From NCBI RefSeq assembly GCF_003585925.1, contig NZ_NRJH01000023.1, positions 1-64,000 of the forward strand: DNA of 64,000 nt. Direction: 5' to 3'. Below the pieces are notes generated by a model. It saw nothing but the letters and a program-made list of their open reading frames with translations. It had not been told where the DNA came from and did not search any database. Source of the stretch: Psittacicella melopsittaci. GTDB taxonomy: Bacteria > Pseudomonadota > Gammaproteobacteria > Enterobacterales > Psittacicellaceae. Positions 1-64,000 of this stretch are shown here, piece after piece. Positions within the stretch are counted from its first letter, which is position 1. Each line of letters opens with the position of its first letter. The position numbers and the translations under genes are program-made.

Positions 1-1
1 A

Positions 2-337
2 AAAGTAGCAAAAACTGAAGAAGTATCAAAGAAAACTAAAGAAACAACATAAGCAGACACTGCAAAAGAAGAAGAACCAGCAAAAACAGAAGCAGAAACT
101 GCAGAAGCTGAAGAACCAGCTCAAGCAGAAACCACAAAAGCAGAAGAACCTGCTGAAGTTGAGACTGCAAACGCAGAAGAACCTGCTGAAGTTGCGACTG
201 CAAAAACTGAGGAACCAGCAAAAGCTGAAGAACCAGTAGAAGCAGATGAAGCGGCAGAAAAAGCTCAGAGCGAAGCTGAAGAACAAGCTCCAACTTCTAT
301 TGAACCAGAAGTTAACGACAAGTCTACAAAAGCTTAA
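2..337 (+). pseudogene. 3' end of an acidic Ala/Glu/Pro-repeat protein gene, interrupted by an in-frame TAA
   Basis: Reading in one frame from base 2 gives 16 codons rich in Lys, Thr and Glu, then TAA at 50-52, then 94 further open codons to TAA at 335-337. The part after the stop is a low-complexity tail built from imperfect repeats of the type AEEPA, KTEEPA and AEVET. The part before the stop has similar composition and the same frame, which suggests one repeat-rich tail cut by a stop mutation. No ATG, GTG or TTG lies in frame after the stop, so the downstream part is unlikely to be a gene of its own. The protein body lies outside the window and the family cannot be named; such tails occur in RNase E, TolA-like and FtsY-like proteins. 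Alternatively the gene ends at 52 and the rest is a decayed remnant. Confidence 0.5.
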
Positions 338-341
338 TAAT

Positions 342-378
342 AAAAGCCATAGGGATTTCCACTATGGCTTTTATTTTG
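342..378. terminator. Bidirectional intrinsic terminator
   Basis: An 11-bp inverted repeat (AAAAGCCATAG / CTATGGCTTTT) with a 9-nt loop has a T-rich run on the right and an A-rich run on the left. It can serve the repeat-protein gene from the left and nanE from the right. Confidence 0.8.
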
Positions 379-379
379 T

Positions 380-1069
380 TTATAATTCTTTTTTACTTGT
401 TGCTACAGCATTAGCAAATTTTTCCGTCATAACTTCTAAACGTGTTAATACAGTTCCTACTGTAACACAAGAAGCTCCTGAATAGATAGCTTTTTTCACA
501 TCATCTGGGGTATTAAGTCTACCTTCTCCCATAACAAAATAGCCTTTGTTAGCAAAGTATTCTATTAATGCAAAATCTGCTTGTTCTGGAATAGGACCAC
601 CTGTATATCCTGATAAGGTAGTGCCGATAATTTCACAGCCTAAAGAGGCACAATAGTCTCCGTCTTCTGGACTTGAACAGTCAGCCATAGCTAGACAACC
701 GTGACTATGAATTGCTTTAACTAGCTCTTCACGTGAAACTGGACGTTTACGATCAGTACCATCAAATGCAATAATATCCGCTCCTGCTTTAGCTAGGTTT
801 TCTACATCTTCAAGAAAAGGAGTTATACGTACTGGTGAGTCATCAAGATCATATTTAACTATACCAATTACAGGAACTTTTAGGTGAGGACGACTGCACT
901 CAAGTTTTTTTACACCTTCAATACGAATACCACCAGCTCCACCATTTACGGCTGCTTGAGATAAAAGGGAAACGATTTCTGGGTTATCTAACACTCCATG
1001 ATCAACAGGCTGTACGCTTACCACGAGTTTATTTTTTAATTGGCTTAAAATTTTTTCTTTGTTACTCAT
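380..1069 (-). CDS. nanE: N-acetylmannosamine-6-phosphate 2-epimerase NanE
   Basis: Converts N-acetylmannosamine-6-phosphate to N-acetylglucosamine-6-phosphate, linking sialic-acid catabolism to the NagA/NagB steps encoded about 750 bp away. The 229-residue protein has the length of the family and its TIM-barrel signatures: the N-terminal SVQPVDHG segment, GGAGGIRIEG, DIIAFDGTDRKRP (around residue 120), the MADCSSPEDG segment, and a C-terminal phosphate-binding stretch (VMGEGRLNTPDD, then SGASCVTVGT). Start at the ATG with AAGGAT a few bases upstream. It is divergent from the VUT transporter gene, and no sialate lyase or ManNAc kinase is in the window. The family is clear; that sialic acid is the actual source is inferred. 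Confidence 0.93.
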   Translation of the reverse strand: MSNKEKILSQLKNKLVVSVQPVDHGVLDNPEIVSLLSQAAVNGGAGGIRIEGVKKLECSRPHLKVPVIGIVKYDLDDSPVRITPFLEDVENLAKAGADIIAFDGTDRKRPVSREELVKAIHSHGCLAMADCSSPEDGDYCASLGCEIIGTTLSGYTGGPIPEQADFALIEYFANKGYFVMGEGRLNTPDDVKKAIYSGASCVTVGTVLTRLEVMTEKFANAVATSKKEL

Positions 1070-1188
1070 AATAAATCCTTAAAAGTTTGCTTTACTTGTG
1101 GTACAATATGTTAGTTTTTTTATTTTGTCCGCTTGCGTAAGATTTCTCGCTTATTGCAGGTAAATTATTTGATTATCATCTTAACGGT

Positions 1189-1782
1189 ATGCGTTTTGAT
1201 GAAAGGATGATTTATATTTTTATGAAATATTTTTGGATATCTAGCTACGTACTGTCAGTACTTTTTGCCAATATTACTTTAAATCAGTTTATTCCTCTAC
1301 CATTATACGGTCAACTATCTGTAGGTACTTTATTCTTTGCCTTTATTTTTACTTTACGTGATCGTATTCATGGATATGGTATTCGTTACGTTGTTCTTGC
1401 CATTTCTCTTGCATTAGTAGTAACCGTAGCATATAGTATTTTTGATAATATAGAGCCTCGCTTTATTATTGCTTCGTTTTTATCTATTGCAGCAGGTGAA
1501 TTTGCAGATACAATTGTTTTCCAAAACCTTAAAAGAAATAATTGGTTAGTACGTTGTCTAACATCTAATGTTATATCCGTACCTTTAGACTCTTTCTTAT
1601 TTACAATGTTAGCATTCTGGGGTAATCCTGAATTCCCATTCTCATTTATGCTACAAATTATTTATGCTGATGTACTTACTAAATATGTAATTGCAGCATC
1701 TATAGCCTTCCCAATTTACTTCTTTGGGAAAAATACTTTATTAGCTCATCACTATCGTAAAGAAGAGCATGTACAAAATTAA
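1189..1782 (+). CDS. VUT-family integral membrane transporter (putative queuosine-precursor type)
   Basis: A hydrophobic protein of up to 197 residues with about five or six membrane segments. It resembles the VUT (YhhQ/QueT-like) family, whose studied members import queuosine precursors: the pattern SVGTLFFAFIFTLRDRIHG, then the small-residue helix SFLSIAAGEFADTIVFQ, and a late TSNVISVPLDSFLF segment, all sit at the expected order and spacing. Three in-frame ATG codons compete (1189, 1207, 1222). None has a strong ribosome binding site; the last one starts directly before the first membrane helix, so the true protein may be 186 residues. The gene lies alone between nanE and nagA on the opposite strand, so its neighbours do not reveal its substrate. 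The family call is fairly secure, the substrate is not. Confidence 0.7.
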   Translation: MRFDERMIYIFMKYFWISSYVLSVLFANITLNQFIPLPLYGQLSVGTLFFAFIFTLRDRIHGYGIRYVVLAISLALVVTVAYSIFDNIEPRFIIASFLSIAAGEFADTIVFQNLKRNNWLVRCLTSNVISVPLDSFLFTMLAFWGNPEFPFSFMLQIIYADVLTKYVIAASIAFPIYFFGKNTLLAHHYRKEEHVQN

Positions 1783-1789
1783 TTGAAAT

Positions 1790-1818
1790 AAAGACGCGCT
1801 TAAGAGCGCGTCTTTATT
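1790..1818. terminator. Bidirectional intrinsic terminator
   Basis: The inverted repeat AAAGACGCGCT / AGCGCGTCTTT with a 4-nt loop and flanking A and T runs sits between the convergent transporter gene and nagA. Confidence 0.85.
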
Positions 1819-2990
1819 TATGCGCTGTGCACTACAACACCATTTACATAAGTTGACTGAACGTTAAACTCATTATCTAAAACTACCAGATTAGCATCTA
1901 GTCCAACCTTAATCGAACCTATTTTATCTTCTAAACCTATTTGTTTAGCAGGATTATAAGTTGCTAATCTCAGGATTTGAGCAAAGCTTAAGTCACTATG
2001 ATTTTTTAATCTTCTGAGCTGAGAGTCCATAGTAATTGCCGAACCCGAAAGTACTCCATTTTGGTCATAGCAACCTTCATTAATTACTTTAATTGGCTTG
2101 CTGGCAAAATCAAATTCTGTAATATCTGTTCCCGCAGGCATTAAAGCATCAGTTACAACAAAAATACTATCTTGTTTAACTTTTAATGAAAGATTTACTA
2201 ACGCCCAATCAACGTGTACACCGTCAACAATAATCCCTGGACTAACTGCTTCACTATTATAGATAGCTCCAACTACGCCTGGAGTACGTCCATTCGTAAT
2301 TGAACTCATAGCATTGTATAAGTGAGTTGCACAGTTTACCCCTGCATCTATATATTCTTTAGTTTGCTCATAAGAAGCATTCGTATGCCCAATTGAAATG
2401 AGAACACCTTGATTTATAAGTTTTTTCACTTTATTTAAATCATTTTCTTCTGGAGCTAGGGTCAGCATTTTAATATAAGGAGCATATTCAAGATATAACT
2501 GTAAATCCTTATCTTGCATAGGGTAGATAAAATCTACATTGTGAGTACCTTTTTTAATTTTACTAATATGTGGACCTTCAATGTGGATTCCAGGAATTAC
2601 ATTTTTTTGTTCAGGATATTTTTCTTGGAACTCTTGAATAACCTTTAATGCTTTTTCCCTAAATTCAATTGGACTGGTAATTAAAGTAGGTAAAAACGAA
2701 GTACAACCAAACTTATAATTACAATCACGCATAGTTGCTAAAGTAGCAATACTTAAGTTTTCTAATGTTTCATTAAAGTTTGCTCCCCCACAACCATTTA
2801 CCTGTAAATCTATAAACCCAGGAGCCAGATTATTACCTTGTAAGTCAACAACCTCGTACTCACTAGCTAATGAGGTAAATTTTTCTGGAGAAACTAAGTC
2901 TTCAATTTTACCGTCAGCAACTAAAACTACAACATTATCTCTAAATTCAGGGGTATATACTTTACCGTTTATAAAAGCTAACTTTGTCAT
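1818..2990 (-). CDS. nagA: N-acetylglucosamine-6-phosphate deacetylase NagA
   Basis: Removes the acetyl group from GlcNAc-6-phosphate, giving glucosamine-6-phosphate for NagB. The 390-residue protein shows the amidohydrolase fold signatures of NagA: PGFIDLQVNGCGG near the N terminus, the metal-ligand motif HIEGPHIS, GHTNAS, THLYNAMS, DGVHVDWALV, the catalytic-Asp region VVTDALMPAG, and a C-terminal NPAKQIG segment. I chose the ATG at 2990, which follows a GGGGAAAG ribosome binding site and starts MTKLAFINGKV like its relatives; a start further upstream would run into the nagB stop. It lies 10 bp downstream of nagB in an evident nagB-nagA operon. Confidence 0.95.
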   Translation of the reverse strand: MTKLAFINGKVYTPEFRDNVVVLVADGKIEDLVSPEKFTSLASEYEVVDLQGNNLAPGFIDLQVNGCGGANFNETLENLSIATLATMRDCNYKFGCTSFLPTLITSPIEFREKALKVIQEFQEKYPEQKNVIPGIHIEGPHISKIKKGTHNVDFIYPMQDKDLQLYLEYAPYIKMLTLAPEENDLNKVKKLINQGVLISIGHTNASYEQTKEYIDAGVNCATHLYNAMSSITNGRTPGVVGAIYNSEAVSPGIIVDGVHVDWALVNLSLKVKQDSIFVVTDALMPAGTDITEFDFASKPIKVINEGCYDQNGVLSGSAITMDSQLRRLKNHSDLSFAQILRLATYNPAKQIGLEDKIGSIKVGLDANLVVLDNEFNVQSTYVNGVVVHSA

Positions 2991-3000
2991 GAACTTTCCC

Positions 3001-3840
3001 CTATAAATACTCAGCAAAAACCGTTAAATCACGAGAGAAATCATACGCTACATCTGCTTTTACATGCTCTAATTCTCTAAAGTATTTAAATGTTTTTAAG
3101 GTTAAATCACCACAAGCTTCCTCATCACAAACAATCATTGCATGCTTGTGCATTTGCAGAGCGGTAATGGTCCACATATGTGAAACCGAGCCTTCAACTG
3201 CTTGCTTAATTGCTTGAGCTTTATTTGCTCCTGTAGCTAAGATCATTACTCGTTTTGCTTCGAGTAAAGTACCAACACCTACAGTGAGAGCAAATTTTGG
3301 TACTTCATCTAGATTACTGAAAAAGCGAGAATTTGCGATTCTAGTTTCTTCGGTGAGAGTTTTTACTCTGGTTTTAGAACTTAATGAAGACCCTGGCTCA
3401 TTAAAAGCAATATGTCCGTCAATTCCAACCCCACCTAAAAATAAATCTATTCCTCCATAAGATTTAATTTTGTCTTCATATTCTTGACAGGTTTTAACTA
3501 TGTCTTTGGTCATCCCATTAAGAATATTAACATTTTCAGGTTGAATATCTATATGATTAAATAAATTATCATGCATAAAGTAAGAATAACTTTGCGGATG
3601 TTCTGCAGGTAAACCTAAATACTCATCCATATTAAAAGTTACCACATGCTTAAAGCTAACCTTACCTTGTTTATAATATTCAATTAGATATTTATAGGTT
3701 TGAACTGGAGTACCACCTGTTGGTAAACCTAAAACAAAAGGCTTTTCAGCGGTCGGCTGAAACTTATTTATCGCATCAACAATATATTTTGCACTCCAAT
3801 GAGCTACATCATCTGCATTAAATAATGGAATTACACGCAT
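3001..3840 (-). CDS. nagB: Glucosamine-6-phosphate deaminase NagB
   Basis: Converts glucosamine-6-phosphate to fructose-6-phosphate and ammonia, the entry of amino sugars into glycolysis. At 279 residues it is slightly longer than E. coli NagB (266). Family signatures are intact: [13 protein letters not shown] (substrate phosphate binding), [10 protein letters not shown] with the catalytic Asp, [17 protein letters not shown] with the catalytic His, and [19 protein letters not shown]. It is the first gene of the nagB-nagA pair. The 280 bases upstream are very AT-rich and could hold promoter and NagC-type operator sites, but I could not fix a convincing operator by eye. Confidence 0.96.
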
Positions 3841-4071
3841 ATAGACCTCTAATTTTTAAATTTACCAATCTGTAAAATCCCTATAATATTACTTATTATA
3901 TTATTACTTAATCCAATCAAAGATGCTTGATCTTTATATTAAATTAAGTCAAGTGACCACTTTTATATAAAAACAGTTGACAACACACTGTTATTATGCA
4001 ATAAAAATCTTTCACAATTTCACCCGAAAAAACAGGCACTTAAGTAAGAAATTTTGCGTTTTTTACGCTTG

Positions 4072-4101
4072 AAAAAAGCCCATAAGGAAAACCTTATGAG
4101 C
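4072..4101 (-). terminator. Intrinsic terminator after the unknown gene at 4121-5098
   Basis: Read on the minus strand, GCTCATAAGG, a TTTT loop and CCTTATGGGC (one G-U pair) are followed by TTTTTT. Confidence 0.85.
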
Positions 4102-4120
4102 TCGCTTGTCTGTCTTTTTT

Positions 4121-5098
4121 TTAATAGTCAAGTATTAAACCACCAATTTCTGATTCTATTGCAAAACAAAAATTGGTTAAAAAGTCATAATCTTCTGTAT
4201 TAACATCACAGAGAATAAAGTTTAAATTATATTCTTTACCGCGTTCGAGAAGTTCTACTAGGAGAGCTTTAATTTTATATAAACGATCAGCAGCTCCTTG
4301 TTCTGTTACATGAAAACTTCTATAGCTATTTATATCTAAAATAGCTCTGAGTCCCACAAGTACGAGACAGAGATTTACATTAGTTTTTTTATTTAAAACT
4401 AAATCATATAAACGGGCTAAATATAAAAAAGTAAACTTAAAGAATTTATCCTTACTAAATTCTTTTAAATTAACATATTGTACTTTTTGCGTCCCGACAA
4501 AAATATTGTAGTTAGGGTTATAGGCATTATCTATAAGCATTTTATTAATAAATCTAAATTGCTCACCTATGGTAGTGCCTCGAGTTAGATCCCCTTTTTC
4601 AATATAATAATCGGACAAGCCTAAATTTATATAATTTGTAATATGTGAGATTGCAGGAACACGAAATAGTTCTAATGCTTTTTTACGATCTATATACGGA
4701 ATACTAGGAGAAAAAGTTAAAGAATTTTTAACTAAATTTACAAAAAATTCTTTATCTTCACTATTATCCAGATCGAGATTATCTAAAAAGTATCTAATAT
4801 TATATGCAGTTTTTACATATGGATTTACCGTGCTTTGACGGTCTACGCCTTGGCGACCTACGTCACTTTCAAAGACAATAGGCTCACTGCCTTCAACTGC
4901 AGCTTCAAAGTCACTTCCAGTAAAATCTAAAATTCCAAAAGTATAGTTACTTTGGCTTTTATTTTCTAAGAAGTTAACTATCGCTTTATCAATAATATTT
5001 GATAGATCACTTTTTATTAATAAATTTTGCTCTTGATCAATTTTTATGTTTTGTAGAGCAAGGAATTCGTTTTTAAAACGTGGTGTACGTAAAGACAT
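4121..5098 (-). CDS. Unknown protein, 325 residues
   Basis: I do not recognise this protein. It is a soluble-looking, acidic, Asn/Leu/Asp-rich sequence without signal peptide or membrane helix. Visible features are an early GILDFTGSDFEAAVEG stretch, a mid-region rich in aromatic residues (KFFKFTFLYLARLYDLVL) and a hydrophobic strand-like NLCLVLVGLRAILDI. Codon use matches its neighbours and the reading frame is closed by a good terminator, so it is a real gene. It lies 80 bp downstream of bioD on the same strand, but a palindrome and a TATAAT in the gap suggest its own promoter. The C-terminal third alternates predicted strands and helices, which could be a small alpha/beta fold, but no catalytic motif stands out. 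Confidence 0.8.
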   Translation of the reverse strand: MSLRTPRFKNEFLALQNIKIDQEQNLLIKSDLSNIIDKAIVNFLENKSQSNYTFGILDFTGSDFEAAVEGSEPIVFESDVGRQGVDRQSTVNPYVKTAYNIRYFLDNLDLDNSEDKEFFVNLVKNSLTFSPSIPYIDRKKALELFRVPAISHITNYINLGLSDYYIEKGDLTRGTTIGEQFRFINKMLIDNAYNPNYNIFVGTQKVQYVNLKEFSKDKFFKFTFLYLARLYDLVLNKKTNVNLCLVLVGLRAILDINSYRSFHVTEQGAADRLYKIKALLVELLERGKEYNLNFILCDVNTEDYDFLTNFCFAIESEIGGLILDY

Positions 5099-5144
5099 CT
5101 TTACTAAATTTTTATATCAAAGTTAAAAATATTATTAGAGTAGT

Positions 5145-5165
5145 ATGTTATCTATTATATAACAT
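5145..5165 (-). promoter_or_regulatory. Palindrome overlapping a TATAAT box upstream of the unknown gene
   Basis: ATGTTAT and ATAACAT form a 7-bp inverted repeat with 7 bases between. On the minus strand a TATAAT hexamer falls inside it, about 55 bases before the start codon of the unknown gene. This is the arrangement of an operator overlapping a -10 box; AT-richness makes chance possible. Confidence 0.35.
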
Positions 5166-5178
5166 TCTTATATGACGC

Positions 5179-6099
5179 TTAGAAAAAATTCGTCAGGAGC
5201 GAATTAAGGTTGAGGAATTTTTTAATTTCACTTAATTCTAAATTTTTGCGTAACTGAGTATTAGTTATAAGATATTTATCTTTTAAACTATATGTAGTTA
5301 CAAGATTATATGCTTGTTTTACAGCATCAGTTTCTTCTAATTCTTTAATCTGCTCTAAAGTTAAAGGATTATCGGCAACAATTTTTTGGCTTCTTGCCAC
5401 TTGCTGTAAGTTGAGATAAAAGTTTAAATTATCTTCATTAATTTGTTGATCAAGTTCTTGTTTGTTATGAGCGAACAAACTATAGTTGTAAACAAGTTTA
5501 TCTACTTGAGGAAGTAAACTTAAGGCAGCTAAAGTGTGACTTATAGAGCCTAGTTTTCCTGCTGTTACTAAAACCACCTCAACTTCAACTTCTTTTTCTT
5601 TACACTTGGCAATAAATAGATTAATTAAATCTAAATTATTAATTAAATCATTTACTGGAGATAATACTCCTCCAGCTAGTTCTACCAGTAAAACATCTAG
5701 CTTAGTATAGGTTTCGGTAATTAAGTTTTTTAAGTTTACTTGGGCATAATGCTGGTTTAAATATTGCTCAAAATCTTCAAGAATTTTTGCAACTTTAATA
5801 TCTTGTTGTTCTTCACGAGCTGCCAAATGTGGGGAAGCAGGCGTCTTAAAAATATAAGAGCACATTTTACTATTACCTAAGTAGTTATTTAAACTCTTAG
5901 GACTATTGCGAGCTTGACAATACTCGGTAGCTAGAGCCAGTTGTTGCTCTAAATCGATTGAGCTAGATTCACATCCAGTTTGAACAGGTTTATAAGAGGC
6001 TACTTTTACATTATTGTAAATTAGTTGCCCTAATAATGAGCCACTAACATAAGTTTTGCCAATATCTGTATCTATGCCACAAACTATTATTGCTTTCAT
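5179..6099 (-). CDS. bioD: Dethiobiotin synthetase BioD, enlarged
   Basis: Closes the ureido ring of dethiobiotin from diaminopelargonate, CO2 and ATP in biotin synthesis. Family motifs present are the P-loop GIDTDIGKTYVSG at the N terminus, ASYKPVQTG with the catalytic Lys, and the LLVELAGGVLSPVND segment (EGAGG-type motif, here ELAGG). A Pro-Ala-Ser-Pro-His-Leu-Ala-Ala stretch matches the diaminopelargonate-binding region. The protein, about 306 residues from the ATG at 6099, is well above the usual 220-240, with an added segment before the PASPHLAA region and a long Leu/Asn/Lys-rich C-terminal part. The start at 6099 follows GAGAAA and leaves a 7-bp gap to bioC. Biotin genes bioA, bioF and bioB are not in the window. 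Confidence 0.88.
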   Translation of the reverse strand: MKAIIVCGIDTDIGKTYVSGSLLGQLIYNNVKVASYKPVQTGCESSSIDLEQQLALATEYCQARNSPKSLNNYLGNSKMCSYIFKTPASPHLAAREEQQDIKVAKILEDFEQYLNQHYAQVNLKNLITETYTKLDVLLVELAGGVLSPVNDLINNLDLINLFIAKCKEKEVEVEVVLVTAGKLGSISHTLAALSLLPQVDKLVYNYSLFAHNKQELDQQINEDNLNFYLNLQQVARSQKIVADNPLTLEQIKELEETDAVKQAYNLVTTYSLKDKYLITNTQLRKNLELSEIKKFLNLNSLLTNFF

Positions 6100-6106
6100 A
6101 AATTTC

Positions 6107-6889
6107 TCATTTGATACTACAAACAAAAAGAAGAGGGTTATAGGTTAGGGGGTAACCTTCGGGTTCTTTTAGACTTTCATATGCTTGATATAAATCTAAA
6201 AGCTTTTGCTTATTCCATTTGGTTGCTTGAGGTAAATTATTTACCCCTGTTAATTTTAAGTGTTGAAACAAATCTTTTAAGCTCTTAAAATAAAGCTTTT
6301 TCTCATACTCATGCTCAGCCTTGACATTAAAACCAGCCGTATGCAACATTTCTTTCCACTGACTAGGTGAGTAATACTTTAACGACCTCTGGGTAATTTC
6401 TCTTAATTCTTTAAAGTTAGCTAAAGAGAAGGTTCCAAAAGCAAAGATCCCCTTTGGAGCTAAAAGTTTTTCCCTTATGCCTTGTAACAAGTCTAGAGGT
6501 TTATCTATCCATTGGATCATTGCATTACTAATTACTAAATCAAAAGATTTATCATCCTCTTTACACCATTCTAAAGCATTAGCAACCACAATTTCAATCT
6601 GCTTAATATTTTTATTTGCTTGCAAGTGTTGTTTAGCCTCAGGCAAAATAGGAACCAAATCCACTAAAGTTAGCTGCATTTCCCTTTGTTGCTCTTGGGC
6701 AAGAATTTGGCTTAAGTCGGCATTACTTCCTGAACCAAGATCGCATATTTTTAACATGGGCTCAGAAGGCAAATAAGGGGTAAATAAGTCAACCAGCTTT
6801 TGGCTCATTTGCCCTTGTACTATTGCATGCTGGTGATAGGTTTGTCTAGCTTTAGTAAAATTTAAAGCTATTAAATCATATTTGGACAT
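6107..6889 (-). CDS. bioC: Malonyl-ACP O-methyltransferase BioC
   Basis: Methylates malonyl-ACP so that the fatty-acid machinery can build the pimelate moiety of biotin. The SAM-binding motif ICDLGSGSNADLS sits around residue 50, followed by VDLVPILPEAK, the SNAMIQWIDKPLDLL segment and the BioC-like GTFSLANFKELREI. The C-terminal part (KEMLHTAGFNV, KSLKDLFQHLKLTGVNN) matches the BioC substrate domain. About 260 residues from the ATG at 6889, close to E. coli BioC (251). It is followed by bioD after 7 bp and preceded by alaA 69 bp upstream, so the three may be co-transcribed. Confidence 0.92.
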   Translation of the reverse strand: MSKYDLIALNFTKARQTYHQHAIVQGQMSQKLVDLFTPYLPSEPMLKICDLGSGSNADLSQILAQEQQREMQLTLVDLVPILPEAKQHLQANKNIKQIEIVVANALEWCKEDDKSFDLVISNAMIQWIDKPLDLLQGIREKLLAPKGIFAFGTFSLANFKELREITQRSLKYYSPSQWKEMLHTAGFNVKAEHEYEKKLYFKSLKDLFQHLKLTGVNNLPQATKWNKQKLLDLYQAYESLKEPEGYPLTYNPLLFVCSIK

Positions 6890-6958
6890 AAAAATAAGTA
6901 GGGGCAAAGAGAAAAAATAATTTCTTACTTTTCCCCTTTGCCGATCCTTGATTACATC

Positions 6959-8188
6959 TTAGTTTTTTCGATATCTTTGACATAATCTTTCGATTGCGTC
7001 AAGAGCTAGAGATAATTGTTCTACATCTGGTAGAAACACAATTCTAAAGTGATTTTTATCTTTCCAGTTAAATCCTTGTCCATGGATAACTAAAGTATGC
7101 TCTTCTGAGAGAAGCTTTTTAGCAAAATCGAGATCATCGACAAAATTAAATCTATCTAGATCAATTTTCACAAAAGCATATAAAGCCCCATGCACATTTT
7201 CACAAGATAATCCATCAATTTGATTAATGCGATTAACTAGTAAAGTTCTTTGTTCATAGAGACGGCCACCAGGTGCAGTTAAGTCGTAAATAGAAAGGTC
7301 TTTTTCTAAACATTCACGAATAATTGCTTGGAATGGTGACACTGAACATAAACGCATGCTGGTTAATTTATCTAAACTCGCAACAAATCCTGGAGCTTGA
7401 TCAAATGGTCCAGTGAGGAACATCCAACCTAGACGATAACCACAAAGTCTATTAGCCTTAGAAGCACCATTAAAAGTAATAACTAGAGCTTTATCACTTA
7501 AAGAAGCTATAGGCACATGTTGTGCTTGGTCATAAGTAATACGGTCGTAAATTTCATCAGAAAGGACAATTAGCTCGTGCTTAATTGCTAAGTCTACTAA
7601 GCCCTGTAATACTTCTTTGGAATATACTTGTCCAGTAGGGTTGTTCGGATTAATAATTACTATAGCTTTAGTTTTGTCTGTAATTTTGCTTTCAATATCA
7701 GCTAAATCTGGTTGCCATTTGTTATCTGGATCACAACGATAATATACAGCTTTAGCCCCTGCTAAATTAACTGCAGCTGACCATAAAGGATAATCAGGAG
7801 CAGGAACGAGAATCTCATCTCCATGATCACATAAAGCATTGGTTACTAATAAAATGAGCTCAGAAACACCATTACCAATATAAACACGATTTGGGTCATT
7901 AATATCTAAGCCTACGCCTAGTTTATGATTATATTCAATAATAGCTTTACGAGCATCTAAGTGCCCTTTTGAATCACAGTAGCCATGGTACTGATAGAGA
8001 CTATTTTGTAAAGTATCTTTAAATACCTCAGGTACTTCAAAACCAAAAATTGCGGGATTACCAATATTTAATTTTAAAATTTTATTCCCCAGACTCTCAA
8101 GGCGATTCGCTTCAATCAATAACGGTCCACGAATTTCATAGTGCACGCTGTCCAAGTGAGTTGCTGATTTTTTAAATTTCTCCCACAT
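6959..8188 (-). CDS. alaA: Alanine-synthesising aminotransferase AlaA
   Basis: A PLP-dependent class I aminotransferase; the E. coli homologue makes alanine from pyruvate and glutamate. The 409-residue protein aligns along its whole length with AlaA: IRGPLLIEANRLE, LKLNIGNPAIFGFE, YCDSKGHLDARKAI, PAPDYPLWSAAV, INPNNPTGQVYS, LSDEIYDRI, the PLP-lysine motif FNGASKANRLCGYR, and a C-terminal FRIVFLP with the carboxylate-binding Arg. Start at the ATG after an AAGGAG ribosome binding site. A TATAAT (8238-8243 on the minus strand) about 50 bases upstream is a plausible promoter. Aspartate or valine-pyruvate aminotransferase activity is a less likely alternative. Confidence 0.93.
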   Translation of the reverse strand: MWEKFKKSATHLDSVHYEIRGPLLIEANRLESLGNKILKLNIGNPAIFGFEVPEVFKDTLQNSLYQYHGYCDSKGHLDARKAIIEYNHKLGVGLDINDPNRVYIGNGVSELILLVTNALCDHGDEILVPAPDYPLWSAAVNLAGAKAVYYRCDPDNKWQPDLADIESKITDKTKAIVIINPNNPTGQVYSKEVLQGLVDLAIKHELIVLSDEIYDRITYDQAQHVPIASLSDKALVITFNGASKANRLCGYRLGWMFLTGPFDQAPGFVASLDKLTSMRLCSVSPFQAIIRECLEKDLSIYDLTAPGGRLYEQRTLLVNRINQIDGLSCENVHGALYAFVKIDLDRFNFVDDLDFAKKLLSEEHTLVIHGQGFNWKDKNHFRIVFLPDVEQLSLALDAIERLCQRYRKN

Positions 8189-8449
8189 TCTTACTCCTTG
8201 TGCAAATTAATATGTGTAATGTATAGTTTATGTATTTATTATAGGCTGAGAATAAAGATAATTCGCTTAACTAAATTTTTTGCCCATGATAGTTTATTAT
8301 ACTCTTGATTGGCTCGTTCTTATGATAAATTTAACGAGAAATTTCGATTCTACGCTTAAGGTAACAAAGGTAATAATGTGATTAATTCTTATTTTTACAG
8401 GCATTTTCTCGCATGTTTTTAAGTCTTCAATGCTTGAGTTGGCTTTTTT

Positions 8450-8458
8450 TGGTATAAT
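8450..8458 (+). promoter_or_regulatory. Extended -10 promoter of lipB
   Basis: TATAAT is preceded by TGG, the extended -10 pattern, which would make up for the poor -35. Transcription would begin near 8465, at the foot of the leader hairpin. Confidence 0.6.
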
Positions 8459-8465
8459 TAAAGTT

Positions 8466-8497
8466 GGTCACATAAAAGAAGCGTTATAAATGTGACC
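8466..8497 (+). promoter_or_regulatory. 5'-leader hairpin or operator upstream of lipB
   Basis: A perfect 8-bp inverted repeat, GGTCACAT / ATGTGACC, with 16 bases between. It begins at the predicted transcript start and ends 16 bases before the lipB ATG. It could be a 5' stem-loop on the mRNA or a binding site for a dimeric repressor. Confidence 0.5.
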
Positions 8498-8513
8498 TAA
8501 AGTTGAGGTATAC

Positions 8514-9443
8514 ATGTTTAATATAAAGCAATTTGACGAGCAAAATATTAATCATGAAGCTAATTGCCTATGGAAACCCCAATATCAGAGTTTTATAGGT
8601 AAATATTTACTTCAAGATTTAGAAAATATTGATACTACAATTGCTAACTTGATCCAAATTAATCCAAGTAAAGCTAGTGAGTTAAATAATTTTGTCGGCT
8701 CCAAAGTTGTGGTGAACAAGTATAACAACCTTGTCAACTGGCAAGATAGTTTTACTGCGATGGTTGATTTTACGCAAGCACGCACGCCAACAACCCTAGA
8801 CCAAATTTTATTGCTTGAACACGAGCCTGTTTTTACCCAAGGTATAAATGGCAGTCCTGAGCATGTGTTAAACAATCGCTTTAACATTCCTGTGCTTCAA
8901 GCTGATCGTGGCGGGCAAGTAACCTACCATGGACCAAGACAACAAATTATTTACTTACTCATTGACTTTGAAAGAAAAAAACATGAATTTGCCGCCTTTG
9001 ATGTTAAATTCTATGCTCGTAATATAGTTACAGCAATGGAAAATGCGGTTGTAAATGTTTTAACTCATTTAGGGATGAGCAATGTGCATGCTAAACCAGA
9101 TGCACCTGGAATCTATGTAAATGAGAAAAAAATATCGTCTCTTGGTTTAAAAGTTACACGTCATGGTACTTACCATGGTATAGCTATTAATTTGGATATG
9201 GACTTAGAACCATTCCATAGTATTAATCCATGTGGTTATGCAGGACTAGAAATGTGCAATGTAACTGATTATGTAGATGTACAGGCACTAGTAAAACATG
9301 GCTTAATTTCTCTAGATCAAGTAGCAACTATTACGCACGAAGACCTTTTTAACATTCTTCAAACCGTTATTAGTGAATATTTTGTAAGTTACATTGTTAA
9401 TTGCTTTGCATATACTAAAGTTTATGATGGCAATAACCTATAA
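8514..9443 (+). CDS. lipB: Octanoyltransferase LipB with an N-terminal extension
   Basis: Transfers octanoate from acyl carrier protein to lipoyl domains, the first step of lipoate synthesis. The catalytic core begins near residue 95: LLLEHEPVFTQG, then RGGQVTYHGPRQQIIYLL, then the KISSLGLKV Lys motif and INPCGYAGLEM with the catalytic Cys. At 309 residues it is almost 100 longer than E. coli LipB (213); the extra part is the first 80 or so residues, which has no recognised domain. Start at the ATG after TTGAGG. It is followed 27 bp later by lipA, the next enzyme of the pathway. Confidence 0.93.
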   Translation: MFNIKQFDEQNINHEANCLWKPQYQSFIGKYLLQDLENIDTTIANLIQINPSKASELNNFVGSKVVVNKYNNLVNWQDSFTAMVDFTQARTPTTLDQILLLEHEPVFTQGINGSPEHVLNNRFNIPVLQADRGGQVTYHGPRQQIIYLLIDFERKKHEFAAFDVKFYARNIVTAMENAVVNVLTHLGMSNVHAKPDAPGIYVNEKKISSLGLKVTRHGTYHGIAINLDMDLEPFHSINPCGYAGLEMCNVTDYVDVQALVKHGLISLDQVATITHEDLFNILQTVISEYFVSYIVNCFAYTKVYDGNNL

Positions 9444-9470
9444 AGAAATATAAGGTAAAGATTAAAAATT

Positions 9471-10484
9471 ATGGGTAAAGAGTTTAGAATGGAACGAGGA
9501 GTTCAGTATCGTGATGCTGCTAAAACTTCTATCATTCCAGTAAAAAATATCGATCCGAATCAAGAGTTTTTAAAAAAACCTGATTGGTTAAAAATTAAAA
9601 TCCCAGCTGATAGTGAACGTATTCGCGAAATTAAAAGTGCACTAAGAAAGAACTCTCTTCACTCAGTTTGTGAAGAAGCTTCTTGTCCTAACTTACACGA
9701 ATGTTTTAGTCACGGTACGGCAACATTTATGATCCTAGGGGCAATCTGTACTCGTAGATGTCCTTTCTGTGATGTTGCCCATGGTAAACCTCTACCACCA
9801 GATGCTGAAGAACCAATTAAACTAGCGCAAACTGTAAAAGACATGCGTCTAAAATACGTGGTTATTACATCTGTTGACCGTGATGACTTACGTGACGGTG
9901 GGGCTAACCACTACGCGCAAGTAGTATCAGAAGTAAGACGTTTAAATCCGGGAATTAAAGTAGAAACTCTAGTACCTGATTTTAGAGGTCACATTGACCG
10001 TGCTTTAGATGAACTATCTGTAGCACCACCAGATGTATTCAACCATAACTTAGAAAACGTACCACGTTTATACCGTGATATACGTCCAGGGGCTAACTAT
10101 GAGAAATCTTTAGAATTACTACGTAAATTTAAAGAGAGATTCCCAGAAATCCCAACTAAATCTGGTTTAATGGTTGGTCTTGGTGAAACTAACGAAGAAT
10201 TATTCCAAGTAATGCGTGATTTACGTGCTAATGGTGTAACCATGATTACTATTGGTCAATACTTACAACCTTCACGTTATCACTACCCAGTACAAAGATA
10301 TGTTCCACCTTCAGAATTCGAAGAAATTCGTAGATACGCTCTCGAATTAGGTTTTGAACATGCGGCCGTAGGTGCATTTGTACGTTCTTCATATCATGCT
10401 GACTTACAAGCAAAAGATATAGTTAAAAACGAATTAAATGACCCTACCGCTCCTGTACTAAATGTAAAAATTACTGAGCTTTAA
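9471..10484 (+). CDS. lipA: Lipoyl synthase LipA
   Basis: Radical-SAM enzyme that inserts two sulfur atoms into protein-bound octanoate. The 337-residue protein has both iron-sulfur cluster motifs: the auxiliary cluster Cys set in [12 protein letters not shown] and the radical-SAM CxxxCxxC in [45 protein letters not shown] and the C-terminal [12 protein letters not shown] (with the conserved RSSY that binds the auxiliary cluster) are all intact. Slightly longer than E. coli LipA (321) at its N terminus. It follows lipB with a short gap and no terminator, and ends at an intrinsic terminator. Confidence 0.97.
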
Positions 10485-10491
10485 TATCTCT

Positions 10492-10521
10492 AGGATCGTC
10501 AACTTTGACGATCCTTCTTTT
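10492..10521 (+). terminator. Intrinsic terminator of the lipB-lipA unit
   Basis: AGGATCGTCA, an ACTT loop and TGACGATCCT are followed by TCTTTTAT. It ends about 11 bases before the hemW start codon. Confidence 0.85.
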
Positions 10522-10531
10522 ATCAAGAATT

Positions 10532-11710
10532 ATGATCACTAGTTTACCCCCATTAAGTTTATACATCCATATTCCTTGGTGTGTACAAAAGTGCCCTTAT
10601 TGTGATTTTAATAGTCATGGGATTAAAGCCAAATCTATCGATAGTAAAGGTTATTCTCCCGAACAAGAACTAATTCCAGAAGACGACTATGTAAAGCATT
10701 TACTTTTAGATTTACAAGCTGATCTAAAATATGTCCAAGGTCGAGAAATTTCTTCGATTTTTATTGGTGGGGGCACGCCTTCGATTTTAACTCCTCAAGC
10801 TATTAGTAAAATTCTTCAAGGGGTACAAGAATATGTCCCTCTCAAACAAAACTGTGAAATTACCATGGAAGCTAATCCAGGCACAGTAGACCAAGAAAAG
10901 TTCAATGGTTTTGTTGCTGCAGGAGTTAATCGATTATCTATAGGTATTCAAAGCTTTAATCCTGAGCACTTAAAAGTCTTAGGACGAATCCACGATCCCG
11001 AACAAGCAAAAAATGCCGTACAAGCGGCTTTTAAGGCTGGTTTTAAGCGTGTAAATGTAGATCTAATGTTTGGCTTACCTGAGCAAAGCATTACCCAAGC
11101 TCTGAGTGATTTAGAGCAGGCTATAGCTTTAAATCCAACCCATCTGTCTTGGTATCAGCTAACTATAGAACCTCATACCTTATTTGCTTCGCGCCCACCT
11201 ACATTACCCGAAAGCGATTATATTTGGGAAATAGAAGTAGCAGGAAAAAAGCTATTACAACAAGCAGGTTTTAACCAGTATGAAGTAAGTGCCTATGCCA
11301 AAGCAAATAATCAGTGTGAACATAATTTACACTATTGGCAATTTCATGATTACTTGGGCATAGGTTGTGGAGCTGCAGGTAAAATTACAAATATTTCTGG
11401 TATTATTCGTACCATGAAAACTAAACATCCTGCAGGCTATCTTAAAGGCAACTATTTAAATAGTGTCGAAAAAGTAAAACATGAGCATTATTTATTTGAA
11501 TACTTTTTAAATAGATTTAGACTTTTTACTCCTGTTAGCAAACAAGAATTTACTTTGAGCACAGGCTTACCTAGTGCAGTTGCCGAGCAAGCTTTAGCCA
11601 AACATCTTGCCAATGGTAATATTCGTGATCTAGGTCAAGCATGGGAACTAACTCCACAAGGGCATAATTTTCTCAATTCGATCCTCGAAGACTTAATTCC
11701 TGAAGACTAA
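10532..11710 (+). CDS. hemW: Heme chaperone HemW (radical SAM, CPO-like)
   Basis: HemW proteins bind heme and are related to the oxygen-independent coproporphyrinogen oxidase HemN but lack its activity. The ATG at 10532 gives 392 residues starting close to the cluster motif CVQKCPYCDFNSHG (CxxxCxxC); an upstream start would place the coding sequence inside the lipA terminator. Further motifs are IFIGGGTPSILTP, the EANPG strand, RLSIGIQSF and the HemW-type HDYLGIGCGAAGK near residue 280. It is not in an operon with an RdgB-like gene as often seen elsewhere; rpiA follows after 55 bp. Confidence 0.9.
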   Translation: MITSLPPLSLYIHIPWCVQKCPYCDFNSHGIKAKSIDSKGYSPEQELIPEDDYVKHLLLDLQADLKYVQGREISSIFIGGGTPSILTPQAISKILQGVQEYVPLKQNCEITMEANPGTVDQEKFNGFVAAGVNRLSIGIQSFNPEHLKVLGRIHDPEQAKNAVQAAFKAGFKRVNVDLMFGLPEQSITQALSDLEQAIALNPTHLSWYQLTIEPHTLFASRPPTLPESDYIWEIEVAGKKLLQQAGFNQYEVSAYAKANNQCEHNLHYWQFHDYLGIGCGAAGKITNISGIIRTMKTKHPAGYLKGNYLNSVEKVKHEHYLFEYFLNRFRLFTPVSKQEFTLSTGLPSAVAEQALAKHLANGNIRDLGQAWELTPQGHNFLNSILEDLIPED

Positions 11711-11765
11711 AACGAGAAAATTAACTATAATATAGATATAACTTTAAACTATTTAGGTTAGTACC

Positions 11766-12404
11766 ATGAAAACACAAAATGAACTAAAAGAAATGGTTGC
11801 CCGTCAGGCTCTCGAATTTGTCCAACCAAACCAAGTCTTAGGCGTAGGATCTGGTTCTACTGTAGCTATCTTTATTAGTCTACTTCCAGAACTTCCGTTT
11901 AAAGTTGAGTATGCCGTGGCAGCTTCTAAAGAAAGTGAAGCAAACCTTGCTAAAGTGGGAGTTAAGGTTTTAGATGCCAATACAGTAACTTCCTTAGGTG
12001 TTTATATCGATGGTGCTGATGAAGTAACTCCAGAAGGTTATATGACCAAAGGGGGCGGAGCAGCCTTAACGCGAGAAAAAATTGTCGCTAGTTTAAGTGA
12101 AAACTTTGTTTGTATTGTTGACCAATCCAAAGAAGTAGCTAAACTAGGAAGTCAATTTGCGCTTCCTGTGGAAGTAATTCCTATGGCTCGCGAAGTTGTA
12201 AGCCGTGCCTTAACTGCTCTAGGTGGTAGACCTGTATATCGCGAAAACTGCATTACCGATAATGGTAATATTATTCTCGATGTACATGACTTTGTTATTG
12301 AAGATCCAGTAGCTATGGAGCAAACTATTAATAACATTCCTGGCGTAGTTTCGAACGGCATTTTTGCCCGTAATAAAGCAACTAAAGTACTAGTTGCCAA
12401 ATAA
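11766..12404 (+). CDS. rpiA: Ribose-5-phosphate isomerase A
   Basis: Interconverts ribose-5-phosphate and ribulose-5-phosphate in the pentose phosphate pathway. At 212 residues it is near the E. coli length (219). Signatures: VLGVGSGSTVA (phosphate loop), YIDGADEVTPEG with the catalytic Asp, MTKGGGAALTREKIVAS, and the C-terminal NNIPGVVSNGIFA. The ATG follows TTAGGTTAGTACC. The gene ends at a strong bidirectional terminator shared with ftsN. Confidence 0.96.
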   Translation: MKTQNELKEMVARQALEFVQPNQVLGVGSGSTVAIFISLLPELPFKVEYAVAASKESEANLAKVGVKVLDANTVTSLGVYIDGADEVTPEGYMTKGGGAALTREKIVASLSENFVCIVDQSKEVAKLGSQFALPVEVIPMAREVVSRALTALGGRPVYRENCITDNGNIILDVHDFVIEDPVAMEQTINNIPGVVSNGIFARNKATKVLVAK

Positions 12405-12447
12405 AAAAGAACTGTCTGCGTTTAATGCAGACAGTTCTTTTTTTTTT
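12405..12447. terminator. Bidirectional terminator between rpiA and ftsN
   Basis: The long stem AAGAACTGTCTGC / GCAGACAGTTCTT has a 7-nt loop, flanked by A and T runs. It overlaps the first bases of the ftsN stop codon. Confidence 0.9.
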
Positions 12448-13288
12448 AATTGCAAGTAAAGCTGTAATACCTTTGGATCCAACTTTTATCATTATCATTA
12501 AATGAACCTGAAATATGAAGCCAATATAGTTTATTATTATCAGCCGATACTTCAGCATTAGCTCGAGCAAACTGCTTTCTTGGGCTATTTTTTAGAAAAC
12601 TTATATATTTGCTGGCATCATTTTCATTTAAAAATGGACCACAAGTTAGAGTTAAACTAGGAGTTTCTTCTACACTTTGGGCTACTTTTTTACTTTCTTG
12701 TTCATTAGTTAATTGCTGTTGGTTAGCAGCATTTCTACTATTATTAAGATTTTGAGCTGTGTCCTTGTTCCCTGTAGTATCAATTGAACTTGGATCTACT
12801 ACCATTTCGGTATTTTCGTTGCTTACACTATTGCTAACTTGAGTTAAAGTTTGGCTCGGTAAGTTTAAAGAATTTCGTAGTTTATCAATAACTTCTTTTT
12901 GTTCTTTAGTTACCGCAACATAAGGTTTAGCAAAGTTTGGTAATTCTACAGGTTTAGGATTAAGAGTAAGTAAATTACTCGTATTTTCAAAATGATTAAT
13001 ATAGCTCCATACTTCACTAGGTACAGGAGGGGCTTGGACTACGCGTTTAACTACCTTATGATCCTGTGCCACTTTTTTCTGGTTTTTATAAATCCCACCT
13101 ACACATATCGCCATAATCACAATTACTACCGAAACTATTAGTAAGTCTTGGACTAATACCTGTCTTCCACCTATTTGAAACAAAGGCTTATTTAAAAACT
13201 TTATGGTTGCTATCCAAGTTTCGATAAAACTTTTAATCGTACGAAGAAAAATATTTTCCCGACGGCGATGCTTTTCTAAAAACTTCAT
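12446..13288 (-). CDS. ftsN: Candidate cell-division protein FtsN (single-pass, SPOR domain)
   Basis: A bitopic membrane protein: basic cytoplasmic N terminus of about 47 residues, one membrane helix at about 48-67, an Asn/Gln/Ser-rich periplasmic linker, and a C-terminal domain (about 214-280) that resembles a SPOR domain, which binds denuded glycan strands at the septum. The domain starts LTCGPF and ends FTCN; Cys216 and Cys279 match in position the disulfide pair of the E. coli FtsN SPOR domain. In E. coli priA and ftsN lie close together, and here the gene sits 11 bp downstream of priA, which supports the name. Length (280) is close to E. coli FtsN (319). Sequence similarity itself is weak, so another SPOR protein is possible. 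Confidence 0.72.
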   Translation of the reverse strand: MKFLEKHRRRENIFLRTIKSFIETWIATIKFLNKPLFQIGGRQVLVQDLLIVSVVIVIMAICVGGIYKNQKKVAQDHKVVKRVVQAPPVPSEVWSYINHFENTSNLLTLNPKPVELPNFAKPYVAVTKEQKEVIDKLRNSLNLPSQTLTQVSNSVSNENTEMVVDPSSIDTTGNKDTAQNLNNSRNAANQQQLTNEQESKKVAQSVEETPSLTLTCGPFLNENDASKYISFLKNSPRKQFARANAEVSADNNKLYWLHISGSFNDNDKSWIQRYYSFTCN

Positions 13289-13299
13289 GGTCTATTGCA

Positions 13300-15900
13300 T
13301 TAATTGAGATCATATGGATCTACATCTAAATAAAAAACTGGACGATATTTTTTATAAACTTCACTCTCTAAAAAATCTTGATTTAATTGTTTTAAGATTT
13401 CACTCCGAGCTTGTCTATCTTCTATTATAAAGTCAAGAACATATTTATGTAAATTATTTTGTTTACCTAATTCGTGCACACTAAGACTATAGTAAATTTC
13501 TTTGCTATAAGCTTTGACTTTTTGCTCGAGCATAGAATACAAATGGCTAATTAAATAATTGGCAATTTGATTATCAGCATGACGTATAGCAATATAAGCT
13601 TGACTGGTATAAGGAGGATAGGCTAAGCTTTGTCTTGCCTTAAGATACACCTTAGCAAAATGAAAATAGCTTAAAGTAATTAAGTCATGATAAATTTTTT
13701 CATGGGGAATAGCTGTTTGTAAAACAACTGTTCCAGGTTTATTTTCTCGCCCTGCTCTTCCTGCCACTTGCACATACAATTGAGCTAATCTTTCAGGAGC
13801 ACGATAATCATTACTTAACATAAGTCCATCAATATTTAGTAGAGCTACTAGAGTTACATCAGAAAAGTGGTGCCCTTTGGCAATCATTTGCGTACCTATT
13901 AAAATAGACCCTTTGGTTGTATGCGCTTTATAGAGATTTTCTTCTAAGGCTTGAGCATCTTTAGAAGTATCTCTATCTATGCGAATTACCTTATTAGCAT
14001 TATACATGGCACCACAAAGATTTTCTATTTGCTCAGTGCCTGCCCCTAAAGGTAAGAGCATGCTCGAATTACACTGCGGACAGTGATCAGGAAGATGAGA
14101 AAACCTTAAGCCACAATAATGACAATGAAGTTCATGGCGGCGGCGATGATAGGTTAGAGGACGATCACACTCAGGGCAAAGAAAGATATAGCCACAAGAA
14201 TCACAAACTAGTTGCGGAGCAAAGCCACGACGATTTAAGAAAAGCAGTACTTGATTACCTTGACTTAACTGCTCTTGCATTAACTCCCAAAGAGAAAGAG
14301 TAATACCTGCTTTATTTAAAAGCAATCTTTTATCTTCAACGCCGATAAAGTCTTGCTTGCGAATATCAAGAATTATGGTTTTATTTTCATGTTTGGCTTG
14401 GGCACGTCTGGTCAAAACTAAGTGCTTAAACTTGCCTAATTCAAGGTTATGTAAACTAGTAAAACTCGGAGTTGCCGAGCCCATAATTATCGGAATTCCT
14501 AAAGTACTTGCCCGTAAAATTGCTATATCACGAGCATTATAACGGAAATCATTTTGTTGCTTATAGGACGAATCATGCTCCTCATCAATTATAATGCAAC
14601 CTAGATTTTGCATAGGCATAAATATTGCCGAGCGCGTACCGATTAAAATCCCTACTTCTCCTTTTTGGCATTCGTAGATTATTTGGTTTTTAGTTTCATC
14701 ATCAACATTAGAGTGAATAATGTGTATCTTTACATTAAACCTATTTTTAAATCTATTTACCGTTTGCGGGGTTAAACCTATTTCTGGCACTAAAACCAAA
14801 CATGACTTACCTTGCAATAAATAGTGCTCAATTATTTGTAAGTATACTTCAGTTTTACCTGAGCCTGTAACTCCATCAAGTAAATAGGTTGTATAACCTA
14901 AGTTCTCGGTTACTTGTGCATATGCAGCTTGCTGTTGGCTATTTAAAACTAGTTTGTTATCTAGATTAATTAATTGGTTACGTCTTTGCTCTAAACTTAA
15001 GTCTTTAATTTGCGTAAACCAACTATTTTCTCGAGCTTTATAAGGTAGGAGATTAAATCTTTTACTTTGAATAATTTGTGTTTTTAGCTCGACTAGTTTA
15101 CTTTCTAAGAGAAATTGAAAGCCTTTGCTATTTTGATTAATCTTTGGTAAGTTACGACTTAGATCACTCAATTGAGCATAAAGAACTGGATCTAAGCTAA
15201 TTTGACTCTCTTGCCCCAAAGCAAACTCTTGCTCTAAGTATTGCCTTAATAACTCGCAAATAAGCAAATTCAGAAGTTGGCGTAAAATAGGTAAGGTAAT
15301 GCCTAGGTCTTTGAATTCTTGTTTTAATTGAGCAAAATGCTCTTGCTCAAGAGTTAAGAAAAAGTGCTGATTATAAAAATCAAGTAAACTTTTAAACTTA
15401 CTTAAACTACCTACTTCTTGGGCGCTTAAAGCAAATTCTTTTAGCCAATTTGCCAAATAATGCTTTTGCATCAAAGAGCTTAAATTTAGCTCGCTATTAT
15501 TTGCTTTATTCGCGAATAGCTTTAATAAAAGCTCTTCCACTTGAGGAGCAAAAGTATAGGCAAATAATGCAAAACTAGCCTCTTTAACCATAGGGTTGCG
15601 ATATAAAGGTGGTAATGCGGTAAATAAAGTATTACCTAAGCTCGAGACAAAATAGTTGCTGGCAAAGTTTAAGACTTTAAATAATTCTCCACCAAAATAC
15701 TGGCGATTGACTATGTGATGTACAGCTTTAATGCGTTTAAAGTTTGGGGTTACATGAGTTGCTACTACCACAGCATGAAGATCTCTGCCATTAAAATTTA
15801 CATAGACTATTCCCCCTACTTCAACCTCACCCATATGAGGTTCTACTTTGTAGGTAAATCTTTGATTTAAATTTACAGGTATAACAACTTCAATGTACAT
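13300..15900 (-). CDS. priA: Primosomal replication-restart helicase PriA
   Basis: DNA helicase that recognises stalled forks and reloads the replisome. Motifs in order: N-terminal DNA-binding part (VNLNQRFTYKV), Walker A GVTGSGKTEVYLQ (about residue 343), Walker B region IIDEEHDSSYKQQ, the PriA aromatic loop FRYNARDIA, GSATPS, the eight-Cys zinc module (CDSCGYIFLCPEC, CHYCG, CPQC), GTQMIAKGHHF and QVAGRAGR. At 866 residues it is about 130 longer than E. coli PriA (732); the excess lies mainly between the N-terminal domain and the helicase core, a Leu/Gln/Asn-rich region. It is upstream of ftsN in a likely two-gene unit. Confidence 0.95.
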   Translation of the reverse strand: MYIEVVIPVNLNQRFTYKVEPHMGEVEVGGIVYVNFNGRDLHAVVVATHVTPNFKRIKAVHHIVNRQYFGGELFKVLNFASNYFVSSLGNTLFTALPPLYRNPMVKEASFALFAYTFAPQVEELLLKLFANKANNSELNLSSLMQKHYLANWLKEFALSAQEVGSLSKFKSLLDFYNQHFFLTLEQEHFAQLKQEFKDLGITLPILRQLLNLLICELLRQYLEQEFALGQESQISLDPVLYAQLSDLSRNLPKINQNSKGFQFLLESKLVELKTQIIQSKRFNLLPYKARENSWFTQIKDLSLEQRRNQLINLDNKLVLNSQQQAAYAQVTENLGYTTYLLDGVTGSGKTEVYLQIIEHYLLQGKSCLVLVPEIGLTPQTVNRFKNRFNVKIHIIHSNVDDETKNQIIYECQKGEVGILIGTRSAIFMPMQNLGCIIIDEEHDSSYKQQNDFRYNARDIAILRASTLGIPIIMGSATPSFTSLHNLELGKFKHLVLTRRAQAKHENKTIILDIRKQDFIGVEDKRLLLNKAGITLSLWELMQEQLSQGNQVLLFLNRRGFAPQLVCDSCGYIFLCPECDRPLTYHRRRHELHCHYCGLRFSHLPDHCPQCNSSMLLPLGAGTEQIENLCGAMYNANKVIRIDRDTSKDAQALEENLYKAHTTKGSILIGTQMIAKGHHFSDVTLVALLNIDGLMLSNDYRAPERLAQLYVQVAGRAGRENKPGTVVLQTAIPHEKIYHDLITLSYFHFAKVYLKARQSLAYPPYTSQAYIAIRHADNQIANYLISHLYSMLEQKVKAYSKEIYYSLSVHELGKQNNLHKYVLDFIIEDRQARSEILKQLNQDFLESEVYKKYRPVFYLDVDPYDLN

Positions 15901-15921
15901 AACGAGAAATCCTAATAAAAT

Positions 15922-15951
15922 AAAAAGCGAGAAACTACTTTCTCGCTTTTT
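15922..15951. terminator. Intrinsic terminator between ppa and priA
   Basis: AAAAAGCGAGAAA, a CTAC loop and TTTCTCGCTTTTT; it acts at the end of ppa. Confidence 0.85.
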
Positions 15952-15960
15952 GCTTAAGAA

Positions 15961-16491
15961 TTATTTATTGTGGTAGCGGTTATAGCTATCAATAATTTCT
16001 TTTTCTGCTGAAGCTTTGTTTTCCCAAGCTTCAACTTTCACCCATTTACCTTTTTCAAGATCTTTATAGTGTTCGAAAAAGTGTTTAGTTTGTTCTTTTA
16101 GATACTCAGGGAAGTCTTCAACGTCTTGAATATCTTTATACATAGGTGCAATTTTTTCATGTGGAACAGCTAATACTTTAGCGTCTACACCTGACTCATC
16201 AGTCATTTTTAAAACACCTACTGCACGACAACGAATTACAGCACCGTGAACTAGAGGGAATGGAGTTAATACTAATACATCAACTGGGTCACCATCTAAT
16301 GATAAAGTTTGGTTAATAAAACCATAGTTTAATGGGTAAACCATAGCTGTACCAATAAAACGGTCACAGAATAATGCACCAGACTCTTTATCCACTTCAT
16401 ATTTAACAGGGTTAGTGTAAGCTGGAATTTCGATAACAACGTTAAAATCGTGAGGTAAATCTTTACCTGCAGGTACTTTTTCTAATAACAT
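15961..16491 (-). CDS. ppa: Inorganic pyrophosphatase
   Basis: Hydrolyses pyrophosphate and so drives biosynthetic reactions. The ATG at 16491 gives 176 residues, the exact E. coli length, and begins [13 protein letters not shown] as in the family. Family I signatures are present: [42 protein letters not shown] (catalytic Asp set) and [17 protein letters not shown]. Single gene between two terminators. Confidence 0.97.
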
Positions 16492-16567
16492 AAAAATCCT
16501 TATATTTATAAATACCAAACTGATATTAATGCCAATATTATAACACTAAAGCTCATTTTTTGGTAAA

Positions 16568-16602
16568 GAAAAAGAGGTTATGCATTGCATAACCTCTTTT
16601 AC
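16568..16602 (-). terminator. Terminator of the alpha ribosomal operon
   Basis: The near-perfect palindrome AAAAGAGGTTATGCA / TGCATAACCTCTTTT with flanking A/T runs lies 25 bases beyond the rplQ stop. Confidence 0.85.
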
Positions 16603-16626
16603 TTTTTTCGAATATTTTTTATTAAA

Positions 16627-16995
16627 TTATTTAGCTGATTTTTCAACTAATTCGATAACTGCCATAGGAGCAGCATCACCTGCACGGTAACCATTTTTAA
16701 GGATACGAGTGTAACCACCGTTACGCTCTTTAAATAATGGACCTAACACGTCGAATAATTTTTTCACAGCTTCTTTATTGTTACCTAAACGAGCATATGC
16801 TAAACGACGGTTTGCAGTTGTATCTTCTTTAGCTAAAGTGATTAGAGGTTCTACGTACATACGTAACTCTTTCGCTTTAGGTAAAGTAGTTTTAATAATC
16901 TCGTGTTCAACTAAAGCAATAGTTAAATTACGGAACAATGCCTTACGATGTGCACTATTGCGGTTTAGTTTACGACCAGTTTTAAGATGGCGCAT
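16627..16995 (-). CDS. rplQ: 50S ribosomal protein L17 (bL17)
   Basis: Large-subunit protein near the exit tunnel. The 122-residue sequence begins [19 protein letters not shown] and contains [18 protein letters not shown] and a C-terminal [23 protein letters not shown], as in all L17. It is the last gene of the alpha operon, 28 bp after rpoA, in the standard order. Confidence 0.98.
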
Positions 16996-17023
16996 CTTTT
17001 ATAAAACTCCTAGTAAGCTGAAC

Positions 17024-18034
17024 TTACTTCTTAAGCTCTGCTGGTGGCCAGTTCATTAAGCGAGTACCTAATTGTAAACCGTGGTTTTTAAGTACATCTT
17101 TGATCTCATTTAAAGATTTACGACCTAAGTTAGGTGCTTTTAATAAGTCAACTTCGCTTTTCTGAACTAATTCACCAATATAGCGAATGTCTTCTGCTTT
17201 AAGACAGTTAGCTGAACGTACAGTTAACTCTAAAGCATCAACAGGTTCTAGTAAAATAGGTTCAAATTCAGGTTTCTTAACAGTTGGTTCTACTGGTTGT
17301 TCAATAGCTTTAAGATCAACGAATGGAACTAATTGTTGGTGTAAAATTGATGCCGCAAGACGAATTGCATCTTCAGGATCAATAGTACCGTTAGTTTGTA
17401 AAGTAATAGTTAATTTATCATAGTCGTTTGATTGACCATGACGAGCATTAGCTACTTCATAGTTAACTACTTTAACTGGAGCAAATTTTGCATCTAATAG
17501 GATAGTTTTAGAACCTAAAATGCTAATTTTTTGCTCAACACCTTGTTCGCGACGATCTTTAGCTGGTGAGTAACCAGTACCAGTCTGAATGCGTGCATGA
17601 ATACGAACTTCGGCTTTAGGAGAAGTTAGGTGACAAAGAACTAAATCTTTATTAATCACTTCAACACCTTCTACAGATGTTTCCATACTGTCAGCTCTTA
17701 AAGCACCTTGGCCACTTTTTGTGAATGTTACAACAACATCATTTACGCCTTCAGGTAGCTTAACTGCTAACTCTTGGAAATTTAGAAGAATGTTTAATAC
17801 ATCCTCTTGTACACCTTTAATAGTGCCGTATTCTTGCTGTATACCTTCAATACAAACTTCGGTAACAGCTGCACCAGGCATCACAGATAAGAGGATACGA
17901 CGTAAGCTGTTTCCTAACGTATGTCCAAAACCACGTTCTAATGGTTGTAGTGAAACTTTCGAAAAATATGGTTCTGCATATTCTTCAATATCTATCGTGG
18001 ATGGAGTAAGAAGTTCAATACTTTTCGAGTCCAT
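17024..18034 (-). CDS. rpoA: RNA polymerase alpha subunit
   Basis: Nucleates RNA polymerase assembly and contacts promoters and activators. The N-terminal domain has [23 protein letters not shown] and [12 protein letters not shown], used for dimerisation; the C-terminal domain (about 245-325) has [16 protein letters not shown] and [12 protein letters not shown], the UP-element-binding helix-hairpin-helix. 336 residues against 329 in E. coli; the extra residues lie in the interdomain linker (Glu/Pro/Val-rich). It is preceded by rpsD and followed by rplQ. Confidence 0.98.
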
Positions 18035-18074
18035 AGAATCCTCTAAATATGAGATGGTTAAAGTTTCAGACTAA

Positions 18075-18710
18075 TTATTTAGAGTATAACTCGATAATTA
18101 ACTGTTCATTAATGATAATATCGGCAGGGATCTCTGAGCGTTCAGGAGCTGCTTTGAAAACGCCTTCCATTTTATCAGCATCTACGTCTAACCATGTAGC
18201 AGTTAAACGGTTTTTAGCTAATTCAAGAGCAGATTTAATACGCACTTGTTTTTTAGCTTTTTCACGAATTGAAACAACATCGCTTGCTTTTAATTGGTAA
18301 GAAGGGATGTTTACTACTTTACCGTTAACTAATACACTTTTGTGACTTACTAGTTGACGAGCTTCAGCACGAGTTGCAGCAAAGCCCATTCTATAAACTG
18401 TATTATCTAAACGACTTTCTAATAATTGTAATAAGTTCTCACCTGTATTACCTTTTAAGCGGTTAGCTTCAAAGTAATAGTTACGGAATTGACGTTCTAA
18501 AATACCGTATAGGCGACGAACTTTTTGTTTTTCACGTAATTGATTACCATAGTCAGATAAACGAGCTCTACGAGCACCGTGTTGACCAGGTGCAGTTTCT
18601 AAACGACCTTTCTTTAATTTATTTTCTAAACCACGTAAAGATGATTTAAGGAATAAATCTGTACCTTCACGACGGCTTAGTTTTACTTTAGGTCCTAAAT
18701 ATCTTGCCAT
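18075..18710 (-). CDS. rpsD: 30S ribosomal protein S4 (uS4)
   Basis: Primary 16S rRNA-binding protein and, in E. coli, translational repressor of the alpha operon. N terminus [19 protein letters not shown] and the S4 domain ([38 protein letters not shown]) are standard. 211 residues against 206. Its regulatory target, the leader before rpsM, is conserved in this window (19518-19586). Confidence 0.98.
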
Positions 18711-18750
18711 TTTATGCTTTCTCCAATATTTCTACCGATAACGTTGTTAA

Positions 18751-19143
18751 TTAAATACGACGTTTTTTCGGAGGACGACAACCGTTGTGAGGGATAGGTG
18801 TTACATCAACAATGCTAGTAATTTTGTAACCAGCTGCGTTTAACGCACGGATTGTTGATTCACGACCTGGACCAGGTCCTTTAACACGTACATCAAGATT
18901 TTTTAAGCCGAATTCTTTACATTTTTCAGCTACACGTTCTGCTGCTACTTGACCAGCGAAAGGTGTTGATTTACGTGAACCACGGAAACCTGAACCACCA
19001 GCTGTAGCCCAAGCTAGAGCATTACCTTGACGGTCTGTGATAGTAACGATTGTATTGTTGAAAGAAGCATGGATATGTGCTACACCATCAACTACATTCT
19101 TTTTAACACGTTTAGCACGTGTGTTACGAGCAGGATTAGCCAT
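18751..19143 (-). CDS. rpsK: 30S ribosomal protein S11 (uS11)
   Basis: Platform protein of the small subunit. The 130-residue sequence contains [53 protein letters not shown] and the C-terminal [15 protein letters not shown], all invariant in S11. Third position in the alpha operon read from rplQ upstream, 17 bp after rpsM. Confidence 0.98.
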
Positions 19144-19160
19144 GTTACTTTATTCTCCGA

Positions 19161-19517
19161 TTATTTTTTAATTGGTTTAGCAGGACCTTTGCGTGTTCTT
19201 GCATTAGTCTTAGTACGTTGACCACGTACAGGTAAACCACGACGGTGACGTAAGCCACGGTAGCAACCTAAGTCTGTAAGACGTTTGATGCTCATGTTAA
19301 CTTCACGACGTAAGTCACCTTCTACAGTGAATTTAGCAACTTCAGCACGTAACTGATCGATTTGTTCTTCAGATAATTCCTTGATCTTTGTGCTTGGTGC
19401 GATACCTGTAACTTCACAGATATGTTTTGCACGAGTAGCACCGATACCGTAAATAGCAGTTAATGCGATTACAGCGTGTTTTTGATCAGGAATGTTAACG
19501 CCTGCAATACGGGCCAT
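19161..19517 (-). CDS. rpsM: 30S ribosomal protein S13 (uS13)
   Basis: Head protein of the small subunit. The ATG at 19517 gives [19 protein letters not shown] and 118 residues, the E. coli length. A GTG six bases upstream is in frame but overlaps the AGGAG ribosome binding site, so it cannot be the start used with that site. [20 protein letters not shown] at the C terminus is standard. First gene of the operon. Confidence 0.98.
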
Positions 19518-19586
19518 TTGCACTCCTAGAGTATTGTAAAGCTATGTATCTTGAAAAGCCCGTTTCAGGATACTCAAAACATAGCT
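19518..19586 (-). ncRNA. Alpha-operon leader: S4-binding pseudoknot RNA
   Basis: On the minus strand, directly before rpsM, the leader reads TTTTGAGTATCCTGAAACGG then GCTTTTCAAGATAC, flanked by GCTATGT and ACATAGC. From memory of the E. coli alpha leader (TTGAGTATCCTGAAAACGGG then CTTTTCAG, followed by AGGAGTGCATA and the rpsM start), the match is nearly base for base in the central part and in the ribosome-binding region. In E. coli this RNA folds into a nested pseudoknot that binds S4 and traps the 30S subunit, repressing the operon when S4 is in excess. The same feedback is inferred here. Confidence 0.85.
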
Positions 19587-19652
19587 TAAAAAATCAATAA
19601 AAAATAGCATTATTTCAATTTAATAATGCTGCCTGAATTTAATAATTAAAAA

Positions 19653-19800
19653 GTTGACTTACGCTAAAACTGGTGGAGGTGAGTTTGCACTACTTTAGAA
19701 CCTAAGAACCTAATTTTAGTTACCATGATTTTGTTCAGAACACTTTTTGAGACCAAAAATATGGAATTATTTATATAAAAATCTGGCACGTTAAGTCAAC
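19653..19800. repeat. 148-bp segment bounded by inverted repeats
   Basis: The left end GTTGACTTACG and the right end CGTTAAGTCAAC are inverted copies (12 bases with one gap). The right copy doubles as the -35 region of the proposed alpha promoter. The interior has no clear pairing. It may be a worn MITE-like insertion or a chance arrangement; no target-site duplication is evident. Confidence 0.3.
19771..19799 (-). promoter_or_regulatory. Candidate promoter of the alpha operon
   Basis: Read on the minus strand, TTGACT and ATATAA are separated by 17 bases, about 190 bases before the S4 leader. A second TATAAT-like hexamer lies upstream near 19815, with a poor -35. Confidence 0.5.
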
Positions 19801-20021
19801 CGATACATATTATAGCATAATAGAAATGCTATTTGTAGTGTTTTATATTAAATTTTTCATAACAAAAAAATTACCTCCGTATTTTTAGGAGGATTTTTTA
19901 TTACGAAGCAATATTATAAAACAAATTACCTTAAACGTCAAGTATTTATTTTTTCTCGTAAAATCTTTCGGGGGCAGTGTTATAATTACTTATAAAAACA
20001 ATTTTTCAACCAAGATCTTAT

Positions 20022-21143
20022 ATGTTTAAGCATATTTTTAAATTTTTAAAAAAAGAAGAAAAAGACGCTTCCCCTAGCAAGAAAAATGCTACGGCTAAAT
20101 TACTCGAACAAGATAACAAGGTTCGCTTTTCTGATTATGTTCACTTAGAATCTCAAGTGGCTAATCAAGATTTAAATGAACTATCACCAGAGCTCCTTGC
20201 TAAGTTCGAAGAATTTAAAACTTACGTTAAAGATAAAAACCTGCTTAATGTGAGTTTATTTGCAAAATCTGAAAGTAGATTTTTCTATAACGCTCTCGCA
20301 ACCTATATAGCTGAGTTTAAAAACTTTAACCAGCAAAATAGTGAACCCGAAGCAAAATCAAGATTTTTATCTTTAATGCGTAGTGTTGATGTAGTTTTCA
20401 AAAAAAGACTCTTTGATAGCCATGGCAATATTAATCTCGAAGCTCTTGCCTTAATTGATTTCTTTTTAAATGAAATTTTCTATACTCATCAACAAATCCC
20501 TTTAATAAAAGGTTATGAAGTTGAGCCAGAAGACCTAACGCAAATTCTCGCTGAGCATTTTGATGATATAAGCGCAAAAAACTTCTATCAATCTTATGTC
20601 CAAAGCAAATATCAAGACAGCCTATTTAACTTAATTAACCTAGATATAGAATCTGTACTTGGTAAAGATACTGAATTCTTTGATCAACGCTTACCATTTC
20701 TTATTTTAGTAGATGCGGTAAGAAAAACCACTTTCCTACCTCTTAGTTATCATGAAATGGTACAAGAGTTTTTCTCAGATTATGTAAGCCGACCAAAAGA
20801 TCAATTACATTTTCTCGAAATGCGTCGACAAGTTATTACGCAGCAAGCAGCATTTGTTAACCTGCTTGTAACAGAGTATCTTACTATTAAAGCTTATGAG
20901 TTTGATCTAATTACACCTTCTTACTTTGCCGATGTTGAAGGGGTTATCTCTTTTAGAGAAAAAATTAGTAAAATTCCAGATATGCTTTTTACCTATTTAC
21001 TCTTAGCAAGAAGAAAAAGTAATAGTGATAAAATCTTTTTACATGAAAAGGATATGCTTTTATTAAAAAGAATAGCTTATTTATGTGAAAGCGAAATTGA
21101 TTACCGTGAACTCTACCTTTATTTAAAACATGTTGGACTCTAA
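20022..21143 (+). CDS. Unknown protein, 373 residues, upstream of ung
   Basis: I do not recognise the family. The protein begins with a strongly basic amphipathic stretch (MFKHIFKFLKKEEKD), which could lie on the membrane surface. The rest is a Phe/Leu/Tyr-rich, mostly helical, soluble-looking protein without transmembrane helix, signal peptide or Cys/His metal site. A region around residues 220-300 (FLILVDAVRKTTFLPLSYH, FLEMRRQVITQQAAF) looks like packed helices. Codon use matches the neighbours. Its end overlaps the ung start by 14 bp, so the two are translated from one message. It may have a role in a repair or membrane process through that link, but nothing in the sequence proves it. Confidence 0.82.
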   Translation: MFKHIFKFLKKEEKDASPSKKNATAKLLEQDNKVRFSDYVHLESQVANQDLNELSPELLAKFEEFKTYVKDKNLLNVSLFAKSESRFFYNALATYIAEFKNFNQQNSEPEAKSRFLSLMRSVDVVFKKRLFDSHGNINLEALALIDFFLNEIFYTHQQIPLIKGYEVEPEDLTQILAEHFDDISAKNFYQSYVQSKYQDSLFNLINLDIESVLGKDTEFFDQRLPFLILVDAVRKTTFLPLSYHEMVQEFFSDYVSRPKDQLHFLEMRRQVITQQAAFVNLLVTEYLTIKAYEFDLITPSYFADVEGVISFREKISKIPDMLFTYLLLARRKSNSDKIFLHEKDMLLLKRIAYLCESEIDYRELYLYLKHVGL

Positions 21144-21816
21144 TCTTACTTTACCTATTAGCCAACTTAATGCCAATTGGGACGGATTAGGTGATTATTT
21201 ACTTGCTAGTGGTTTAGGAGAAAAAATTCTTACTCTCTACCAAAACGACCCACAAGAGCAAATTCGCCCTAAATTTAATGACCTCTTTAACGCTTTTACC
21301 TTGCCTTTGCCCCAGGTAAAAGTAGTTATTTTAGGGCAAGATCCTTACCCTTCTGATCATGCTCATGGTCTGGCTTTTAGTTCAGCTTTAGATGAGCAAG
21401 TTCCCAAAAGCCTAGTAAATATAATTACCACCCTAAAATGTGATTTTGGGCAAGATTATCAACCTAATATACTAGGCGTTGCCAATCTTTCTCCTTGGGT
21501 TAGTCAGGGAGTATTTCTCTTAAACACACGCTTAACCGTAAATAAAGGTGAACCTTTAAGTAAAGAACATGACATTTGGGACGATTTTATCAATCAAGTT
21601 TTTCTTCGTTTGGCAAAAGTAGATCACCTTGTCTATTTACTTTGGGGTAAGTATGCTCAAGATTATAGTCAAAGAATTGATGCTAATAAAAACTGCATTA
21701 TTAAAACCGTACATCCTTCCCCTTTAAGTGCATATCGTGGCTTTTTTAGCAGTCAATGCTTTAAACACACCAATGCCTACCTAGAAAGTCAAGGTAAAAC
21801 GCCAATTAAATGGTAA
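21130..21816 (+). CDS. ung: Uracil-DNA glycosylase
   Basis: Removes uracil from DNA to start base-excision repair. Family 1 signatures are complete: the water-activating loop GQDPYPSDHAHGLAFS (catalytic Asp), the LLNTRLTV segment with the uracil-binding Asn, and the Leu-intercalation loop HPSPLSAYRGFFSSQCF with the catalytic His. 228 residues, E. coli 229. The ATG lies inside the 3' end of the upstream unknown gene (14-bp overlap), so translation is probably coupled. Confidence 0.97.
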   Translation: MLDSNLTLPISQLNANWDGLGDYLLASGLGEKILTLYQNDPQEQIRPKFNDLFNAFTLPLPQVKVVILGQDPYPSDHAHGLAFSSALDEQVPKSLVNIITTLKCDFGQDYQPNILGVANLSPWVSQGVFLLNTRLTVNKGEPLSKEHDIWDDFINQVFLRLAKVDHLVYLLWGKYAQDYSQRIDANKNCIIKTVHPSPLSAYRGFFSSQCFKHTNAYLESQGKTPIKW

Positions 21817-21821
21817 CAAAA

Positions 21822-21850
21822 AAAAGAGAGCTTACGCCCTCTTTTTTTTA
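21822..21850 (+). terminator. Probable terminator after ung
   Basis: A stem AAAAGAGAGC / GCCCTCTTTT with one mismatch and a TTAC loop, followed by eight T. Confidence 0.6.
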
Positions 21851-21897
21851 TCGTCAATTATATTGCTTTTTTGTTTATCGAATATTTTGCTTTTTTG

Positions 21898-22338
21898 TTA
21901 GTCAATTATTTCACTTGGTGACCAATAAACTGGATCTACAGTTTCATCATCTTCCCCAGTTTCAATAAAGGTACCAAATAATCCGTATTGAACTTCTTCA
22001 TTTGGGAATTGTTCAACAAGATTTAAGATGTCTAGAATATCAGTTACAATAAGCTCTTTATCATCTAAAGTACTTTCTACAACTATATCAAGATTCCAAC
22101 AACCTTCTGGAAAAGCTACGCCATCTTCTTCATCTAAGAACTCCCCCTCGATATACTCAGGTTCGTCACACTCAAAGTCTTGTTTTGCAGCTTTGGCAAT
22201 AAAATCTTCAATATATTTGTCTGATTTGAAAAGAATATGATGTAGAAAAATATGTGGTAACTCTGGTTTGGTTCCAGCGTTTTCTAACTCAACAATAGTT
22301 GAATCCACTAGTCCTTCGATGACAGCTCTATCGTACAT
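21898..22338 (-). CDS. rraB: RNase E inhibitor RraB family protein
   Basis: RraB binds the C-terminal region of RNase E and modulates mRNA decay in E. coli. The 146-residue acidic protein follows RraB in layout: the N-terminal helix with STIVELENAGTKPE (E. coli IIEELLEDGSDPD), the HH motif in IFLHHILFKSD, KAAKQDFECDEPE (KLGYEVTDPEE), and LVEQFPNEEVQYGLFGTFIE (LAEKFDVEYDGWGTYFE). A Phe/Pro/Gly insertion of about 10 residues lies before the second strand. Start at the ATG after GAAGGTGA; a minus-strand TATAAT about 50 bases upstream is a likely promoter. The RNase E gene is not in the window. The identification is by motif alignment from memory. Confidence 0.82.
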   Translation of the reverse strand: MYDRAVIEGLVDSTIVELENAGTKPELPHIFLHHILFKSDKYIEDFIAKAAKQDFECDEPEYIEGEFLDEEDGVAFPEGCWNLDIVVESTLDDKELIVTDILDILNLVEQFPNEEVQYGLFGTFIETGEDDETVDPVYWSPSEIID

Positions 22339-22413
22339 GACAATTCACCTTCTTTTATATTAAAATCCTTAATTTAATATTATAGCACATACATAACATA
22401 TGTGGAAAGAATA

Positions 22414-22440
22414 TAAAAAAAGAGAGCTACTGCTCTCTTA
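22414..22440 (-). terminator. Second terminator of the tRNA array
   Basis: On the minus strand, AAGAGAGC, an AGTA loop and GCTCTCTT are followed by seven T. Confidence 0.85.
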
Positions 22441-22469
22441 AGGTATTTTACACCTAAGAATTAAATTGT

Positions 22470-22500
22470 AAAAGAAAAGTAGCAGTCTGTAACTGCTACT
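22470..22500 (-). terminator. First terminator of the tRNA array
   Basis: On the minus strand, AGTAGCAGT, a 5-base loop and ACTGCTACT are followed by TTTCTTTT, starting 10 bases beyond the last tRNA. With the hairpin downstream it forms a tandem terminator. Confidence 0.85.
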
Positions 22501-22510
22501 CCCTGAATAA

Positions 22511-22586
22511 TGGCTCCTCCTGCTGGACTTGAACCAGCGACATACGGATTAACAGTCCGCCGTTCTACCGACTGAACTAAGGAGGA
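22511..22586 (-). tRNA. tRNA-Asn (GUU), last of the array
   Basis: 76 nt including an encoded CCA. The acceptor TCCTCCT pairs with AGGAGGA, the T loop is GTTCAAGTC, and the anticodon loop reads CTGTTAA with anticodon GTT. Identical in sequence to the two other Asn copies. Confidence 0.97.
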
Positions 22587-22595
22587 ATAATAAAA

Positions 22596-22671
22596 TGGTG
22601 CCTCGAGCCGGAATCGAACCAGCGACACAGGGATTTTCAATCCCTTGCTCTACCGACTGAGCTATCGAGGC
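22596..22671 (-). tRNA. tRNA-Phe (GAA), second copy in transcription order
   Basis: 76 nt including an encoded CCA. The acceptor GCCTCGA pairs with TCGAGGC, and the anticodon loop TTGAAAA carries GAA. Identical to the other Phe copy. Confidence 0.97.
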
Positions 22672-22679
22672 AAAGAAAA

Positions 22680-22755
22680 TGGCTCCTCCTGCTGGACTTG
22701 AACCAGCGACATACGGATTAACAGTCCGCCGTTCTACCGACTGAACTAAGGAGGA
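22680..22755 (-). tRNA. tRNA-Asn (GUU), middle copy
   Basis: Identical to the other two tRNA-Asn copies, with encoded CCA and anticodon GTT. It is separated from the following Phe gene by only 8 bases, so it must be released by processing of a common precursor. Confidence 0.97.
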
Positions 22756-22799
22756 ACGAAAAAAGTTTAACTAACTATTGTAGCTATGTTTATAAATAA

Positions 22800-22875
22800 T
22801 GGCTCCTCCTGCTGGACTTGAACCAGCGACATACGGATTAACAGTCCGCCGTTCTACCGACTGAACTAAGGAGGA
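22800..22875 (-). tRNA. tRNA-Asn (GUU), first copy
   Basis: Identical to the other Asn copies. The 9-base spacer to the Phe gene before it differs by one base from the spacer of the downstream Phe-Asn junction, a mark of segmental duplication. Confidence 0.97.
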
Positions 22876-22884
22876 ATAATAAAG

Positions 22885-22960
22885 TGGTGCCTCGAGCCGG
22901 AATCGAACCAGCGACACAGGGATTTTCAATCCCTTGCTCTACCGACTGAGCTATCGAGGC
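22885..22960 (-). tRNA. tRNA-Phe (GAA), first gene of the array
   Basis: Encoded CCA, anticodon GAA, identical to the other Phe copy. It is the promoter-proximal gene, about 75 bases after the predicted transcript start. Confidence 0.97.
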
Positions 22961-23043
22961 AAAGAAATCTTGCTAGCCTTTATGGGAAAAGTAACGGTAT
23001 TATCGACGTTTTAGAATGTTCTCCCGATTTGCTAACGAGGTTT

Positions 23044-23072
23044 ATTATGCCTTAATAAAGTTTTAATGTCAA
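23044..23072 (-). promoter_or_regulatory. Promoter of the tRNA-Phe/Asn array
   Basis: On the minus strand, a consensus TTGACA (23067-23072) and CATAAT (23044-23049) are exactly 17 bases apart. A C/G-containing discriminator follows, as expected for a stable-RNA promoter under stringent control. Confidence 0.85.
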
Positions 23073-23210
23073 GATTAATTTTAAAAAAAATCGTTAATCT
23101 ATTGTTTTTTAAACACGCAAATTTTAACAAACATTAAATAAAAATTAAAAAAAATAGAAAAAAAATTAATCTTAATCGCAATTTTTATTTTTCGCTTTTT
23201 ATTTTAAATA

Positions 23211-23248
23211 AAAAAAATACCTCTTTTAGCAAAATAACCAAAAGAGGT
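23211..23248. terminator. Terminator after ybeD
   Basis: ACCTCTTTT / AAAAGAGGT with a 12-base loop and long A and T runs on either side. The 135 bases between it and the tRNA promoter hold nothing visible beyond A/T runs. Confidence 0.8.
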
Positions 23249-23256
23249 GTTTTTTA

Positions 23257-23523
23257 TTAAATTACCATTAGGACACTTTCTACTTGAGAAAGTTCGGTAT
23301 AAAGCTTTTCCATGTGGGCAGGATCTTTAACATTTAAAGTTACCGAACATGAAACATAATTACCTTTTGAGCTTTGACGTGACTCTACAGTAAAGTCGGT
23401 TACTTGATTATCTGCCATAACCTTATCTATACCTGCACGAATTTGCTCTTCAATCTTTCCTACTACTTTAAAACTTACTTGAGCAGGAAAATCCATTAAT
23501 TCTGGAATTTTTGTACCTAACAT
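23257..23523 (-). CDS. ybeD: YbeD family protein (DUF493)
   Basis: A small alpha/beta protein of unknown biochemical role with an ACT-like fold in E. coli YbeD. The 88-residue protein starts with KIPELMDFPAQVSFKVVG (E. coli KLNELLEFPTPFTYKVMG), and contains the family core SSKGNYVSCSVTLNV and the C-terminal LYTELSQVESVLMVI. Elsewhere ybeD often lies next to lipB; here lipB is 14 kb away, so the pair has been separated. Single gene with its own terminator; start after AAGGATTACA. Confidence 0.9.
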   Translation of the reverse strand: MLGTKIPELMDFPAQVSFKVVGKIEEQIRAGIDKVMADNQVTDFTVESRQSSKGNYVSCSVTLNVKDPAHMEKLYTELSQVESVLMVI

Positions 23524-23753
23524 TGTAATCCTTATTTAAGCTAAAATTTTTATCGCTTATATTTTACTACACTTGTCAATAAGCTATTTAAACTTTTTAA
23601 ATCAATTATATAACCTATATGTAACTATTATTATCTCTTGAGAATTACGAGCAATTATTTAATTTTCTTTCCTAAATCTGCAAAAATTATGCTAAAATAA
23701 ATGATTTGATTTTTTCATTCCTCCATTTTGGAGCCGGATTTTTAAAGACAAAC

Positions 23754-25064
23754 ATGATTAAAAAACTTCAATATATATTTTTGACGTTGTTAATCTTCTG
23801 CAATATCTTTCCTGCCATGGCTACAGGTAATACTGTTAAAGTAGGTATGGTTCTTTCTCCTAATTATTTTATTAAGGATAAAGAAGCTACTATAGGTTTA
23901 GACCATGAAATTTTACAAGCTTTTGCTAAAGCTAATAACTTATCTATAACCTATAAAGTCTACCCTTCTCTTTCAAGCTTGGCAAAAGCTTTTACAAATA
24001 ATGAAATAGATATAGCTGGGGGGAACTTAAACAGTCAGTTTAAATTCTTAGACGCTTCCTATCAAACAGCACCATACCTAACTGAAGATTTAACTATCGT
24101 TGCTTATAAACCGCATGTAACCTCTACGGTTAATTACCCAACTAACGCCTCAGTTTATCAGGCAGCTGGTGCTGACTACACTAGCTTAGTTAAATTAAAA
24201 ATTGTAGCAACGGGTAACAATATCTTTGGCTTATATAAAATTGTAGCCAATGGTGAAAGCATTCAAAACCAAAGAGTTCGCTTTATTATCTCCCCCGAGT
24301 ATAAAGCTAAGGCTCTGCAACAACTTTATCCAACTACTGTCCTCTTTAAAGTTAAAGACCAAGCAGGAAAAGTTTTAAAAGTTAATGACGTTTTTTACGT
24401 AAGAGAATCTGAGTTAAGAACGCAATTGAGTAATTTCTTAACTTCTTTTACTAAAACAAGCGAATTTCAAAATATAAAATATAACAACCTTAATGCCCTA
24501 AGCATTTACCAGCGTGAAGAAAGTCGCATATTTGTCAATAATATGCAAACAAAATTCACCCGTTATAACTCCCTATTTCAGCAATACTCAACTGAAATGG
24601 ACTGGCGTTTAGTTATGGCTGTTGGCTATCAAGAGTCACGTTGGACTCCTAATGCTGTTAGTCCTTGGGGACCAAGCGGTTTTATGATGTTAACTAATGC
24701 TACGGCAAAAACTCTGGGCGTTACGGATAAGTTAGATGCTACGCAATCAATTACAGAAGGAACTAAACTTTTAATGAAGTTTAGAAGCAATCTAACTAAA
24801 GAATTAACTGGCTATGACCGAGATATGTTTGCTATTTCAAATTATAATCAGGGGATAGCTAAAATTATTGACGCTCGTACTTGGTTAAGACAAAATAACA
24901 AATCACAAAACTCATGGGTAGTTTTAGCCCAAAACTATCCTGCTATGAGTAATGTAAAACACAAATACGGAAGAATTAATGGCAACCTAGCAGCCGAGTA
25001 TATTATTAATATCCGTAAATGGTATTACATGATCGTTAACTACGTACATTTTTATCGTTATTAA
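23754..25064 (+). CDS. mltF: Membrane-bound lytic murein transglycosylase F
   Basis: Cleaves the MurNAc-GlcNAc bond of peptidoglycan to form the 1,6-anhydro product. From the ATG at 23754 it has 436 residues: a signal peptide of about 25 residues (KKLQYIFLTLLIFCNIFPAMA), an N-terminal domain like a periplasmic solute-binding protein (SBP_bac_3 type) to about residue 255, then the transglycosylase domain with the catalytic Glu in AVGYQESRWTPNAVSPWGPSG and the motif FAISNYNQGI. A TTG at 23706 would add 16 residues before the signal peptide and is not needed. No lipobox is seen, so it is probably soluble periplasmic or peripheral rather than lipid-anchored. Confidence 0.9.
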   Translation: MIKKLQYIFLTLLIFCNIFPAMATGNTVKVGMVLSPNYFIKDKEATIGLDHEILQAFAKANNLSITYKVYPSLSSLAKAFTNNEIDIAGGNLNSQFKFLDASYQTAPYLTEDLTIVAYKPHVTSTVNYPTNASVYQAAGADYTSLVKLKIVATGNNIFGLYKIVANGESIQNQRVRFIISPEYKAKALQQLYPTTVLFKVKDQAGKVLKVNDVFYVRESELRTQLSNFLTSFTKTSEFQNIKYNNLNALSIYQREESRIFVNNMQTKFTRYNSLFQQYSTEMDWRLVMAVGYQESRWTPNAVSPWGPSGFMMLTNATAKTLGVTDKLDATQSITEGTKLLMKFRSNLTKELTGYDRDMFAISNYNQGIAKIIDARTWLRQNNKSQNSWVVLAQNYPAMSNVKHKYGRINGNLAAEYIINIRKWYYMIVNYVHFYRY

Positions 25065-25075
25065 ATTAATAAATC

Positions 25076-25110
25076 AGAGGGAAGAGTTATTATCTTCCCT
25101 CTTTAATTTT
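25076..25110 (+). terminator. Terminator after mltF
   Basis: AGAGGGAAGA / TCTTCCCTCT with a 7-base loop, then TTAATTTTTT. Confidence 0.85.
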
Positions 25111-25160
25111 TTATGCTATGATATTGTTTATACAAAATTTAATTTTTGGGTGAAAAGATC

Positions 25161-26240
25161 ATGAAATATTATAATTATGCTGCTGGCCCATCAGCTTTAT
25201 TTCCCGAAGTTGTTGAACAAATTAAAAGCGAATTAGGTAACTGGGCAAATACACATAGCTCAGTATTTGAAATTAGCCATCGTGGGACTGAATTTATGGC
25301 ATTTGCCAAAGAGATGGAAAATACTTTCCGTGAACTCTTAAAAGTTCCAGATGACTATGCTGTACTCTTTCTCCAAGGTGGTGGTCGTGGTGCTTTTGAT
25401 GCAGTGCCATTAAACCTACCTCTAAAACACAATCGTGCTCTTTATTTAACTTCTGGACACTGGTCAAGACAACCTGCCCTAGAAGCGGCAAAATACATTG
25501 AGGTTAGAACAGCTGAGTTAGTTGATAAAGACTACCAACCAACTAAACTTGACTGGACACAAGAAACTCAAGATGTTGACTATGTGCACTTTACTGCCAA
25601 TGAAACAGTAGAAGGGATTGAAAACTTTACCGTACCTAAAGTTTCACCTGGGGTACTAATTGTTGCTGACATGAGTTCAGATATTCTTTCTCGCCCAATT
25701 AATGTTTCAGATTATGATGTTATTTATGCTGGAGCACAGAAAAACATTGGTTGTTCAGGTGTAACAGTATACGTAGTGAGAAGATCTCTTTTAGGGCATG
25801 CAAATAAATTCTGCCCAGCTATTTTAAACTGGCAAATTTATGCAGATTCTGATTCTTTATTTAATACTCCTGCAACTTTTAGTTGGTACACTTGCGGTTT
25901 AACTTTTAAACATCTAAAAGATACATTTGGTAACCTAGAAAACTTAGAACAAGTTAATATTCGTAAAGTTAACAAACTTTATGACTATTTAGATAGCCAA
26001 GACTTTTACGTAAACAAAGTAAACCCAGCAGTGCGTTCACGTATGAATGTTTCATTTAATACGCCTTCGGCTGAATTAGATGCTAAATTTGTAAAAGAAG
26101 CACAAGAAGCTGGATTATATTACCTCAAAGGGCACAAAGTAATTGGAGGCTTAAGAGCTTCTACTTACAATGCTGTTTCAGAAGAAGCCGTAGATGCTCT
26201 CGTACAATTTATGAAATTATTTGCAGATAAATACAAATAG
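25161..26240 (+). CDS. serC: Phosphoserine aminotransferase SerC
   Basis: PLP enzyme of serine and pyridoxal-phosphate synthesis (3-phosphohydroxypyruvate to phosphoserine). The ATG at 25161 gives 359 residues (E. coli 362) and starts KYYNYAAGPSALFPEVVE like the family. HSSVFEISHRGTEF, LFLQGGGRGAFDAVPLN, the ADMSSDILSRPINVSDY stretch and the PLP-lysine motif YAGAQKNIGCSG are intact, as is the C-terminal GGLRASTYNAVS. Single gene between mltF and dsbA. Confidence 0.96.
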   Translation: MKYYNYAAGPSALFPEVVEQIKSELGNWANTHSSVFEISHRGTEFMAFAKEMENTFRELLKVPDDYAVLFLQGGGRGAFDAVPLNLPLKHNRALYLTSGHWSRQPALEAAKYIEVRTAELVDKDYQPTKLDWTQETQDVDYVHFTANETVEGIENFTVPKVSPGVLIVADMSSDILSRPINVSDYDVIYAGAQKNIGCSGVTVYVVRRSLLGHANKFCPAILNWQIYADSDSLFNTPATFSWYTCGLTFKHLKDTFGNLENLEQVNIRKVNKLYDYLDSQDFYVNKVNPAVRSRMNVSFNTPSAELDAKFVKEAQEAGLYYLKGHKVIGGLRASTYNAVSEEAVDALVQFMKLFADKYK

Positions 26241-26276
26241 TTTTAGAGATTCGGGGTTCTCGTTATTTATTTTTTA

Positions 26277-26304
26277 TTGTAGTTTGTGATTTTGCCTATA
26301 TAAT
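26277..26304 (+). promoter_or_regulatory. Promoter of dsbA
   Basis: TTGTAG and TATAAT are 16 bases apart, 55 bases before the dsbA start. Confidence 0.6.
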
Positions 26305-26358
26305 ATAGGTAGACTATATTTATTATTTAACTACCTAAGAAAATACTTAAAACGCCAT

Positions 26359-27045
26359 ATGAATTTATCTTTATTAAAGAAAGGCTTCTATACAGCTACA
26401 TTAGCTTTAACTGCAACAACAACCTACTTTGCTTTCGCTCAAGCGAGCTCTGCAAATGTAGTAGCTGGTAGAGATTATACGGTATTAAACCAACCACAAA
26501 CTCCAAATCCAACAGTAAGTATGGCTATGTCATTTGCTTGTTCACACTGTGCGGATTTTACTCGAGTTTATAAAGTACCAGAGAAAATTGAACAAATGCT
26601 AAAAGCAACATATCCTGGTACAGGTGAATACCTAGAGTGGCATATTGTTTTTAACGATATTCAAATGTATCGTGATTTTGCCCGTTTACGTTCAGTTTTA
26701 TACGTAACTAAAAATGATAAACTACTGCCAGCAGCTTTTGAACTTCCTTATCAATATCGTAATGATCCACAACCGCTAAAAAATTGGTTAGCAACTAATT
26801 TAAATATTGATGCAGATGCTGTAAATAAATTATGGAATAGTCCTTCTGTTAATGTTTTCTACAACAAACAAGAAGAATTAACTAAACAATACGACATTCG
26901 TCAAACTCCTACTTTTATTATTAACGGTAGATATGAGTTAAATTTAGCGAGCATTTCTATTCCAGTAGCAAATCCAACTCCAGATCAAATTGGTGACGCA
27001 GTTACAGCAAAAATTAAAGAAATTTTAGAAGCTACAACTAAATAA
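26359..27045 (+). CDS. dsbA: Periplasmic thiol:disulfide oxidoreductase DsbA
   Basis: Introduces disulfide bonds into exported proteins. The 228-residue protein has a signal peptide ending near AFAQASS, a thioredoxin fold with active site CSHC (residues 61-64, where E. coli has CPHC), and a cis-Pro loop in IRQTPTFIINGRYEL. The helical insertion between them (DFARLRSVLYVTKNDKLLPAAF) is that of DsbA. Ser in place of Pro inside CxxC changes the redox potential in studied DsbA variants, so it may be a somewhat different oxidant. Its likely clients here include the Cys pair of the FtsN SPOR domain. No dsbB is in the window. Confidence 0.9.
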   Translation: MNLSLLKKGFYTATLALTATTTYFAFAQASSANVVAGRDYTVLNQPQTPNPTVSMAMSFACSHCADFTRVYKVPEKIEQMLKATYPGTGEYLEWHIVFNDIQMYRDFARLRSVLYVTKNDKLLPAAFELPYQYRNDPQPLKNWLATNLNIDADAVNKLWNSPSVNVFYNKQEELTKQYDIRQTPTFIINGRYELNLASISIPVANPTPDQIGDAVTAKIKEILEATTK

Positions 27046-27054
27046 TTTATAATA

Positions 27055-27083
27055 AAAAAGAAGGCTCTTTGCCTTCTTTTTTC
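27055..27083 (+). terminator. Terminator after dsbA
   Basis: AAAGAAGGC, a 5-base loop and GCCTTCTTT are followed by T residues. Confidence 0.85.
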
Positions 27084-27111
27084 AACAATTTTATAATTTT
27101 GGTTTTCATTT

Positions 27112-28290
27112 ATGTCATCAAATAAAGACTTAGTACAAATTCGTGAAGAGATTAACACTATTGATGCAAAGCTAATTGAACTTTTAGCTAGTCGTCGTAA
27201 CTTATCTGCTCAAGTAGCAGATTATAAAATCCATAATAGCAAACCTATTAAAGATCTTAGTCGCGAAAGAGAAGTTATTTCAAATCTTGTAAACACAGCT
27301 GCTGCTAATAAATTAAACTTAAATGCAGACCTATTAAATGCAGTATATAAAGCAATTTTAAACGACAGCTGTAACTACCAACAAGAAATTATTCTCCGCG
27401 AAAAAGATCTCTACAACTTAAAACAAAAAGAAACTATTGCTATTTCTTACTTAGGTTTACCAGGTAGCTATTCTTACGTTGCTTGTGAACAATTTGCTCA
27501 ACATCTAAGTAAAAAGTCTCAACTAAATGGTTTTGAAAACTTTAACGATGTAGTAAATGCCGTAACTTTTGGTAAAGCTGACTTTGCGGTATTACCTCTA
27601 GAAAATACTACTTCAGGTTCAATTAATGAGGTATATGACCTTCTAGCTAAAACCTCTTTAGAAATTGTTGCTGATATTGCCATTGACATTAACCACGTAT
27701 TTGTAGCTAAAGAATTATTTGATGAAAAAGAGATTGAAGTGATCTATACTCACGCTCAACCTTATGAACAATCAACTATGCACTTACGTGAATTACAACC
27801 TAATGCTCAGATTGTTTTCACAGCTTCAACAACTCATGCAATGCAAGAAGTTGCTAAAGCAGATAATCCACGTGCAGCAGCTATAGGTAACTCGAGTTCG
27901 GCTAAACTATATGATTTACAAATTATTAGCGATAGTATTGCTAATAGTGCTAACAACCAAACTCGATTTGTTGTACTTTCTAAACAAGAAGTTAAGTTTG
28001 ATCAAAGCGTTTCATATAAAACTATGTTACAGCTAATTACTAACCACACTGAAGGTGCTTTAGTAAACTCTCTTGAAGTATTCAAAAAATATAAAATCAA
28101 CTTAACTAAACTTGAATCACGCCCTATTCTTGGTTCACCATGGCGTGAAATGTTCTTCGTTGAATTTGAAGGACATTTAAACCAAATTCATGTGCAACAA
28201 GCTCTAGCTGAATTAGAAGAAAACTGTCGTGGTCTTAAAGTTGTAGGTAGCTTCCCTAGCTTTATTATCAATGATGAAATTTACAAATAG
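27112..28290 (+). CDS. pheA: Bifunctional chorismate mutase/prephenate dehydratase PheA
   Basis: Makes phenylpyruvate from chorismate for phenylalanine synthesis. Three domains are visible: chorismate mutase at about 1-90 (LVQIREEINTIDAKLIELLA, SREREVI), prephenate dehydratase at about 105-285 (SYLGLPGSYSYVACEQF, then the catalytic TTSGSINEVYDLL and TRFVVLS), and a C-terminal ACT domain with the Phe-binding ESRPILGSPWREMFFVEF. 392 residues, E. coli 386. No leader peptide with a Phe run is seen in the short upstream gap, so attenuation of the E. coli type looks absent. Confidence 0.95.
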   Translation: MSSNKDLVQIREEINTIDAKLIELLASRRNLSAQVADYKIHNSKPIKDLSREREVISNLVNTAAANKLNLNADLLNAVYKAILNDSCNYQQEIILREKDLYNLKQKETIAISYLGLPGSYSYVACEQFAQHLSKKSQLNGFENFNDVVNAVTFGKADFAVLPLENTTSGSINEVYDLLAKTSLEIVADIAIDINHVFVAKELFDEKEIEVIYTHAQPYEQSTMHLRELQPNAQIVFTASTTHAMQEVAKADNPRAAAIGNSSSAKLYDLQIISDSIANSANNQTRFVVLSKQEVKFDQSVSYKTMLQLITNHTEGALVNSLEVFKKYKINLTKLESRPILGSPWREMFFVEFEGHLNQIHVQQALAELEENCRGLKVVGSFPSFIINDEIYK

Positions 28291-28293
28291 TTT

Positions 28294-28328
28294 AAAAGTC
28301 CTTAAAGTCTCACTTTAAGGACTTTTTT
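28294..28328 (+). terminator. Terminator after pheA
   Basis: AAAAGTCCTTAAAGT / ACTTTAAGGACTTTT with a 3-base loop, followed by T. It separates pheA from the dcw cluster. Confidence 0.9.
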
Positions 28329-28408
28329 ATGTGACACAAACTGGCAAAAATGGTAAAATAATAAATTGCAAAAAGTACAATTATCATTCCTTAAATCTAG
28401 TATTTGTC

Positions 28409-29410
28409 ATGGAAACTCCAACAAAATCAACCTCTAACTTTGTCCACAAAACAGTTTTACTACATGAAGCTGTAGAAAGCTTAAACATAAAACCAAATGG
28501 GATCTATGTAGACGGTACCTTTGGTCGTGGTGGTCACTCTAGCTTAATTCTCAAACACCTCAACCAAGATGGACGTCTCTATGTTTTTGACCGCGACTTA
28601 GAAGCTATTAAAGTTGCACAAAAACTACAAAGTGAAGATCCGCGTGTAATTCCTGTTCATGCTCCTTTTTCGTCAATGGGAGAATATTTTACAGAATTAA
28701 ATCTGCAAGGAAAAATTGACGGTATTCTCTTAGATTTAGGCGTTAGCTCACCGCAACTTGATGATGCAAGTCGTGGCTTTAGTTTTATGAACGATGGTCC
28801 ACTTGATATGCGTATGGATCAAACGCAAGGAATTACTGCTCGCGATTGGCTCTATCGTAGTGATGTAAAACTCATTGCTGACTCTTTATACCTCTATGGT
28901 GAAGAAAAAAATTCTCGAGCTATAGCCCGAGCTATTTGTAAATTAAGAGAACAAACAGAGTTTTCTAAATTTCTTTTAACTACTAATGCCTTAGTTGACT
29001 TAGTTAAATCAGTAGAAAAGAAAGCTGTAACCAATAAAAATCCAGCAACAAGAACTTTCCAAGCAATTCGTATTGTAATTAACAACGAATTACTAGAACT
29101 TGAAACAGCTTTAAATGCCTCACTTTTTCTTTTAGCTCCAGAAGGAATTATTAGTATTATTAGCTTCCACTCGCTCGAAGATCGTATTGTTAAGCACTTT
29201 TTCAAAGAAAATAATACTACCAAAGCTTTACCAAAATTCTTACCTGTAGCTGATACTGAAATCGAGCAAGAAGAAGTATACTTTAAGCAAATTTCTAAAG
29301 CTCTAAAACCAAGTAAAGATGAAATTCAAGAAAATCCACGTTCAAGATCATCGATCTTACGTTGGGCACAACGCTCAAGTAAAGCTTACAAAGAAGTAGA
29401 ACAGGATTAA
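28409..29410 (+). CDS. rsmH: 16S rRNA m4C1402 methyltransferase RsmH (MraW)
   Basis: Methylates N4 of C1402 in 16S rRNA; usual early gene of the dcw cluster. The ATG at 28409 gives 333 residues (E. coli 313) beginning just before HKTVLLHEAVESLNIKPNG. Motifs are GIYVDGTFGRGGHSSLIL (SAM binding), DGILLDLGVSSPQLDD, RGFSFMNDGPLDMRMD, RTFQAIRIVINNEL and ISFHSLEDRIVK. The usual upstream mraZ is absent; pheA precedes instead. Confidence 0.95.
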   Translation: METPTKSTSNFVHKTVLLHEAVESLNIKPNGIYVDGTFGRGGHSSLILKHLNQDGRLYVFDRDLEAIKVAQKLQSEDPRVIPVHAPFSSMGEYFTELNLQGKIDGILLDLGVSSPQLDDASRGFSFMNDGPLDMRMDQTQGITARDWLYRSDVKLIADSLYLYGEEKNSRAIARAICKLREQTEFSKFLLTTNALVDLVKSVEKKAVTNKNPATRTFQAIRIVINNELLELETALNASLFLLAPEGIISIISFHSLEDRIVKHFFKENNTTKALPKFLPVADTEIEQEEVYFKQISKALKPSKDEIQENPRSRSSILRWAQRSSKAYKEVEQD

Positions 29411-29446
29411 GATTCCAAATAGTTTCCATTGATTGAGGCTTACACC

Positions 29447-30067
29447 GTGAATTTTTTTAAATCAACGCATAAAAAATCCCCAGAGGACAAACAAACCTCT
29501 CAGACAAATTTTCTCAGCCAAAAGGAAATTGACGACGCTTCAAAAGCAAATGGAACCGCAGTTACTGATTTAGTTGAAAACTTAGATAAAGTAAAATTTG
29601 AACAACCAAAAGAGCAACTAAAGCAATTACAACAAGAATCTAAAGCAAGACGAAAAAAGTATATTGAACAACGCTATGGTAAATTAAATTGGGACTCAGA
29701 GTTCACGCTCTTAAAGATTTTATATAAAGATTTTAGTACCAGATTATTTTTTACCATAGTACTTTGCCTCATTATCTTATCTCTTGCCTTAGCAAAAATT
29801 TACATTAGTAGAGTTTCGATTGAAACTACAGTAAAATACTCGCAGTTGCTTGCAGATAAAAACTCTTTGGTACTTTCAAATGACAATCTGCAGTTAGAGT
29901 TTCTTTCTTTAACCTCACGAACTAATATTATTAGAATTACGCAAGGGAAAATCTCATTAATTCCAATTCCAACTGAAGCTGAGGTTATTGTCGTAATTCC
30001 ATATTTACCACAAAATAAGACACTACCTACACCTAGTATTCCTCTTTTAACTCCTCCACAAGAGTAG
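29447..30067 (+). CDS. ftsL: Cell-division protein FtsL with a long cytoplasmic N terminus
   Basis: Small bitopic scaffold of the FtsQLB complex. I recognise it by position between rsmH and ftsI and by architecture: one membrane helix (TIVLCLIILSLALAKIYIS, about residues 103-121) followed by a coiled-coil-like periplasmic segment (YSQLLADKNSLVLSNDNLQLEFLSLTS in part). The C-terminal tail is Pro/Thr-rich. The GTG at 29447 follows TTGAGG at good spacing; an in-frame TTG at 29429 lies upstream. The cytoplasmic part of about 100 charged residues is much longer than in E. coli FtsL (121 residues in total). Confidence 0.75.
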   Translation: MNFFKSTHKKSPEDKQTSQTNFLSQKEIDDASKANGTAVTDLVENLDKVKFEQPKEQLKQLQQESKARRKKYIEQRYGKLNWDSEFTLLKILYKDFSTRLFFTIVLCLIILSLALAKIYISRVSIETTVKYSQLLADKNSLVLSNDNLQLEFLSLTSRTNIIRITQGKISLIPIPTEAEVIVVIPYLPQNKTLPTPSIPLLTPPQE

Positions 30068-30082
30068 TTAAGGTTATCGCAA

Positions 30083-31903
30083 ATGGTAAAAAAGAATGAA
30101 AATAATCGAGCTAACTATTTAGATCCGATTAAAACAACTTCCCAAAAAAGAGATGAAGAAAATTTAAAAGATTTTAAATTTGGTATCAAATTAACTAGTG
30201 GAAGATTATATTTTTTTACAGTTTCTTTATTAGTTATCTTTGCTATTTATTTAGTTCTTTATTTTCTTCAATTTTTCACGAACTTTATTCCTTTACGTGA
30301 TGAACAACATCTTGCTCGTGAAACTAATGCACGTATTCAACGTAATGTAATTGTAAGTGCACCTCGAGGGCAAATTCTCGATGCCCAAGGAAAAGTTCTT
30401 GCTACATCTATTCCTTATCAAACTTTTGGTTTAGATGTTAAGGTCTTTCTCGATCCAGCCTATGCAGCTGTAAATCAAGAAAATAGCCCTGTGTTTCAAG
30501 CCCTAGCTAAAGCTTTAGGAGTAGACCCGAAAAAACTGTATCAAGATATATTACGCAGACCTAACTCAAGATATCTGCGCTTAAAAAGCCAAGTATCACC
30601 TACTATGGCTGACTATATCAAAAGTTTAAATGTTCCTGGCTTATCTTCATATACAGATTTTCGTAGATTTTACCCTTATGGCGATGCCATTTCACAAGTT
30701 CTTGGACTTTTAGACAATGAAGGACAAGGGATGTTTGGCGTAGAAAGACTTGCCAATGCTCAATTACTTGGCAAGGATGGTAACATTTCCTATGAAAAAG
30801 ACTTTGGCAATAATATTATTAACTATAAAAATATTGCTAATGCTCAAGCTGGACAAGAGGTTACTCTAACTATCAATATAGATCTGCAAGAAATGGCTTA
30901 CCAAGCTTTAAATGAAGCTATAGTAGAAAATAAAGCAGATACAGCTACTGCCGTTTTAGTTGATGTTACTAATGGTAATATCTTAGCTATGGCAAATGCT
31001 CCTTCATTTAATCCTAACAACCGAAGCAAAATAGTCCCTGAGTACTTAAATAACTATGCTATTACTTCGGTATTCGAGCCAGGTTCTACGGTAAAACCCT
31101 TTGTGGTTTACTCGGGATTATTAAATAGAGTTATTACTCCAACTACGGTTATTAATACGCGCAATCTTACTGTAGGGCGTCACCAAGTAAAAGACGTAGG
31201 TCCGCGTGATACTCTGTCTATTCGAGGCATCTTACAAAGATCTTCTAATATTGGGGTAGCAAAAATTTCTCTTCTCCTTCCAGGAGATAGTTTAAGAGAG
31301 ACCTACCTCGCAGCTGGCTTTGGACAAAAAACAGGTCTTGGCTTATCAGGAGAAACCATGGGGTATTTTCCTTATAACAATAGATTAACAGATCTAGATA
31401 AGGCAGTATTTTCCTACGGCTATATGCAACAGGTTACCCCTCTCCAATTAGCTCATGTTTATGCTACTCTAGGTAACTTTGGCGCTGAATATCCTCTTTC
31501 GTTAATTAAGTCACAAACGCCACCCCAAGCCAAACAAAAACTTAATGCTAATATTGTCAAAACAGTATTGGAATTAATGGAAGGGGTTGCCGAAAGTGGG
31601 GGTGGGGGAACTCGGGCAGCCATCCCAAATTATAATGTTTCGGTAAAAACAGGGACAGCTAAAAAAGTTGAAGGGGGGCAATATGTTGATAAGTATATTG
31701 CCTACACTGCAGGCGTAGCCCCGTCAACAAGACCTCGCTTTGCTTTAGTAATTGTAATTAATAATCCTAAGGGAGAACAATACTATGGTGGGGCAATTGC
31801 CGCTCCTGTTTGGCGCAAAATAATGGAAGCTACGCTAAATTATTATAATATTCCAGAAGATAAAATGTCTTCTGATCGCATTTTACTACATAGTGGAAAA
31901 TAA
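30083..31903 (+). CDS. ftsI: Septal peptidoglycan transpeptidase FtsI (PBP3)
   Basis: Class B penicillin-binding protein that crosslinks septal peptidoglycan together with FtsW. 606 residues: cytoplasmic N terminus, membrane helix at about 35-60, pedestal domain beginning at SAPRGQILDAQGKVLATS, and the transpeptidase domain with SxxK in FEPGSTVKPF (active-site Ser near 335), SxN in QRSSNIGVAK, and KTG in SVKTGTAKKVEGGQY near 521. All catalytic motifs are intact. ATG after a short gap from ftsL; murE follows after 2 bases, so it belongs to the same unit. Confidence 0.96.
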   Translation: MVKKNENNRANYLDPIKTTSQKRDEENLKDFKFGIKLTSGRLYFFTVSLLVIFAIYLVLYFLQFFTNFIPLRDEQHLARETNARIQRNVIVSAPRGQILDAQGKVLATSIPYQTFGLDVKVFLDPAYAAVNQENSPVFQALAKALGVDPKKLYQDILRRPNSRYLRLKSQVSPTMADYIKSLNVPGLSSYTDFRRFYPYGDAISQVLGLLDNEGQGMFGVERLANAQLLGKDGNISYEKDFGNNIINYKNIANAQAGQEVTLTINIDLQEMAYQALNEAIVENKADTATAVLVDVTNGNILAMANAPSFNPNNRSKIVPEYLNNYAITSVFEPGSTVKPFVVYSGLLNRVITPTTVINTRNLTVGRHQVKDVGPRDTLSIRGILQRSSNIGVAKISLLLPGDSLRETYLAAGFGQKTGLGLSGETMGYFPYNNRLTDLDKAVFSYGYMQQVTPLQLAHVYATLGNFGAEYPLSLIKSQTPPQAKQKLNANIVKTVLELMEGVAESGGGGTRAAIPNYNVSVKTGTAKKVEGGQYVDKYIAYTAGVAPSTRPRFALVIVINNPKGEQYYGGAIAAPVWRKIMEATLNYYNIPEDKMSSDRILLHSGK

Positions 31904-31905
31904 AA

Positions 31906-33735
31906 ATGGTGCAATTAAGTACTGAACAATTAATTAAACAACTTCTTGGTTTAATTAACGAATTAAAACCATTAATTGTAAAACATCAACTTACTAATAT
32001 TAGTATTAACAGCAAAGAGTGTGACTCGCATACGGTTTTTGCCGCAACCAAGGGCTTTAACCTTGATGCCAGAGCCTTTATTGCTGATGCTGTAGGGCGT
32101 GGTAGTAAAGTTATTATTACCCATAATGAAAATCTAATTGGCATTCACGCTTATGTTCATCGTACTGATATAGTTAATGGGCAAGAAATTGATATTTTTG
32201 AAGTATATGACTTAAATAAATATCTGAGCTTTTTAACTCTAAAATTCTATGACTTTTTAGCTTCGGTGAGCTCTAAAGATAAAGTAGGTTTAGATGTACC
32301 TGTAATTGGGGTTACAGGCACTAATGGTAAAACTTTAACAACTAATTTAATTGCCCAAGGTTTGGCAGCTTTAACTCCTAAGGCTCCACCTTTTATTATC
32401 GGAACTATCGGCTTAGGGCAATATGGTCATTTAGCTAAAGCAAAAAATTCGACCCCTGACCCTTGCACGGTTTTAGATAATATTTTCCAAGCTGATTTTC
32501 TTGGTTCTAGTGCGGTAGTTATGGAAGTAACTTCTCATGGTCTAGCCTTAAATCGTGTCCGTAATGTTCGCTTTAAGCAAGCGATTTTTACTAATCTAAC
32601 TCAAGATCACTTAGATTATCACAAGACCATGGAAGATTATTTCCAAGCTAAGGCTCGCTTTTTCACCAAACACAATGTTAACGACTATATAGTTACTTGT
32701 AATGGAGAAGAAAATGACTACGGCGGTCGCATAGTTAAATTAATTTCCTTAAAATTTGCTAAAAGCCAAGGCGATAACGCAAGTACGCGTGGAGTTTCGG
32801 CATCTACGCCAGCTTTACTTTCTTTTTTAGGGGCTATACCTCCTGATGAACACGTGGCTGGAGCGAGAAATACTTTACCTAATCCTCTAGGAGAAAATGA
32901 GTTTCTTGAACTCCAACCTGAAGATTATGATCTGGTAAGTCAGGTTCTCAATGCCCAAGTAAAACCACGTCTTGCCGTAATTAATATTGGTAAACGTATT
33001 AACGAAATTGCTTGCTTTAAAGCTGATATAGTAGTAAACCTTTTAGATGTTGTTGCCCATACTAAAGGCTTGAGCATTACTTTTAGTTTTGAAGATAAAA
33101 TTAAAGAGTTAAAAACGCAAACTACTTTAGAAGTACCATTAATTGGTCTTTTTAACGCTTACAATGTTCTTACAACTATAACTTCTTTATATCTCTACGG
33201 TATAGAGTTAGAGAAAATTTTTGCTTATGCCCAAAACTTTAAATCGGTAAAAGGTCGCATGGAAGTTATGCCAAATCAAGAAAACAAAACCGTTATTGTT
33301 GATTTTGCTCACACTCCAGATGCCCTAAGCAAAGCTCTCGAAAGTGCCAAAGTACATTTTAAAGATCAACCACAAAGCAAAATTACGCTAGTTTTTGGTT
33401 GTGGTGGTGATCGTGATCCAGGTAAACGTCCTCTTATGGGAGAAATTGCTAGCACTTTAGCAGACAAGGTAATTATTACCGATGATAACCCACGTTCAGA
33501 AGATCCAGAAAAAATTGCCCAACAAATTCTAGCTGGAGTAAAAAGCAACCAAGAAAATGTTAGCTATATTGGTGATCGTGCCCAAGCAATTATTAGTGCT
33601 ATTGCTCAAGCTCAACCTGGAGACTGTATTTTAGTTGCAGGTAAAGGACATGAAACCGAACAAATAATCGGTGACCAAGTTCATCATTTTTCTGATCAAG
33701 AAGTAATAGAAGAATATTTTAATCGAGGAAAATAA
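31906..33735 (+). CDS. murE: UDP-MurNAc-tripeptide synthetase MurE (meso-DAP adding), with insertion
   Basis: Adds meso-diaminopimelate to UDP-MurNAc-L-Ala-D-Glu. ATP motif GVTGTNGKTLTTNL (about 134), then VMEVTSHGLALNRV, NLTQDHLDYHKTMEDYF, VDFAHTPDALSKAL and GCGGDRDPGKRPLM; the substrate signature DNPR (in TDDNPRSEDP, near residue 527) predicts meso-DAP as in Gram-negatives. At 609 residues it is 114 longer than E. coli MurE; about 75 extra residues lie between KARFF (end of the central helix) and SITFSF, a Ser/Thr/Pro/Asn-rich stretch in the central domain. The stop overlaps the murF ATG. Confidence 0.95.
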   Translation: MVQLSTEQLIKQLLGLINELKPLIVKHQLTNISINSKECDSHTVFAATKGFNLDARAFIADAVGRGSKVIITHNENLIGIHAYVHRTDIVNGQEIDIFEVYDLNKYLSFLTLKFYDFLASVSSKDKVGLDVPVIGVTGTNGKTLTTNLIAQGLAALTPKAPPFIIGTIGLGQYGHLAKAKNSTPDPCTVLDNIFQADFLGSSAVVMEVTSHGLALNRVRNVRFKQAIFTNLTQDHLDYHKTMEDYFQAKARFFTKHNVNDYIVTCNGEENDYGGRIVKLISLKFAKSQGDNASTRGVSASTPALLSFLGAIPPDEHVAGARNTLPNPLGENEFLELQPEDYDLVSQVLNAQVKPRLAVINIGKRINEIACFKADIVVNLLDVVAHTKGLSITFSFEDKIKELKTQTTLEVPLIGLFNAYNVLTTITSLYLYGIELEKIFAYAQNFKSVKGRMEVMPNQENKTVIVDFAHTPDALSKALESAKVHFKDQPQSKITLVFGCGGDRDPGKRPLMGEIASTLADKVIITDDNPRSEDPEKIAQQILAGVKSNQENVSYIGDRAQAIISAIAQAQPGDCILVAGKGHETEQIIGDQVHHFSDQEVIEEYFNRGK

Positions 33736-35807
33736 TGTCTCACTACACAAGCTTACAAGCGATTATTACAGGCTTAGAAAAGGCAAATCTTCTTGATAAA
33801 AGATTTATCCCTTTCCAACCTGAAAGTCTTGTAACCTATGCTTCTGAAGAACAAATTATTAGTCTTGTTGATAAAACCCAAGAAGAATTTAAACAACAAG
33901 ATAAATATCAAGAAGAACTTGCTCTGCGTGAAAGCCAGCACTATAAAAACCATGCTGGGATTACGGCAAGAAGTACAGTAGTTCTTGAAACCGAAAAATA
34001 CCTTGAAGAAGTTAAAAAAGGTAAACCTTTTATTCCAAATCACGAAATTCCTATCACCTACATAGGTAAATTTGCTGGAGAAGAGAAAAACTTTGATCAA
34101 CCTAAAGAGGTTGAAGTAAGCCCTTTAGATCAAGTAAAAGGCAATTACAAGGATACAAGTAAATACTATAGTGCCTCAGAGGTATTATGTGATCTCTTTG
34201 CCTTTAAAGGCTTACCTTTTGCTTCTCAACCCGTATTTTTAACCACAGATACGCGTCGCCTCAATAATGACTTAAAAGTATCGGCATTCTTTGCTCTAAA
34301 AAGTAATAACTTTACGGGACAAGAATTAGCTAGCATGGCGTTAAAAAACCGTAATACGGTTGTTTTTCTCGGCAATCTTAGTGAAGAAGACAAGGATTTT
34401 TGTTTAAAAAATAACCTAGGAAATATTATTCCTGTGCTTGATATAAATCAGGCTCTAAACTTTGTTGCTCGTCAAGTAAGATTTGACTATGCCCCTTTAT
34501 CTATTGCTATTACTGGTTCATCAGGTAAAACCTCGTTAAAAGAAATAGTTTCGCATGTATTTCGTAACTATTACCCACACCGCGTAGTAAGTACTACAGG
34601 AAATTTTAATAATGAACTAGGAGTACCTATTACCCTATTAGACATAGTTAATAGTCATATTAAGCATAGAATAAAACCTGAAGTGGCAGTTGTTGAACAT
34701 GGGGCAAATCACATAGGGGAAATTGCTCGCACCACTGCTCTTTCGTGCCCAGATATAGCCATAATTAATAATGTGCAACCTGCGCATACCGAGGGCTTTG
34801 GCGGCATTAAGGGTGTAGCTCTAGCGAAAAATGAAATTTTTGCCAATCTAAATGTTAACGGGGTAAAAATTATTAATCTTGATTCTTATACCAATGATTT
34901 AATGTTTGCCCGCAATGGACATCAAACCCTTTTAACTTTTAGTGCTAAAAATCCAGTGGCTGATTTTTATCTCGATGAAAATACTTTAGAGTTTCAAGAC
35001 GAGCAAATAACCTTTGACCTCTATATTAATGCTTTTGAGGTTAAACGTTTACATATACCTCAAAATCAGCATAATTTAACCAAAGAGATTTTTGTGGATC
35101 CGCAACAAGTAAAAGTTCGCACTAACCTAAAGGGAAAAATTGGAGCATACAATGCTACAGCAGCTATAGCTGTATGCTTAGCTGGAGGCGTTCCACTCGA
35201 TCATATTCTCTATAGTTTACAAAATGTGCCAACCCCAGCGCGTCGCACAAAAATTATAAAAACTCCTGCAGCTTGTTATATTGACGATAGCTATAATGCT
35301 AACCCTAGCTCAGTATTAGCTTCAATGGAAATTCTTGCTTTACAAAAGCAAGAGCATAAATACTTTATGCTCGGCTTTATGGCAGAACTCGATTATCAAA
35401 CCAAGGTTGACTTTTTTACTGAAGTCTACCAAAAGTACATTGCGGGTGAAAAGCAACCTTTTACCTTAATTGCTAACTTTAGCTATGTAACAGTAAAACC
35501 TAAAGTTGCTGCAAATAAGACAATTTATACCTTACCTATAAGTAAAGACGGTAAACCTCTTTATGTTGTTGAAGAGCATAATATAACTACGCCTGTAGCT
35601 GAGTCGAGTTATTACCGCCTTGCTTGTAAAGTATTTCAACTCATAAAAGATAATTCTGTAACTAACTTTGCTATAGCTTTTAAAGGCAGTAATTCTTCAA
35701 AAATGAATCTTTGCTTTAAAGAGTTTGTGCAAATGCTAAAAAATGATCCTACTCATTTTGCTCCAGAGGCTTATCTTTCTCAAGAGTTATTAGAATATTT
35801 AAAATAA
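33735..35807 (+). CDS. murF: D-Ala-D-Ala-adding ligase MurF with a ~140-residue N-terminal extension
   Basis: Adds D-Ala-D-Ala to the UDP-MurNAc tripeptide. The family part begins near residue 141 (YYSASEVLCDLF, then TTDTRRLNNDLKVSAFFALK); the P-loop ITGSSGKTSLKE lies near 257 against about 107 in E. coli. Further motifs are TTGNFNNELGVPITLL, VVEHGANHIGEIA, NVQPAHTEGFGG and IDDSYNANPSSVLASM. The first 140 residues are charged, Lys/Glu/Gln-rich, partly coiled-coil-like, and match nothing I know. The start is well supported because the ATG overlaps the murE stop (TAATG). 690 residues, E. coli 452. Confidence 0.93.
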   Translation: MSHYTSLQAIITGLEKANLLDKRFIPFQPESLVTYASEEQIISLVDKTQEEFKQQDKYQEELALRESQHYKNHAGITARSTVVLETEKYLEEVKKGKPFIPNHEIPITYIGKFAGEEKNFDQPKEVEVSPLDQVKGNYKDTSKYYSASEVLCDLFAFKGLPFASQPVFLTTDTRRLNNDLKVSAFFALKSNNFTGQELASMALKNRNTVVFLGNLSEEDKDFCLKNNLGNIIPVLDINQALNFVARQVRFDYAPLSIAITGSSGKTSLKEIVSHVFRNYYPHRVVSTTGNFNNELGVPITLLDIVNSHIKHRIKPEVAVVEHGANHIGEIARTTALSCPDIAIINNVQPAHTEGFGGIKGVALAKNEIFANLNVNGVKIINLDSYTNDLMFARNGHQTLLTFSAKNPVADFYLDENTLEFQDEQITFDLYINAFEVKRLHIPQNQHNLTKEIFVDPQQVKVRTNLKGKIGAYNATAAIAVCLAGGVPLDHILYSLQNVPTPARRTKIIKTPAACYIDDSYNANPSSVLASMEILALQKQEHKYFMLGFMAELDYQTKVDFFTEVYQKYIAGEKQPFTLIANFSYVTVKPKVAANKTIYTLPISKDGKPLYVVEEHNITTPVAESSYYRLACKVFQLIKDNSVTNFAIAFKGSNSSKMNLCFKEFVQMLKNDPTHFAPEAYLSQELLEYLK

Positions 35808-35817
35808 TAAAATAGTT

Positions 35818-36870
35818 ATGTTTATTGATTTTACTTCCTTTGGACTTGCACTTTTTGGTGCTTTTGCTGTAGCCCTAATTATTTGCCTCAGCTTAGGTCC
35901 AACTTTAATTAAAACCCTTCATAAACTTAAATACGGTCAAAGTATTCGTACTGATGGCATGCAAACCCACTTGAAAAAACAAGGCACCCCAACCATGGGT
36001 GGGGTAATGATTATTTTGGCAGTTACCGTAGGTACTCTACTTTTTAGTCGCTGGAATAATCTTTATATCTGGTTAGCCTTACTTATTTTCATTGGTTTTG
36101 GCCTAGTGGGTTACATAGATGACTACTTAAAAATTAAACGCAGAAATTCTGATGGTTTAAGTGTAAAACAAAAATATATTTCTCTTTCATTAGTTTCACT
36201 TATTCCTATTTTAATTTTATACTTTAGTAGTAATGATCCAGTAACTACGAGCCTAGCAATTCCTCTGGTTGATTGGATGCCAAATATTGGATTTTTATTT
36301 ATTCCATTTGCCTACTTTACTGTAGTTGGGGCTTCTAATGCCGTAAACCTAACCGATGGTTTAGATGGTTTAGCGATAATTCCTACCTTATTCTGTGCTT
36401 TAGGCTTTGGCTTTATTGCCATAGATGTAGGGGGCTTTGGGGTATTTAGTGGATATAATATTCCGCAAACTTTAGACTTAGCTATTTTATGTGCAGCTCT
36501 TGTTGGTGCTTGTGTTGGCTTTTTCTGGTTTAATAGCTACCCAGCCCAAGTATTTATGGGAGATGTAGGTTCTTTAGCTCTTGGTGGGCTCTTAGGATTT
36601 TTAGCCGTTCTCGTACGTCAAGAACTTCTTCTGGTAATTATGGGGGGAGTATTTGTCGTAGAATGCTTATCTTCGGCAATCCAAATGGTATGGTTTAAAT
36701 ATACCAAACGTAAATATGGTGAAGGACGTCGTGTATTTTTAATGGCTCCTTTACATCACCATTTTGAGAAAAAAGGCTTAAGCGAAACTAAAGTAATTGC
36801 TCGTTTTTGGTCAGTAGCTTTTGTTCTCTTAGTTCTCAGTATTGTCGTTTATAGCAATAAGTTATTCTAA
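35818..36870 (+). CDS. mraY: Phospho-MurNAc-pentapeptide translocase MraY
   Basis: Integral membrane enzyme that makes lipid I from UDP-MurNAc-pentapeptide and undecaprenyl phosphate. The 350-residue protein has about ten helices and the MraY signatures KKQGTPTMGGVMI, GYIDDYLKIKRRNSDGL (Asp pair), NAVNLTDGLDGLA and MAPLHHHFEKKG. It is followed by an intrinsic terminator before murD-ftsW. Confidence 0.96.
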   Translation: MFIDFTSFGLALFGAFAVALIICLSLGPTLIKTLHKLKYGQSIRTDGMQTHLKKQGTPTMGGVMIILAVTVGTLLFSRWNNLYIWLALLIFIGFGLVGYIDDYLKIKRRNSDGLSVKQKYISLSLVSLIPILILYFSSNDPVTTSLAIPLVDWMPNIGFLFIPFAYFTVVGASNAVNLTDGLDGLAIIPTLFCALGFGFIAIDVGGFGVFSGYNIPQTLDLAILCAALVGACVGFFWFNSYPAQVFMGDVGSLALGGLLGFLAVLVRQELLLVIMGGVFVVECLSSAIQMVWFKYTKRKYGEGRRVFLMAPLHHHFEKKGLSETKVIARFWSVAFVLLVLSIVVYSNKLF

Positions 36871-36878
36871 ATTAATAT

Positions 36879-36904
36879 AAGCCTCGTGAAAACGAGGCTT
36901 TTAT
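36879..36904 (+). terminator. Terminator inside the dcw cluster (mraY / murD-ftsW)
   Basis: AAGCCTCG, a TGAAAA loop and CGAGGCTT are followed by TTAT. The T tract is short, so it may leak. A TATAAT at 36909-36914 just beyond could restart transcription. Confidence 0.7.
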
Positions 36905-36980
36905 CCTATATAATAGAAAGGACTTTTGCAAAAAAAATAAAAGTCAAAAATTTAGTCTTTTGTTCAACAAAGTATCTTTT

Positions 36981-39743
36981 ATGTCTTTATCCATTCCAAA
37001 TATAATAAATATTGGGATTGTGGGCGTGAAAAAAAGTGGCTTTGAAACAGCTCGCTTTCTTTTAACACATCAAGAACACAATCACTATAAAATTACTCTC
37101 TTTGATGATAAGCCAGATCAAGAGTTCATTTCTACCTTACAATCAATTAACGGTGATATCGAAGTATATCCTTTAAATGTACCAGATATCCTTGCCAAAC
37201 AAAATTTTCTTATTGTAACGCCTGGAATTCCAAAATCTCATCCTGCTTTTGCTAAAGCAAGAGAACAAAAAGTGGAAATTATTGGCGATATTGAACTTTT
37301 TGCTCGCTTAAAAAATGATTCTAAAGATCCTATTTTCCGCGATGCTCCCGTAATTGGGATAACTGGTTCAAATGGTAAAACTACGGTTACCGAATTAACT
37401 ACGCATATTCTGCAATATCTTGGTTACCATGTAGCTAAAGCAGGAAATGTGGGAGTACCAGTAATGTCTACTCTTACCGAAAGTTATAACTATTATGTGT
37501 TAGAACTTTCAAGTTACCAACTTGAGACTACCAATAGTTTAAAACTACGCGTAGGAACTATTCTAAATGTTACGCCTGATCATTTAGATAGATATAATGG
37601 CATGGAAGATTATACGGCAGCCAAACAGCATATTTACGATTTAAGCCAGAGCTTACTTTATAACAAAATAGATCAAGCAACTTGGCCTCGCAATGAAAAT
37701 GCTAAAAAGCACATGACTGCTTTTACTTCAGATCCAGTAAAACAGCCTGCTTCTTACTTCTATGATCCGCAAAAACGGACATTAAATATTCCGACCTTAT
37801 ACGATAATGCAACTAGTGTTTCCTATGTAAGTTTACCTGTTAAAGATTTTCTTCTCCAAGGGACGCATAACTATGAAAACCTTCTGGCAGCCATAGCTTT
37901 AGTGCGTTTAACTTTACAGGCTCACTCTGAACAACAAGACAAGTTAATTTTTGAAGCAGCTCGTAATTTTAAAGGCTTGCCACATAGATTTGAGCTTGTC
38001 CATGTTTCAAATAACGGCGTGCGCTTTATTAATGATAGTAAAGCAACCAATATAGGTTCGGTTGAATCAGCCTTACGTTCGGTAGATTTACATAGTAATA
38101 ATAAGCTTTATCTCCTAATGGGGGGCGAAGGGAAAAAGCAAGACTTTACCGAATTAGCTCCTGCAGTAGCGAAAATAAAAAATATTGAAGTTATTTGCTA
38201 TGGTCGTGATGCCGAAGAAGTAGCTAAATGCTCTCCGCATGCCCAAGTTTTTAAAGGGGCTACTTTAGAAACGGTAATGACTCATATAGCTCCTAAATTA
38301 AAAAGCAATGATGTAGTTCTCTTAAGTCCTGGTTGTGCTAGTTTAGATCAATTTAAAAACTATGAAGAGAGAGGGCAGAAGTTTACTGAAATTGCAAAAA
38401 AGTATCAGAAGCCTAGTAGAGTAAAGCGTTGGGGAATATCTCTGTTAAACTTTGCCCAAAACGCTACCCATGGTCTTATCTATCTAGGTGATAATAAAAA
38501 TAATGACCACACTATCAAGCTATATGACGGTTATTTACTTGCTTTAATCTTTAGCATTTTTGGTTTGGGGATAATTACTGTATTTTCTTCCTCAGTTTAC
38601 TTTTCTCTTAAGCAAATGGGGATGATTTTTAATCCTAAACAAGCTCTGTTAATGGTTGCCGGAGTAATAACCTTTTTAGTGAGTTTATGCATTAACTCGT
38701 CCAAATGGCGAACCTTTACTCCTTTGATTTCAATACTTACCATTGGAGCCTTGATTTTTGTTCATACATTTGGGCACTCGGTTAATGGAGCTCAGCGTTG
38801 GATTAGTTTATTTGGTTTTACTTTCCAACCTGTAGAATTAGCAAAACTTTGTACCCTAATTTATTTAGCTCACTACCTTGTGGCTGTATCTAGCGAAAGT
38901 AACTTTCGCTTAATAGATATGCTAGGTTTTACAGGATTTTTCCTGATAATGGCAATGCTTTTACTCATGCAACCTGATTTTGGTTCAACTTTAATGTTAA
39001 TCATAATTAGTAGTGTAACCATTGTCTATGTTACCCCGAACCTAAAAGCAATGGTAATAAGATTTACGCCTGTATTAATTGTTGCCGCTACGCTCTTATT
39101 TATCTACGTAACCAATAAATCTTACCTTATGGATCGTATTACAGGTTTCTTAGATCCATATTCTGATCCTTATGGTAAATCCTATCAGGTTATTAACTCT
39201 ATTTCTGCCTTTTCCCATGGCGGATTTTGGGGCGTAGGTTTAGGGAATTCAATTTTTAAATCTGGCTATCTTACCGAAGCTAATACTGACTATATTTTAG
39301 CTATTTACGGAGAAGAGTTTGGTTATATAGGTATTATTATCCTCGTAGTTTTAGAAATTTTACTCTATTTACGCATGTTTAAGATTTCTCACCAAACCTT
39401 TTTCATCTATAAGCGTCCTTTCCAAGCAATTTTAGTCTTTACTTTTGTTTTATGGTTTGCTTATCAAGCCCTCTATAACTTAGGTATGACCGTAGCCTTT
39501 TTACCAACTGATGGTAGTACCCATCCCTTAATTTCTTATGGGGGGTCATCCTATGTGGTAATGTTTACGGCATTAGGTATTACCATGCGTATTGACTACG
39601 AAAATCGCTTAATTGCTAATGGCGAAAAACTAAAAGAAAGTCGTTCTAAAGATATGGTCTTAAGTTTCTTTGATTACTTAAATAATTTCTTTTCACGCAA
39701 GAAAAGCTTGCCACAACACAAGCGGGCAAGAAAAAATAAATAG
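36981..39743 (+). CDS. murD-ftsW: MurD-FtsW fusion protein: D-Glu ligase joined to the septal glycosyltransferase
   Basis: One uninterrupted frame of about 920 residues. Residues 5-470 are a complete MurD, which adds D-glutamate to UDP-MurNAc-L-Ala: GDIELFARL, ITGSNGKTTVTELTT, VLELSSYQLETT, NVTPDHLDRY, GLPHRFELV, INDSKATNIGS, LMGGEGKKQDF and LLSPGCASLDQFKNYEERG. A basic linker of about 45 residues follows. From about 518 comes a complete FtsW, the SEDS polymerase of septal peptidoglycan: NGAQRWISLFGFTFQPVEL, QPDFGSTLMLI, the catalytic-Asp segment LTEANTDYILAIYGEE, and HPLISYGGSSYVVM. FtsW normally starts in the cytoplasm, so the topology is consistent. The C-terminal tail is cationic. The ATG at 36981 is preferred to a TTG at 36960. 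Confidence 0.95.
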   Translation: MSLSIPNIINIGIVGVKKSGFETARFLLTHQEHNHYKITLFDDKPDQEFISTLQSINGDIEVYPLNVPDILAKQNFLIVTPGIPKSHPAFAKAREQKVEIIGDIELFARLKNDSKDPIFRDAPVIGITGSNGKTTVTELTTHILQYLGYHVAKAGNVGVPVMSTLTESYNYYVLELSSYQLETTNSLKLRVGTILNVTPDHLDRYNGMEDYTAAKQHIYDLSQSLLYNKIDQATWPRNENAKKHMTAFTSDPVKQPASYFYDPQKRTLNIPTLYDNATSVSYVSLPVKDFLLQGTHNYENLLAAIALVRLTLQAHSEQQDKLIFEAARNFKGLPHRFELVHVSNNGVRFINDSKATNIGSVESALRSVDLHSNNKLYLLMGGEGKKQDFTELAPAVAKIKNIEVICYGRDAEEVAKCSPHAQVFKGATLETVMTHIAPKLKSNDVVLLSPGCASLDQFKNYEERGQKFTEIAKKYQKPSRVKRWGISLLNFAQNATHGLIYLGDNKNNDHTIKLYDGYLLALIFSIFGLGIITVFSSSVYFSLKQMGMIFNPKQALLMVAGVITFLVSLCINSSKWRTFTPLISILTIGALIFVHTFGHSVNGAQRWISLFGFTFQPVELAKLCTLIYLAHYLVAVSSESNFRLIDMLGFTGFFLIMAMLLLMQPDFGSTLMLIIISSVTIVYVTPNLKAMVIRFTPVLIVAATLLFIYVTNKSYLMDRITGFLDPYSDPYGKSYQVINSISAFSHGGFWGVGLGNSIFKSGYLTEANTDYILAIYGEEFGYIGIIILVVLEILLYLRMFKISHQTFFIYKRPFQAILVFTFVLWFAYQALYNLGMTVAFLPTDGSTHPLISYGGSSYVVMFTALGITMRIDYENRLIANGEKLKESRSKDMVLSFFDYLNNFFSRKKSLPQHKRARKNK

Positions 39744-39748
39744 CTTAT

Positions 39749-39783
39749 AAGATCTACGTTATTTTGCGTAGATCTTTTTTTAT
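39749..39783 (+). terminator. Terminator inside the dcw cluster (murD-ftsW / murG)
   Basis: AGATCTACG / CGTAGATCT with an 8-base loop, followed by seven T. Confidence 0.85.
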
Positions 39784-39870
39784 TTTTACTAAGAAACTAC
39801 AGCACTTTAAGGGTCTTTGGTATATACTATTAGATTGTTTCCTTTCATATCCAATTTGCACTCTATTTAT

Positions 39871-41094
39871 ATGACAAAGAAAAAAGTGTTAATCATGGCT
39901 GGAGGCACAGGAGGACACATTTTCCCTGCTCTAGCAATAGCACAAAAACTAACAGAACAAGGGGTAGAAGTTGCATGGGTTGGTACTGCTAACCGCATGG
40001 AAGCTCAACTTGTACCCAAATATGGCTATCCTATCTACTTTATTGATATCGAAGGCTTAGTTTCACGTGGAGCTAAAGCTTGGTTAAGAGCTCCATTTAA
40101 AATCTTAAAATCAATTTTCCAAGCCAAAAAAATTATTAAAAGCTTTAAACCTGACCTCGTAGTAGGAACAGGGGGTTACGTATGTGGACCTACTGGAGTT
40201 GCAGCCAAACTATCTGGCGTACCTCTAGTTATGATTGAAAATAACGGGGTTATGGGACTAACTAATAAAATCTTAGCTAAGTTTGCCAACCTAATGTTAT
40301 TTGCTTACCCTTTAAAAGAAGCAAAAAAAGCCGAATATGTGGTAGGTCAACCTCTGCGTGAAGACTTTACTAAACTCGAGAGTCAAACAAATCTCGAGTC
40401 TTTAGAGCAAAAAGCCAAGGTCGAATTTAAAGACCTTCTAGTGTTTAGTAAGGCAAAAGAGCAAGACCTTGAATATAGTCCAGAAAACTATGAAAAAGTT
40501 TACCAAAACCTAAGTGCCGAGCAACAAGCTGAATTTAATCTCTTAAGTTTTAGTAAACGCGAATTAAAAATTCTTGCCGTAGGTGGCTCTCTTGGGGCAC
40601 AAATTCTCAATCGCAATCTAGCTCCAGCAATAAAAGAGTTAGAAGTTCTTGGCATTAAAACTAAAACTTATCAACAAGTTGGTAAGGGCAACTTTAATGA
40701 AGTTGAGCAACTAGTGCAAGAACTAGGGCTACAAAGTTCATTTGTGGTGCAAGAATTTATCGATAATATGGTGGAAAAATACTTGGATAGTGACCTGATT
40801 ATTTGTCGTTCAGGGTCTATGACCGTATTTGAAATTGCTAGCTGTAATCGTCCCGCAATCTTTGTTCCTCTTGCCCTGCAAAAGGATCAGCAACAATTGC
40901 AAAATGCTAAGTACTTAACTAATGCCGGCGCTGCCCTTTATATTCTCAATCAAGATTTTAATGCTCAGAGTTTAGTTAAACAAATTTGCCGTTTAAACTA
41001 CCACCAACTCTATCAAATGGCAAGTAAACAAAGTGCATTAGCAACACCAAAAGCCACAGATAAAATTATCGAATTTATTAATTCATACTTATAG
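39871..41094 (+). CDS. murG: Lipid II-forming GlcNAc transferase MurG
   Basis: Peripheral membrane glycosyltransferase that adds GlcNAc to lipid I. From the ATG at 39871 it begins KKKVLIMAGGTGGHIFPALA, the first glycine-rich loop; GTGGYVCGPTGVAAKLSGVP, IENNGVMGLTNK, VGQPLRED, AVGGSLGAQILN and CRSGSMTVFEIASCNRPAIFVPLA follow. About 407 residues against 355 in E. coli; most of the excess is a charged insertion of about 45 residues between the two Rossmann domains (after VGQPLREDF), unusual because it lies in the hinge. No FtsW gene precedes it separately. Confidence 0.94.
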   Translation: MTKKKVLIMAGGTGGHIFPALAIAQKLTEQGVEVAWVGTANRMEAQLVPKYGYPIYFIDIEGLVSRGAKAWLRAPFKILKSIFQAKKIIKSFKPDLVVGTGGYVCGPTGVAAKLSGVPLVMIENNGVMGLTNKILAKFANLMLFAYPLKEAKKAEYVVGQPLREDFTKLESQTNLESLEQKAKVEFKDLLVFSKAKEQDLEYSPENYEKVYQNLSAEQQAEFNLLSFSKRELKILAVGGSLGAQILNRNLAPAIKELEVLGIKTKTYQQVGKGNFNEVEQLVQELGLQSSFVVQEFIDNMVEKYLDSDLIICRSGSMTVFEIASCNRPAIFVPLALQKDQQQLQNAKYLTNAGAALYILNQDFNAQSLVKQICRLNYHQLYQMASKQSALATPKATDKIIEFINSYL

Positions 41095-41106
41095 AGCACT
41101 TTATAT

Positions 41107-42549
41107 ATGATTAAGCAAATTATTGACGAAAAGAATCCAATGCAACAACGTCACATGCCTATTGAAGGCTATATTCACTTTATAGGTATTGGTGGGGTAG
41201 GGATGTCAGGAATTGCCCAAGTGTTAAAAAACCTTGGTTATGAAATTTCTGGCTCAGATATTGGACAAAATGCTACTATCAGCAAATTAAAAAACATGGG
41301 TATTACTATTTACCCTGAGCATAAAAAAGAAAATATCGATCAGGCTGCAATTATTGTTGTTTCTTCGGCAATTAAAGAAAGTAATCCTGAAATTATTGCT
41401 GCTCGTGAAAAAGGCATTCCAATTATCCGTCGAGCGCAAATGTTAGCAGAGATCATGCGTTTTAGACACGGAATTACTGTTGCTGGTACACATGGTAAAA
41501 CTACCACTACGGCAATGCTTGCTACAGTATTTACAGCTGCTGGTCTAGATCCAACTTTTATCAATGGTGGGGTAGTTAAAAATGCAGGCAGTAATGCACG
41601 TCTAGGGCAAGGAAAATACATGATTGCTGAAGCAGATGAGTCAGATGCTTCCTTTTTACATCTAACTCCATTTACTTCAGTTATTCTTAATATTGAAAAA
41701 GATCATATGGAAACCTACCAAGGGGACTTTAACCGTATGATCGATACTTATGTAAATTTCTTGCATAATGTACCTTTTTATGGCACAGCTGTAGTTTGTT
41801 ATGACTCACCAACTATTCATGACATTATTCCGCGTATTGGTCGTAAAACTATAACTTACGGCTACTCTGAAGGATCTGATTACCAAATTATTTCTTATAC
41901 CCCAGGATTTTTTAGCTGTAAATTCTCAGTTCTAACTCCTGAAAAAGAAGTAATTGACTTAGAATTATCGGCATCAGGTCGTCATAATGCCTCTAATGCT
42001 ACAGCAGCTCTAGTTGTAGCTCTAAATGAAGGTCTTCCTTTAGATAAAATTAAAGAAGGCTTAAAAGCATTTACGGGGGCAGGTCGTCGTTTTGATCGCA
42101 TAGGTGAATATCAAATTGATGAGCAACGTAAGGCTTTATTTATTGATGACTATGGTCACCACCCGACCGAATTAGAAGCAACTATTAATACTGCTCGCGA
42201 AGTATTTCCAGAGCGTCGTTTAGTAATGCTTTTTGAGCCACATCGCTATTCACGTACGCTTAGTTTATTTGATGACTTTGTTTTAACTTTAAGCAAAGCA
42301 GATCAAGTTATTCTTTTAGATGTATATCCAGCTGGTGAAGACCCTATCGTAGGAGCTGACTCGCAAAGTCTTTCGCATGAAATTCGTAAACTAGGTAAAG
42401 ACTGTATTGCCGTAGGACAAAAAGACCTTGGTGAAATTTTAGATCTGATTCTGCAAGACAATGATGTGGTATTTTCACAAGGAGCAGGTTCGGTTTCCCG
42501 TAAAGTAAATGCGGCTCTAGCAAATTCAGGGTGGAAAAAACTAAGTTAA
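41107..42549 (+). CDS. murC: UDP-MurNAc-L-alanine ligase MurC
   Basis: First Mur ligase, adding L-Ala to UDP-MurNAc. Motifs are HFIGIGGVGMSGIAQVL, GSDIGQNATISKLK, AGTHGKTTTTAMLA (ATP), AEADESDASFLHL, FIDDYGHHPTELEATI and FEPHRYSRT. 480 residues, near E. coli MurC (491). 12 bp after murG, 8 bp before ddlB. The ATG at 41143 inside the first dozen residues is an alternative start. Confidence 0.96.
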   Translation: MIKQIIDEKNPMQQRHMPIEGYIHFIGIGGVGMSGIAQVLKNLGYEISGSDIGQNATISKLKNMGITIYPEHKKENIDQAAIIVVSSAIKESNPEIIAAREKGIPIIRRAQMLAEIMRFRHGITVAGTHGKTTTTAMLATVFTAAGLDPTFINGGVVKNAGSNARLGQGKYMIAEADESDASFLHLTPFTSVILNIEKDHMETYQGDFNRMIDTYVNFLHNVPFYGTAVVCYDSPTIHDIIPRIGRKTITYGYSEGSDYQIISYTPGFFSCKFSVLTPEKEVIDLELSASGRHNASNATAALVVALNEGLPLDKIKEGLKAFTGAGRRFDRIGEYQIDEQRKALFIDDYGHHPTELEATINTAREVFPERRLVMLFEPHRYSRTLSLFDDFVLTLSKADQVILLDVYPAGEDPIVGADSQSLSHEIRKLGKDCIAVGQKDLGEILDLILQDNDVVFSQGAGSVSRKVNAALANSGWKKLS

Positions 42550-42557
42550 TTTAGGCT

Positions 42558-43544
42558 ATGAAAACAAATAAATACACTGTCGAAGATCTTAAACAGTATA
42601 AAATTGCGGTTTTATGCGGTGGTACTTCAAATGAAAGAGAAATTTCTCTTCTTTCTGGAGATGGTATCTACTCGGCTTTAAAAGCAAGTAGTTTAAACCT
42701 TGATGTGCATAAAATTGATCCAAAATTTTACGATCTCATTAATCTAAAAAAAGATGGCTTCAATCTTGTCTTTAATACCTTACATGGACGCTTTGGCGAA
42801 GACGGACAAGTACAAGGTTTTCTTGATGTTCTAGGCATTAAATATTCAGGTTGTAATCTTCTACAATCAGCTTTAACTCTAGATAAGCTATTAACCAAAA
42901 AAGTTTGGTTACAAAGTCAAGTTTCGACTTCAGCTTTTATTAATCTAACTGCGAACCAAATACTTGAACAACAAGATACTCTTGATCTCGATAAAATTAT
43001 TGCTGATCTAGGTCTGCCTCTCTTTGTTAAACCAAATCTGGAAGGTTCGTCAATTGGGATTAGCAAAGTAAAAAGTAAAGAAGAGCTTTTACCTGCTCTA
43101 ATTACAGCAGCCAAACTTGACAATCAAGTTCTGGTAGAACAATTTATTAATGGTAAAGAATACTCAGTACCAGTTTTAAATAATAAAGCCTTAGCTGCTA
43201 TTGAGATTATTATTGATAAAAAATATGAGTTCTACGATTATCAATCAAAATACTTTGATGATAATACACGCTATGAATGTCCTGCTAATCTAAGCCCTGA
43301 GCAAACGGCAAAAATTCTTGCCCTTGCCGAAAAAGCTACTTTGGCAGTAGGAATTAAAAGCTGGTGTCGCGTTGATATTTTAAGCAACCAAGAAGGTGAA
43401 TTCTATGCTCTAGAAATAAACACTAACCCAGGGATGACTACCCACAGTTTATTCCCTATGGCAGCTAAATATCGTGGCATGGATTATACTAAACTTTGCT
43501 TACATGTTCTTGTCGATGCAATTAATGATGTCGAATTAGGTTAA
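42558..43544 (+). CDS. ddlB: D-alanine-D-alanine ligase
   Basis: ATP-grasp ligase that supplies D-Ala-D-Ala to MurF. AVLCGGTSNEREISLLSG, NTLHGRFGEDGQVQGFLD, YSGCNLLQSALTLDK, FVKPNLEGSSIGISKV and ALEINTNPGMTTHSL are the family signatures, with the metal-binding residues in the last. 328 residues (E. coli DdlB 306). Position between murC and ftsQ is the standard place of ddlB. A hairpin separates it from ftsQ. Confidence 0.95.
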   Translation: MKTNKYTVEDLKQYKIAVLCGGTSNEREISLLSGDGIYSALKASSLNLDVHKIDPKFYDLINLKKDGFNLVFNTLHGRFGEDGQVQGFLDVLGIKYSGCNLLQSALTLDKLLTKKVWLQSQVSTSAFINLTANQILEQQDTLDLDKIIADLGLPLFVKPNLEGSSIGISKVKSKEELLPALITAAKLDNQVLVEQFINGKEYSVPVLNNKALAAIEIIIDKKYEFYDYQSKYFDDNTRYECPANLSPEQTAKILALAEKATLAVGIKSWCRVDILSNQEGEFYALEINTNPGMTTHSLFPMAAKYRGMDYTKLCLHVLVDAINDVELG

Positions 43545-43554
43545 TAAGTTTATA

Positions 43555-43584
43555 ATATATCCAGCACCAGCTGGATATATTTTG
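43555..43584 (+). terminator. Hairpin with short T tract between ddlB and ftsQ
   Basis: A perfect 11-bp inverted repeat ATATATCCAGC / GCTGGATATAT with an ACCA loop, then TTTTG, ending 9 bases before the ftsQ start. It may attenuate transcription or affect ribosome access. Confidence 0.65.
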
Positions 43585-43592
43585 TATTGATT

Positions 43593-44489
43593 ATGTTAAA
43601 ACGGATTATAAAAGCCAAAGTATTCTATATTAGCCTAATATTACTGATTCTCTTAATAGTTTTAATTAGCCAAAGAAGTCGTATTGGTCAATTTATTGAT
43701 ACTACCCCAATGGATCAGTATCAAATTAATACTAATTTAAAATTTACTAATAGCGAAGATATTTTAGCGGCTATAACTAACTCAGATAATAAAGATAAGG
43801 GATACTTTAGTTTCAATACCAAAAACCTCGTGGATAAGCTTGATGGCTATTCATGGATAAAATTTGTTATGGTCAACAAAGTATGGCCAAATACTGTTAA
43901 TATTCGTCTGCAAGAATATAAACCCTATGCTATTTGGACGGATGGAAATAAAGTGGGATACATAACAGAGGATGGTAAATTATTTTATAGTCCTAAGCAA
44001 GAACAGCAAAATGCACAACAAAGTGAAAATAAGGTAATTGATTTAAATAGTGATCTTATTGATAATCAAATACCTGTTCTAATTTCTAATCAATATTACA
44101 TTCAAACAGCATTAAACTATTGGTTACAAGTAAAAGATGACTTAGATTCAACGAATTTAAGCATTAAAGAAATTAGAGTAGATTCTTCTGATGCATGGCA
44201 AATACTTTTAAGTAATGGTATTTTACTGAATTTAGATTCGGTAAATATTAATGAAAGTATTCGACGCTTTTTACTTGCAGCCGAACAAATAAAAGTTCCG
44301 CAAGGTTATCTCGTAGATTATGTAGATCTGCGCTATAACAATGGTATTTCCATAAAATTTATTCCAGAAAATTTAGCAAAAAATGTCTTAGTTACTAGTT
44401 TGGTTCCAGGCAAAGGAGGGCAACCTCTATATAATGCCAACTTCTCTTCTGAACCAGTTAAAGGAAACTATACTGACGATTTAAATTAA
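43593..44489 (+). CDS. ftsQ: Cell-division protein FtsQ
   Basis: Bitopic divisome scaffold binding FtsB/FtsL. Identified by position between ddlB and ftsA and by architecture: short basic N terminus, one helix (IKAKVFYISLILLILLIVLIS), a POTRA-like segment and the FtsQ motif DGYSWIKFVMVNKVWPNTVN followed by YKPYAIWTDGNKVGYITEDG, matching the WV+ +V+R+WP and A+W + EG patterns of FtsQ. About 298 residues, E. coli 276. The ATG at 43593 is preferred; a TTG two codons upstream is also in frame. Confidence 0.88.
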   Translation: MLKRIIKAKVFYISLILLILLIVLISQRSRIGQFIDTTPMDQYQINTNLKFTNSEDILAAITNSDNKDKGYFSFNTKNLVDKLDGYSWIKFVMVNKVWPNTVNIRLQEYKPYAIWTDGNKVGYITEDGKLFYSPKQEQQNAQQSENKVIDLNSDLIDNQIPVLISNQYYIQTALNYWLQVKDDLDSTNLSIKEIRVDSSDAWQILLSNGILLNLDSVNINESIRRFLLAAEQIKVPQGYLVDYVDLRYNNGISIKFIPENLAKNVLVTSLVPGKGGQPLYNANFSSEPVKGNYTDDLN

Positions 44490-44504
44490 AGATAATTAAA
44501 CTCT

Positions 44505-44541
44505 AGCTCTGAACTTGCTAATAGGTTCAGAGCTATTTTTA
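44505..44541 (+). terminator. Terminator after ftsQ
   Basis: TAGCTCTGAAC / GTTCAGAGCTA with a 10-base loop, then TTTTTAG. Confidence 0.85.
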
Positions 44542-44870
44542 GACTAAATTATTCTTTTTAGTTAATTATCAAAAACTTAGATGTTTTTGCTTTGGACAAA
44601 AAAAGTTATGCCTAAATTTTAAACATTTTAGCTATTTATATAGGTTTAAATATACTTTTTGTCCGTTTTTTTATACCTTCTCAGTAATTTAAAGAATACA
44701 ATTTGTTAATTTTTCAAAATATTGTTAAAAAAAAGCCGTTTTTCTCGCGATTTGTTGTAAAATAGTAAATGAAAATACCCGCATTTTTTCATAAAATGAT
44801 TAGAGTTCATTTTTAGTAATTACTACGGGATAATAATATAAAATATTAATAAGCTTTACACGTTAACATT
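44542..44870. other. Intergenic region before ftsA
   Basis: 329 very AT-rich bases, which must hold the ftsA-ftsZ promoter since a terminator lies upstream. TAAAAT near 44758 and several TTGTTA-like hexamers are candidates, none with a good partner. I see no small gene. Confidence 0.4.
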
Positions 44871-46211
44871 GTGGCAAACAGTAAATCAAAGAACTTAATT
44901 CTGTCAATCCATATTGACTCCCAAGAAATTAATTTAGCTGCAGGTTATGTTGACAATGAAACTGTAAATCTCCTTGCTTTAAAAAGAGGTGACCTTCAAG
45001 GGATTAACTTCGGGAATATTACCAATAAAGATCTATTTACGAGCTCGGTAGTCGCAAATCTTCAAGATTTTTTAGACAATCACTTACGCATTTATAGTAA
45101 TGAAACGGCTAAAAGCTTAAACCTTGAAGTTGCCAATGGGAAATTGGTAGTTAAAAAAATCTCTTACAACATCATTGTTTCTGAGTTAAGAAAACAAGCA
45201 ACTATACAGACACACATTTTAAAACAGATATTACAAGAACACTTTTTTGCTGAAGATGTTGTTTTAAGTGATGAGAAAATTTTCAAATGTACAGCAGATA
45301 CAGCTACAACAACACTTTTAGTTGAAGACAGCCCAGAAGACAAACCTTATTTAATTAATCTAAATTTATGCTATAACTCAGCATGGATTAATTTTATTAC
45401 CGATCAAAATGACTATACCGTTTCTTCCCTAAGTGTAGAAAAAGGATTTAAAGAAATAGTCAATGGGGTAAATAATAGTCCTAGGGTTAGATCTCCTCTT
45501 CCTTTAGAAACTATCTATAATGGCCTGCGAGGTTATAGATTTTTAGCAACTCGCTCAAAAGTTGACTTAAGATTTCCTCTCTTTAATATCAATTTTAGTT
45601 TGAGTGAAATTGAACAGGCAATTATCTTACCCTTACAAGAAGTTTTTCATCTTTGCTATGACAAATTTAGAGAACTAGATCGCAACAACTTAAGATTTAC
45701 AGATAATTTCTTAAGTAAAGTTAAGATTAACTTTATGGGGTATGGGGCAGATCTTTATGACATTTCCTCAGTAGTCTCTTTAATATTTTCTGAGAGACTT
45801 ACCGATGAATTAGAAAGTCTAAAACGCCAAGATGCCAAATTAAATACTACTTCAACAAGCGATGAAACTTCGCTTAACCTAGTTACAGGAATGCTAAATC
45901 ATTCTACGAGTTATTTACCTTCAATGAATGTAAAAACTAAGCAATTGATTTATTCTTCTAGTGATGATCAACTAAAATTTGCTCATACTACCTTACGTAT
46001 AGGTAATAAAGCGAAGATGATCGATGGAGTATGTTTTAGTTTTAGTAACCAAATGGTCGATACAAGTGGCAGAGTTAGTTACAAACAATATCTGCAATAC
46101 CTCGACCAATTCACAACATCCTTAGGATTAATTTACAACTTCCATTTAGCTCAACCTAAACCGATAAAACTTGGATTTTTTGTATCCTTATTGAAGTTTT
46201 TCAAAATGTAG
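44871..46211 (+). CDS. ftsA: Degenerate FtsA-like protein
   Basis: FtsA is the actin-like membrane anchor of FtsZ. This protein of 446 residues (E. coli 420) occupies the ftsA place between ftsQ and ftsZ and ends in an amphipathic helix (LGFFVSLLKFFKM), the expected membrane-targeting tail. The actin-fold ATP motifs are badly altered: phosphate loop 1 is ILSIHIDSQEINLA where E. coli has GLEIGTAKVAAL, phosphate loop 2 near 161 is INLNLCYNSAWINFI where E. coli has VVDIGGGTMDIAV, and the adenosine motif near 287 is NFMGYGADLYDI where E. coli has VLTGGAAQIEGL. ATP binding is therefore doubtful. The start is GTG. The family call rests on position, length and the tail, with faint similarity elsewhere. 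Confidence 0.7.
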   Translation: MANSKSKNLILSIHIDSQEINLAAGYVDNETVNLLALKRGDLQGINFGNITNKDLFTSSVVANLQDFLDNHLRIYSNETAKSLNLEVANGKLVVKKISYNIIVSELRKQATIQTHILKQILQEHFFAEDVVLSDEKIFKCTADTATTTLLVEDSPEDKPYLINLNLCYNSAWINFITDQNDYTVSSLSVEKGFKEIVNGVNNSPRVRSPLPLETIYNGLRGYRFLATRSKVDLRFPLFNINFSLSEIEQAIILPLQEVFHLCYDKFRELDRNNLRFTDNFLSKVKINFMGYGADLYDISSVVSLIFSERLTDELESLKRQDAKLNTTSTSDETSLNLVTGMLNHSTSYLPSMNVKTKQLIYSSSDDQLKFAHTTLRIGNKAKMIDGVCFSFSNQMVDTSGRVSYKQYLQYLDQFTTSLGLIYNFHLAQPKPIKLGFFVSLLKFFKM

Positions 46212-46338
46212 CTAGGAGTTTTACAAATCTAATACTATGATAAATAAGACCTAGAGTCTCAATTTAATTTTATTGTATTCCTAATTTGAGAATTTAGACG
46301 CAAGAATAAATTCTTTACCATCCACAAGGTTTTTCTTA

Positions 46339-47979
46339 ATGACAATTCAAACAACTATGGAAAATGAAATTGTACTTCCAGTTTTGAATTCAAACGGCGG
46401 TAAAACAGAAATGAAAGAAAGAGATCAATTAGAAAAGATCATTGTTATTGGCGTAGGTGGTGCAGGTAACAATGCTGTTGATTATCTATATAAGCAACCT
46501 GGGTATATGGATAATGTAGGTAAAAGTGTTATTCACTACATTTTCAATACCGATGAAAACTGCTTAAATAATCTCCAATGTGAAAATAAATTAGTTTTAG
46601 GTAAAAATACTTTAAAAGGTAAAGGAGCTGGAGCTAATATTAACGTTGGTCGTAATGCTACAGTAGAATCTATTAAAGAAATTACCGAAATTGTTACTGG
46701 TGCTGATTTAGTTTTCATTACTGCTGGTATGGGTGGTGGTACAGGTACTTTAGGCTCATCTATTGTTGCTGAAGCAGCAAAAAGCGTAGGGGCTATAGTA
46801 GTATCTTTAGTTACATTACCATTTAGATATGAAAACCGTAAGCGCAACGCTTTCTACGGCATTAAAAACCTTTATAAGTACTCAGATTCATTAATCATGA
46901 TCGATAACCAAAAAATTGTCGATTTCTACCCTGATTATGAATTTACCCAAGGTTTAGATGAAGCTAATAAAATTCTTTCTAATGCCATTTCTGGGGTTAT
47001 CAAAATTATTCGTAACCCTACTACGATTAATACCGACTTTGAAGATTTAAAAACTATTCTAAATAACGGTGGTAAATCACAAATTCTTTACCGTAGTCTT
47101 GCGGGTCAAGAATTAGAAAAAATTAATGAAGATCCAGATGCTACAATCGATTATATTTATAATGAAGTAACAACATCGCCATTAATTACGCGTTCGAATA
47201 TTGAGCAAGCAACAGCATTCTTAATTCTTTTAGAGTGTTCAAGTCACTTTACGCAAAGAATTATGAACCAATTTGTTTCTAAATTCTCACGCGTTAACCA
47301 AAATGACGATGATGATATTCTCGATGAGCTTCTTGATGATTTAGATAATTTAGACGAAGAGAAAATTGAGTCTATTAAAAACAATGGTCCTCAGGTTATT
47401 TTTGCTTATGATAAATTACCTGATACCGAAGACAATGCTCCACGTCTAAATATTACTATTGTGGCTACAGGTATGGGTACTCACGATAGCAATAGAGAAA
47501 ACGAACAAACTATTGTTCCAATTCAAGAATCTATTTCACACACTTTACCAACTCATAAAGTTACCCCGACGCCAACGGTAAATAATAAAGTTGCAGATAA
47601 TCTTTCAATTCAACCTGATAGATCTGCAAAAATTTTAGATAACCGTGCAGCTCAGGCACCAGCACCTAAAGCAACGCCTGCACCTGCAGCCCCTGCGGCC
47701 GCAGTAGCTACAGCGGCTACGGCAACAGCTGCGGTAAATCAAGGTGATTTATTTGCTCAACTAAGTAATTTAGATGACGCTATTAAACAACAAATCCTTG
47801 AAGCTTTACAAGCAGCAGGACAAGGACAAGCTTCAACTGCAGATAACGCAGCTGAATACCGTTCTCCTGTTTTACCTGAGGCAAATAATCCTTTTGTGAA
47901 TCCAAAAGCTGAAGAAAAAGAAGCACCTAAAGAAAAAGAGCTTTCTTTCTTAGCTGATGATCTTGCAATTGATGAATAA
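46339..47979 (+). CDS. ftsZ: Tubulin-like division GTPase FtsZ, enlarged
   Basis: Forms the division ring. The GTP-binding part is intact: IVIGVGGAGNNAVDYL, the tubulin signature GMGGGTGTLGSS (about 128-139) and the catalytic T7 loop NTDFEDLKTIL (about 230). 546 residues against 383 in E. coli, with a 20-residue N-terminal extension, an acidic insertion of about 30 residues near 320-348 (NDDDDILDELLDDLDNLDEE) before the last strand of the C-terminal subdomain, and an Ala/Pro-rich linker. The C terminus (ELSFLADDLAIDE) does not match the conserved peptide (DYLDIPAFLRKQAD in E. coli) that binds FtsA and ZipA. Start after AAGG; 127 bp after ftsA. Confidence 0.93.
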   Translation: MTIQTTMENEIVLPVLNSNGGKTEMKERDQLEKIIVIGVGGAGNNAVDYLYKQPGYMDNVGKSVIHYIFNTDENCLNNLQCENKLVLGKNTLKGKGAGANINVGRNATVESIKEITEIVTGADLVFITAGMGGGTGTLGSSIVAEAAKSVGAIVVSLVTLPFRYENRKRNAFYGIKNLYKYSDSLIMIDNQKIVDFYPDYEFTQGLDEANKILSNAISGVIKIIRNPTTINTDFEDLKTILNNGGKSQILYRSLAGQELEKINEDPDATIDYIYNEVTTSPLITRSNIEQATAFLILLECSSHFTQRIMNQFVSKFSRVNQNDDDDILDELLDDLDNLDEEKIESIKNNGPQVIFAYDKLPDTEDNAPRLNITIVATGMGTHDSNRENEQTIVPIQESISHTLPTHKVTPTPTVNNKVADNLSIQPDRSAKILDNRAAQAPAPKATPAPAAPAAAVATAATATAAVNQGDLFAQLSNLDDAIKQQILEALQAAGQGQASTADNAAEYRSPVLPEANNPFVNPKAEEKEAPKEKELSFLADDLAIDE

Positions 47980-47989
47980 TTATTTATTT

Positions 47990-48022
47990 GAGGTATGTTG
48001 TAAAAAACATACCTCTACTTTT
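47990..48022 (+). terminator. Terminator after ftsZ
   Basis: GAGGTATGTT / AACATACCTC with a 6-base loop, then TACTTTT. The T tract is imperfect. Confidence 0.75.
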
Positions 48023-48054
48023 AAATATTATTAGTATTTGTTTGTTTTTTCTGT

Positions 48055-48118
48055 TATAATATAATGTTAGAATGAAAAATTATAAGCATGAAACTTCTAT
48101 GAGAACTTCAGCTTATAA
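48055..48118 (+). promoter_or_regulatory. lpxC promoter and leader hairpin
   Basis: A TATAAT at 48055-48060 precedes the inverted repeat TTATAAGC / GCTTATAA (48080-48087 and 48111-48118, 23 bases apart), in the leader of lpxC about 45 bases before its ATG. The -35 is weak. Confidence 0.4.
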
Positions 48119-48163
48119 ATAATAAAAAACACAGAACAACATTAACAAAAATAAAGATTTTAT

Positions 48164-49093
48164 ATGACTATCTATCAAAGAACATTAAAACAAACTATTG
48201 AAGTTTCAGGAATTGGTTTACATTCAGGTAACAATGTAATGTTAAAACTAATCCCTGCTCCAGCTAACACTGGTATTGTATTCCGTCGTGTTGATTTAAA
48301 TCCAGCTGTAGAAATTAAAGCAGAACCTCATTTAGTACGTGAAACTACCTTATGTACAGGTTTAGTATCTGATGAAGGCGTACGTGTGCAAACTATTGAG
48401 CACTTAATGGCTGCTATTTCTTCATTTGGCATTGATAACCTTTATGTAGAACTAAACTCACCTGAAGTTCCTGTAATGGATGGTTCTTCAGCAGCTTTTG
48501 TAATTCTTTTCCAAGACGCTGGTTTAGTTCATCAAGAAGCTCCGAAAAAATTCTACCGTATTACTAAAAAAGTACGTGTTGAAGACGGAGATAAATTTGC
48601 TGAACTTGTACCTGTTGAAGGCAATAAATTTAATTTAGACTTTACTATTGATTTTAATCACCCAGTATTCTCTAAAGAATTAAGCCACTTCAATATGGAC
48701 TTAACAACTAAAAACTTTGTTGAACAACTTTCACGTTGCCGTACTTTCGGTTTCTTAAAAGATATCGAATACTTACAACAACACGGTTTATGTCGTGGTG
48801 GTAGTTTAGCAAATGCTATAGTTTTAGACGAAAACCGTATTATTAACGAAGAAGGTTTACGCTACAATAACGAATTTGTTCGTCACAAAATGTTAGATGC
48901 TATTGGTGATTTATTCTTATGTGGTCACAACCTCATAGGTAGCTATAGAGCTTATAAATCAGGTCACCACTTAAACAACCTTCTAGTTCGTAAACTTTTA
49001 GCAGAGCAAGCTTTTGAAGAAGTTATCTTCGAAAACAATGCAAGCGAAGAACTCCAACAAACAGTTGTTGCAGACGTAAGAGTTTACGCTTAA
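48164..49093 (+). CDS. lpxC: UDP-3-O-acyl-GlcNAc deacetylase LpxC
   Basis: Zinc enzyme that commits UDP-acyl-GlcNAc to lipid A synthesis; shows that the outer membrane has lipid A. 309 residues (E. coli 305), start MTIYQRTLKQTIEVSGIGLH. Metal and catalytic motifs: TIEHLMAAISSFGIDN, EVPVMDGSSAAFV, and the HKxxD motif in FVRHKMLDAIGDLFLCGHNL plus the C-terminal KSGHHLNN. It closes the dcw cluster, as in E. coli. Confidence 0.97.
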   Translation: MTIYQRTLKQTIEVSGIGLHSGNNVMLKLIPAPANTGIVFRRVDLNPAVEIKAEPHLVRETTLCTGLVSDEGVRVQTIEHLMAAISSFGIDNLYVELNSPEVPVMDGSSAAFVILFQDAGLVHQEAPKKFYRITKKVRVEDGDKFAELVPVEGNKFNLDFTIDFNHPVFSKELSHFNMDLTTKNFVEQLSRCRTFGFLKDIEYLQQHGLCRGGSLANAIVLDENRIINEEGLRYNNEFVRHKMLDAIGDLFLCGHNLIGSYRAYKSGHHLNNLLVRKLLAEQAFEEVIFENNASEELQQTVVADVRVYA

Positions 49094-49102
49094 TTTAATA
49101 GC

Positions 49103-49134
49103 AAACCGCATGTTCGCATGCGGTTTCTTTTTTT
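49103..49134 (+). terminator. Terminator after lpxC
   Basis: AAACCGCATG / CATGCGGTTT closed by a TTCG tetraloop, followed by seven T after one C. Confidence 0.92.
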
Positions 49135-49240
49135 GGCAATAAATTGCCATTTGTACTATAATATTGCAAGTATCTTATATTTTAGTTTAGCCGTTTAGGC
49201 TCCTTAAGTCTAATTTAATTAGCGCCTAAAATCTAAACTA
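49133..49240 (+). promoter_or_regulatory. rppH promoter and a 15-bp leader hairpin
   Basis: TTGGCA and TATAAT (49157-49162) are about 18 bases apart. The leader then holds a two-part stem: TAGTTTAG and TTTAGGC on the left (49183-49200) pair with GCCTAAA and CTAAACTA on the right (49224-49240), split by a small internal loop. It ends 19 bases before the rppH ATG. Confidence 0.55.
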
Positions 49241-49259
49241 TACCTAAAGGAAGTTTCAC

Positions 49260-49733
49260 ATGAACCTTAAAAAAAATAATGATTCCTTACGCCCTGGCGT
49301 AGGCATAATTATTATGAATAAAGAAGGTAAACTATGGTTAGGCAAGCTTGCTAAATACCCGCAATGGCAATTTCCTCAAGGAGGAATTGAAGAAGGTGAA
49401 ACCCCAGAACAAACTATGTATCGTGAACTCGAGGAAGAAACCGGAATAAAACCTCATCAAATTCGCATTATTGCTGAAAGCCGTAAATGGTTAAGTTATA
49501 AGTATCCTTTTCACTTTAATAACTTTACGGGAGCAAAGCATAAATGGTTCCTCGTGCAATTAATTGATGATAATGCTGAAATCGATTATTCTTTTGCTAA
49601 AGAATTTGTCGCACATAGTTGGGTAAGTTATTGGTATCCTATTCGCAACGCAGTTTATTTTAAAGAAGAAGTATATCGTAAAGTTTTAAAAGAATTTGCC
49701 CGTTTTGTTTTTAAACGCAAACCTAGATTTTAG
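49260..49733 (+). CDS. rppH: RNA 5'-pyrophosphohydrolase RppH (NudH)
   Basis: Removes pyrophosphate from 5'-triphosphorylated mRNA, which opens 5'-end-dependent RNase E decay. The Nudix box is complete (GGIEEGETPEQTMYRELEEE then TGI). SLRPGVGIIIMNKEGKLWLG, WLSYKYP, KWFLVQLIDDNAEIDY and WVSYWYPIRNAVYFKEEVYR match RppH throughout. 157 residues; the C-terminal tail of E. coli RppH (176) is shorter here. It precedes the TauE-type gene by 4 bp. Confidence 0.95.
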   Translation: MNLKKNNDSLRPGVGIIIMNKEGKLWLGKLAKYPQWQFPQGGIEEGETPEQTMYRELEEETGIKPHQIRIIAESRKWLSYKYPFHFNNFTGAKHKWFLVQLIDDNAEIDYSFAKEFVAHSWVSYWYPIRNAVYFKEEVYRKVLKEFARFVFKRKPRF

Positions 49734-49737
49734 GATT

Positions 49738-50583
49738 ATGGATAGTCAAATAATTATTTTCATCGTATCTTGCTTACTCGCAGGGATTTTTTCAGGCTTG
49801 AGTTCGGGCTTATTAGGTTTAGGTGGAGGACTAGTAATAGTTCCAGTTTTAAACTATCTTCTCCCAAGTATTTTTCCTATTGACCCTAAGTATTTACTCC
49901 CAATTTGTATTCAAACTAGTTTTGGCGTGATTATATTTAATACCATAACCGCCTCTTTAAAACAGTATAAACTTGGGAATATCAATTTTAAAGCTGCCAC
50001 GATAATAGTTCCTCCTATGGTAATTTTTTCCATTATCGTAGGTCTTTTTGTCACTAAAATTAATCCAGGATATTTAAAAATATTTTTTGGCTTAGTAGTT
50101 ATCTATTCTTCGCTTAATATGTTAAGAAAGAAAAGTGCTGGTGAAGAAGACCCTAATGCTCAATTACCACCAGTTAAAGGCTTTATAGCTGGAGCAGCTA
50201 TTGGCGGAATCTCCTCAACTGCAGGTATTTCTGGAGGCTCATTCTTAGGTCCATTATTCCATGCATGTAAATTCCCAATTAAACGTGCTTTAGGAACCTC
50301 TTCATTCTGTGGAGTGTTTCTTGCTATTTCAGGATTTTTTACCTATTTTTTCTCTGGATTACATGTAGATACAGGGGTGCCCTATACTATAGGTTACTTT
50401 TCTTTAATTGCTTTTGCTGCTATTTTAATTCCATCGGTAATTTTTGCTCATCAAGGAGTAAAACTACAATCTATTTTACCTGCAGCCAAAGTAAAAAGAA
50501 TTTTTGCATACTTCTTAATTCTCGTAGCTATTGATATGTTATATGATGGTTACTTATTAATTAGTGAAGTACACTTAGGCTAG
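49738..50583 (+). CDS. TauE/SafE-family membrane exporter
   Basis: A membrane protein of about 281 residues with some eight helices. It has the two half-repeat GG motifs of the TauE/SafE (TSUP) family: GIFSGLSSGLLGLGGGLVIVP in part near the N terminus, and GAAIGGISSTAGISGGSF in the middle. Family members move sulfite, sulfonates or other organic anions; the substrate here is unknown. From memory, Haemophilus has the same neighbour order nudH-TauE-lgt. The ATG at 49738 is 4 bp after the rppH stop; an upstream start would overlap rppH. Confidence 0.85.
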   Translation: MDSQIIIFIVSCLLAGIFSGLSSGLLGLGGGLVIVPVLNYLLPSIFPIDPKYLLPICIQTSFGVIIFNTITASLKQYKLGNINFKAATIIVPPMVIFSIIVGLFVTKINPGYLKIFFGLVVIYSSLNMLRKKSAGEEDPNAQLPPVKGFIAGAAIGGISSTAGISGGSFLGPLFHACKFPIKRALGTSSFCGVFLAISGFFTYFFSGLHVDTGVPYTIGYFSLIAFAAILIPSVIFAHQGVKLQSILPAAKVKRIFAYFLILVAIDMLYDGYLLISEVHLG

Positions 50584-50604
50584 TTTTTATAACTAGCCTT
50601 TTTT
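50578..50604 (+). terminator. Terminator after the TauE-type gene
   Basis: GGCTAGTT, a TTTAT loop and AACTAGCC are followed by TTTTTT. The stop codon of the exporter lies in the stem. It ends about 28 bases before lgt. Confidence 0.85.
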
Positions 50605-50631
50605 CAACGTTTTAAGCTATTTGTTAATTTC

Positions 50632-51501
50632 ATGAAGTTTTTAATCTTACTCGGGGCAATTTTATTAACTCAAAATTCTTTTGCCTATTTAAATTTTCCT
50701 GACTTTAACCCAGTTGCCTTTTCTATTTTTGGTTTCTCGGTTAGATGGTATGGCTTGTTTTACCTTTTTGGTTTAGCGGGGGCTATAGGACTTAACTATT
50801 TGCTCTTAAAAAGTGATCACAAACACTCAAGCACTTATAATGCAAATCTCACGGCAAGTAAATTCAATGACATTGCTATAAACTGCTTTCTGGCAGCTAT
50901 TATTGGCGGTCGCTTATTTTACGTTATTTTTTATGACCTGAGCTATTACCTTGCTCACCCTATTGAAGTTTTCTACTTACATAAAGGGGGCATGTCTTTC
51001 CATGGTGGCTTTGTCGGCGCCGTAGTTGCTCTCTATTGGCAAACGCGTAAAGAACATAACTTCTGGCAAGTAGCCGATTTAGGGGCAACGGTAATTCCTT
51101 TTGCTCTGGGCTTAGGACGCCTAGCTAACTTTATTAATGGTGAACTTTGGGGACGAGCTACAGATGTTCCTTGGGCAATGATTTTCCCTACTGGAGGAAA
51201 TGTTCCTCGTCATCCGTCGCAACTTTACGAAGCAATTCTCGAAGGTGCGGTACTACTAATAATTTTAATTATTGTGCGTAAACGTCGTTTAAATCTTCCA
51301 GGTTTACTCTCAGGAATTTTTGTATTTGGTTATGGTTTAAGTCGCTTTATTGTTGAGTTTTTCCGTGAACCAGACGCGCAATTAGGCTATATTGTTGCTT
51401 TCTTTACCCAAGGTCAACTTCTGTCTCTACCTATGATTATTGTTGGGCTTTGGATAATGCTAAGCAGTAAAAAACGAGCACTAAAATATGACAAAGGATA
51501 A
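50632..51501 (+). CDS. lgt: Prolipoprotein diacylglyceryl transferase Lgt
   Basis: Attaches diacylglycerol to the lipobox Cys of prelipoproteins, such as the efflux lipoprotein encoded at 58720-60132. 289 residues with seven helices; signatures are FSVRWYGLFYLFG, GGRLFYVIFYD, HKGGMSFHGGF, the Lgt signature GRLANFINGELWGR, VPRHPSQLYEA and GLSRFIVEFFREPD, containing the essential His, Tyr, Arg and Glu residues. Its end overlaps mutH by 14 bp. Confidence 0.96.
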   Translation: MKFLILLGAILLTQNSFAYLNFPDFNPVAFSIFGFSVRWYGLFYLFGLAGAIGLNYLLLKSDHKHSSTYNANLTASKFNDIAINCFLAAIIGGRLFYVIFYDLSYYLAHPIEVFYLHKGGMSFHGGFVGAVVALYWQTRKEHNFWQVADLGATVIPFALGLGRLANFINGELWGRATDVPWAMIFPTGGNVPRHPSQLYEAILEGAVLLIILIIVRKRRLNLPGLLSGIFVFGYGLSRFIVEFFREPDAQLGYIVAFFTQGQLLSLPMIIVGLWIMLSSKKRALKYDKG

Positions 51502-52327
51502 ATGGCATTTCAAAGAGAACAAGCAAGCGAGCAAGCTCGAGCAACAGCAATATTTTTTAGTTGCCAATAGCCTTGAAGCTAAGCAAGCTAGTAATCTGGC
51601 CCAAAAAGACTTTGCCTTAAATTTTGAACCTCACTCTAGTCTTTTTGCAGGGCAAGTTTGCCCAAGTCCTGCTCCTAAAACTATTGGGCAATTGCTCGCA
51701 TACTGCCAAGCTATTGCAGGTAAAACTGTTGCTCAAGTAGCGCAAAAGCACGCCGTAGAATTAATCGACAACTTGCAATTTAATCGAGGCTGGCTAGGCA
51801 ACTTAATTGAATTAGCTCTCGGAGCTCAAGCTGGCTCTAAACCAACGCAAGACTTTATTGAACTCGGGGTTGAGTTAAAAACTCTGGCAATAACCCCAAC
51901 GGGGGGAGCTAAAAGCGATGTCTTTGTCTCTAGCTTGCCAACTAATAGTTACATGATGCAAGCTTGGGAAACAAGTCACGTTTTTTACAAGCTAAAAAAG
52001 ATTCTCTTTGTTCCTGTTGAGTCTAATCCTGAGGTTCCTTTAGGACAAAGACGTATAGGCAAGGCTTTTTTCTGGTCGCCTAATGCCCATGAGCTTGAAC
52101 AAATGCGTCAAGACTGGGAATTAATTATGCAAATTTTAACCCAACACGATTATAATGCTCTAAAAAGTAATGTGGGTAAACTCCTTTGTGTAAGAGTTAA
52201 AGCTTTAAATAGCAAGCAAAATGTAGCAAGTAAAGATCTGGATGGATTTAATTTAAATCTTCCCCCTTTATCTTTCTACTTACGTAGATCATTCCTTAAT
52301 GAAATTTTAAAAACTAAAAATATATGA
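51488..52327 (+). CDS. mutH: Mismatch-repair endonuclease MutH with an N-terminal extension
   Basis: Nicks the unmethylated strand at hemimethylated GATC sites on activation by MutL. The catalytic set is intact in DFIELGVELKT (Asp, Glu, Lys) near residues 125-135, preceded by NRGWLGNLIELALGAQAGSK and followed by WETSHVFYKLKKILFVPVE, RRIGKAFFWSPN and LPPLSFYLRRSF. 279 residues against 229 in E. coli; the extra is a Gln/Lys-rich N-terminal 55 residues. Overlaps lgt by 14 bp and parE by 4 bp (ATGA), so the three are coupled. It implies Dam methylation somewhere in the genome. Confidence 0.95.
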   Translation: MTKDKWHFKENKQASKLEQQQYFLVANSLEAKQASNLAQKDFALNFEPHSSLFAGQVCPSPAPKTIGQLLAYCQAIAGKTVAQVAQKHAVELIDNLQFNRGWLGNLIELALGAQAGSKPTQDFIELGVELKTLAITPTGGAKSDVFVSSLPTNSYMMQAWETSHVFYKLKKILFVPVESNPEVPLGQRRIGKAFFWSPNAHELEQMRQDWELIMQILTQHDYNALKSNVGKLLCVRVKALNSKQNVASKDLDGFNLNLPPLSFYLRRSFLNEILKTKNI

Positions 52328-54204
52328 AAAAGTATGATGCAGAAGAACTGGTAATTCTTAAAGGTCTTGAACCTGTACAGCAAAGACCAGGAATGTATAC
52401 GATTACTACTAACCCTAATCATCTGCTCCAAGAAGTACTTGATAACTCTGTCGATGAAGCAATTAATGGTTTTGGGAATAAAATAAAAGTTACTCTTTAT
52501 CCAGATAATAGTGTAGAAGTTAATGATAATGGTCGTGGTATGCCTGTAAATATTCATAAAGAAGAAGGCGTATCAGGAGTAGAAGTTATTTTGACTCGTC
52601 TGCATGCTGGGGGTAAGTTTAATAGTTCTAACTATGGTTTTACTGGTGGTCTGCACGGGGTAGGGGTAACTGTTGTTAATGCCCTTTCAAGCAAATTAGA
52701 AGTGACCGTAAAGCGCGAAGGCAAAATTCACTTTATGCGTTTTAATTATGGTAAGCCAGAAGCACCACTTAAAGTAATAGGTAAATGTCCAAAATATGAA
52801 ACAGGAACTAGTGTACGCTTTTGGACAGATCCTAAATACTTTGATAGTGAAAAATTTGATATTAAAGCTTTAAATCGCATCTTTGAAGCTAAAGCTATAC
52901 TTGCTCCAGGCTTAGAAATCGAATTTTATGATCAACTCCATAAAACGCAACAAATTTGGTTGTATGAAAATGGTATGGAAGAGTTTTTACTAAAACATTT
53001 AGAAGAAGACTTTTTACCTAATCCAGTTTTTACAGCCCATGCCAAAGGTGAAAACGAAGAACTTGATGTAAGTTTTGCCTGGAAATTTGGTTCTCCTGTG
53101 GTAGTTAACCAAGCCTTTACTAACTTAATCCCCAATAACCTAGGAGGAACCCATGTCAATGGTTTGCGCTCTGGGATTTTAGAAGCAGTACGTGATTTTT
53201 GTAATCTACACGATCTTCTCGATAAAAAAACCAGTCTAGTTGCCGATGATGTATGGAATCACTGTAACTTTATTCTCTCGTTAAAAATGCGTGAAGCACA
53301 ATTCCAAGGACAAACTAAAGAAAAGCTTACTTCACGTGCAGCTTCGGCATTTGTTAATATTCAAGTTAAGGACTCTTTTACTATTTGGTTAAACCAAAAT
53401 ATTAACCTTGCTAAAGAGCTAGTGCAAGTGTTTATTAACAATGCTCGCGATAGAATTGCCAAAGAAAATAAAGTAGTGCGGAAAAAAGTTAGTTCGGGTC
53501 CGCGTTTACCTGGTAAATTAACTGACTGCATTTCTTCAGATCTTTCTCGCACCGAACTCTTTATTGTTGAGGGGAACTCGGCAGGCGGATCTGCTCGCAT
53601 GGCACGCAATAAAGAATTCCAAGCAATTCTACCGTTACGAGGAAAAATTCTTAACACTTGGGAAGTTTCTTCAAACGAAGTATTAAAAAATAACGAAGTG
53701 CATGATATAGCCGTGGCTATAGGACTAGATCCAGACTCTACAGATTTAAGTGGCTTACGCTATGGCAAAATTTGTATTCTTGCCGATGCCGATAGTGATG
53801 GGGCTCACATTTCTACATTAATTTGTGCCTTATTTATGAAGCACTTCCCGACTTTAATCGACCATGGACATGTGTATGTTGCTTTACCACCTTTATTCCG
53901 TATTGATGTGGGAAGTAAAGTACACTATGTTTTAGATGAATCGGAAAAAAATGCCGTTCTTGCCAAATATAAAAATAATAAAAACATTCGAATCACGCGC
54001 TTTAAAGGGTTAGGGGAAATGAATCCAGATCAATTAAGAGAAACTACCCTAGATCCAAATAACCGAAGATTATTACAACTACGCTGGAATCACGATCGCC
54101 AAAACGCAGAAAAAATGGTCGATATGCTCTTGGCTAAACGTCGAGCTAGTGACCGTCGTGATTGGTTAGAAGCAAAAGGTGATGTGACTAAAGTAAGTGA
54201 TTAA
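52324..54204 (+). CDS. parE: DNA topoisomerase IV subunit B ParE (EGNSA variant)
   Basis: ATPase and Toprim subunit of the chromosome-decatenating topoisomerase. GHKL ATP-binding motifs: [40 protein letters not shown]; Toprim part: [74 protein letters not shown]. 626 residues (E. coli 630). ParE is favoured over GyrB because it lacks the long GyrB insert and is followed by parC. The motif is EGNSA where nearly all relatives have EGDSA; the equivalent Asp to Asn change is a quinolone-resistance substitution in GyrB and ParE. Confidence 0.96.
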
Positions 54205-54212
54205 TAAATTTT

Positions 54213-56480
54213 ATGAGTGAAATTAACAACAATATCAATTACGAAGGCGTAGAAGAGTTTGACTTAGCAACCTATTGTGAAGATGCTTACTTAAACTATG
54301 CTACCTATGTAATTAAAGATCGTGTTTTACCTTATATTGGCGATGGTTTAAAACCTGTACAAAGACGTATTATCTATACCATGGCTATCGAAGGGATTAA
54401 CAGTAAAGAGAAAAAGAAAAAATCTGCTTATACTGTTGGGCAAGTGTTAGGTCGTTTCCACCCACACGGAGATTTAGCTTGTTATGAGTCTCTGGTAATC
54501 ATGGCACAAAACTTTTCTTACCGTTACCCTTTAGTAAGTGGACAAGGTAACTTTGGGGAATTATTTAACCCTAAAGGTTTTGCGGCCATGCGTTATACTG
54601 AATCTTTTCTTAGCCCTTATGCTAAAAGTTTACTGCGAGAATTAAATGCAGGTAATGTAGACTTTGAGCCTAACTATAATGGGGATGAAAAAGAACCAGT
54701 ATACTTACCTTCGCTCTTACCAAATATTTTATTAAATGGAACTACAGGGATAGCCGTGGGTATGGCTACCGATATTCCACCTCACAATGTAAATGAAATT
54801 GTCGATGCTTGTTGTCTTTTAATTGACGAACCTAAAAGCGGTCTTGAGCAAGTAATGCAATATGTTAAAGGTCCAGATTACCCAACAGGTGCCGAAATTA
54901 CTAATAGCTACCAAGAGCTGTATGAAATTTATAAAACAGGGCGTGGTACTATTCGTCAACGTGCAGTTTGGCATCAAGAAAAGGATCAAATTATTATTAC
55001 TGAGCTCCCAGCTCAGTCAGCGACAACTTTAATTCCTAAAATTGCCGAATTAATTCAAAGCAAAAAAACGCCTCAAATTGAAGATGTTCGCGATGACTCT
55101 TCCGAAAATGAAGTAAGAGTTGTGTTACAACTTAAATCCTCGCGCGTAGACGGTCAAAGCCTAATGCAACAACTTTTTGTGCAAACAGATTTAGAGAAAA
55201 CCCAAAGAGTTAATCTAAATATGATTGGCTTAAATGATCGCCCTGCAGTTAAAGGCTTAGTGGAAATCCTTAACGAATGGATAGAGTTTAGAAAAATTAT
55301 TGTTCGTCGTCGTTATGAGCACCGCCTAGAAAAAGTAGCTGCCGAGCTCATGCGTATTGCAGGCTTTTTAATTGCCTTTAATAATCTCGAGCAGGTAATT
55401 GCTATAGTTCGTAATAGCGAAAAACCTAAAGATGAGTTAATGGCAACCTTTTCTCTAACTGAAGAACAAGCTACGGCAATTCTTGACTTACGTGTACGTA
55501 ACCTTGCTAAACTTGAAGAACAAGCTTTACGTAAACAAGAGCAAGAGTTACTCAAAGAACAAAAACAAATCAATAGCTTGTTAGCAAGTAAAGCTAAATT
55601 CAACCAACAGGTTAAAAAAGAACTTCTGGCTGCCAAAGAAGAATTTGGTAATCCACGTCTGAGTAAGCTTGTCGAACGTGAAGCAGCCAAACCTGTAGAA
55701 GTACAAGAAGAAATTAGCCAAGAACCAGTGACGGTTGTTATTTCTAAACAAGGTTGGATTCGTTGTGGTAAAGGACATGGTTTAAATTTAGAGAATTTAA
55801 ACTACCGCAATGGGGATGAATTTGCTCAAATGCTCGAGTGCCAAACTACCGATACTATTTACTTTATAGACTCAACAGGTAGATCTTATAGTCTTATGGC
55901 TAACACTCTTCCGAGTATGCGAGGCTATGGTGAAGCAATTACTGCCTTTTTCAAGCTTCCTGATCAAGCAAGCATTCGTGGCATGTTTACTGCTGAGCCA
56001 AAACAATTTGTTCTTTTAAGTTCAACTTCAGGGGATGGCTTTTTAACTGAGGTAGAAAACTTTGAGACTAAATCTAAAGCTGGACGCAATGTTTTTACTT
56101 TAAAAGAACAAGCTCAACTTCTTGCTCCTATTGTTTTACCTGCTGACTTTAGTTTAGAGGTAGAAAATGGTAAGTTTGAGTGTTTACCTATTACTAATAA
56201 AGGACGTTGCTTAAAATTTGAAGTAAAAGAAATTCCAAGTCGTGCTAAAGGCTCGGGAGTTAAACTAATTAATATTAATAGCAAAGATTTTACGAGCAAC
56301 CAAGAATGGTTAAAATATCTCTTTGTGGTTGATCTTAATAATTCACTCCAAATTAAAAACGGCAGTCGCAAGTCTAACATTAGCGTAAATGATTTAAATA
56401 AAGTAAAAAGTACACGCGGTAATAAAGGACGAAATATTATTAAAGGCCTTACCGATAACTCAGTTATTTTAATCAAATAA
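54213..56480 (+). CDS. parC: DNA topoisomerase IV subunit A ParC (Leu at the Ser80 position)
   Basis: Breaks and rejoins DNA through an active-site Tyr in [74 protein letters not shown] and [13 protein letters not shown] are standard. 755 residues (E. coli 752), with the C-terminal beta-pinwheel. The quinolone-resistance region reads [10 protein letters not shown], giving Leu88 (codon TTA) where E. coli ParC has Ser80; the acidic residue four positions later is retained. 8 bp after parE. Confidence 0.96.
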
Positions 56481-56486
56481 TTTTTT

Positions 56487-56516
56487 AAAGGTGGATTCTG
56501 AAAGTCCACCTTTTTT
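56487..56516 (+). terminator. Terminator after parC
   Basis: AAAGGTGGA / TCCACCTTT with a 9-base loop, followed by T residues. Confidence 0.9.
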
Positions 56517-56656
56517 ACTCATTTAGGCATAAATAGTTATGCAAATTCTTTTCATTAGTTGTAAAATATACAACTAGACAAAATACTCTATAAACTCATT
56601 TTTTTTGATTGTATTAACCCTATTCAAGCAGTAGCTTGATTTACCTAATTTAGAAT

Positions 56657-58012
56657 ATGTCACAAGACTCGAACTACATTGTAGCCAAATTTGGTGGCAC
56701 CTCAGTTGCCGATTACGATTCAATGTTAAATTGTTTTAACATTATTAATAGCGACCCTAATGTACGAGTAGTAGTTCTTAGCGCAAGCGCAGGAGTTACG
56801 AATTTACTTGTTGAATTAGCGTCTGGCTGTGACACAGAAAGAAGAAAAGAAATCATTGAGAAAATACGTATTATTCAATTTAATATTATCAATCGTCTTC
56901 AATTCCCAGAAGAGATTGCTCAACGTATTGAATCTTGCTTAAATCACATTTCCAGCCTTTCTGAAGCGGCTAGTTTATCAACAAATGAAGCTCTAGCAGC
57001 TGCTATTGTTGGTCATGGTGAACTTATGTCAACTATGATCTTTACTCACTTATGTAAAGAACAAGGTGCTCGTGCAGAATATTTAGATGCACGTGATGTA
57101 ATTAAAACCAATGCCAACTTTTCTGAAGCTCAAGTTATTTTAGAACGTACTTTAGAAAATGCAGATAAAGTTTTATCATTATTAGCTGACCATGAAGCTA
57201 AAATCATTACTCAAGGCTTTATTGGTCAAGAGGAAGAAGGAAAAACAACTTTATTAGGTCGCGGTGGCTCTGACTACTCAGCTGCTTTATTTGCTGAAGT
57301 TATTAAAGCTAAAGCTTGTCATATTTGGACGGATGTAGCAGGTATTTATACTACCGACCCACGCATTGTTCCTAACGCTAAACGTATTGAAACTATTAGC
57401 TTTAAAGAAGCTTCTGAAATGGCTATTTTTGGAGCTAAGGTATTACACCCAGCAACAATTTTACCTGCTGTGCGTGCAGATATTCCTGTATTTATTGGTA
57501 ATAGTAAAGATCCAAAAGCAGGTGGTACTTGGATTAGCAAAAATGTTGATAATCCACCAACTTTCCGTGGTGTTGCTTTTAAACGTAATCAATCAATTTT
57601 AACTATTTCTAGCTTAAGAATGCTTGGTGCTTCAGGATTTTTATCTAAAGTATTTAGCATCTTCTCAAAATACAATGTGGTAATTGATTGTGTTACTACC
57701 TCAGAAGTTGCTCTGGCTGTAACTGTAGACCATAAACAAAATCAAGGTCACGGTTCATTAAATAACCCAGAACTACTAGCTGAATTACACGAACTAGGTT
57801 CAGTTAAAATCGAACACGATTATAGTTTAATTGCTTTAATTGGTAATAAATTATCTCAAACTTCAGGTCTAAGCAAAGCTTTACAAGCTCTAGATAACTG
57901 TACTTTCCGTATGGTTTGTCAAGGAGCAAGTGACTATAATATTTGCTTCTTAGTGCCTGCAGAAAAAGCAGACTCTACAATTATTCAATTACATAAAAAC
58001 CTATTTGAATAA
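56657..58012 (+). CDS. lysC: Lysine-sensitive-type aspartokinase LysC
   Basis: Phosphorylates aspartate, the first step to lysine, meso-DAP, threonine and methionine. 451 residues, the length of E. coli LysC (449) and without a fused homoserine dehydrogenase domain. Signatures: IVAKFGGTSVADYDSML, VVLSASAGVTNLLVELA, GHGELMSTMIF, TLLGRGGSDYSAAL, IWTDVAGIYTTDPR, then the tandem ACT domain (VIDCVTTSEVALAVTVD, MVCQGASDYNICFLVP). Full-length similarity to LysC favours lysine feedback. The 140-base leader has no recognisable lysine riboswitch. Confidence 0.95.
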   Translation: MSQDSNYIVAKFGGTSVADYDSMLNCFNIINSDPNVRVVVLSASAGVTNLLVELASGCDTERRKEIIEKIRIIQFNIINRLQFPEEIAQRIESCLNHISSLSEAASLSTNEALAAAIVGHGELMSTMIFTHLCKEQGARAEYLDARDVIKTNANFSEAQVILERTLENADKVLSLLADHEAKIITQGFIGQEEEGKTTLLGRGGSDYSAALFAEVIKAKACHIWTDVAGIYTTDPRIVPNAKRIETISFKEASEMAIFGAKVLHPATILPAVRADIPVFIGNSKDPKAGGTWISKNVDNPPTFRGVAFKRNQSILTISSLRMLGASGFLSKVFSIFSKYNVVIDCVTTSEVALAVTVDHKQNQGHGSLNNPELLAELHELGSVKIEHDYSLIALIGNKLSQTSGLSKALQALDNCTFRMVCQGASDYNICFLVPAEKADSTIIQLHKNLFE

Positions 58013-58035
58013 ATTTTGTATCTTTAGGAAATCAA

Positions 58036-58656
58036 ATGCGTATTACAATCCCAACTTATTTCACCCTGTTTAGGTTAGTTCTTATACCTTTAATGGTCGT
58101 GATTTATTTTATTTTGCCATCTCGTCCAGCTCACTTTTACACGGCATTGATCTTTTTAATCGCCTCGGTAACTGACTGGATTGACGGTTTTTTAGCACGA
58201 CGTCTCAATGCAGTTTCTAACTTTGGTCGTTTTCTAGATCCGGTGGCAGATAAATTAATTGTCTGTGTTGCTTTGGTTTTAATTGTCTATGAATACACCA
58301 AAAGCCCATTTTTAGAGCATAACGATGTGCTTGTGACTATAGCAGCTATTATCGTTTTATGTCGTGAGATTATAGTCTCTTCTTTAAGAGAATGGATGGC
58401 AAGTCTAGGACAGTCTTCAAAAGTAGCTGTATCTTACTTAGGTAAAATAAAAACTACAGCGCAAATGACTTCGATTTGCTTTTTATTATGGAGACCAAAT
58501 CGTTACTCTGACATTTATATGGGAATGAATTGGATTGAATATACTAGCATAGCTCTAGTATGGCTTGCGGTAGTCTTAACCCTTTGGTCGATGATCGACT
58601 ATCTAGTTATAGGCATTAAATCTGTAAGCGAAGTAGAAAAAAATCAACAACAGTAA
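58036..58656 (+). CDS. pgsA: CDP-diacylglycerol-glycerol-3-phosphate phosphatidyltransferase PgsA
   Basis: Makes phosphatidylglycerolphosphate, precursor of the phosphatidylglycerol used by Lgt. The CDP-alcohol phosphotransferase signature is complete: DWIDGFLARRLNAVSNFGRF then LDPVADK (D-G-x2-A-R-x8-G-x3-D-x3-D). 206 residues, four or five membrane helices; REIIVSSLREWMASLGQ and LGKIKTTAQM match PgsA rather than phosphatidylserine synthase. 23 bp after lysC, in one unit. Confidence 0.94.
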   Translation: MRITIPTYFTLFRLVLIPLMVVIYFILPSRPAHFYTALIFLIASVTDWIDGFLARRLNAVSNFGRFLDPVADKLIVCVALVLIVYEYTKSPFLEHNDVLVTIAAIIVLCREIIVSSLREWMASLGQSSKVAVSYLGKIKTTAQMTSICFLLWRPNRYSDIYMGMNWIEYTSIALVWLAVVLTLWSMIDYLVIGIKSVSEVEKNQQQ

Positions 58657-58672
58657 ATTGCGCATTTGAAAA

Positions 58673-58705
58673 AAGGTCTCGAGATTTCTCTCGGGACCTT
58701 CATTT
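58673..58705. terminator. Bidirectional terminator between pgsA and the efflux operon
   Basis: AAGGTCTCGAGA / TCTCGGGACCTT (one G-T pair) with a short loop lies between convergent genes. Confidence 0.8.
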
Positions 58706-58719
58706 ATTTGTGTGTTGTT

Positions 58720-60132
58720 CTAATTGTTGGCACTCCAACCGCCACCTAAAGCTTTATATAAAGAAAGCATGTTAACGGCAGCTTGATACTTGCTGTTAAT
58801 TAAATTAAGCTGTACTTTATACTTATCTAGAGTAGCGTTTATGGCGTCGCCTAAAGTTTTATCGCCGTATTTATAGAGCTCATAAAACTGTTGATCTTGG
58901 CTTGTTGCATAAGCAAAAGCTTGCTCATAATGACTACGTTGTTCACCTAAGCTATATTGGAGTTGATAAGCATTTTCTACGTCGGCAAGAGCTTGCAGTA
59001 AATTCTTATCATAATTAATCATAGCTTGTCTTAAGGCAGCATTTGAGGCAACTACATTGGCTTTAATACGACCATTAGTAAAAATAGGCAGTTGAATATT
59101 TAAACCTAAAATTCCTGAAGCCCCACTAGCATAGTCCAGACCATCACTTAACTCAATTCTCCCCCCCATGCCTAAGAAATTAAGGGTAAAGCGAGGATAG
59201 TAATCAGCTTTAGCCGAAGCAACTTTAGCAGCTGCAGCTTCAACTAACTGAGCATTAGCTCTTAAGTCAGGACGACGATTTAATAAATCTGAAGGCTGTG
59301 CCCCTGGAATAGCAGGAAGATTAAAGGCATAATCTGGATTTACAACTAGAGTAAATTTTTCTGGAACATTACCCGTTAAAATTGCTAGCTGACGTACTAA
59401 AGAGTCTCTTTGAGCAGGAAATGTAGCTAGGCTTGCTTTTAGGCTTGCAACTTGCTGTTTAACCTGGAGAAGATCACTATAGTAGGTTTGCCCTGCGTTA
59501 TAACGTCCTGCCACATAAGCTTCAAGTTTTTGCAGTTGTTCTAATTGTGCATTTAACACTTGAATTTGCTGTGTAACCGCAATCAGTTGAAAATAGGTTT
59601 GAGCAATTTGAGCAGTAATTAATAATTGCGTCCCGTAAAACTGATCTTGACTTGCTAAAGCCGTATGATAAGCAGCATCGGCATCAGAGCGTTTTTTACC
59701 AAAAATATCCACTTCCCAAGAAGCGTTAATTCCTCCCACTAGCATACTTCGATTGGAGTATGGCAGTTCAAAGACATTTGGCTCAGTTTCGACTTTACTT
59801 CTACTCACCGAACCCTGTCCTACTACCCCTAGCGAAGGTCCTAAATCGGCTTTACTAAGATTACTTTGTGCCAAAGCCTGTTCTAATTTAGCTTGAGCTG
59901 AGGCTAAATCCAAGTTATTTTTTAAACCTTGCTCTATTAAATTTGTTAATACAGGATCATTCCAGTTTAGCCACCAACTTTCTAAGTTTTGTCTATTTTG
60001 GTCAGCTCCTGCAGTTTGAACATTAGTGAACTTATCAGGAAGTTGCACACTTGATGTTTGACTTACATTAGTAGAGCACGCTGCTAAGGTTAAAGCGATT
60101 ACCACTAGTGCCGAAGATGTAAATAATTTCAT
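58720..60132 (-). CDS. Outer-membrane efflux lipoprotein (TolC/NodT family)
   Basis: Forms the outer-membrane channel of a tripartite exporter. The signal peptide ends in a lipobox, LTLAACSTN, so the mature protein starts with an acylated Cys near residue 19. The family pattern follows: WWLNWNDPVLTNLIEQGLKNN, long coiled helices with LASAQAKLEQALAQSN, SWEVDIFGKKRSDADAAY, AQTYFQLIAVTQQI, NRRPDLRANAQLVEAAAAKV and QLPIFTNGRIKANV. 470 residues, typical of the family. Last gene of the operon, 2 bp after the permease. The operon suggests it docks to the ABC transporter through an adaptor encoded beyond the window. Confidence 0.92.
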   Translation of the reverse strand: MKLFTSSALVVIALTLAACSTNVSQTSSVQLPDKFTNVQTAGADQNRQNLESWWLNWNDPVLTNLIEQGLKNNLDLASAQAKLEQALAQSNLSKADLGPSLGVVGQGSVSRSKVETEPNVFELPYSNRSMLVGGINASWEVDIFGKKRSDADAAYHTALASQDQFYGTQLLITAQIAQTYFQLIAVTQQIQVLNAQLEQLQKLEAYVAGRYNAGQTYYSDLLQVKQQVASLKASLATFPAQRDSLVRQLAILTGNVPEKFTLVVNPDYAFNLPAIPGAQPSDLLNRRPDLRANAQLVEAAAAKVASAKADYYPRFTLNFLGMGGRIELSDGLDYASGASGILGLNIQLPIFTNGRIKANVVASNAALRQAMINYDKNLLQALADVENAYQLQYSLGEQRSHYEQAFAYATSQDQQFYELYKYGDKTLGDAINATLDKYKVQLNLINSKYQAAVNMLSLYKALGGGWSANN

Positions 60133-60134
60133 AT

Positions 60135-61259
60135 TTAACCTTGTTTTGCTAACATGGATTTAAATTTTCTGAAAGCTATGACAATAAATACTGATCCTAA
60201 TGCCAGAAGTTTAACTAAGTTCAACCACACATCAGATAAACTAGCATGACGATAAATAATATCAGCCATATAATCATTGAAAATAGTAGTTGGGAAAAAT
60301 TGGCTAACCACATATGCTAAAGTAGGCATATTTTCTACTGGAGATAAAGCCCCAGAGAGCATATTTAACACAACATATACAGGGATACAAATTAACGCAA
60401 ATTGCGGTAAAGTTGGGGCTGCTACAGCCATAACTATTCCCAATGAAGATACTGAGAATAAAAATACAGCAGCTCCTAAAATGAAGAGAGGAATTTGCGT
60501 TAGAGGATAAGGCACGCCTATGACTAATTTAATCATAATAATTAGCGATAGCGTAGCGGCTAAAAGTAATACTAAACTATTAGAAATAATTTTAGCGGTT
60601 GCTATTTCACTAGTATTTACAGGCATTACCAGTAAGTGTTCAATAGTTCCTCTTTCTTTTTCCCTAATAATTGCTGCTCCTACCAATAACAGAATCAGTA
60701 AGGTCATAAAGCCTGAAATCTGATTGGTTCCCATATACCAGCTACTGTAATAGTTAGGGTTATAGAGAACATTTATCTCAGGATCCAGAGGTAAAGATAT
60801 ATTTTGTTGCTTAAAGTAGCTTCTAATTTCGGAAGTAAAAATTTGATTAATATAGGACGAACCAACATTAGCTAAGGTCATAGAAGTAGCATCAACTAAA
60901 ACTTGAATCTTAGGATTTTGTTGTTTCAAATAATCAGCTTCAAAATTAGGCGGAAAAACTATAATAAATGTATAGTTTCCCTGATCCATGTTTTTGTCTA
61001 TATCTTTATAGTTTATTTCTTCAACTTTTTTAAAACTAGGCTCTCTTAAACTATCTCGGAGTCTGTAAGTTAAACTTGATTTATCATAGTCAACTACAGC
61101 TACTGCCCCATTTTTTATCTCGGTAGTTGGCATACTAGCAATTGAATATACAGCCATTGAGAATAAATAAACAATTAAGGCAATTAGAATAGGATCTGAA
61201 AACAGACTACGAAATTCTTTCATGGATAAGTAAAAGACATTTTTAAACCAGGTTTTCAT
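60135..61259 (-). CDS. ABC-2 type permease (YhhJ-like)
   Basis: Membrane component of an ABC-2 exporter. 374 residues: helix near the N terminus (FSDPILIALIVYLFSMAVY), a large periplasmic domain (VAVVDYDKSSLTYRLRDSL, VLVDATSMTLANVGSSYI), then five helices at the C-terminal half with the family motif REKERGTIEHLLVMPVNTSEI. This is the layout of E. coli YhhJ, which partners the RbbA fusion ABC protein. Its ATG directly abuts the stop of the upstream gene, so translation is coupled. The substrate is unknown. Confidence 0.9.
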   Translation of the reverse strand: MKTWFKNVFYLSMKEFRSLFSDPILIALIVYLFSMAVYSIASMPTTEIKNGAVAVVDYDKSSLTYRLRDSLREPSFKKVEEINYKDIDKNMDQGNYTFIIVFPPNFEADYLKQQNPKIQVLVDATSMTLANVGSSYINQIFTSEIRSYFKQQNISLPLDPEINVLYNPNYYSSWYMGTNQISGFMTLLILLLVGAAIIREKERGTIEHLLVMPVNTSEIATAKIISNSLVLLLAATLSLIIMIKLVIGVPYPLTQIPLFILGAAVFLFSVSSLGIVMAVAAPTLPQFALICIPVYVVLNMLSGALSPVENMPTLAYVVSQFFPTTIFNDYMADIIYRHASLSDVWLNLVKLLALGSVFIVIAFRKFKSMLAKQG

Positions 61260-64000
61260 TTACTTCTCCTGTTTTTTCAGTAAGATTGTCCCTAAGGTAA
61301 TATAAACGATATAAATTGCGATTAACCCTAAATAATAAGGGATAAAGTTTATAAAGCCTAAACCTTTAGTAAATCCACCTAAACTTATCATCTGGAACCA
61401 TGCCCCTGGCATTAAATGAGCAAAAAACTGTAATGCAGGTGCCAAAGTTGAAGTTGGAGTAATTATCCCTGAAAAGTTCATGGTAGGTACCATGGCAATA
61501 ATTGCCGTTAAAAATAAACCAGCTACTTGTGTTTTTACAAAGCTTGAAACTAATAAACCAAAGCCCGTAGATGCTATGGATACAAGTAAGCCCCCAAGAA
61601 GTAAGGCAAGTAGTGAACCTTTAACTGGTACCGAGAAAATAAATACTGCCGATAAGATTAATAGGACAAAACTAAAGAAAGATAAAACTACATAAGGGAT
61701 TTGTTTTCCCAGTAAAAATTGGAATTTGGAAGCTGGAGAACCATATAAGTTCATAATTGAACCTATTTCTTTTTCTCGCACTACCCCCACTGCCATCATA
61801 ATCGCAGGAATTAAAATCATCGCTAACATAATAATTCCAGGACTTATAGCATTAACACTTTTGAAGTCTTGGTTGTAGACATAACGTTGCACTATAGGTG
61901 AAATATTACTTAAATCTACTACCACTCCTTGCTCTTTGTAATAAGAAACAACAAACTCTTGTAAAATCGCTTGAGTAATATTTTTAGCATTTTCTCCTGA
62001 AGAAGGATAGGTACCATCAATAAATACTCCTACTCTTGGTTTATTGCCTTTAAGTAAATCCTCACCAAAATTAGTTGGAATTTCAATAATAATTTTGGCT
62101 TGTCCTTTACGGAGCACTTCATTTACTTGTTCTGGAGATTGCAGACTTCCTTGATAATTAAAATAGTTAGACCCAGCAAATGCTTGTTCGAGTTCATAAC
62201 TTAATGAACTCTTATCTTGATCGAGGACCATATATTTCATAGGTTTTATATCAAATGAAATACTTGATCCCATACATAAAAAGAGAATTAATGAACCACA
62301 TATAGCGAAAAATAAGCGAATTTTGTCACGAATAAGCTCTTTAGTCTCGCGTTTACTAAAGGCGTAAACTAAGGCTACCCATGCTCTTATTGGATTACTC
62401 TTGCCTTGTGGCTCTTCAAGGGTGATTTGGTTATTTAAAGCTTGAGCATCAACGGCATTATCTTTTTTCGGAATATTATCTAAAAGATATTCAATAAATG
62501 CTTGCTCTAAAGTATCACAGTTTTTGGCTTGTCGCAGTTCTTCTGGCGTACCTATAGCCAGTACTTTTCCTTTATCCATTAAAGATATACGATCACATCT
62601 TGCTGCCTCATTCATAAAGTGAGTGGTAATGAAAATGGTAATCTTATCTTCACGGGATAATTTAATTAAATACTGCCAGAACATATCTCTGGCCGCAGGG
62701 TCAACCCCTGAAGTAGGCTCATCGAGAATTAGTACTTGCGGACTATGTAAACAAGCAACAGCAAGTTGGAGACGTTGCTTTATTCCCAGAGGTAAATCTG
62801 CAGGTTTTTCCTTAGCATACTCTTTTAAATCAAATTGTTTTAAAGAAGTTTCGATAAGGCTTTGCCATTGCTCTTTGGGTAAATCGAATAATTTAGCATG
62901 TAAAAGAAGATTGTCTTCTACAGTTAACTCTTCGTATAAACTAAAAGATTGTGACATGTAACCTACATGTTTACGCGTTTCCATATCGGAAGCGTCAAGA
63001 ACTTTGCCTAAAAGTTTAGCCGTACCCTCGGTTGGCTCTAAAAGTCCAGTTAACATTTTCATAGTTGTAGATTTACCACAACCATTCGAACCTAAAAAGC
63101 CAAAAATTTCACCGCGTGGAATAGAAAAGCTAACATGATCTACCGAAGTAAAGTTACCAAATTTTTTGGTTAAATCATGCGCTTCAATTACAGGAGGCTC
63201 GTTGGGATCTACTTCAAATGGACTTATAGAAAAGCCACCTACAGCTCCGCGCTTTTCAGGAGGGAGTAACTTAATGTAAGCATCCTCGAGGTTATCACTT
63301 TGCGTTTGTTTTAGAACATTTTGCGTTAAGTCATTGGCAATTACTAAACCATCATCCATAGCCAGTAAATATTCAAATTGTTCAGCTTCATCTATATAAG
63401 CTGTGGCTACAATTACGGTCATGCTATTGCCACTTTCAGCTCGCAGAGAATTTACTAATTCCCAGAATTGGCGACGAGATAAAGGGTCTACCCCTGTAGT
63501 CGGTTCATCAAGAATTAAAAGTTTTGGATCATGAATTAAAGCACAACAGAGGCTAAGTTTTTGTTTCATCCCTCCAGATAATTTACCTGCAGGACGATCA
63601 CGAAAGGGAGCTAAGCCTGTAGCTTCTAATAAACGTGAGATTCTTGCTTCTTGCTCACTTTTATTCAGACCAAAGAGATTAGCATGAAACTCTATATTCT
63701 CGTTAATTGTCAGAGTTGGATAAAGATTTTTCCCTAACCCCTGAGGCATAAAAGCTATTTCATGGGCTAAAATATCTCGCTCAGCTTTTATCTTAATGTC
63801 ACGTCCTAATACCTCAAGCGAACCTTGCTGAATAATCTTAACACCAGCAATTAATGATAATAAAGTGGATTTTCCCACCCCATCAGGTCCAATAAGACCT
63901 ATGGTTTTACCTAAAGGAATATTCAGATTTATACCTTTAATTGCATGATTATCTTTATAGAAATGTTCTAGATTTTTTACACTAACGGCGTATTCTAGAT
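61260..64000 (-). CDS. RbbA-like fused double ABC ATPase/permease, 5' end beyond the window
   Basis: The frame is open to the right edge, so the start is missing. The visible order is two nucleotide-binding domains then an ABC-2 permease. Domain 1: Walker A GPDGVGKST, signature LSGGMKQKLSLC, Walker B LLILDEPTTGVDP. Domain 2: GSNGCGKSTTMKM, LPLGIKQRLQLAVA (altered signature) and LILDEPTSGVDP. The permease part begins near FAICGSLILFLC and ends in helices with VVREKEIGSIMNLYGSP. In domain 1 the H-loop His is replaced by Tyr (ATAYIDEAEQ), as I recall for RbbA. In E. coli this protein works with YhiI and YhhJ; an HlyD-type adaptor gene is expected upstream of the edge. Confidence 0.9.
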   Translation of the reverse strand, partial: LEYAVSVKNLEHFYKDNHAIKGINLNIPLGKTIGLIGPDGVGKSTLLSLIAGVKIIQQGSLEVLGRDIKIKAERDILAHEIAFMPQGLGKNLYPTLTINENIEFHANLFGLNKSEQEARISRLLEATGLAPFRDRPAGKLSGGMKQKLSLCCALIHDPKLLILDEPTTGVDPLSRRQFWELVNSLRAESGNSMTVIVATAYIDEAEQFEYLLAMDDGLVIANDLTQNVLKQTQSDNLEDAYIKLLPPEKRGAVGGFSISPFEVDPNEPPVIEAHDLTKKFGNFTSVDHVSFSIPRGEIFGFLGSNGCGKSTTMKMLTGLLEPTEGTAKLLGKVLDASDMETRKHVGYMSQSFSLYEELTVEDNLLLHAKLFDLPKEQWQSLIETSLKQFDLKEYAKEKPADLPLGIKQRLQLAVACLHSPQVLILDEPTSGVDPAARDMFWQYLIKLSREDKITIFITTHFMNEAARCDRISLMDKGKVLAIGTPEELRQAKNCDTLEQAFIEYLLDNIPKKDNAVDAQALNNQITLEEPQGKSNPIRAWVALVYAFSKRETKELIRDKIRLFFAICGSLILFLCMGSSISFDIKPMKYMVLDQDKSSLSYELEQAFAGSNYFNYQGSLQSPEQVNEVLRKGQAKIIIEIPTNFGEDLLKGNKPRVGVFIDGTYPSSGENAKNITQAILQEFVVSYYKEQGVVVDLSNISPIVQRYVYNQDFKSVNAISPGIIMLAMILIPAIMMAVGVVREKEIGSIMNLYGSPASKFQFLLGKQIPYVVLSFFSFVLLILSAVFIFSVPVKGSLLALLLGGLLVSIASTGFGLLVSSFVKTQVAGLFLTAIIAMVPTMNFSGIITPTSTLAPALQFFAHLMPGAWFQMISLGGFTKGLGFINFIPYYLGLIAIYIVYITLGTILLKKQEK

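Follow-up and report, generated by a model that had tools for sequence, protein, structure and literature searches.

A single gene for MurD and FtsW in the dcw cluster of Psittacicella

In Psittacicella, a genus of bird-associated bacteria, the peptidoglycan enzymes MurD and FtsW are encoded as one protein. The gene lies in the dcw cluster of the window (the whole 64,000-nucleotide stretch of DNA that was analysed) and forms a single frame of 920 codons which is intact in four Psittacicella species, as the first-pass annotation had proposed for this genome. The frame begins with an ATG at 36981, an in-frame TTG at 36960 being a second possible start, and contains no internal stops before the stop codon that ends at 39743; given the base composition here, 920 open codons would arise by chance with a probability of about 4e-30. 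With both enzymes in one frame, no separate copies and occurrence in more than one genome, the protein qualifies as a fused dcw enzyme. It is probably an uncut, bifunctional and membrane-anchored MurD-FtsW that arose once through loss of a stop (and a start), and this is the best explanation overall. The features of the locus are as follows.

36879-36900, no strand assigned: hairpin between mraY and the fusion gene, likely an intrinsic terminator, its position conserved in three species
36886-36914, forward strand: weakly supported promoter-like site GTGAAA-17-TATAAT, located 66 bases upstream of the ATG
36981-39743, forward strand: murD-ftsW fusion gene of 920 codons and a stop
37008-38399, forward strand: MurD ligase part, residues 10-473 (TIGR01087, residue mapping, Foldseek)
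38400-38531, forward strand: junction of about 40 residues between the MurD and FtsW parts, free of in-frame ATG, GTG and TTG codons
38532-39602, forward strand: FtsW-type SEDS glycosyltransferase part, residues 518-874 (TIGR02614, PF01098, Foldseek)
39126-39515, forward strand: deviant FtsW residues 716, 762, 768 and 844 (L, G, N and D), in all four species
39288-39290, forward strand: catalytic aspartate D770 of the FtsW part, in the segment TEANTDY
39603-39740, forward strand: C-terminal cytoplasmic tail, poorly conserved
39749-39776, forward strand: strong intrinsic-terminator-like hairpin of 11 pairs and a T run, directly 3' of the fusion gene

The two halves of the protein

Both domains carry their own motifs, as first annotated: the catalytic residues of MurD are kept and the catalytic aspartate of the SEDS family is present. 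The MurD half matches the NCBIfam murD profile TIGR01087 with 367.8 bits (cut-off 211.95) over residues 10-473, which correspond to positions 1-440 of the 441 in the profile. It contains the P-loop GSNGKTT with K133, the catalytic H201, H335-R336 and D352-K354, while K215 is equivalent to the carbamylated lysine in MurD. Residues identical to E. coli MurD (1UAG numbering) include K115, N138, E157, H183, K198, N268, N271, H301, R302, D317, K319 and S415, and the only differences among the positions checked are T in place of S116 and Y in place of F422. The modelled half aligns with E. coli MurD (5a5f) with a TM score of 0.87 of the target in Foldseek. Profile and catalytic residues place it among the UDP-MurNAc-L-Ala:D-Glu ligases, and it is presumably active.

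The FtsW half scores 282 bits against the Pfam family FTSW_RODA_SPOVE (PF01098, residues 519-876) and 293.4 bits against the NCBIfam ftsW profile TIGR02614, which is below the cut-off of 337.5, a value also missed by seven of the ten control genomes that have a match. The same profile gives the RodA of this genome a lower score of 226.9 bits. The modelled half aligns with FtsW of the Pseudomonas aeruginosa core divisome (8bh1) with a TM score of 0.89 of the target in Foldseek. Its position likewise identifies it as the FtsW orthologue, located in the interval between murD and murG of the dcw cluster, with rodA elsewhere adjoining a PBP2-type gene. D770 corresponds to D297 in E. coli, the E. 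coli FtsW numbering being carried over by motif spacing, and R606, W607, Q616, P665, G668, Y715, R719, G845 and Y853-G855 are also kept. Three residues shared by all of the 19 other FtsW rows in the alignment are changed in the fusion, where E. coli R243, H295 and K370 are replaced by L716, N768 and D844. The position of E. coli E289, a site which is variable in other FtsW proteins, is occupied by G762 in all four Psittacicella species.

Essential loop residues of FtsW have been mapped in E. coli, in a set from which K370 is absent; in that study R243L is dominant-negative and H295A is tolerated (PMC8765783). The E289G variant of E. coli FtsW is locked in an active state and no longer needs FtsN (PMC8078798). 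The site changes in the fusion suggest altered regulation. Activity of the FtsW half is not certain, given its score below the ftsW cut-off and the replacement of R243 by leucine and K370 by aspartate. The RodA of the window's genome also lacks equivalents of R243 and K370, and the changes in the FtsW half therefore need not imply inactivity. One could also envisage that the FtsW half is a mere membrane anchor for MurD and that septal synthesis is left to RodA or class A PBPs. Loss of the two invariant residues, one of them by the very exchange that is dominant-negative in E. coli (PMC8765783), would fit such a role, but D770 and most of the essential loop residues are retained, the half is as conserved as MurD, the RodA that shares the two losses is a typical one, and the cluster contains ftsI, ftsQ and ftsL, all of which makes a mere anchor very improbable.

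Conservation within the genus and origin of the junction

The fusion is uninterrupted in all four Psittacicella genomes, the window's own included, with 75-80% identity over 920 residues; P. gerlachiana and P. hinzii are two of the other three carriers. Mean identity within the genus is 79% for the MurD half and 79% for the FtsW half, compared to 57% for the junction (range 51-63%) and 45% for the C-terminal tail (32-60%). Each half has a dN of about 0.13-0.20 against a dS above 1.3, a value which is at least partly saturated within the genus, and the junction, with a dN of 0.28-0.44, is the second most variable part after the C-terminal tail. The order mraY, murD-ftsW, murG, murC, ddl is preserved in the three other species. 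All of the assemblies are drafts, and a sequencing or assembly error could in principle have deleted a stop or a frame change between two genes. However, the open junction is common to four separate assemblies of different species, in which it differs in sequence and, by whole codons, in length, so that such an error is effectively refuted as the source of the fusion.

Searches with the fusion protein and with TIGR01087 found no separate murD in any of the four genomes; the fusion is the sole match over the cut-off, and the other matches to this profile, all below it, are MurC, MurE and MurF. Equivalent searches with the fusion protein and TIGR02614 found no separate ftsW in the four genomes and one further SEDS gene in each, which in the window's genome sits after a PBP2-type gene and scores as RodA (379 bits against a cut-off of 336.7). 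The absence of separate copies, which the first-pass annotation had asked to be checked, is hence borne out by both profile and protein searches. The Psittacicella genomes are 86-92% complete (91% for the window's genome), and it would be unsurprising for a single gene to be missed in one of them; that both murD and ftsW were missed in all four through incompleteness is unlikely.

In several relatives (L008, L037, L038 and L049-L052) murD and ftsW are located in the same frame, one stop or a few codons apart, as in LAKLLG*GMEFLDK (L050) and LAQEHG*MRLFHVR (L052), where the asterisk marks the stop. This arrangement supports the earlier proposal that the fusion originated when the stop separating two adjacent dcw genes was lost. 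The junction was expected near 38380-38530 and is placed at 38400-38531. It had been described as a 45-residue basic linker; a junction indeed exists, but it consists mostly of FtsW's own cytoplasmic N-terminal tail, residues 476-515 aligning with that tail in relatives just before the conserved LYD that opens TM1. Judged from these alignments, the fusion is likely to have arisen when two genes lying in one frame lost the stop (and start) that kept them apart, with little or no linker added. In one relative (L039:1001-2599) MurD has a C-terminal extension of about 85 residues, rich in Ala, Pro and Lys, just before ftsW.

A different possibility is that the product is cut after translation, or that FtsW is also started internally. 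MurD and FtsW would then act separately, and the loss of the stop would have been a neutral accident. In favour of this, the junction is variable and includes a hinge at residues 501-510 that is modelled at low confidence, one species has ATG and GTG codons within the junction, and relatives encode the two proteins separately in adjacent frames. On the other hand, ATG, GTG and TTG are all absent between the end of MurD and TM1 in three of the four species, where a separate FtsW made by internal initiation is not expected, and a stop has been regained in none of the four although one would readily arise at this base composition. Translation of a separate FtsW from the junction is thus unlikely, and two separately acting proteins are on the whole an unlikely outcome that nevertheless retains some weight.

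A survey with the fusion protein covered 296 genomes from the order, 398 from the phylum, with some overlap between the two sets, and 61 Bacteroidota. Among the matches listed, no further MurD-FtsW fusion was found in about 290 other genomes from the order, some 400 from the phylum and the 61 Bacteroidota, and every listed match outside Psittacicella that covers both domains is interrupted by one or more stops. Only matches above a score are listed; a strongly diverged fusion, or a fusion carrying a long insert, may therefore have escaped. The wider search for two-domain proteins envisaged at the outset restricts the fusion to Psittacicella among the genomes sampled and the matches listed. Apparent long frames of 861, 827, 943 and 1026 amino acids (G290, G242, G262 and G644, respectively) in fact consist of separate genes whose stops had been read through, and joined matches in G023, G149, G236, G256 and others all have a stop between the genes.

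Transcription signals and neighbouring genes

The hairpins on both sides of the gene indicate that the murD-ftsW fusion is probably a separate transcription unit inside the dcw cluster. Comparable hairpin pairs surround the fusion in P. gerlachiana and the fourth species, while in P. hinzii the upstream hairpin is present and the downstream one is weak. Promoter-like matches of the kind found upstream of the ATG are no commoner than in shuffled sequence.

Several other dcw proteins in the window are enlarged. MurF (33735-35807) has 690 amino acids with about 165 residues ahead of the recognisable MurF, MurE (31906-33735) has 609, MurG (39817-41094) has about 410-425, and FtsL (29429-30067) has 212 with a long N-terminus. 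FtsZ (46339-47979, 546 amino acids) matches Pfam in its GTPase domain only and has a long C-terminal region. The position of ftsA, between ftsQ and ftsZ, is occupied by an ORF (44871-46211, forward strand) without a match in Pfam, NCBIfam or PDB sequences. This ORF is conserved in three Psittacicella genomes (also L062 and L063) at 62-68%, and the contig of the fourth apparently ends earlier. A short helix of amphipathic appearance lies at its C-terminal end, its AlphaFold model has a pLDDT of 33, too low to be informative, and the protein may be an FtsA that has diverged extremely or one that has taken the place of FtsA. Neither an FtsA over the cut-off nor a ZipA C-domain was found in any of the four Psittacicella genomes; the matches obtained for FtsA resemble MreB and DnaK.

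Known fusions and the proposed role of tethering

Published fusions of peptidoglycan enzymes include MurE-MurF, MurB-MurC, MurG-MurC, MurC-Ddl and MraY-MurG (PMC6420597; also PMC4803751), and an ftsW/murG fusion is found in the actinomycete Kribbella flavida (PMC4929429, Figure 3 legend). Like MurE-MurF of Bordetella pertussis and others (PMC6420597, PMC4929429), MurD-FtsW combines dcw neighbours in one bifunctional peptidoglycan protein, replaces the separate genes and has a short linker. However, MurE-MurF consists of two soluble ligases which catalyse consecutive steps, whereas MurD-FtsW joins a soluble ligase to a multi-pass membrane polymerase across non-consecutive ones. The fusions MurG/MurC, MurC/Ddl, MurB/MurC and MraY/MurG are likewise lineage-restricted and some span non-consecutive steps, but none includes MurD or a SEDS protein. 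In Kribbella flavida, too, a SEDS polymerase is joined to a cytoplasmic-side peptidoglycan enzyme and both are derived from dcw neighbours; there the partner is the glycosyltransferase MurG in the order ftsW/murG, while in Psittacicella it is the ligase MurD, located N-terminal to FtsW. Other members of the order have the same domains in the order mraY-murD-ftsW-murG, often in one frame, but with a stop and a start between murD and ftsW. No report of MurD-FtsW or of any other Mur ligase-SEDS fusion was found in the open-access literature searched, and Psittacicella apparently provides the first case. The novelty first claimed for it thus apparently stands for a Mur ligase joined to a SEDS protein, and is limited by the Kribbella flavida precedent (PMC4929429) for a SEDS protein joined to a cytoplasmic enzyme.

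The AlphaFold model of the fusion has a mean pLDDT of 82.7 and a pTM of 0.56, with MurD modelled well and FtsW fairly. The predicted join consists of a helix (480-500) followed by the flexible hinge, and the low pTM favours two tethered domains over a fixed interface. The N-terminus of FtsW is cytoplasmic in known structures, and MurD would therefore be suspended from the membrane on its cytoplasmic side. It is proposed that a single fusion event preceded the divergence of the known Psittacicella species and that the fusion is now the sole source of both activities, as one membrane-anchored bifunctional protein whose MurD part is held on the cytoplasmic face by the N-terminal tail of FtsW. The MurD part would add D-Glu to UDP-MurNAc-L-Ala, and the FtsW part together with FtsI would polymerise septal glycan on the periplasmic side. 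Likely effects are a fixed 1:1 dosage and placement of MurD at the membrane near MraY, MurG and the division machinery.

The first-pass annotation also suggested that precursors could be channelled from MurD to FtsW. Five steps, those of MurE, MurF, MraY, MurG and a flippase, lie between the two and make channelling implausible; substrate would not be handed directly from one active site to the other. Tethering and fixed dosage are likelier, and the role of the fusion may lie in closeness to membrane steps, in fixed dosage or in neither, if it is neutral. Tethering of MurD to the septal polymerase is plausible. All four Mur ligases of M. tuberculosis, MurD included, interact with FtsW in a two-hybrid-type protein-fragment assay (PMC3605390), which lends credence to functional proximity.

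We infer that the protein is not cleaved, that MurD and FtsW are both active within it and that its location is important. Several points count against this. Side-wall growth also requires MurD and would be hindered by a purely septal one, the weakly conserved linker does not suggest a precise interface, and the hinge could be cut by a protease. A more far-reaching reading, which is tentative and rather doubtful, is that the division polymerase has its own ligase which seeds UDP-MurNAc-dipeptide and, via MurE/F, MraY and MurG, lipid II at FtsWI, all within a remodelled divisome. The remodelling is suggested by the four altered sites in FtsW, one of them the E289G position, and by the lack of a recognisable FtsA or ZipA.

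Whether the soluble Mur ligases work at the membrane beside the polymerases is an old question, which has been debated on the basis of weak interactions and of gene fusions. With its only MurD covalently joined to its only FtsW, Psittacicella represents a natural test of tying precursor synthesis to the division site, and also of how side-wall growth is fed when MurD is bound to FtsW.
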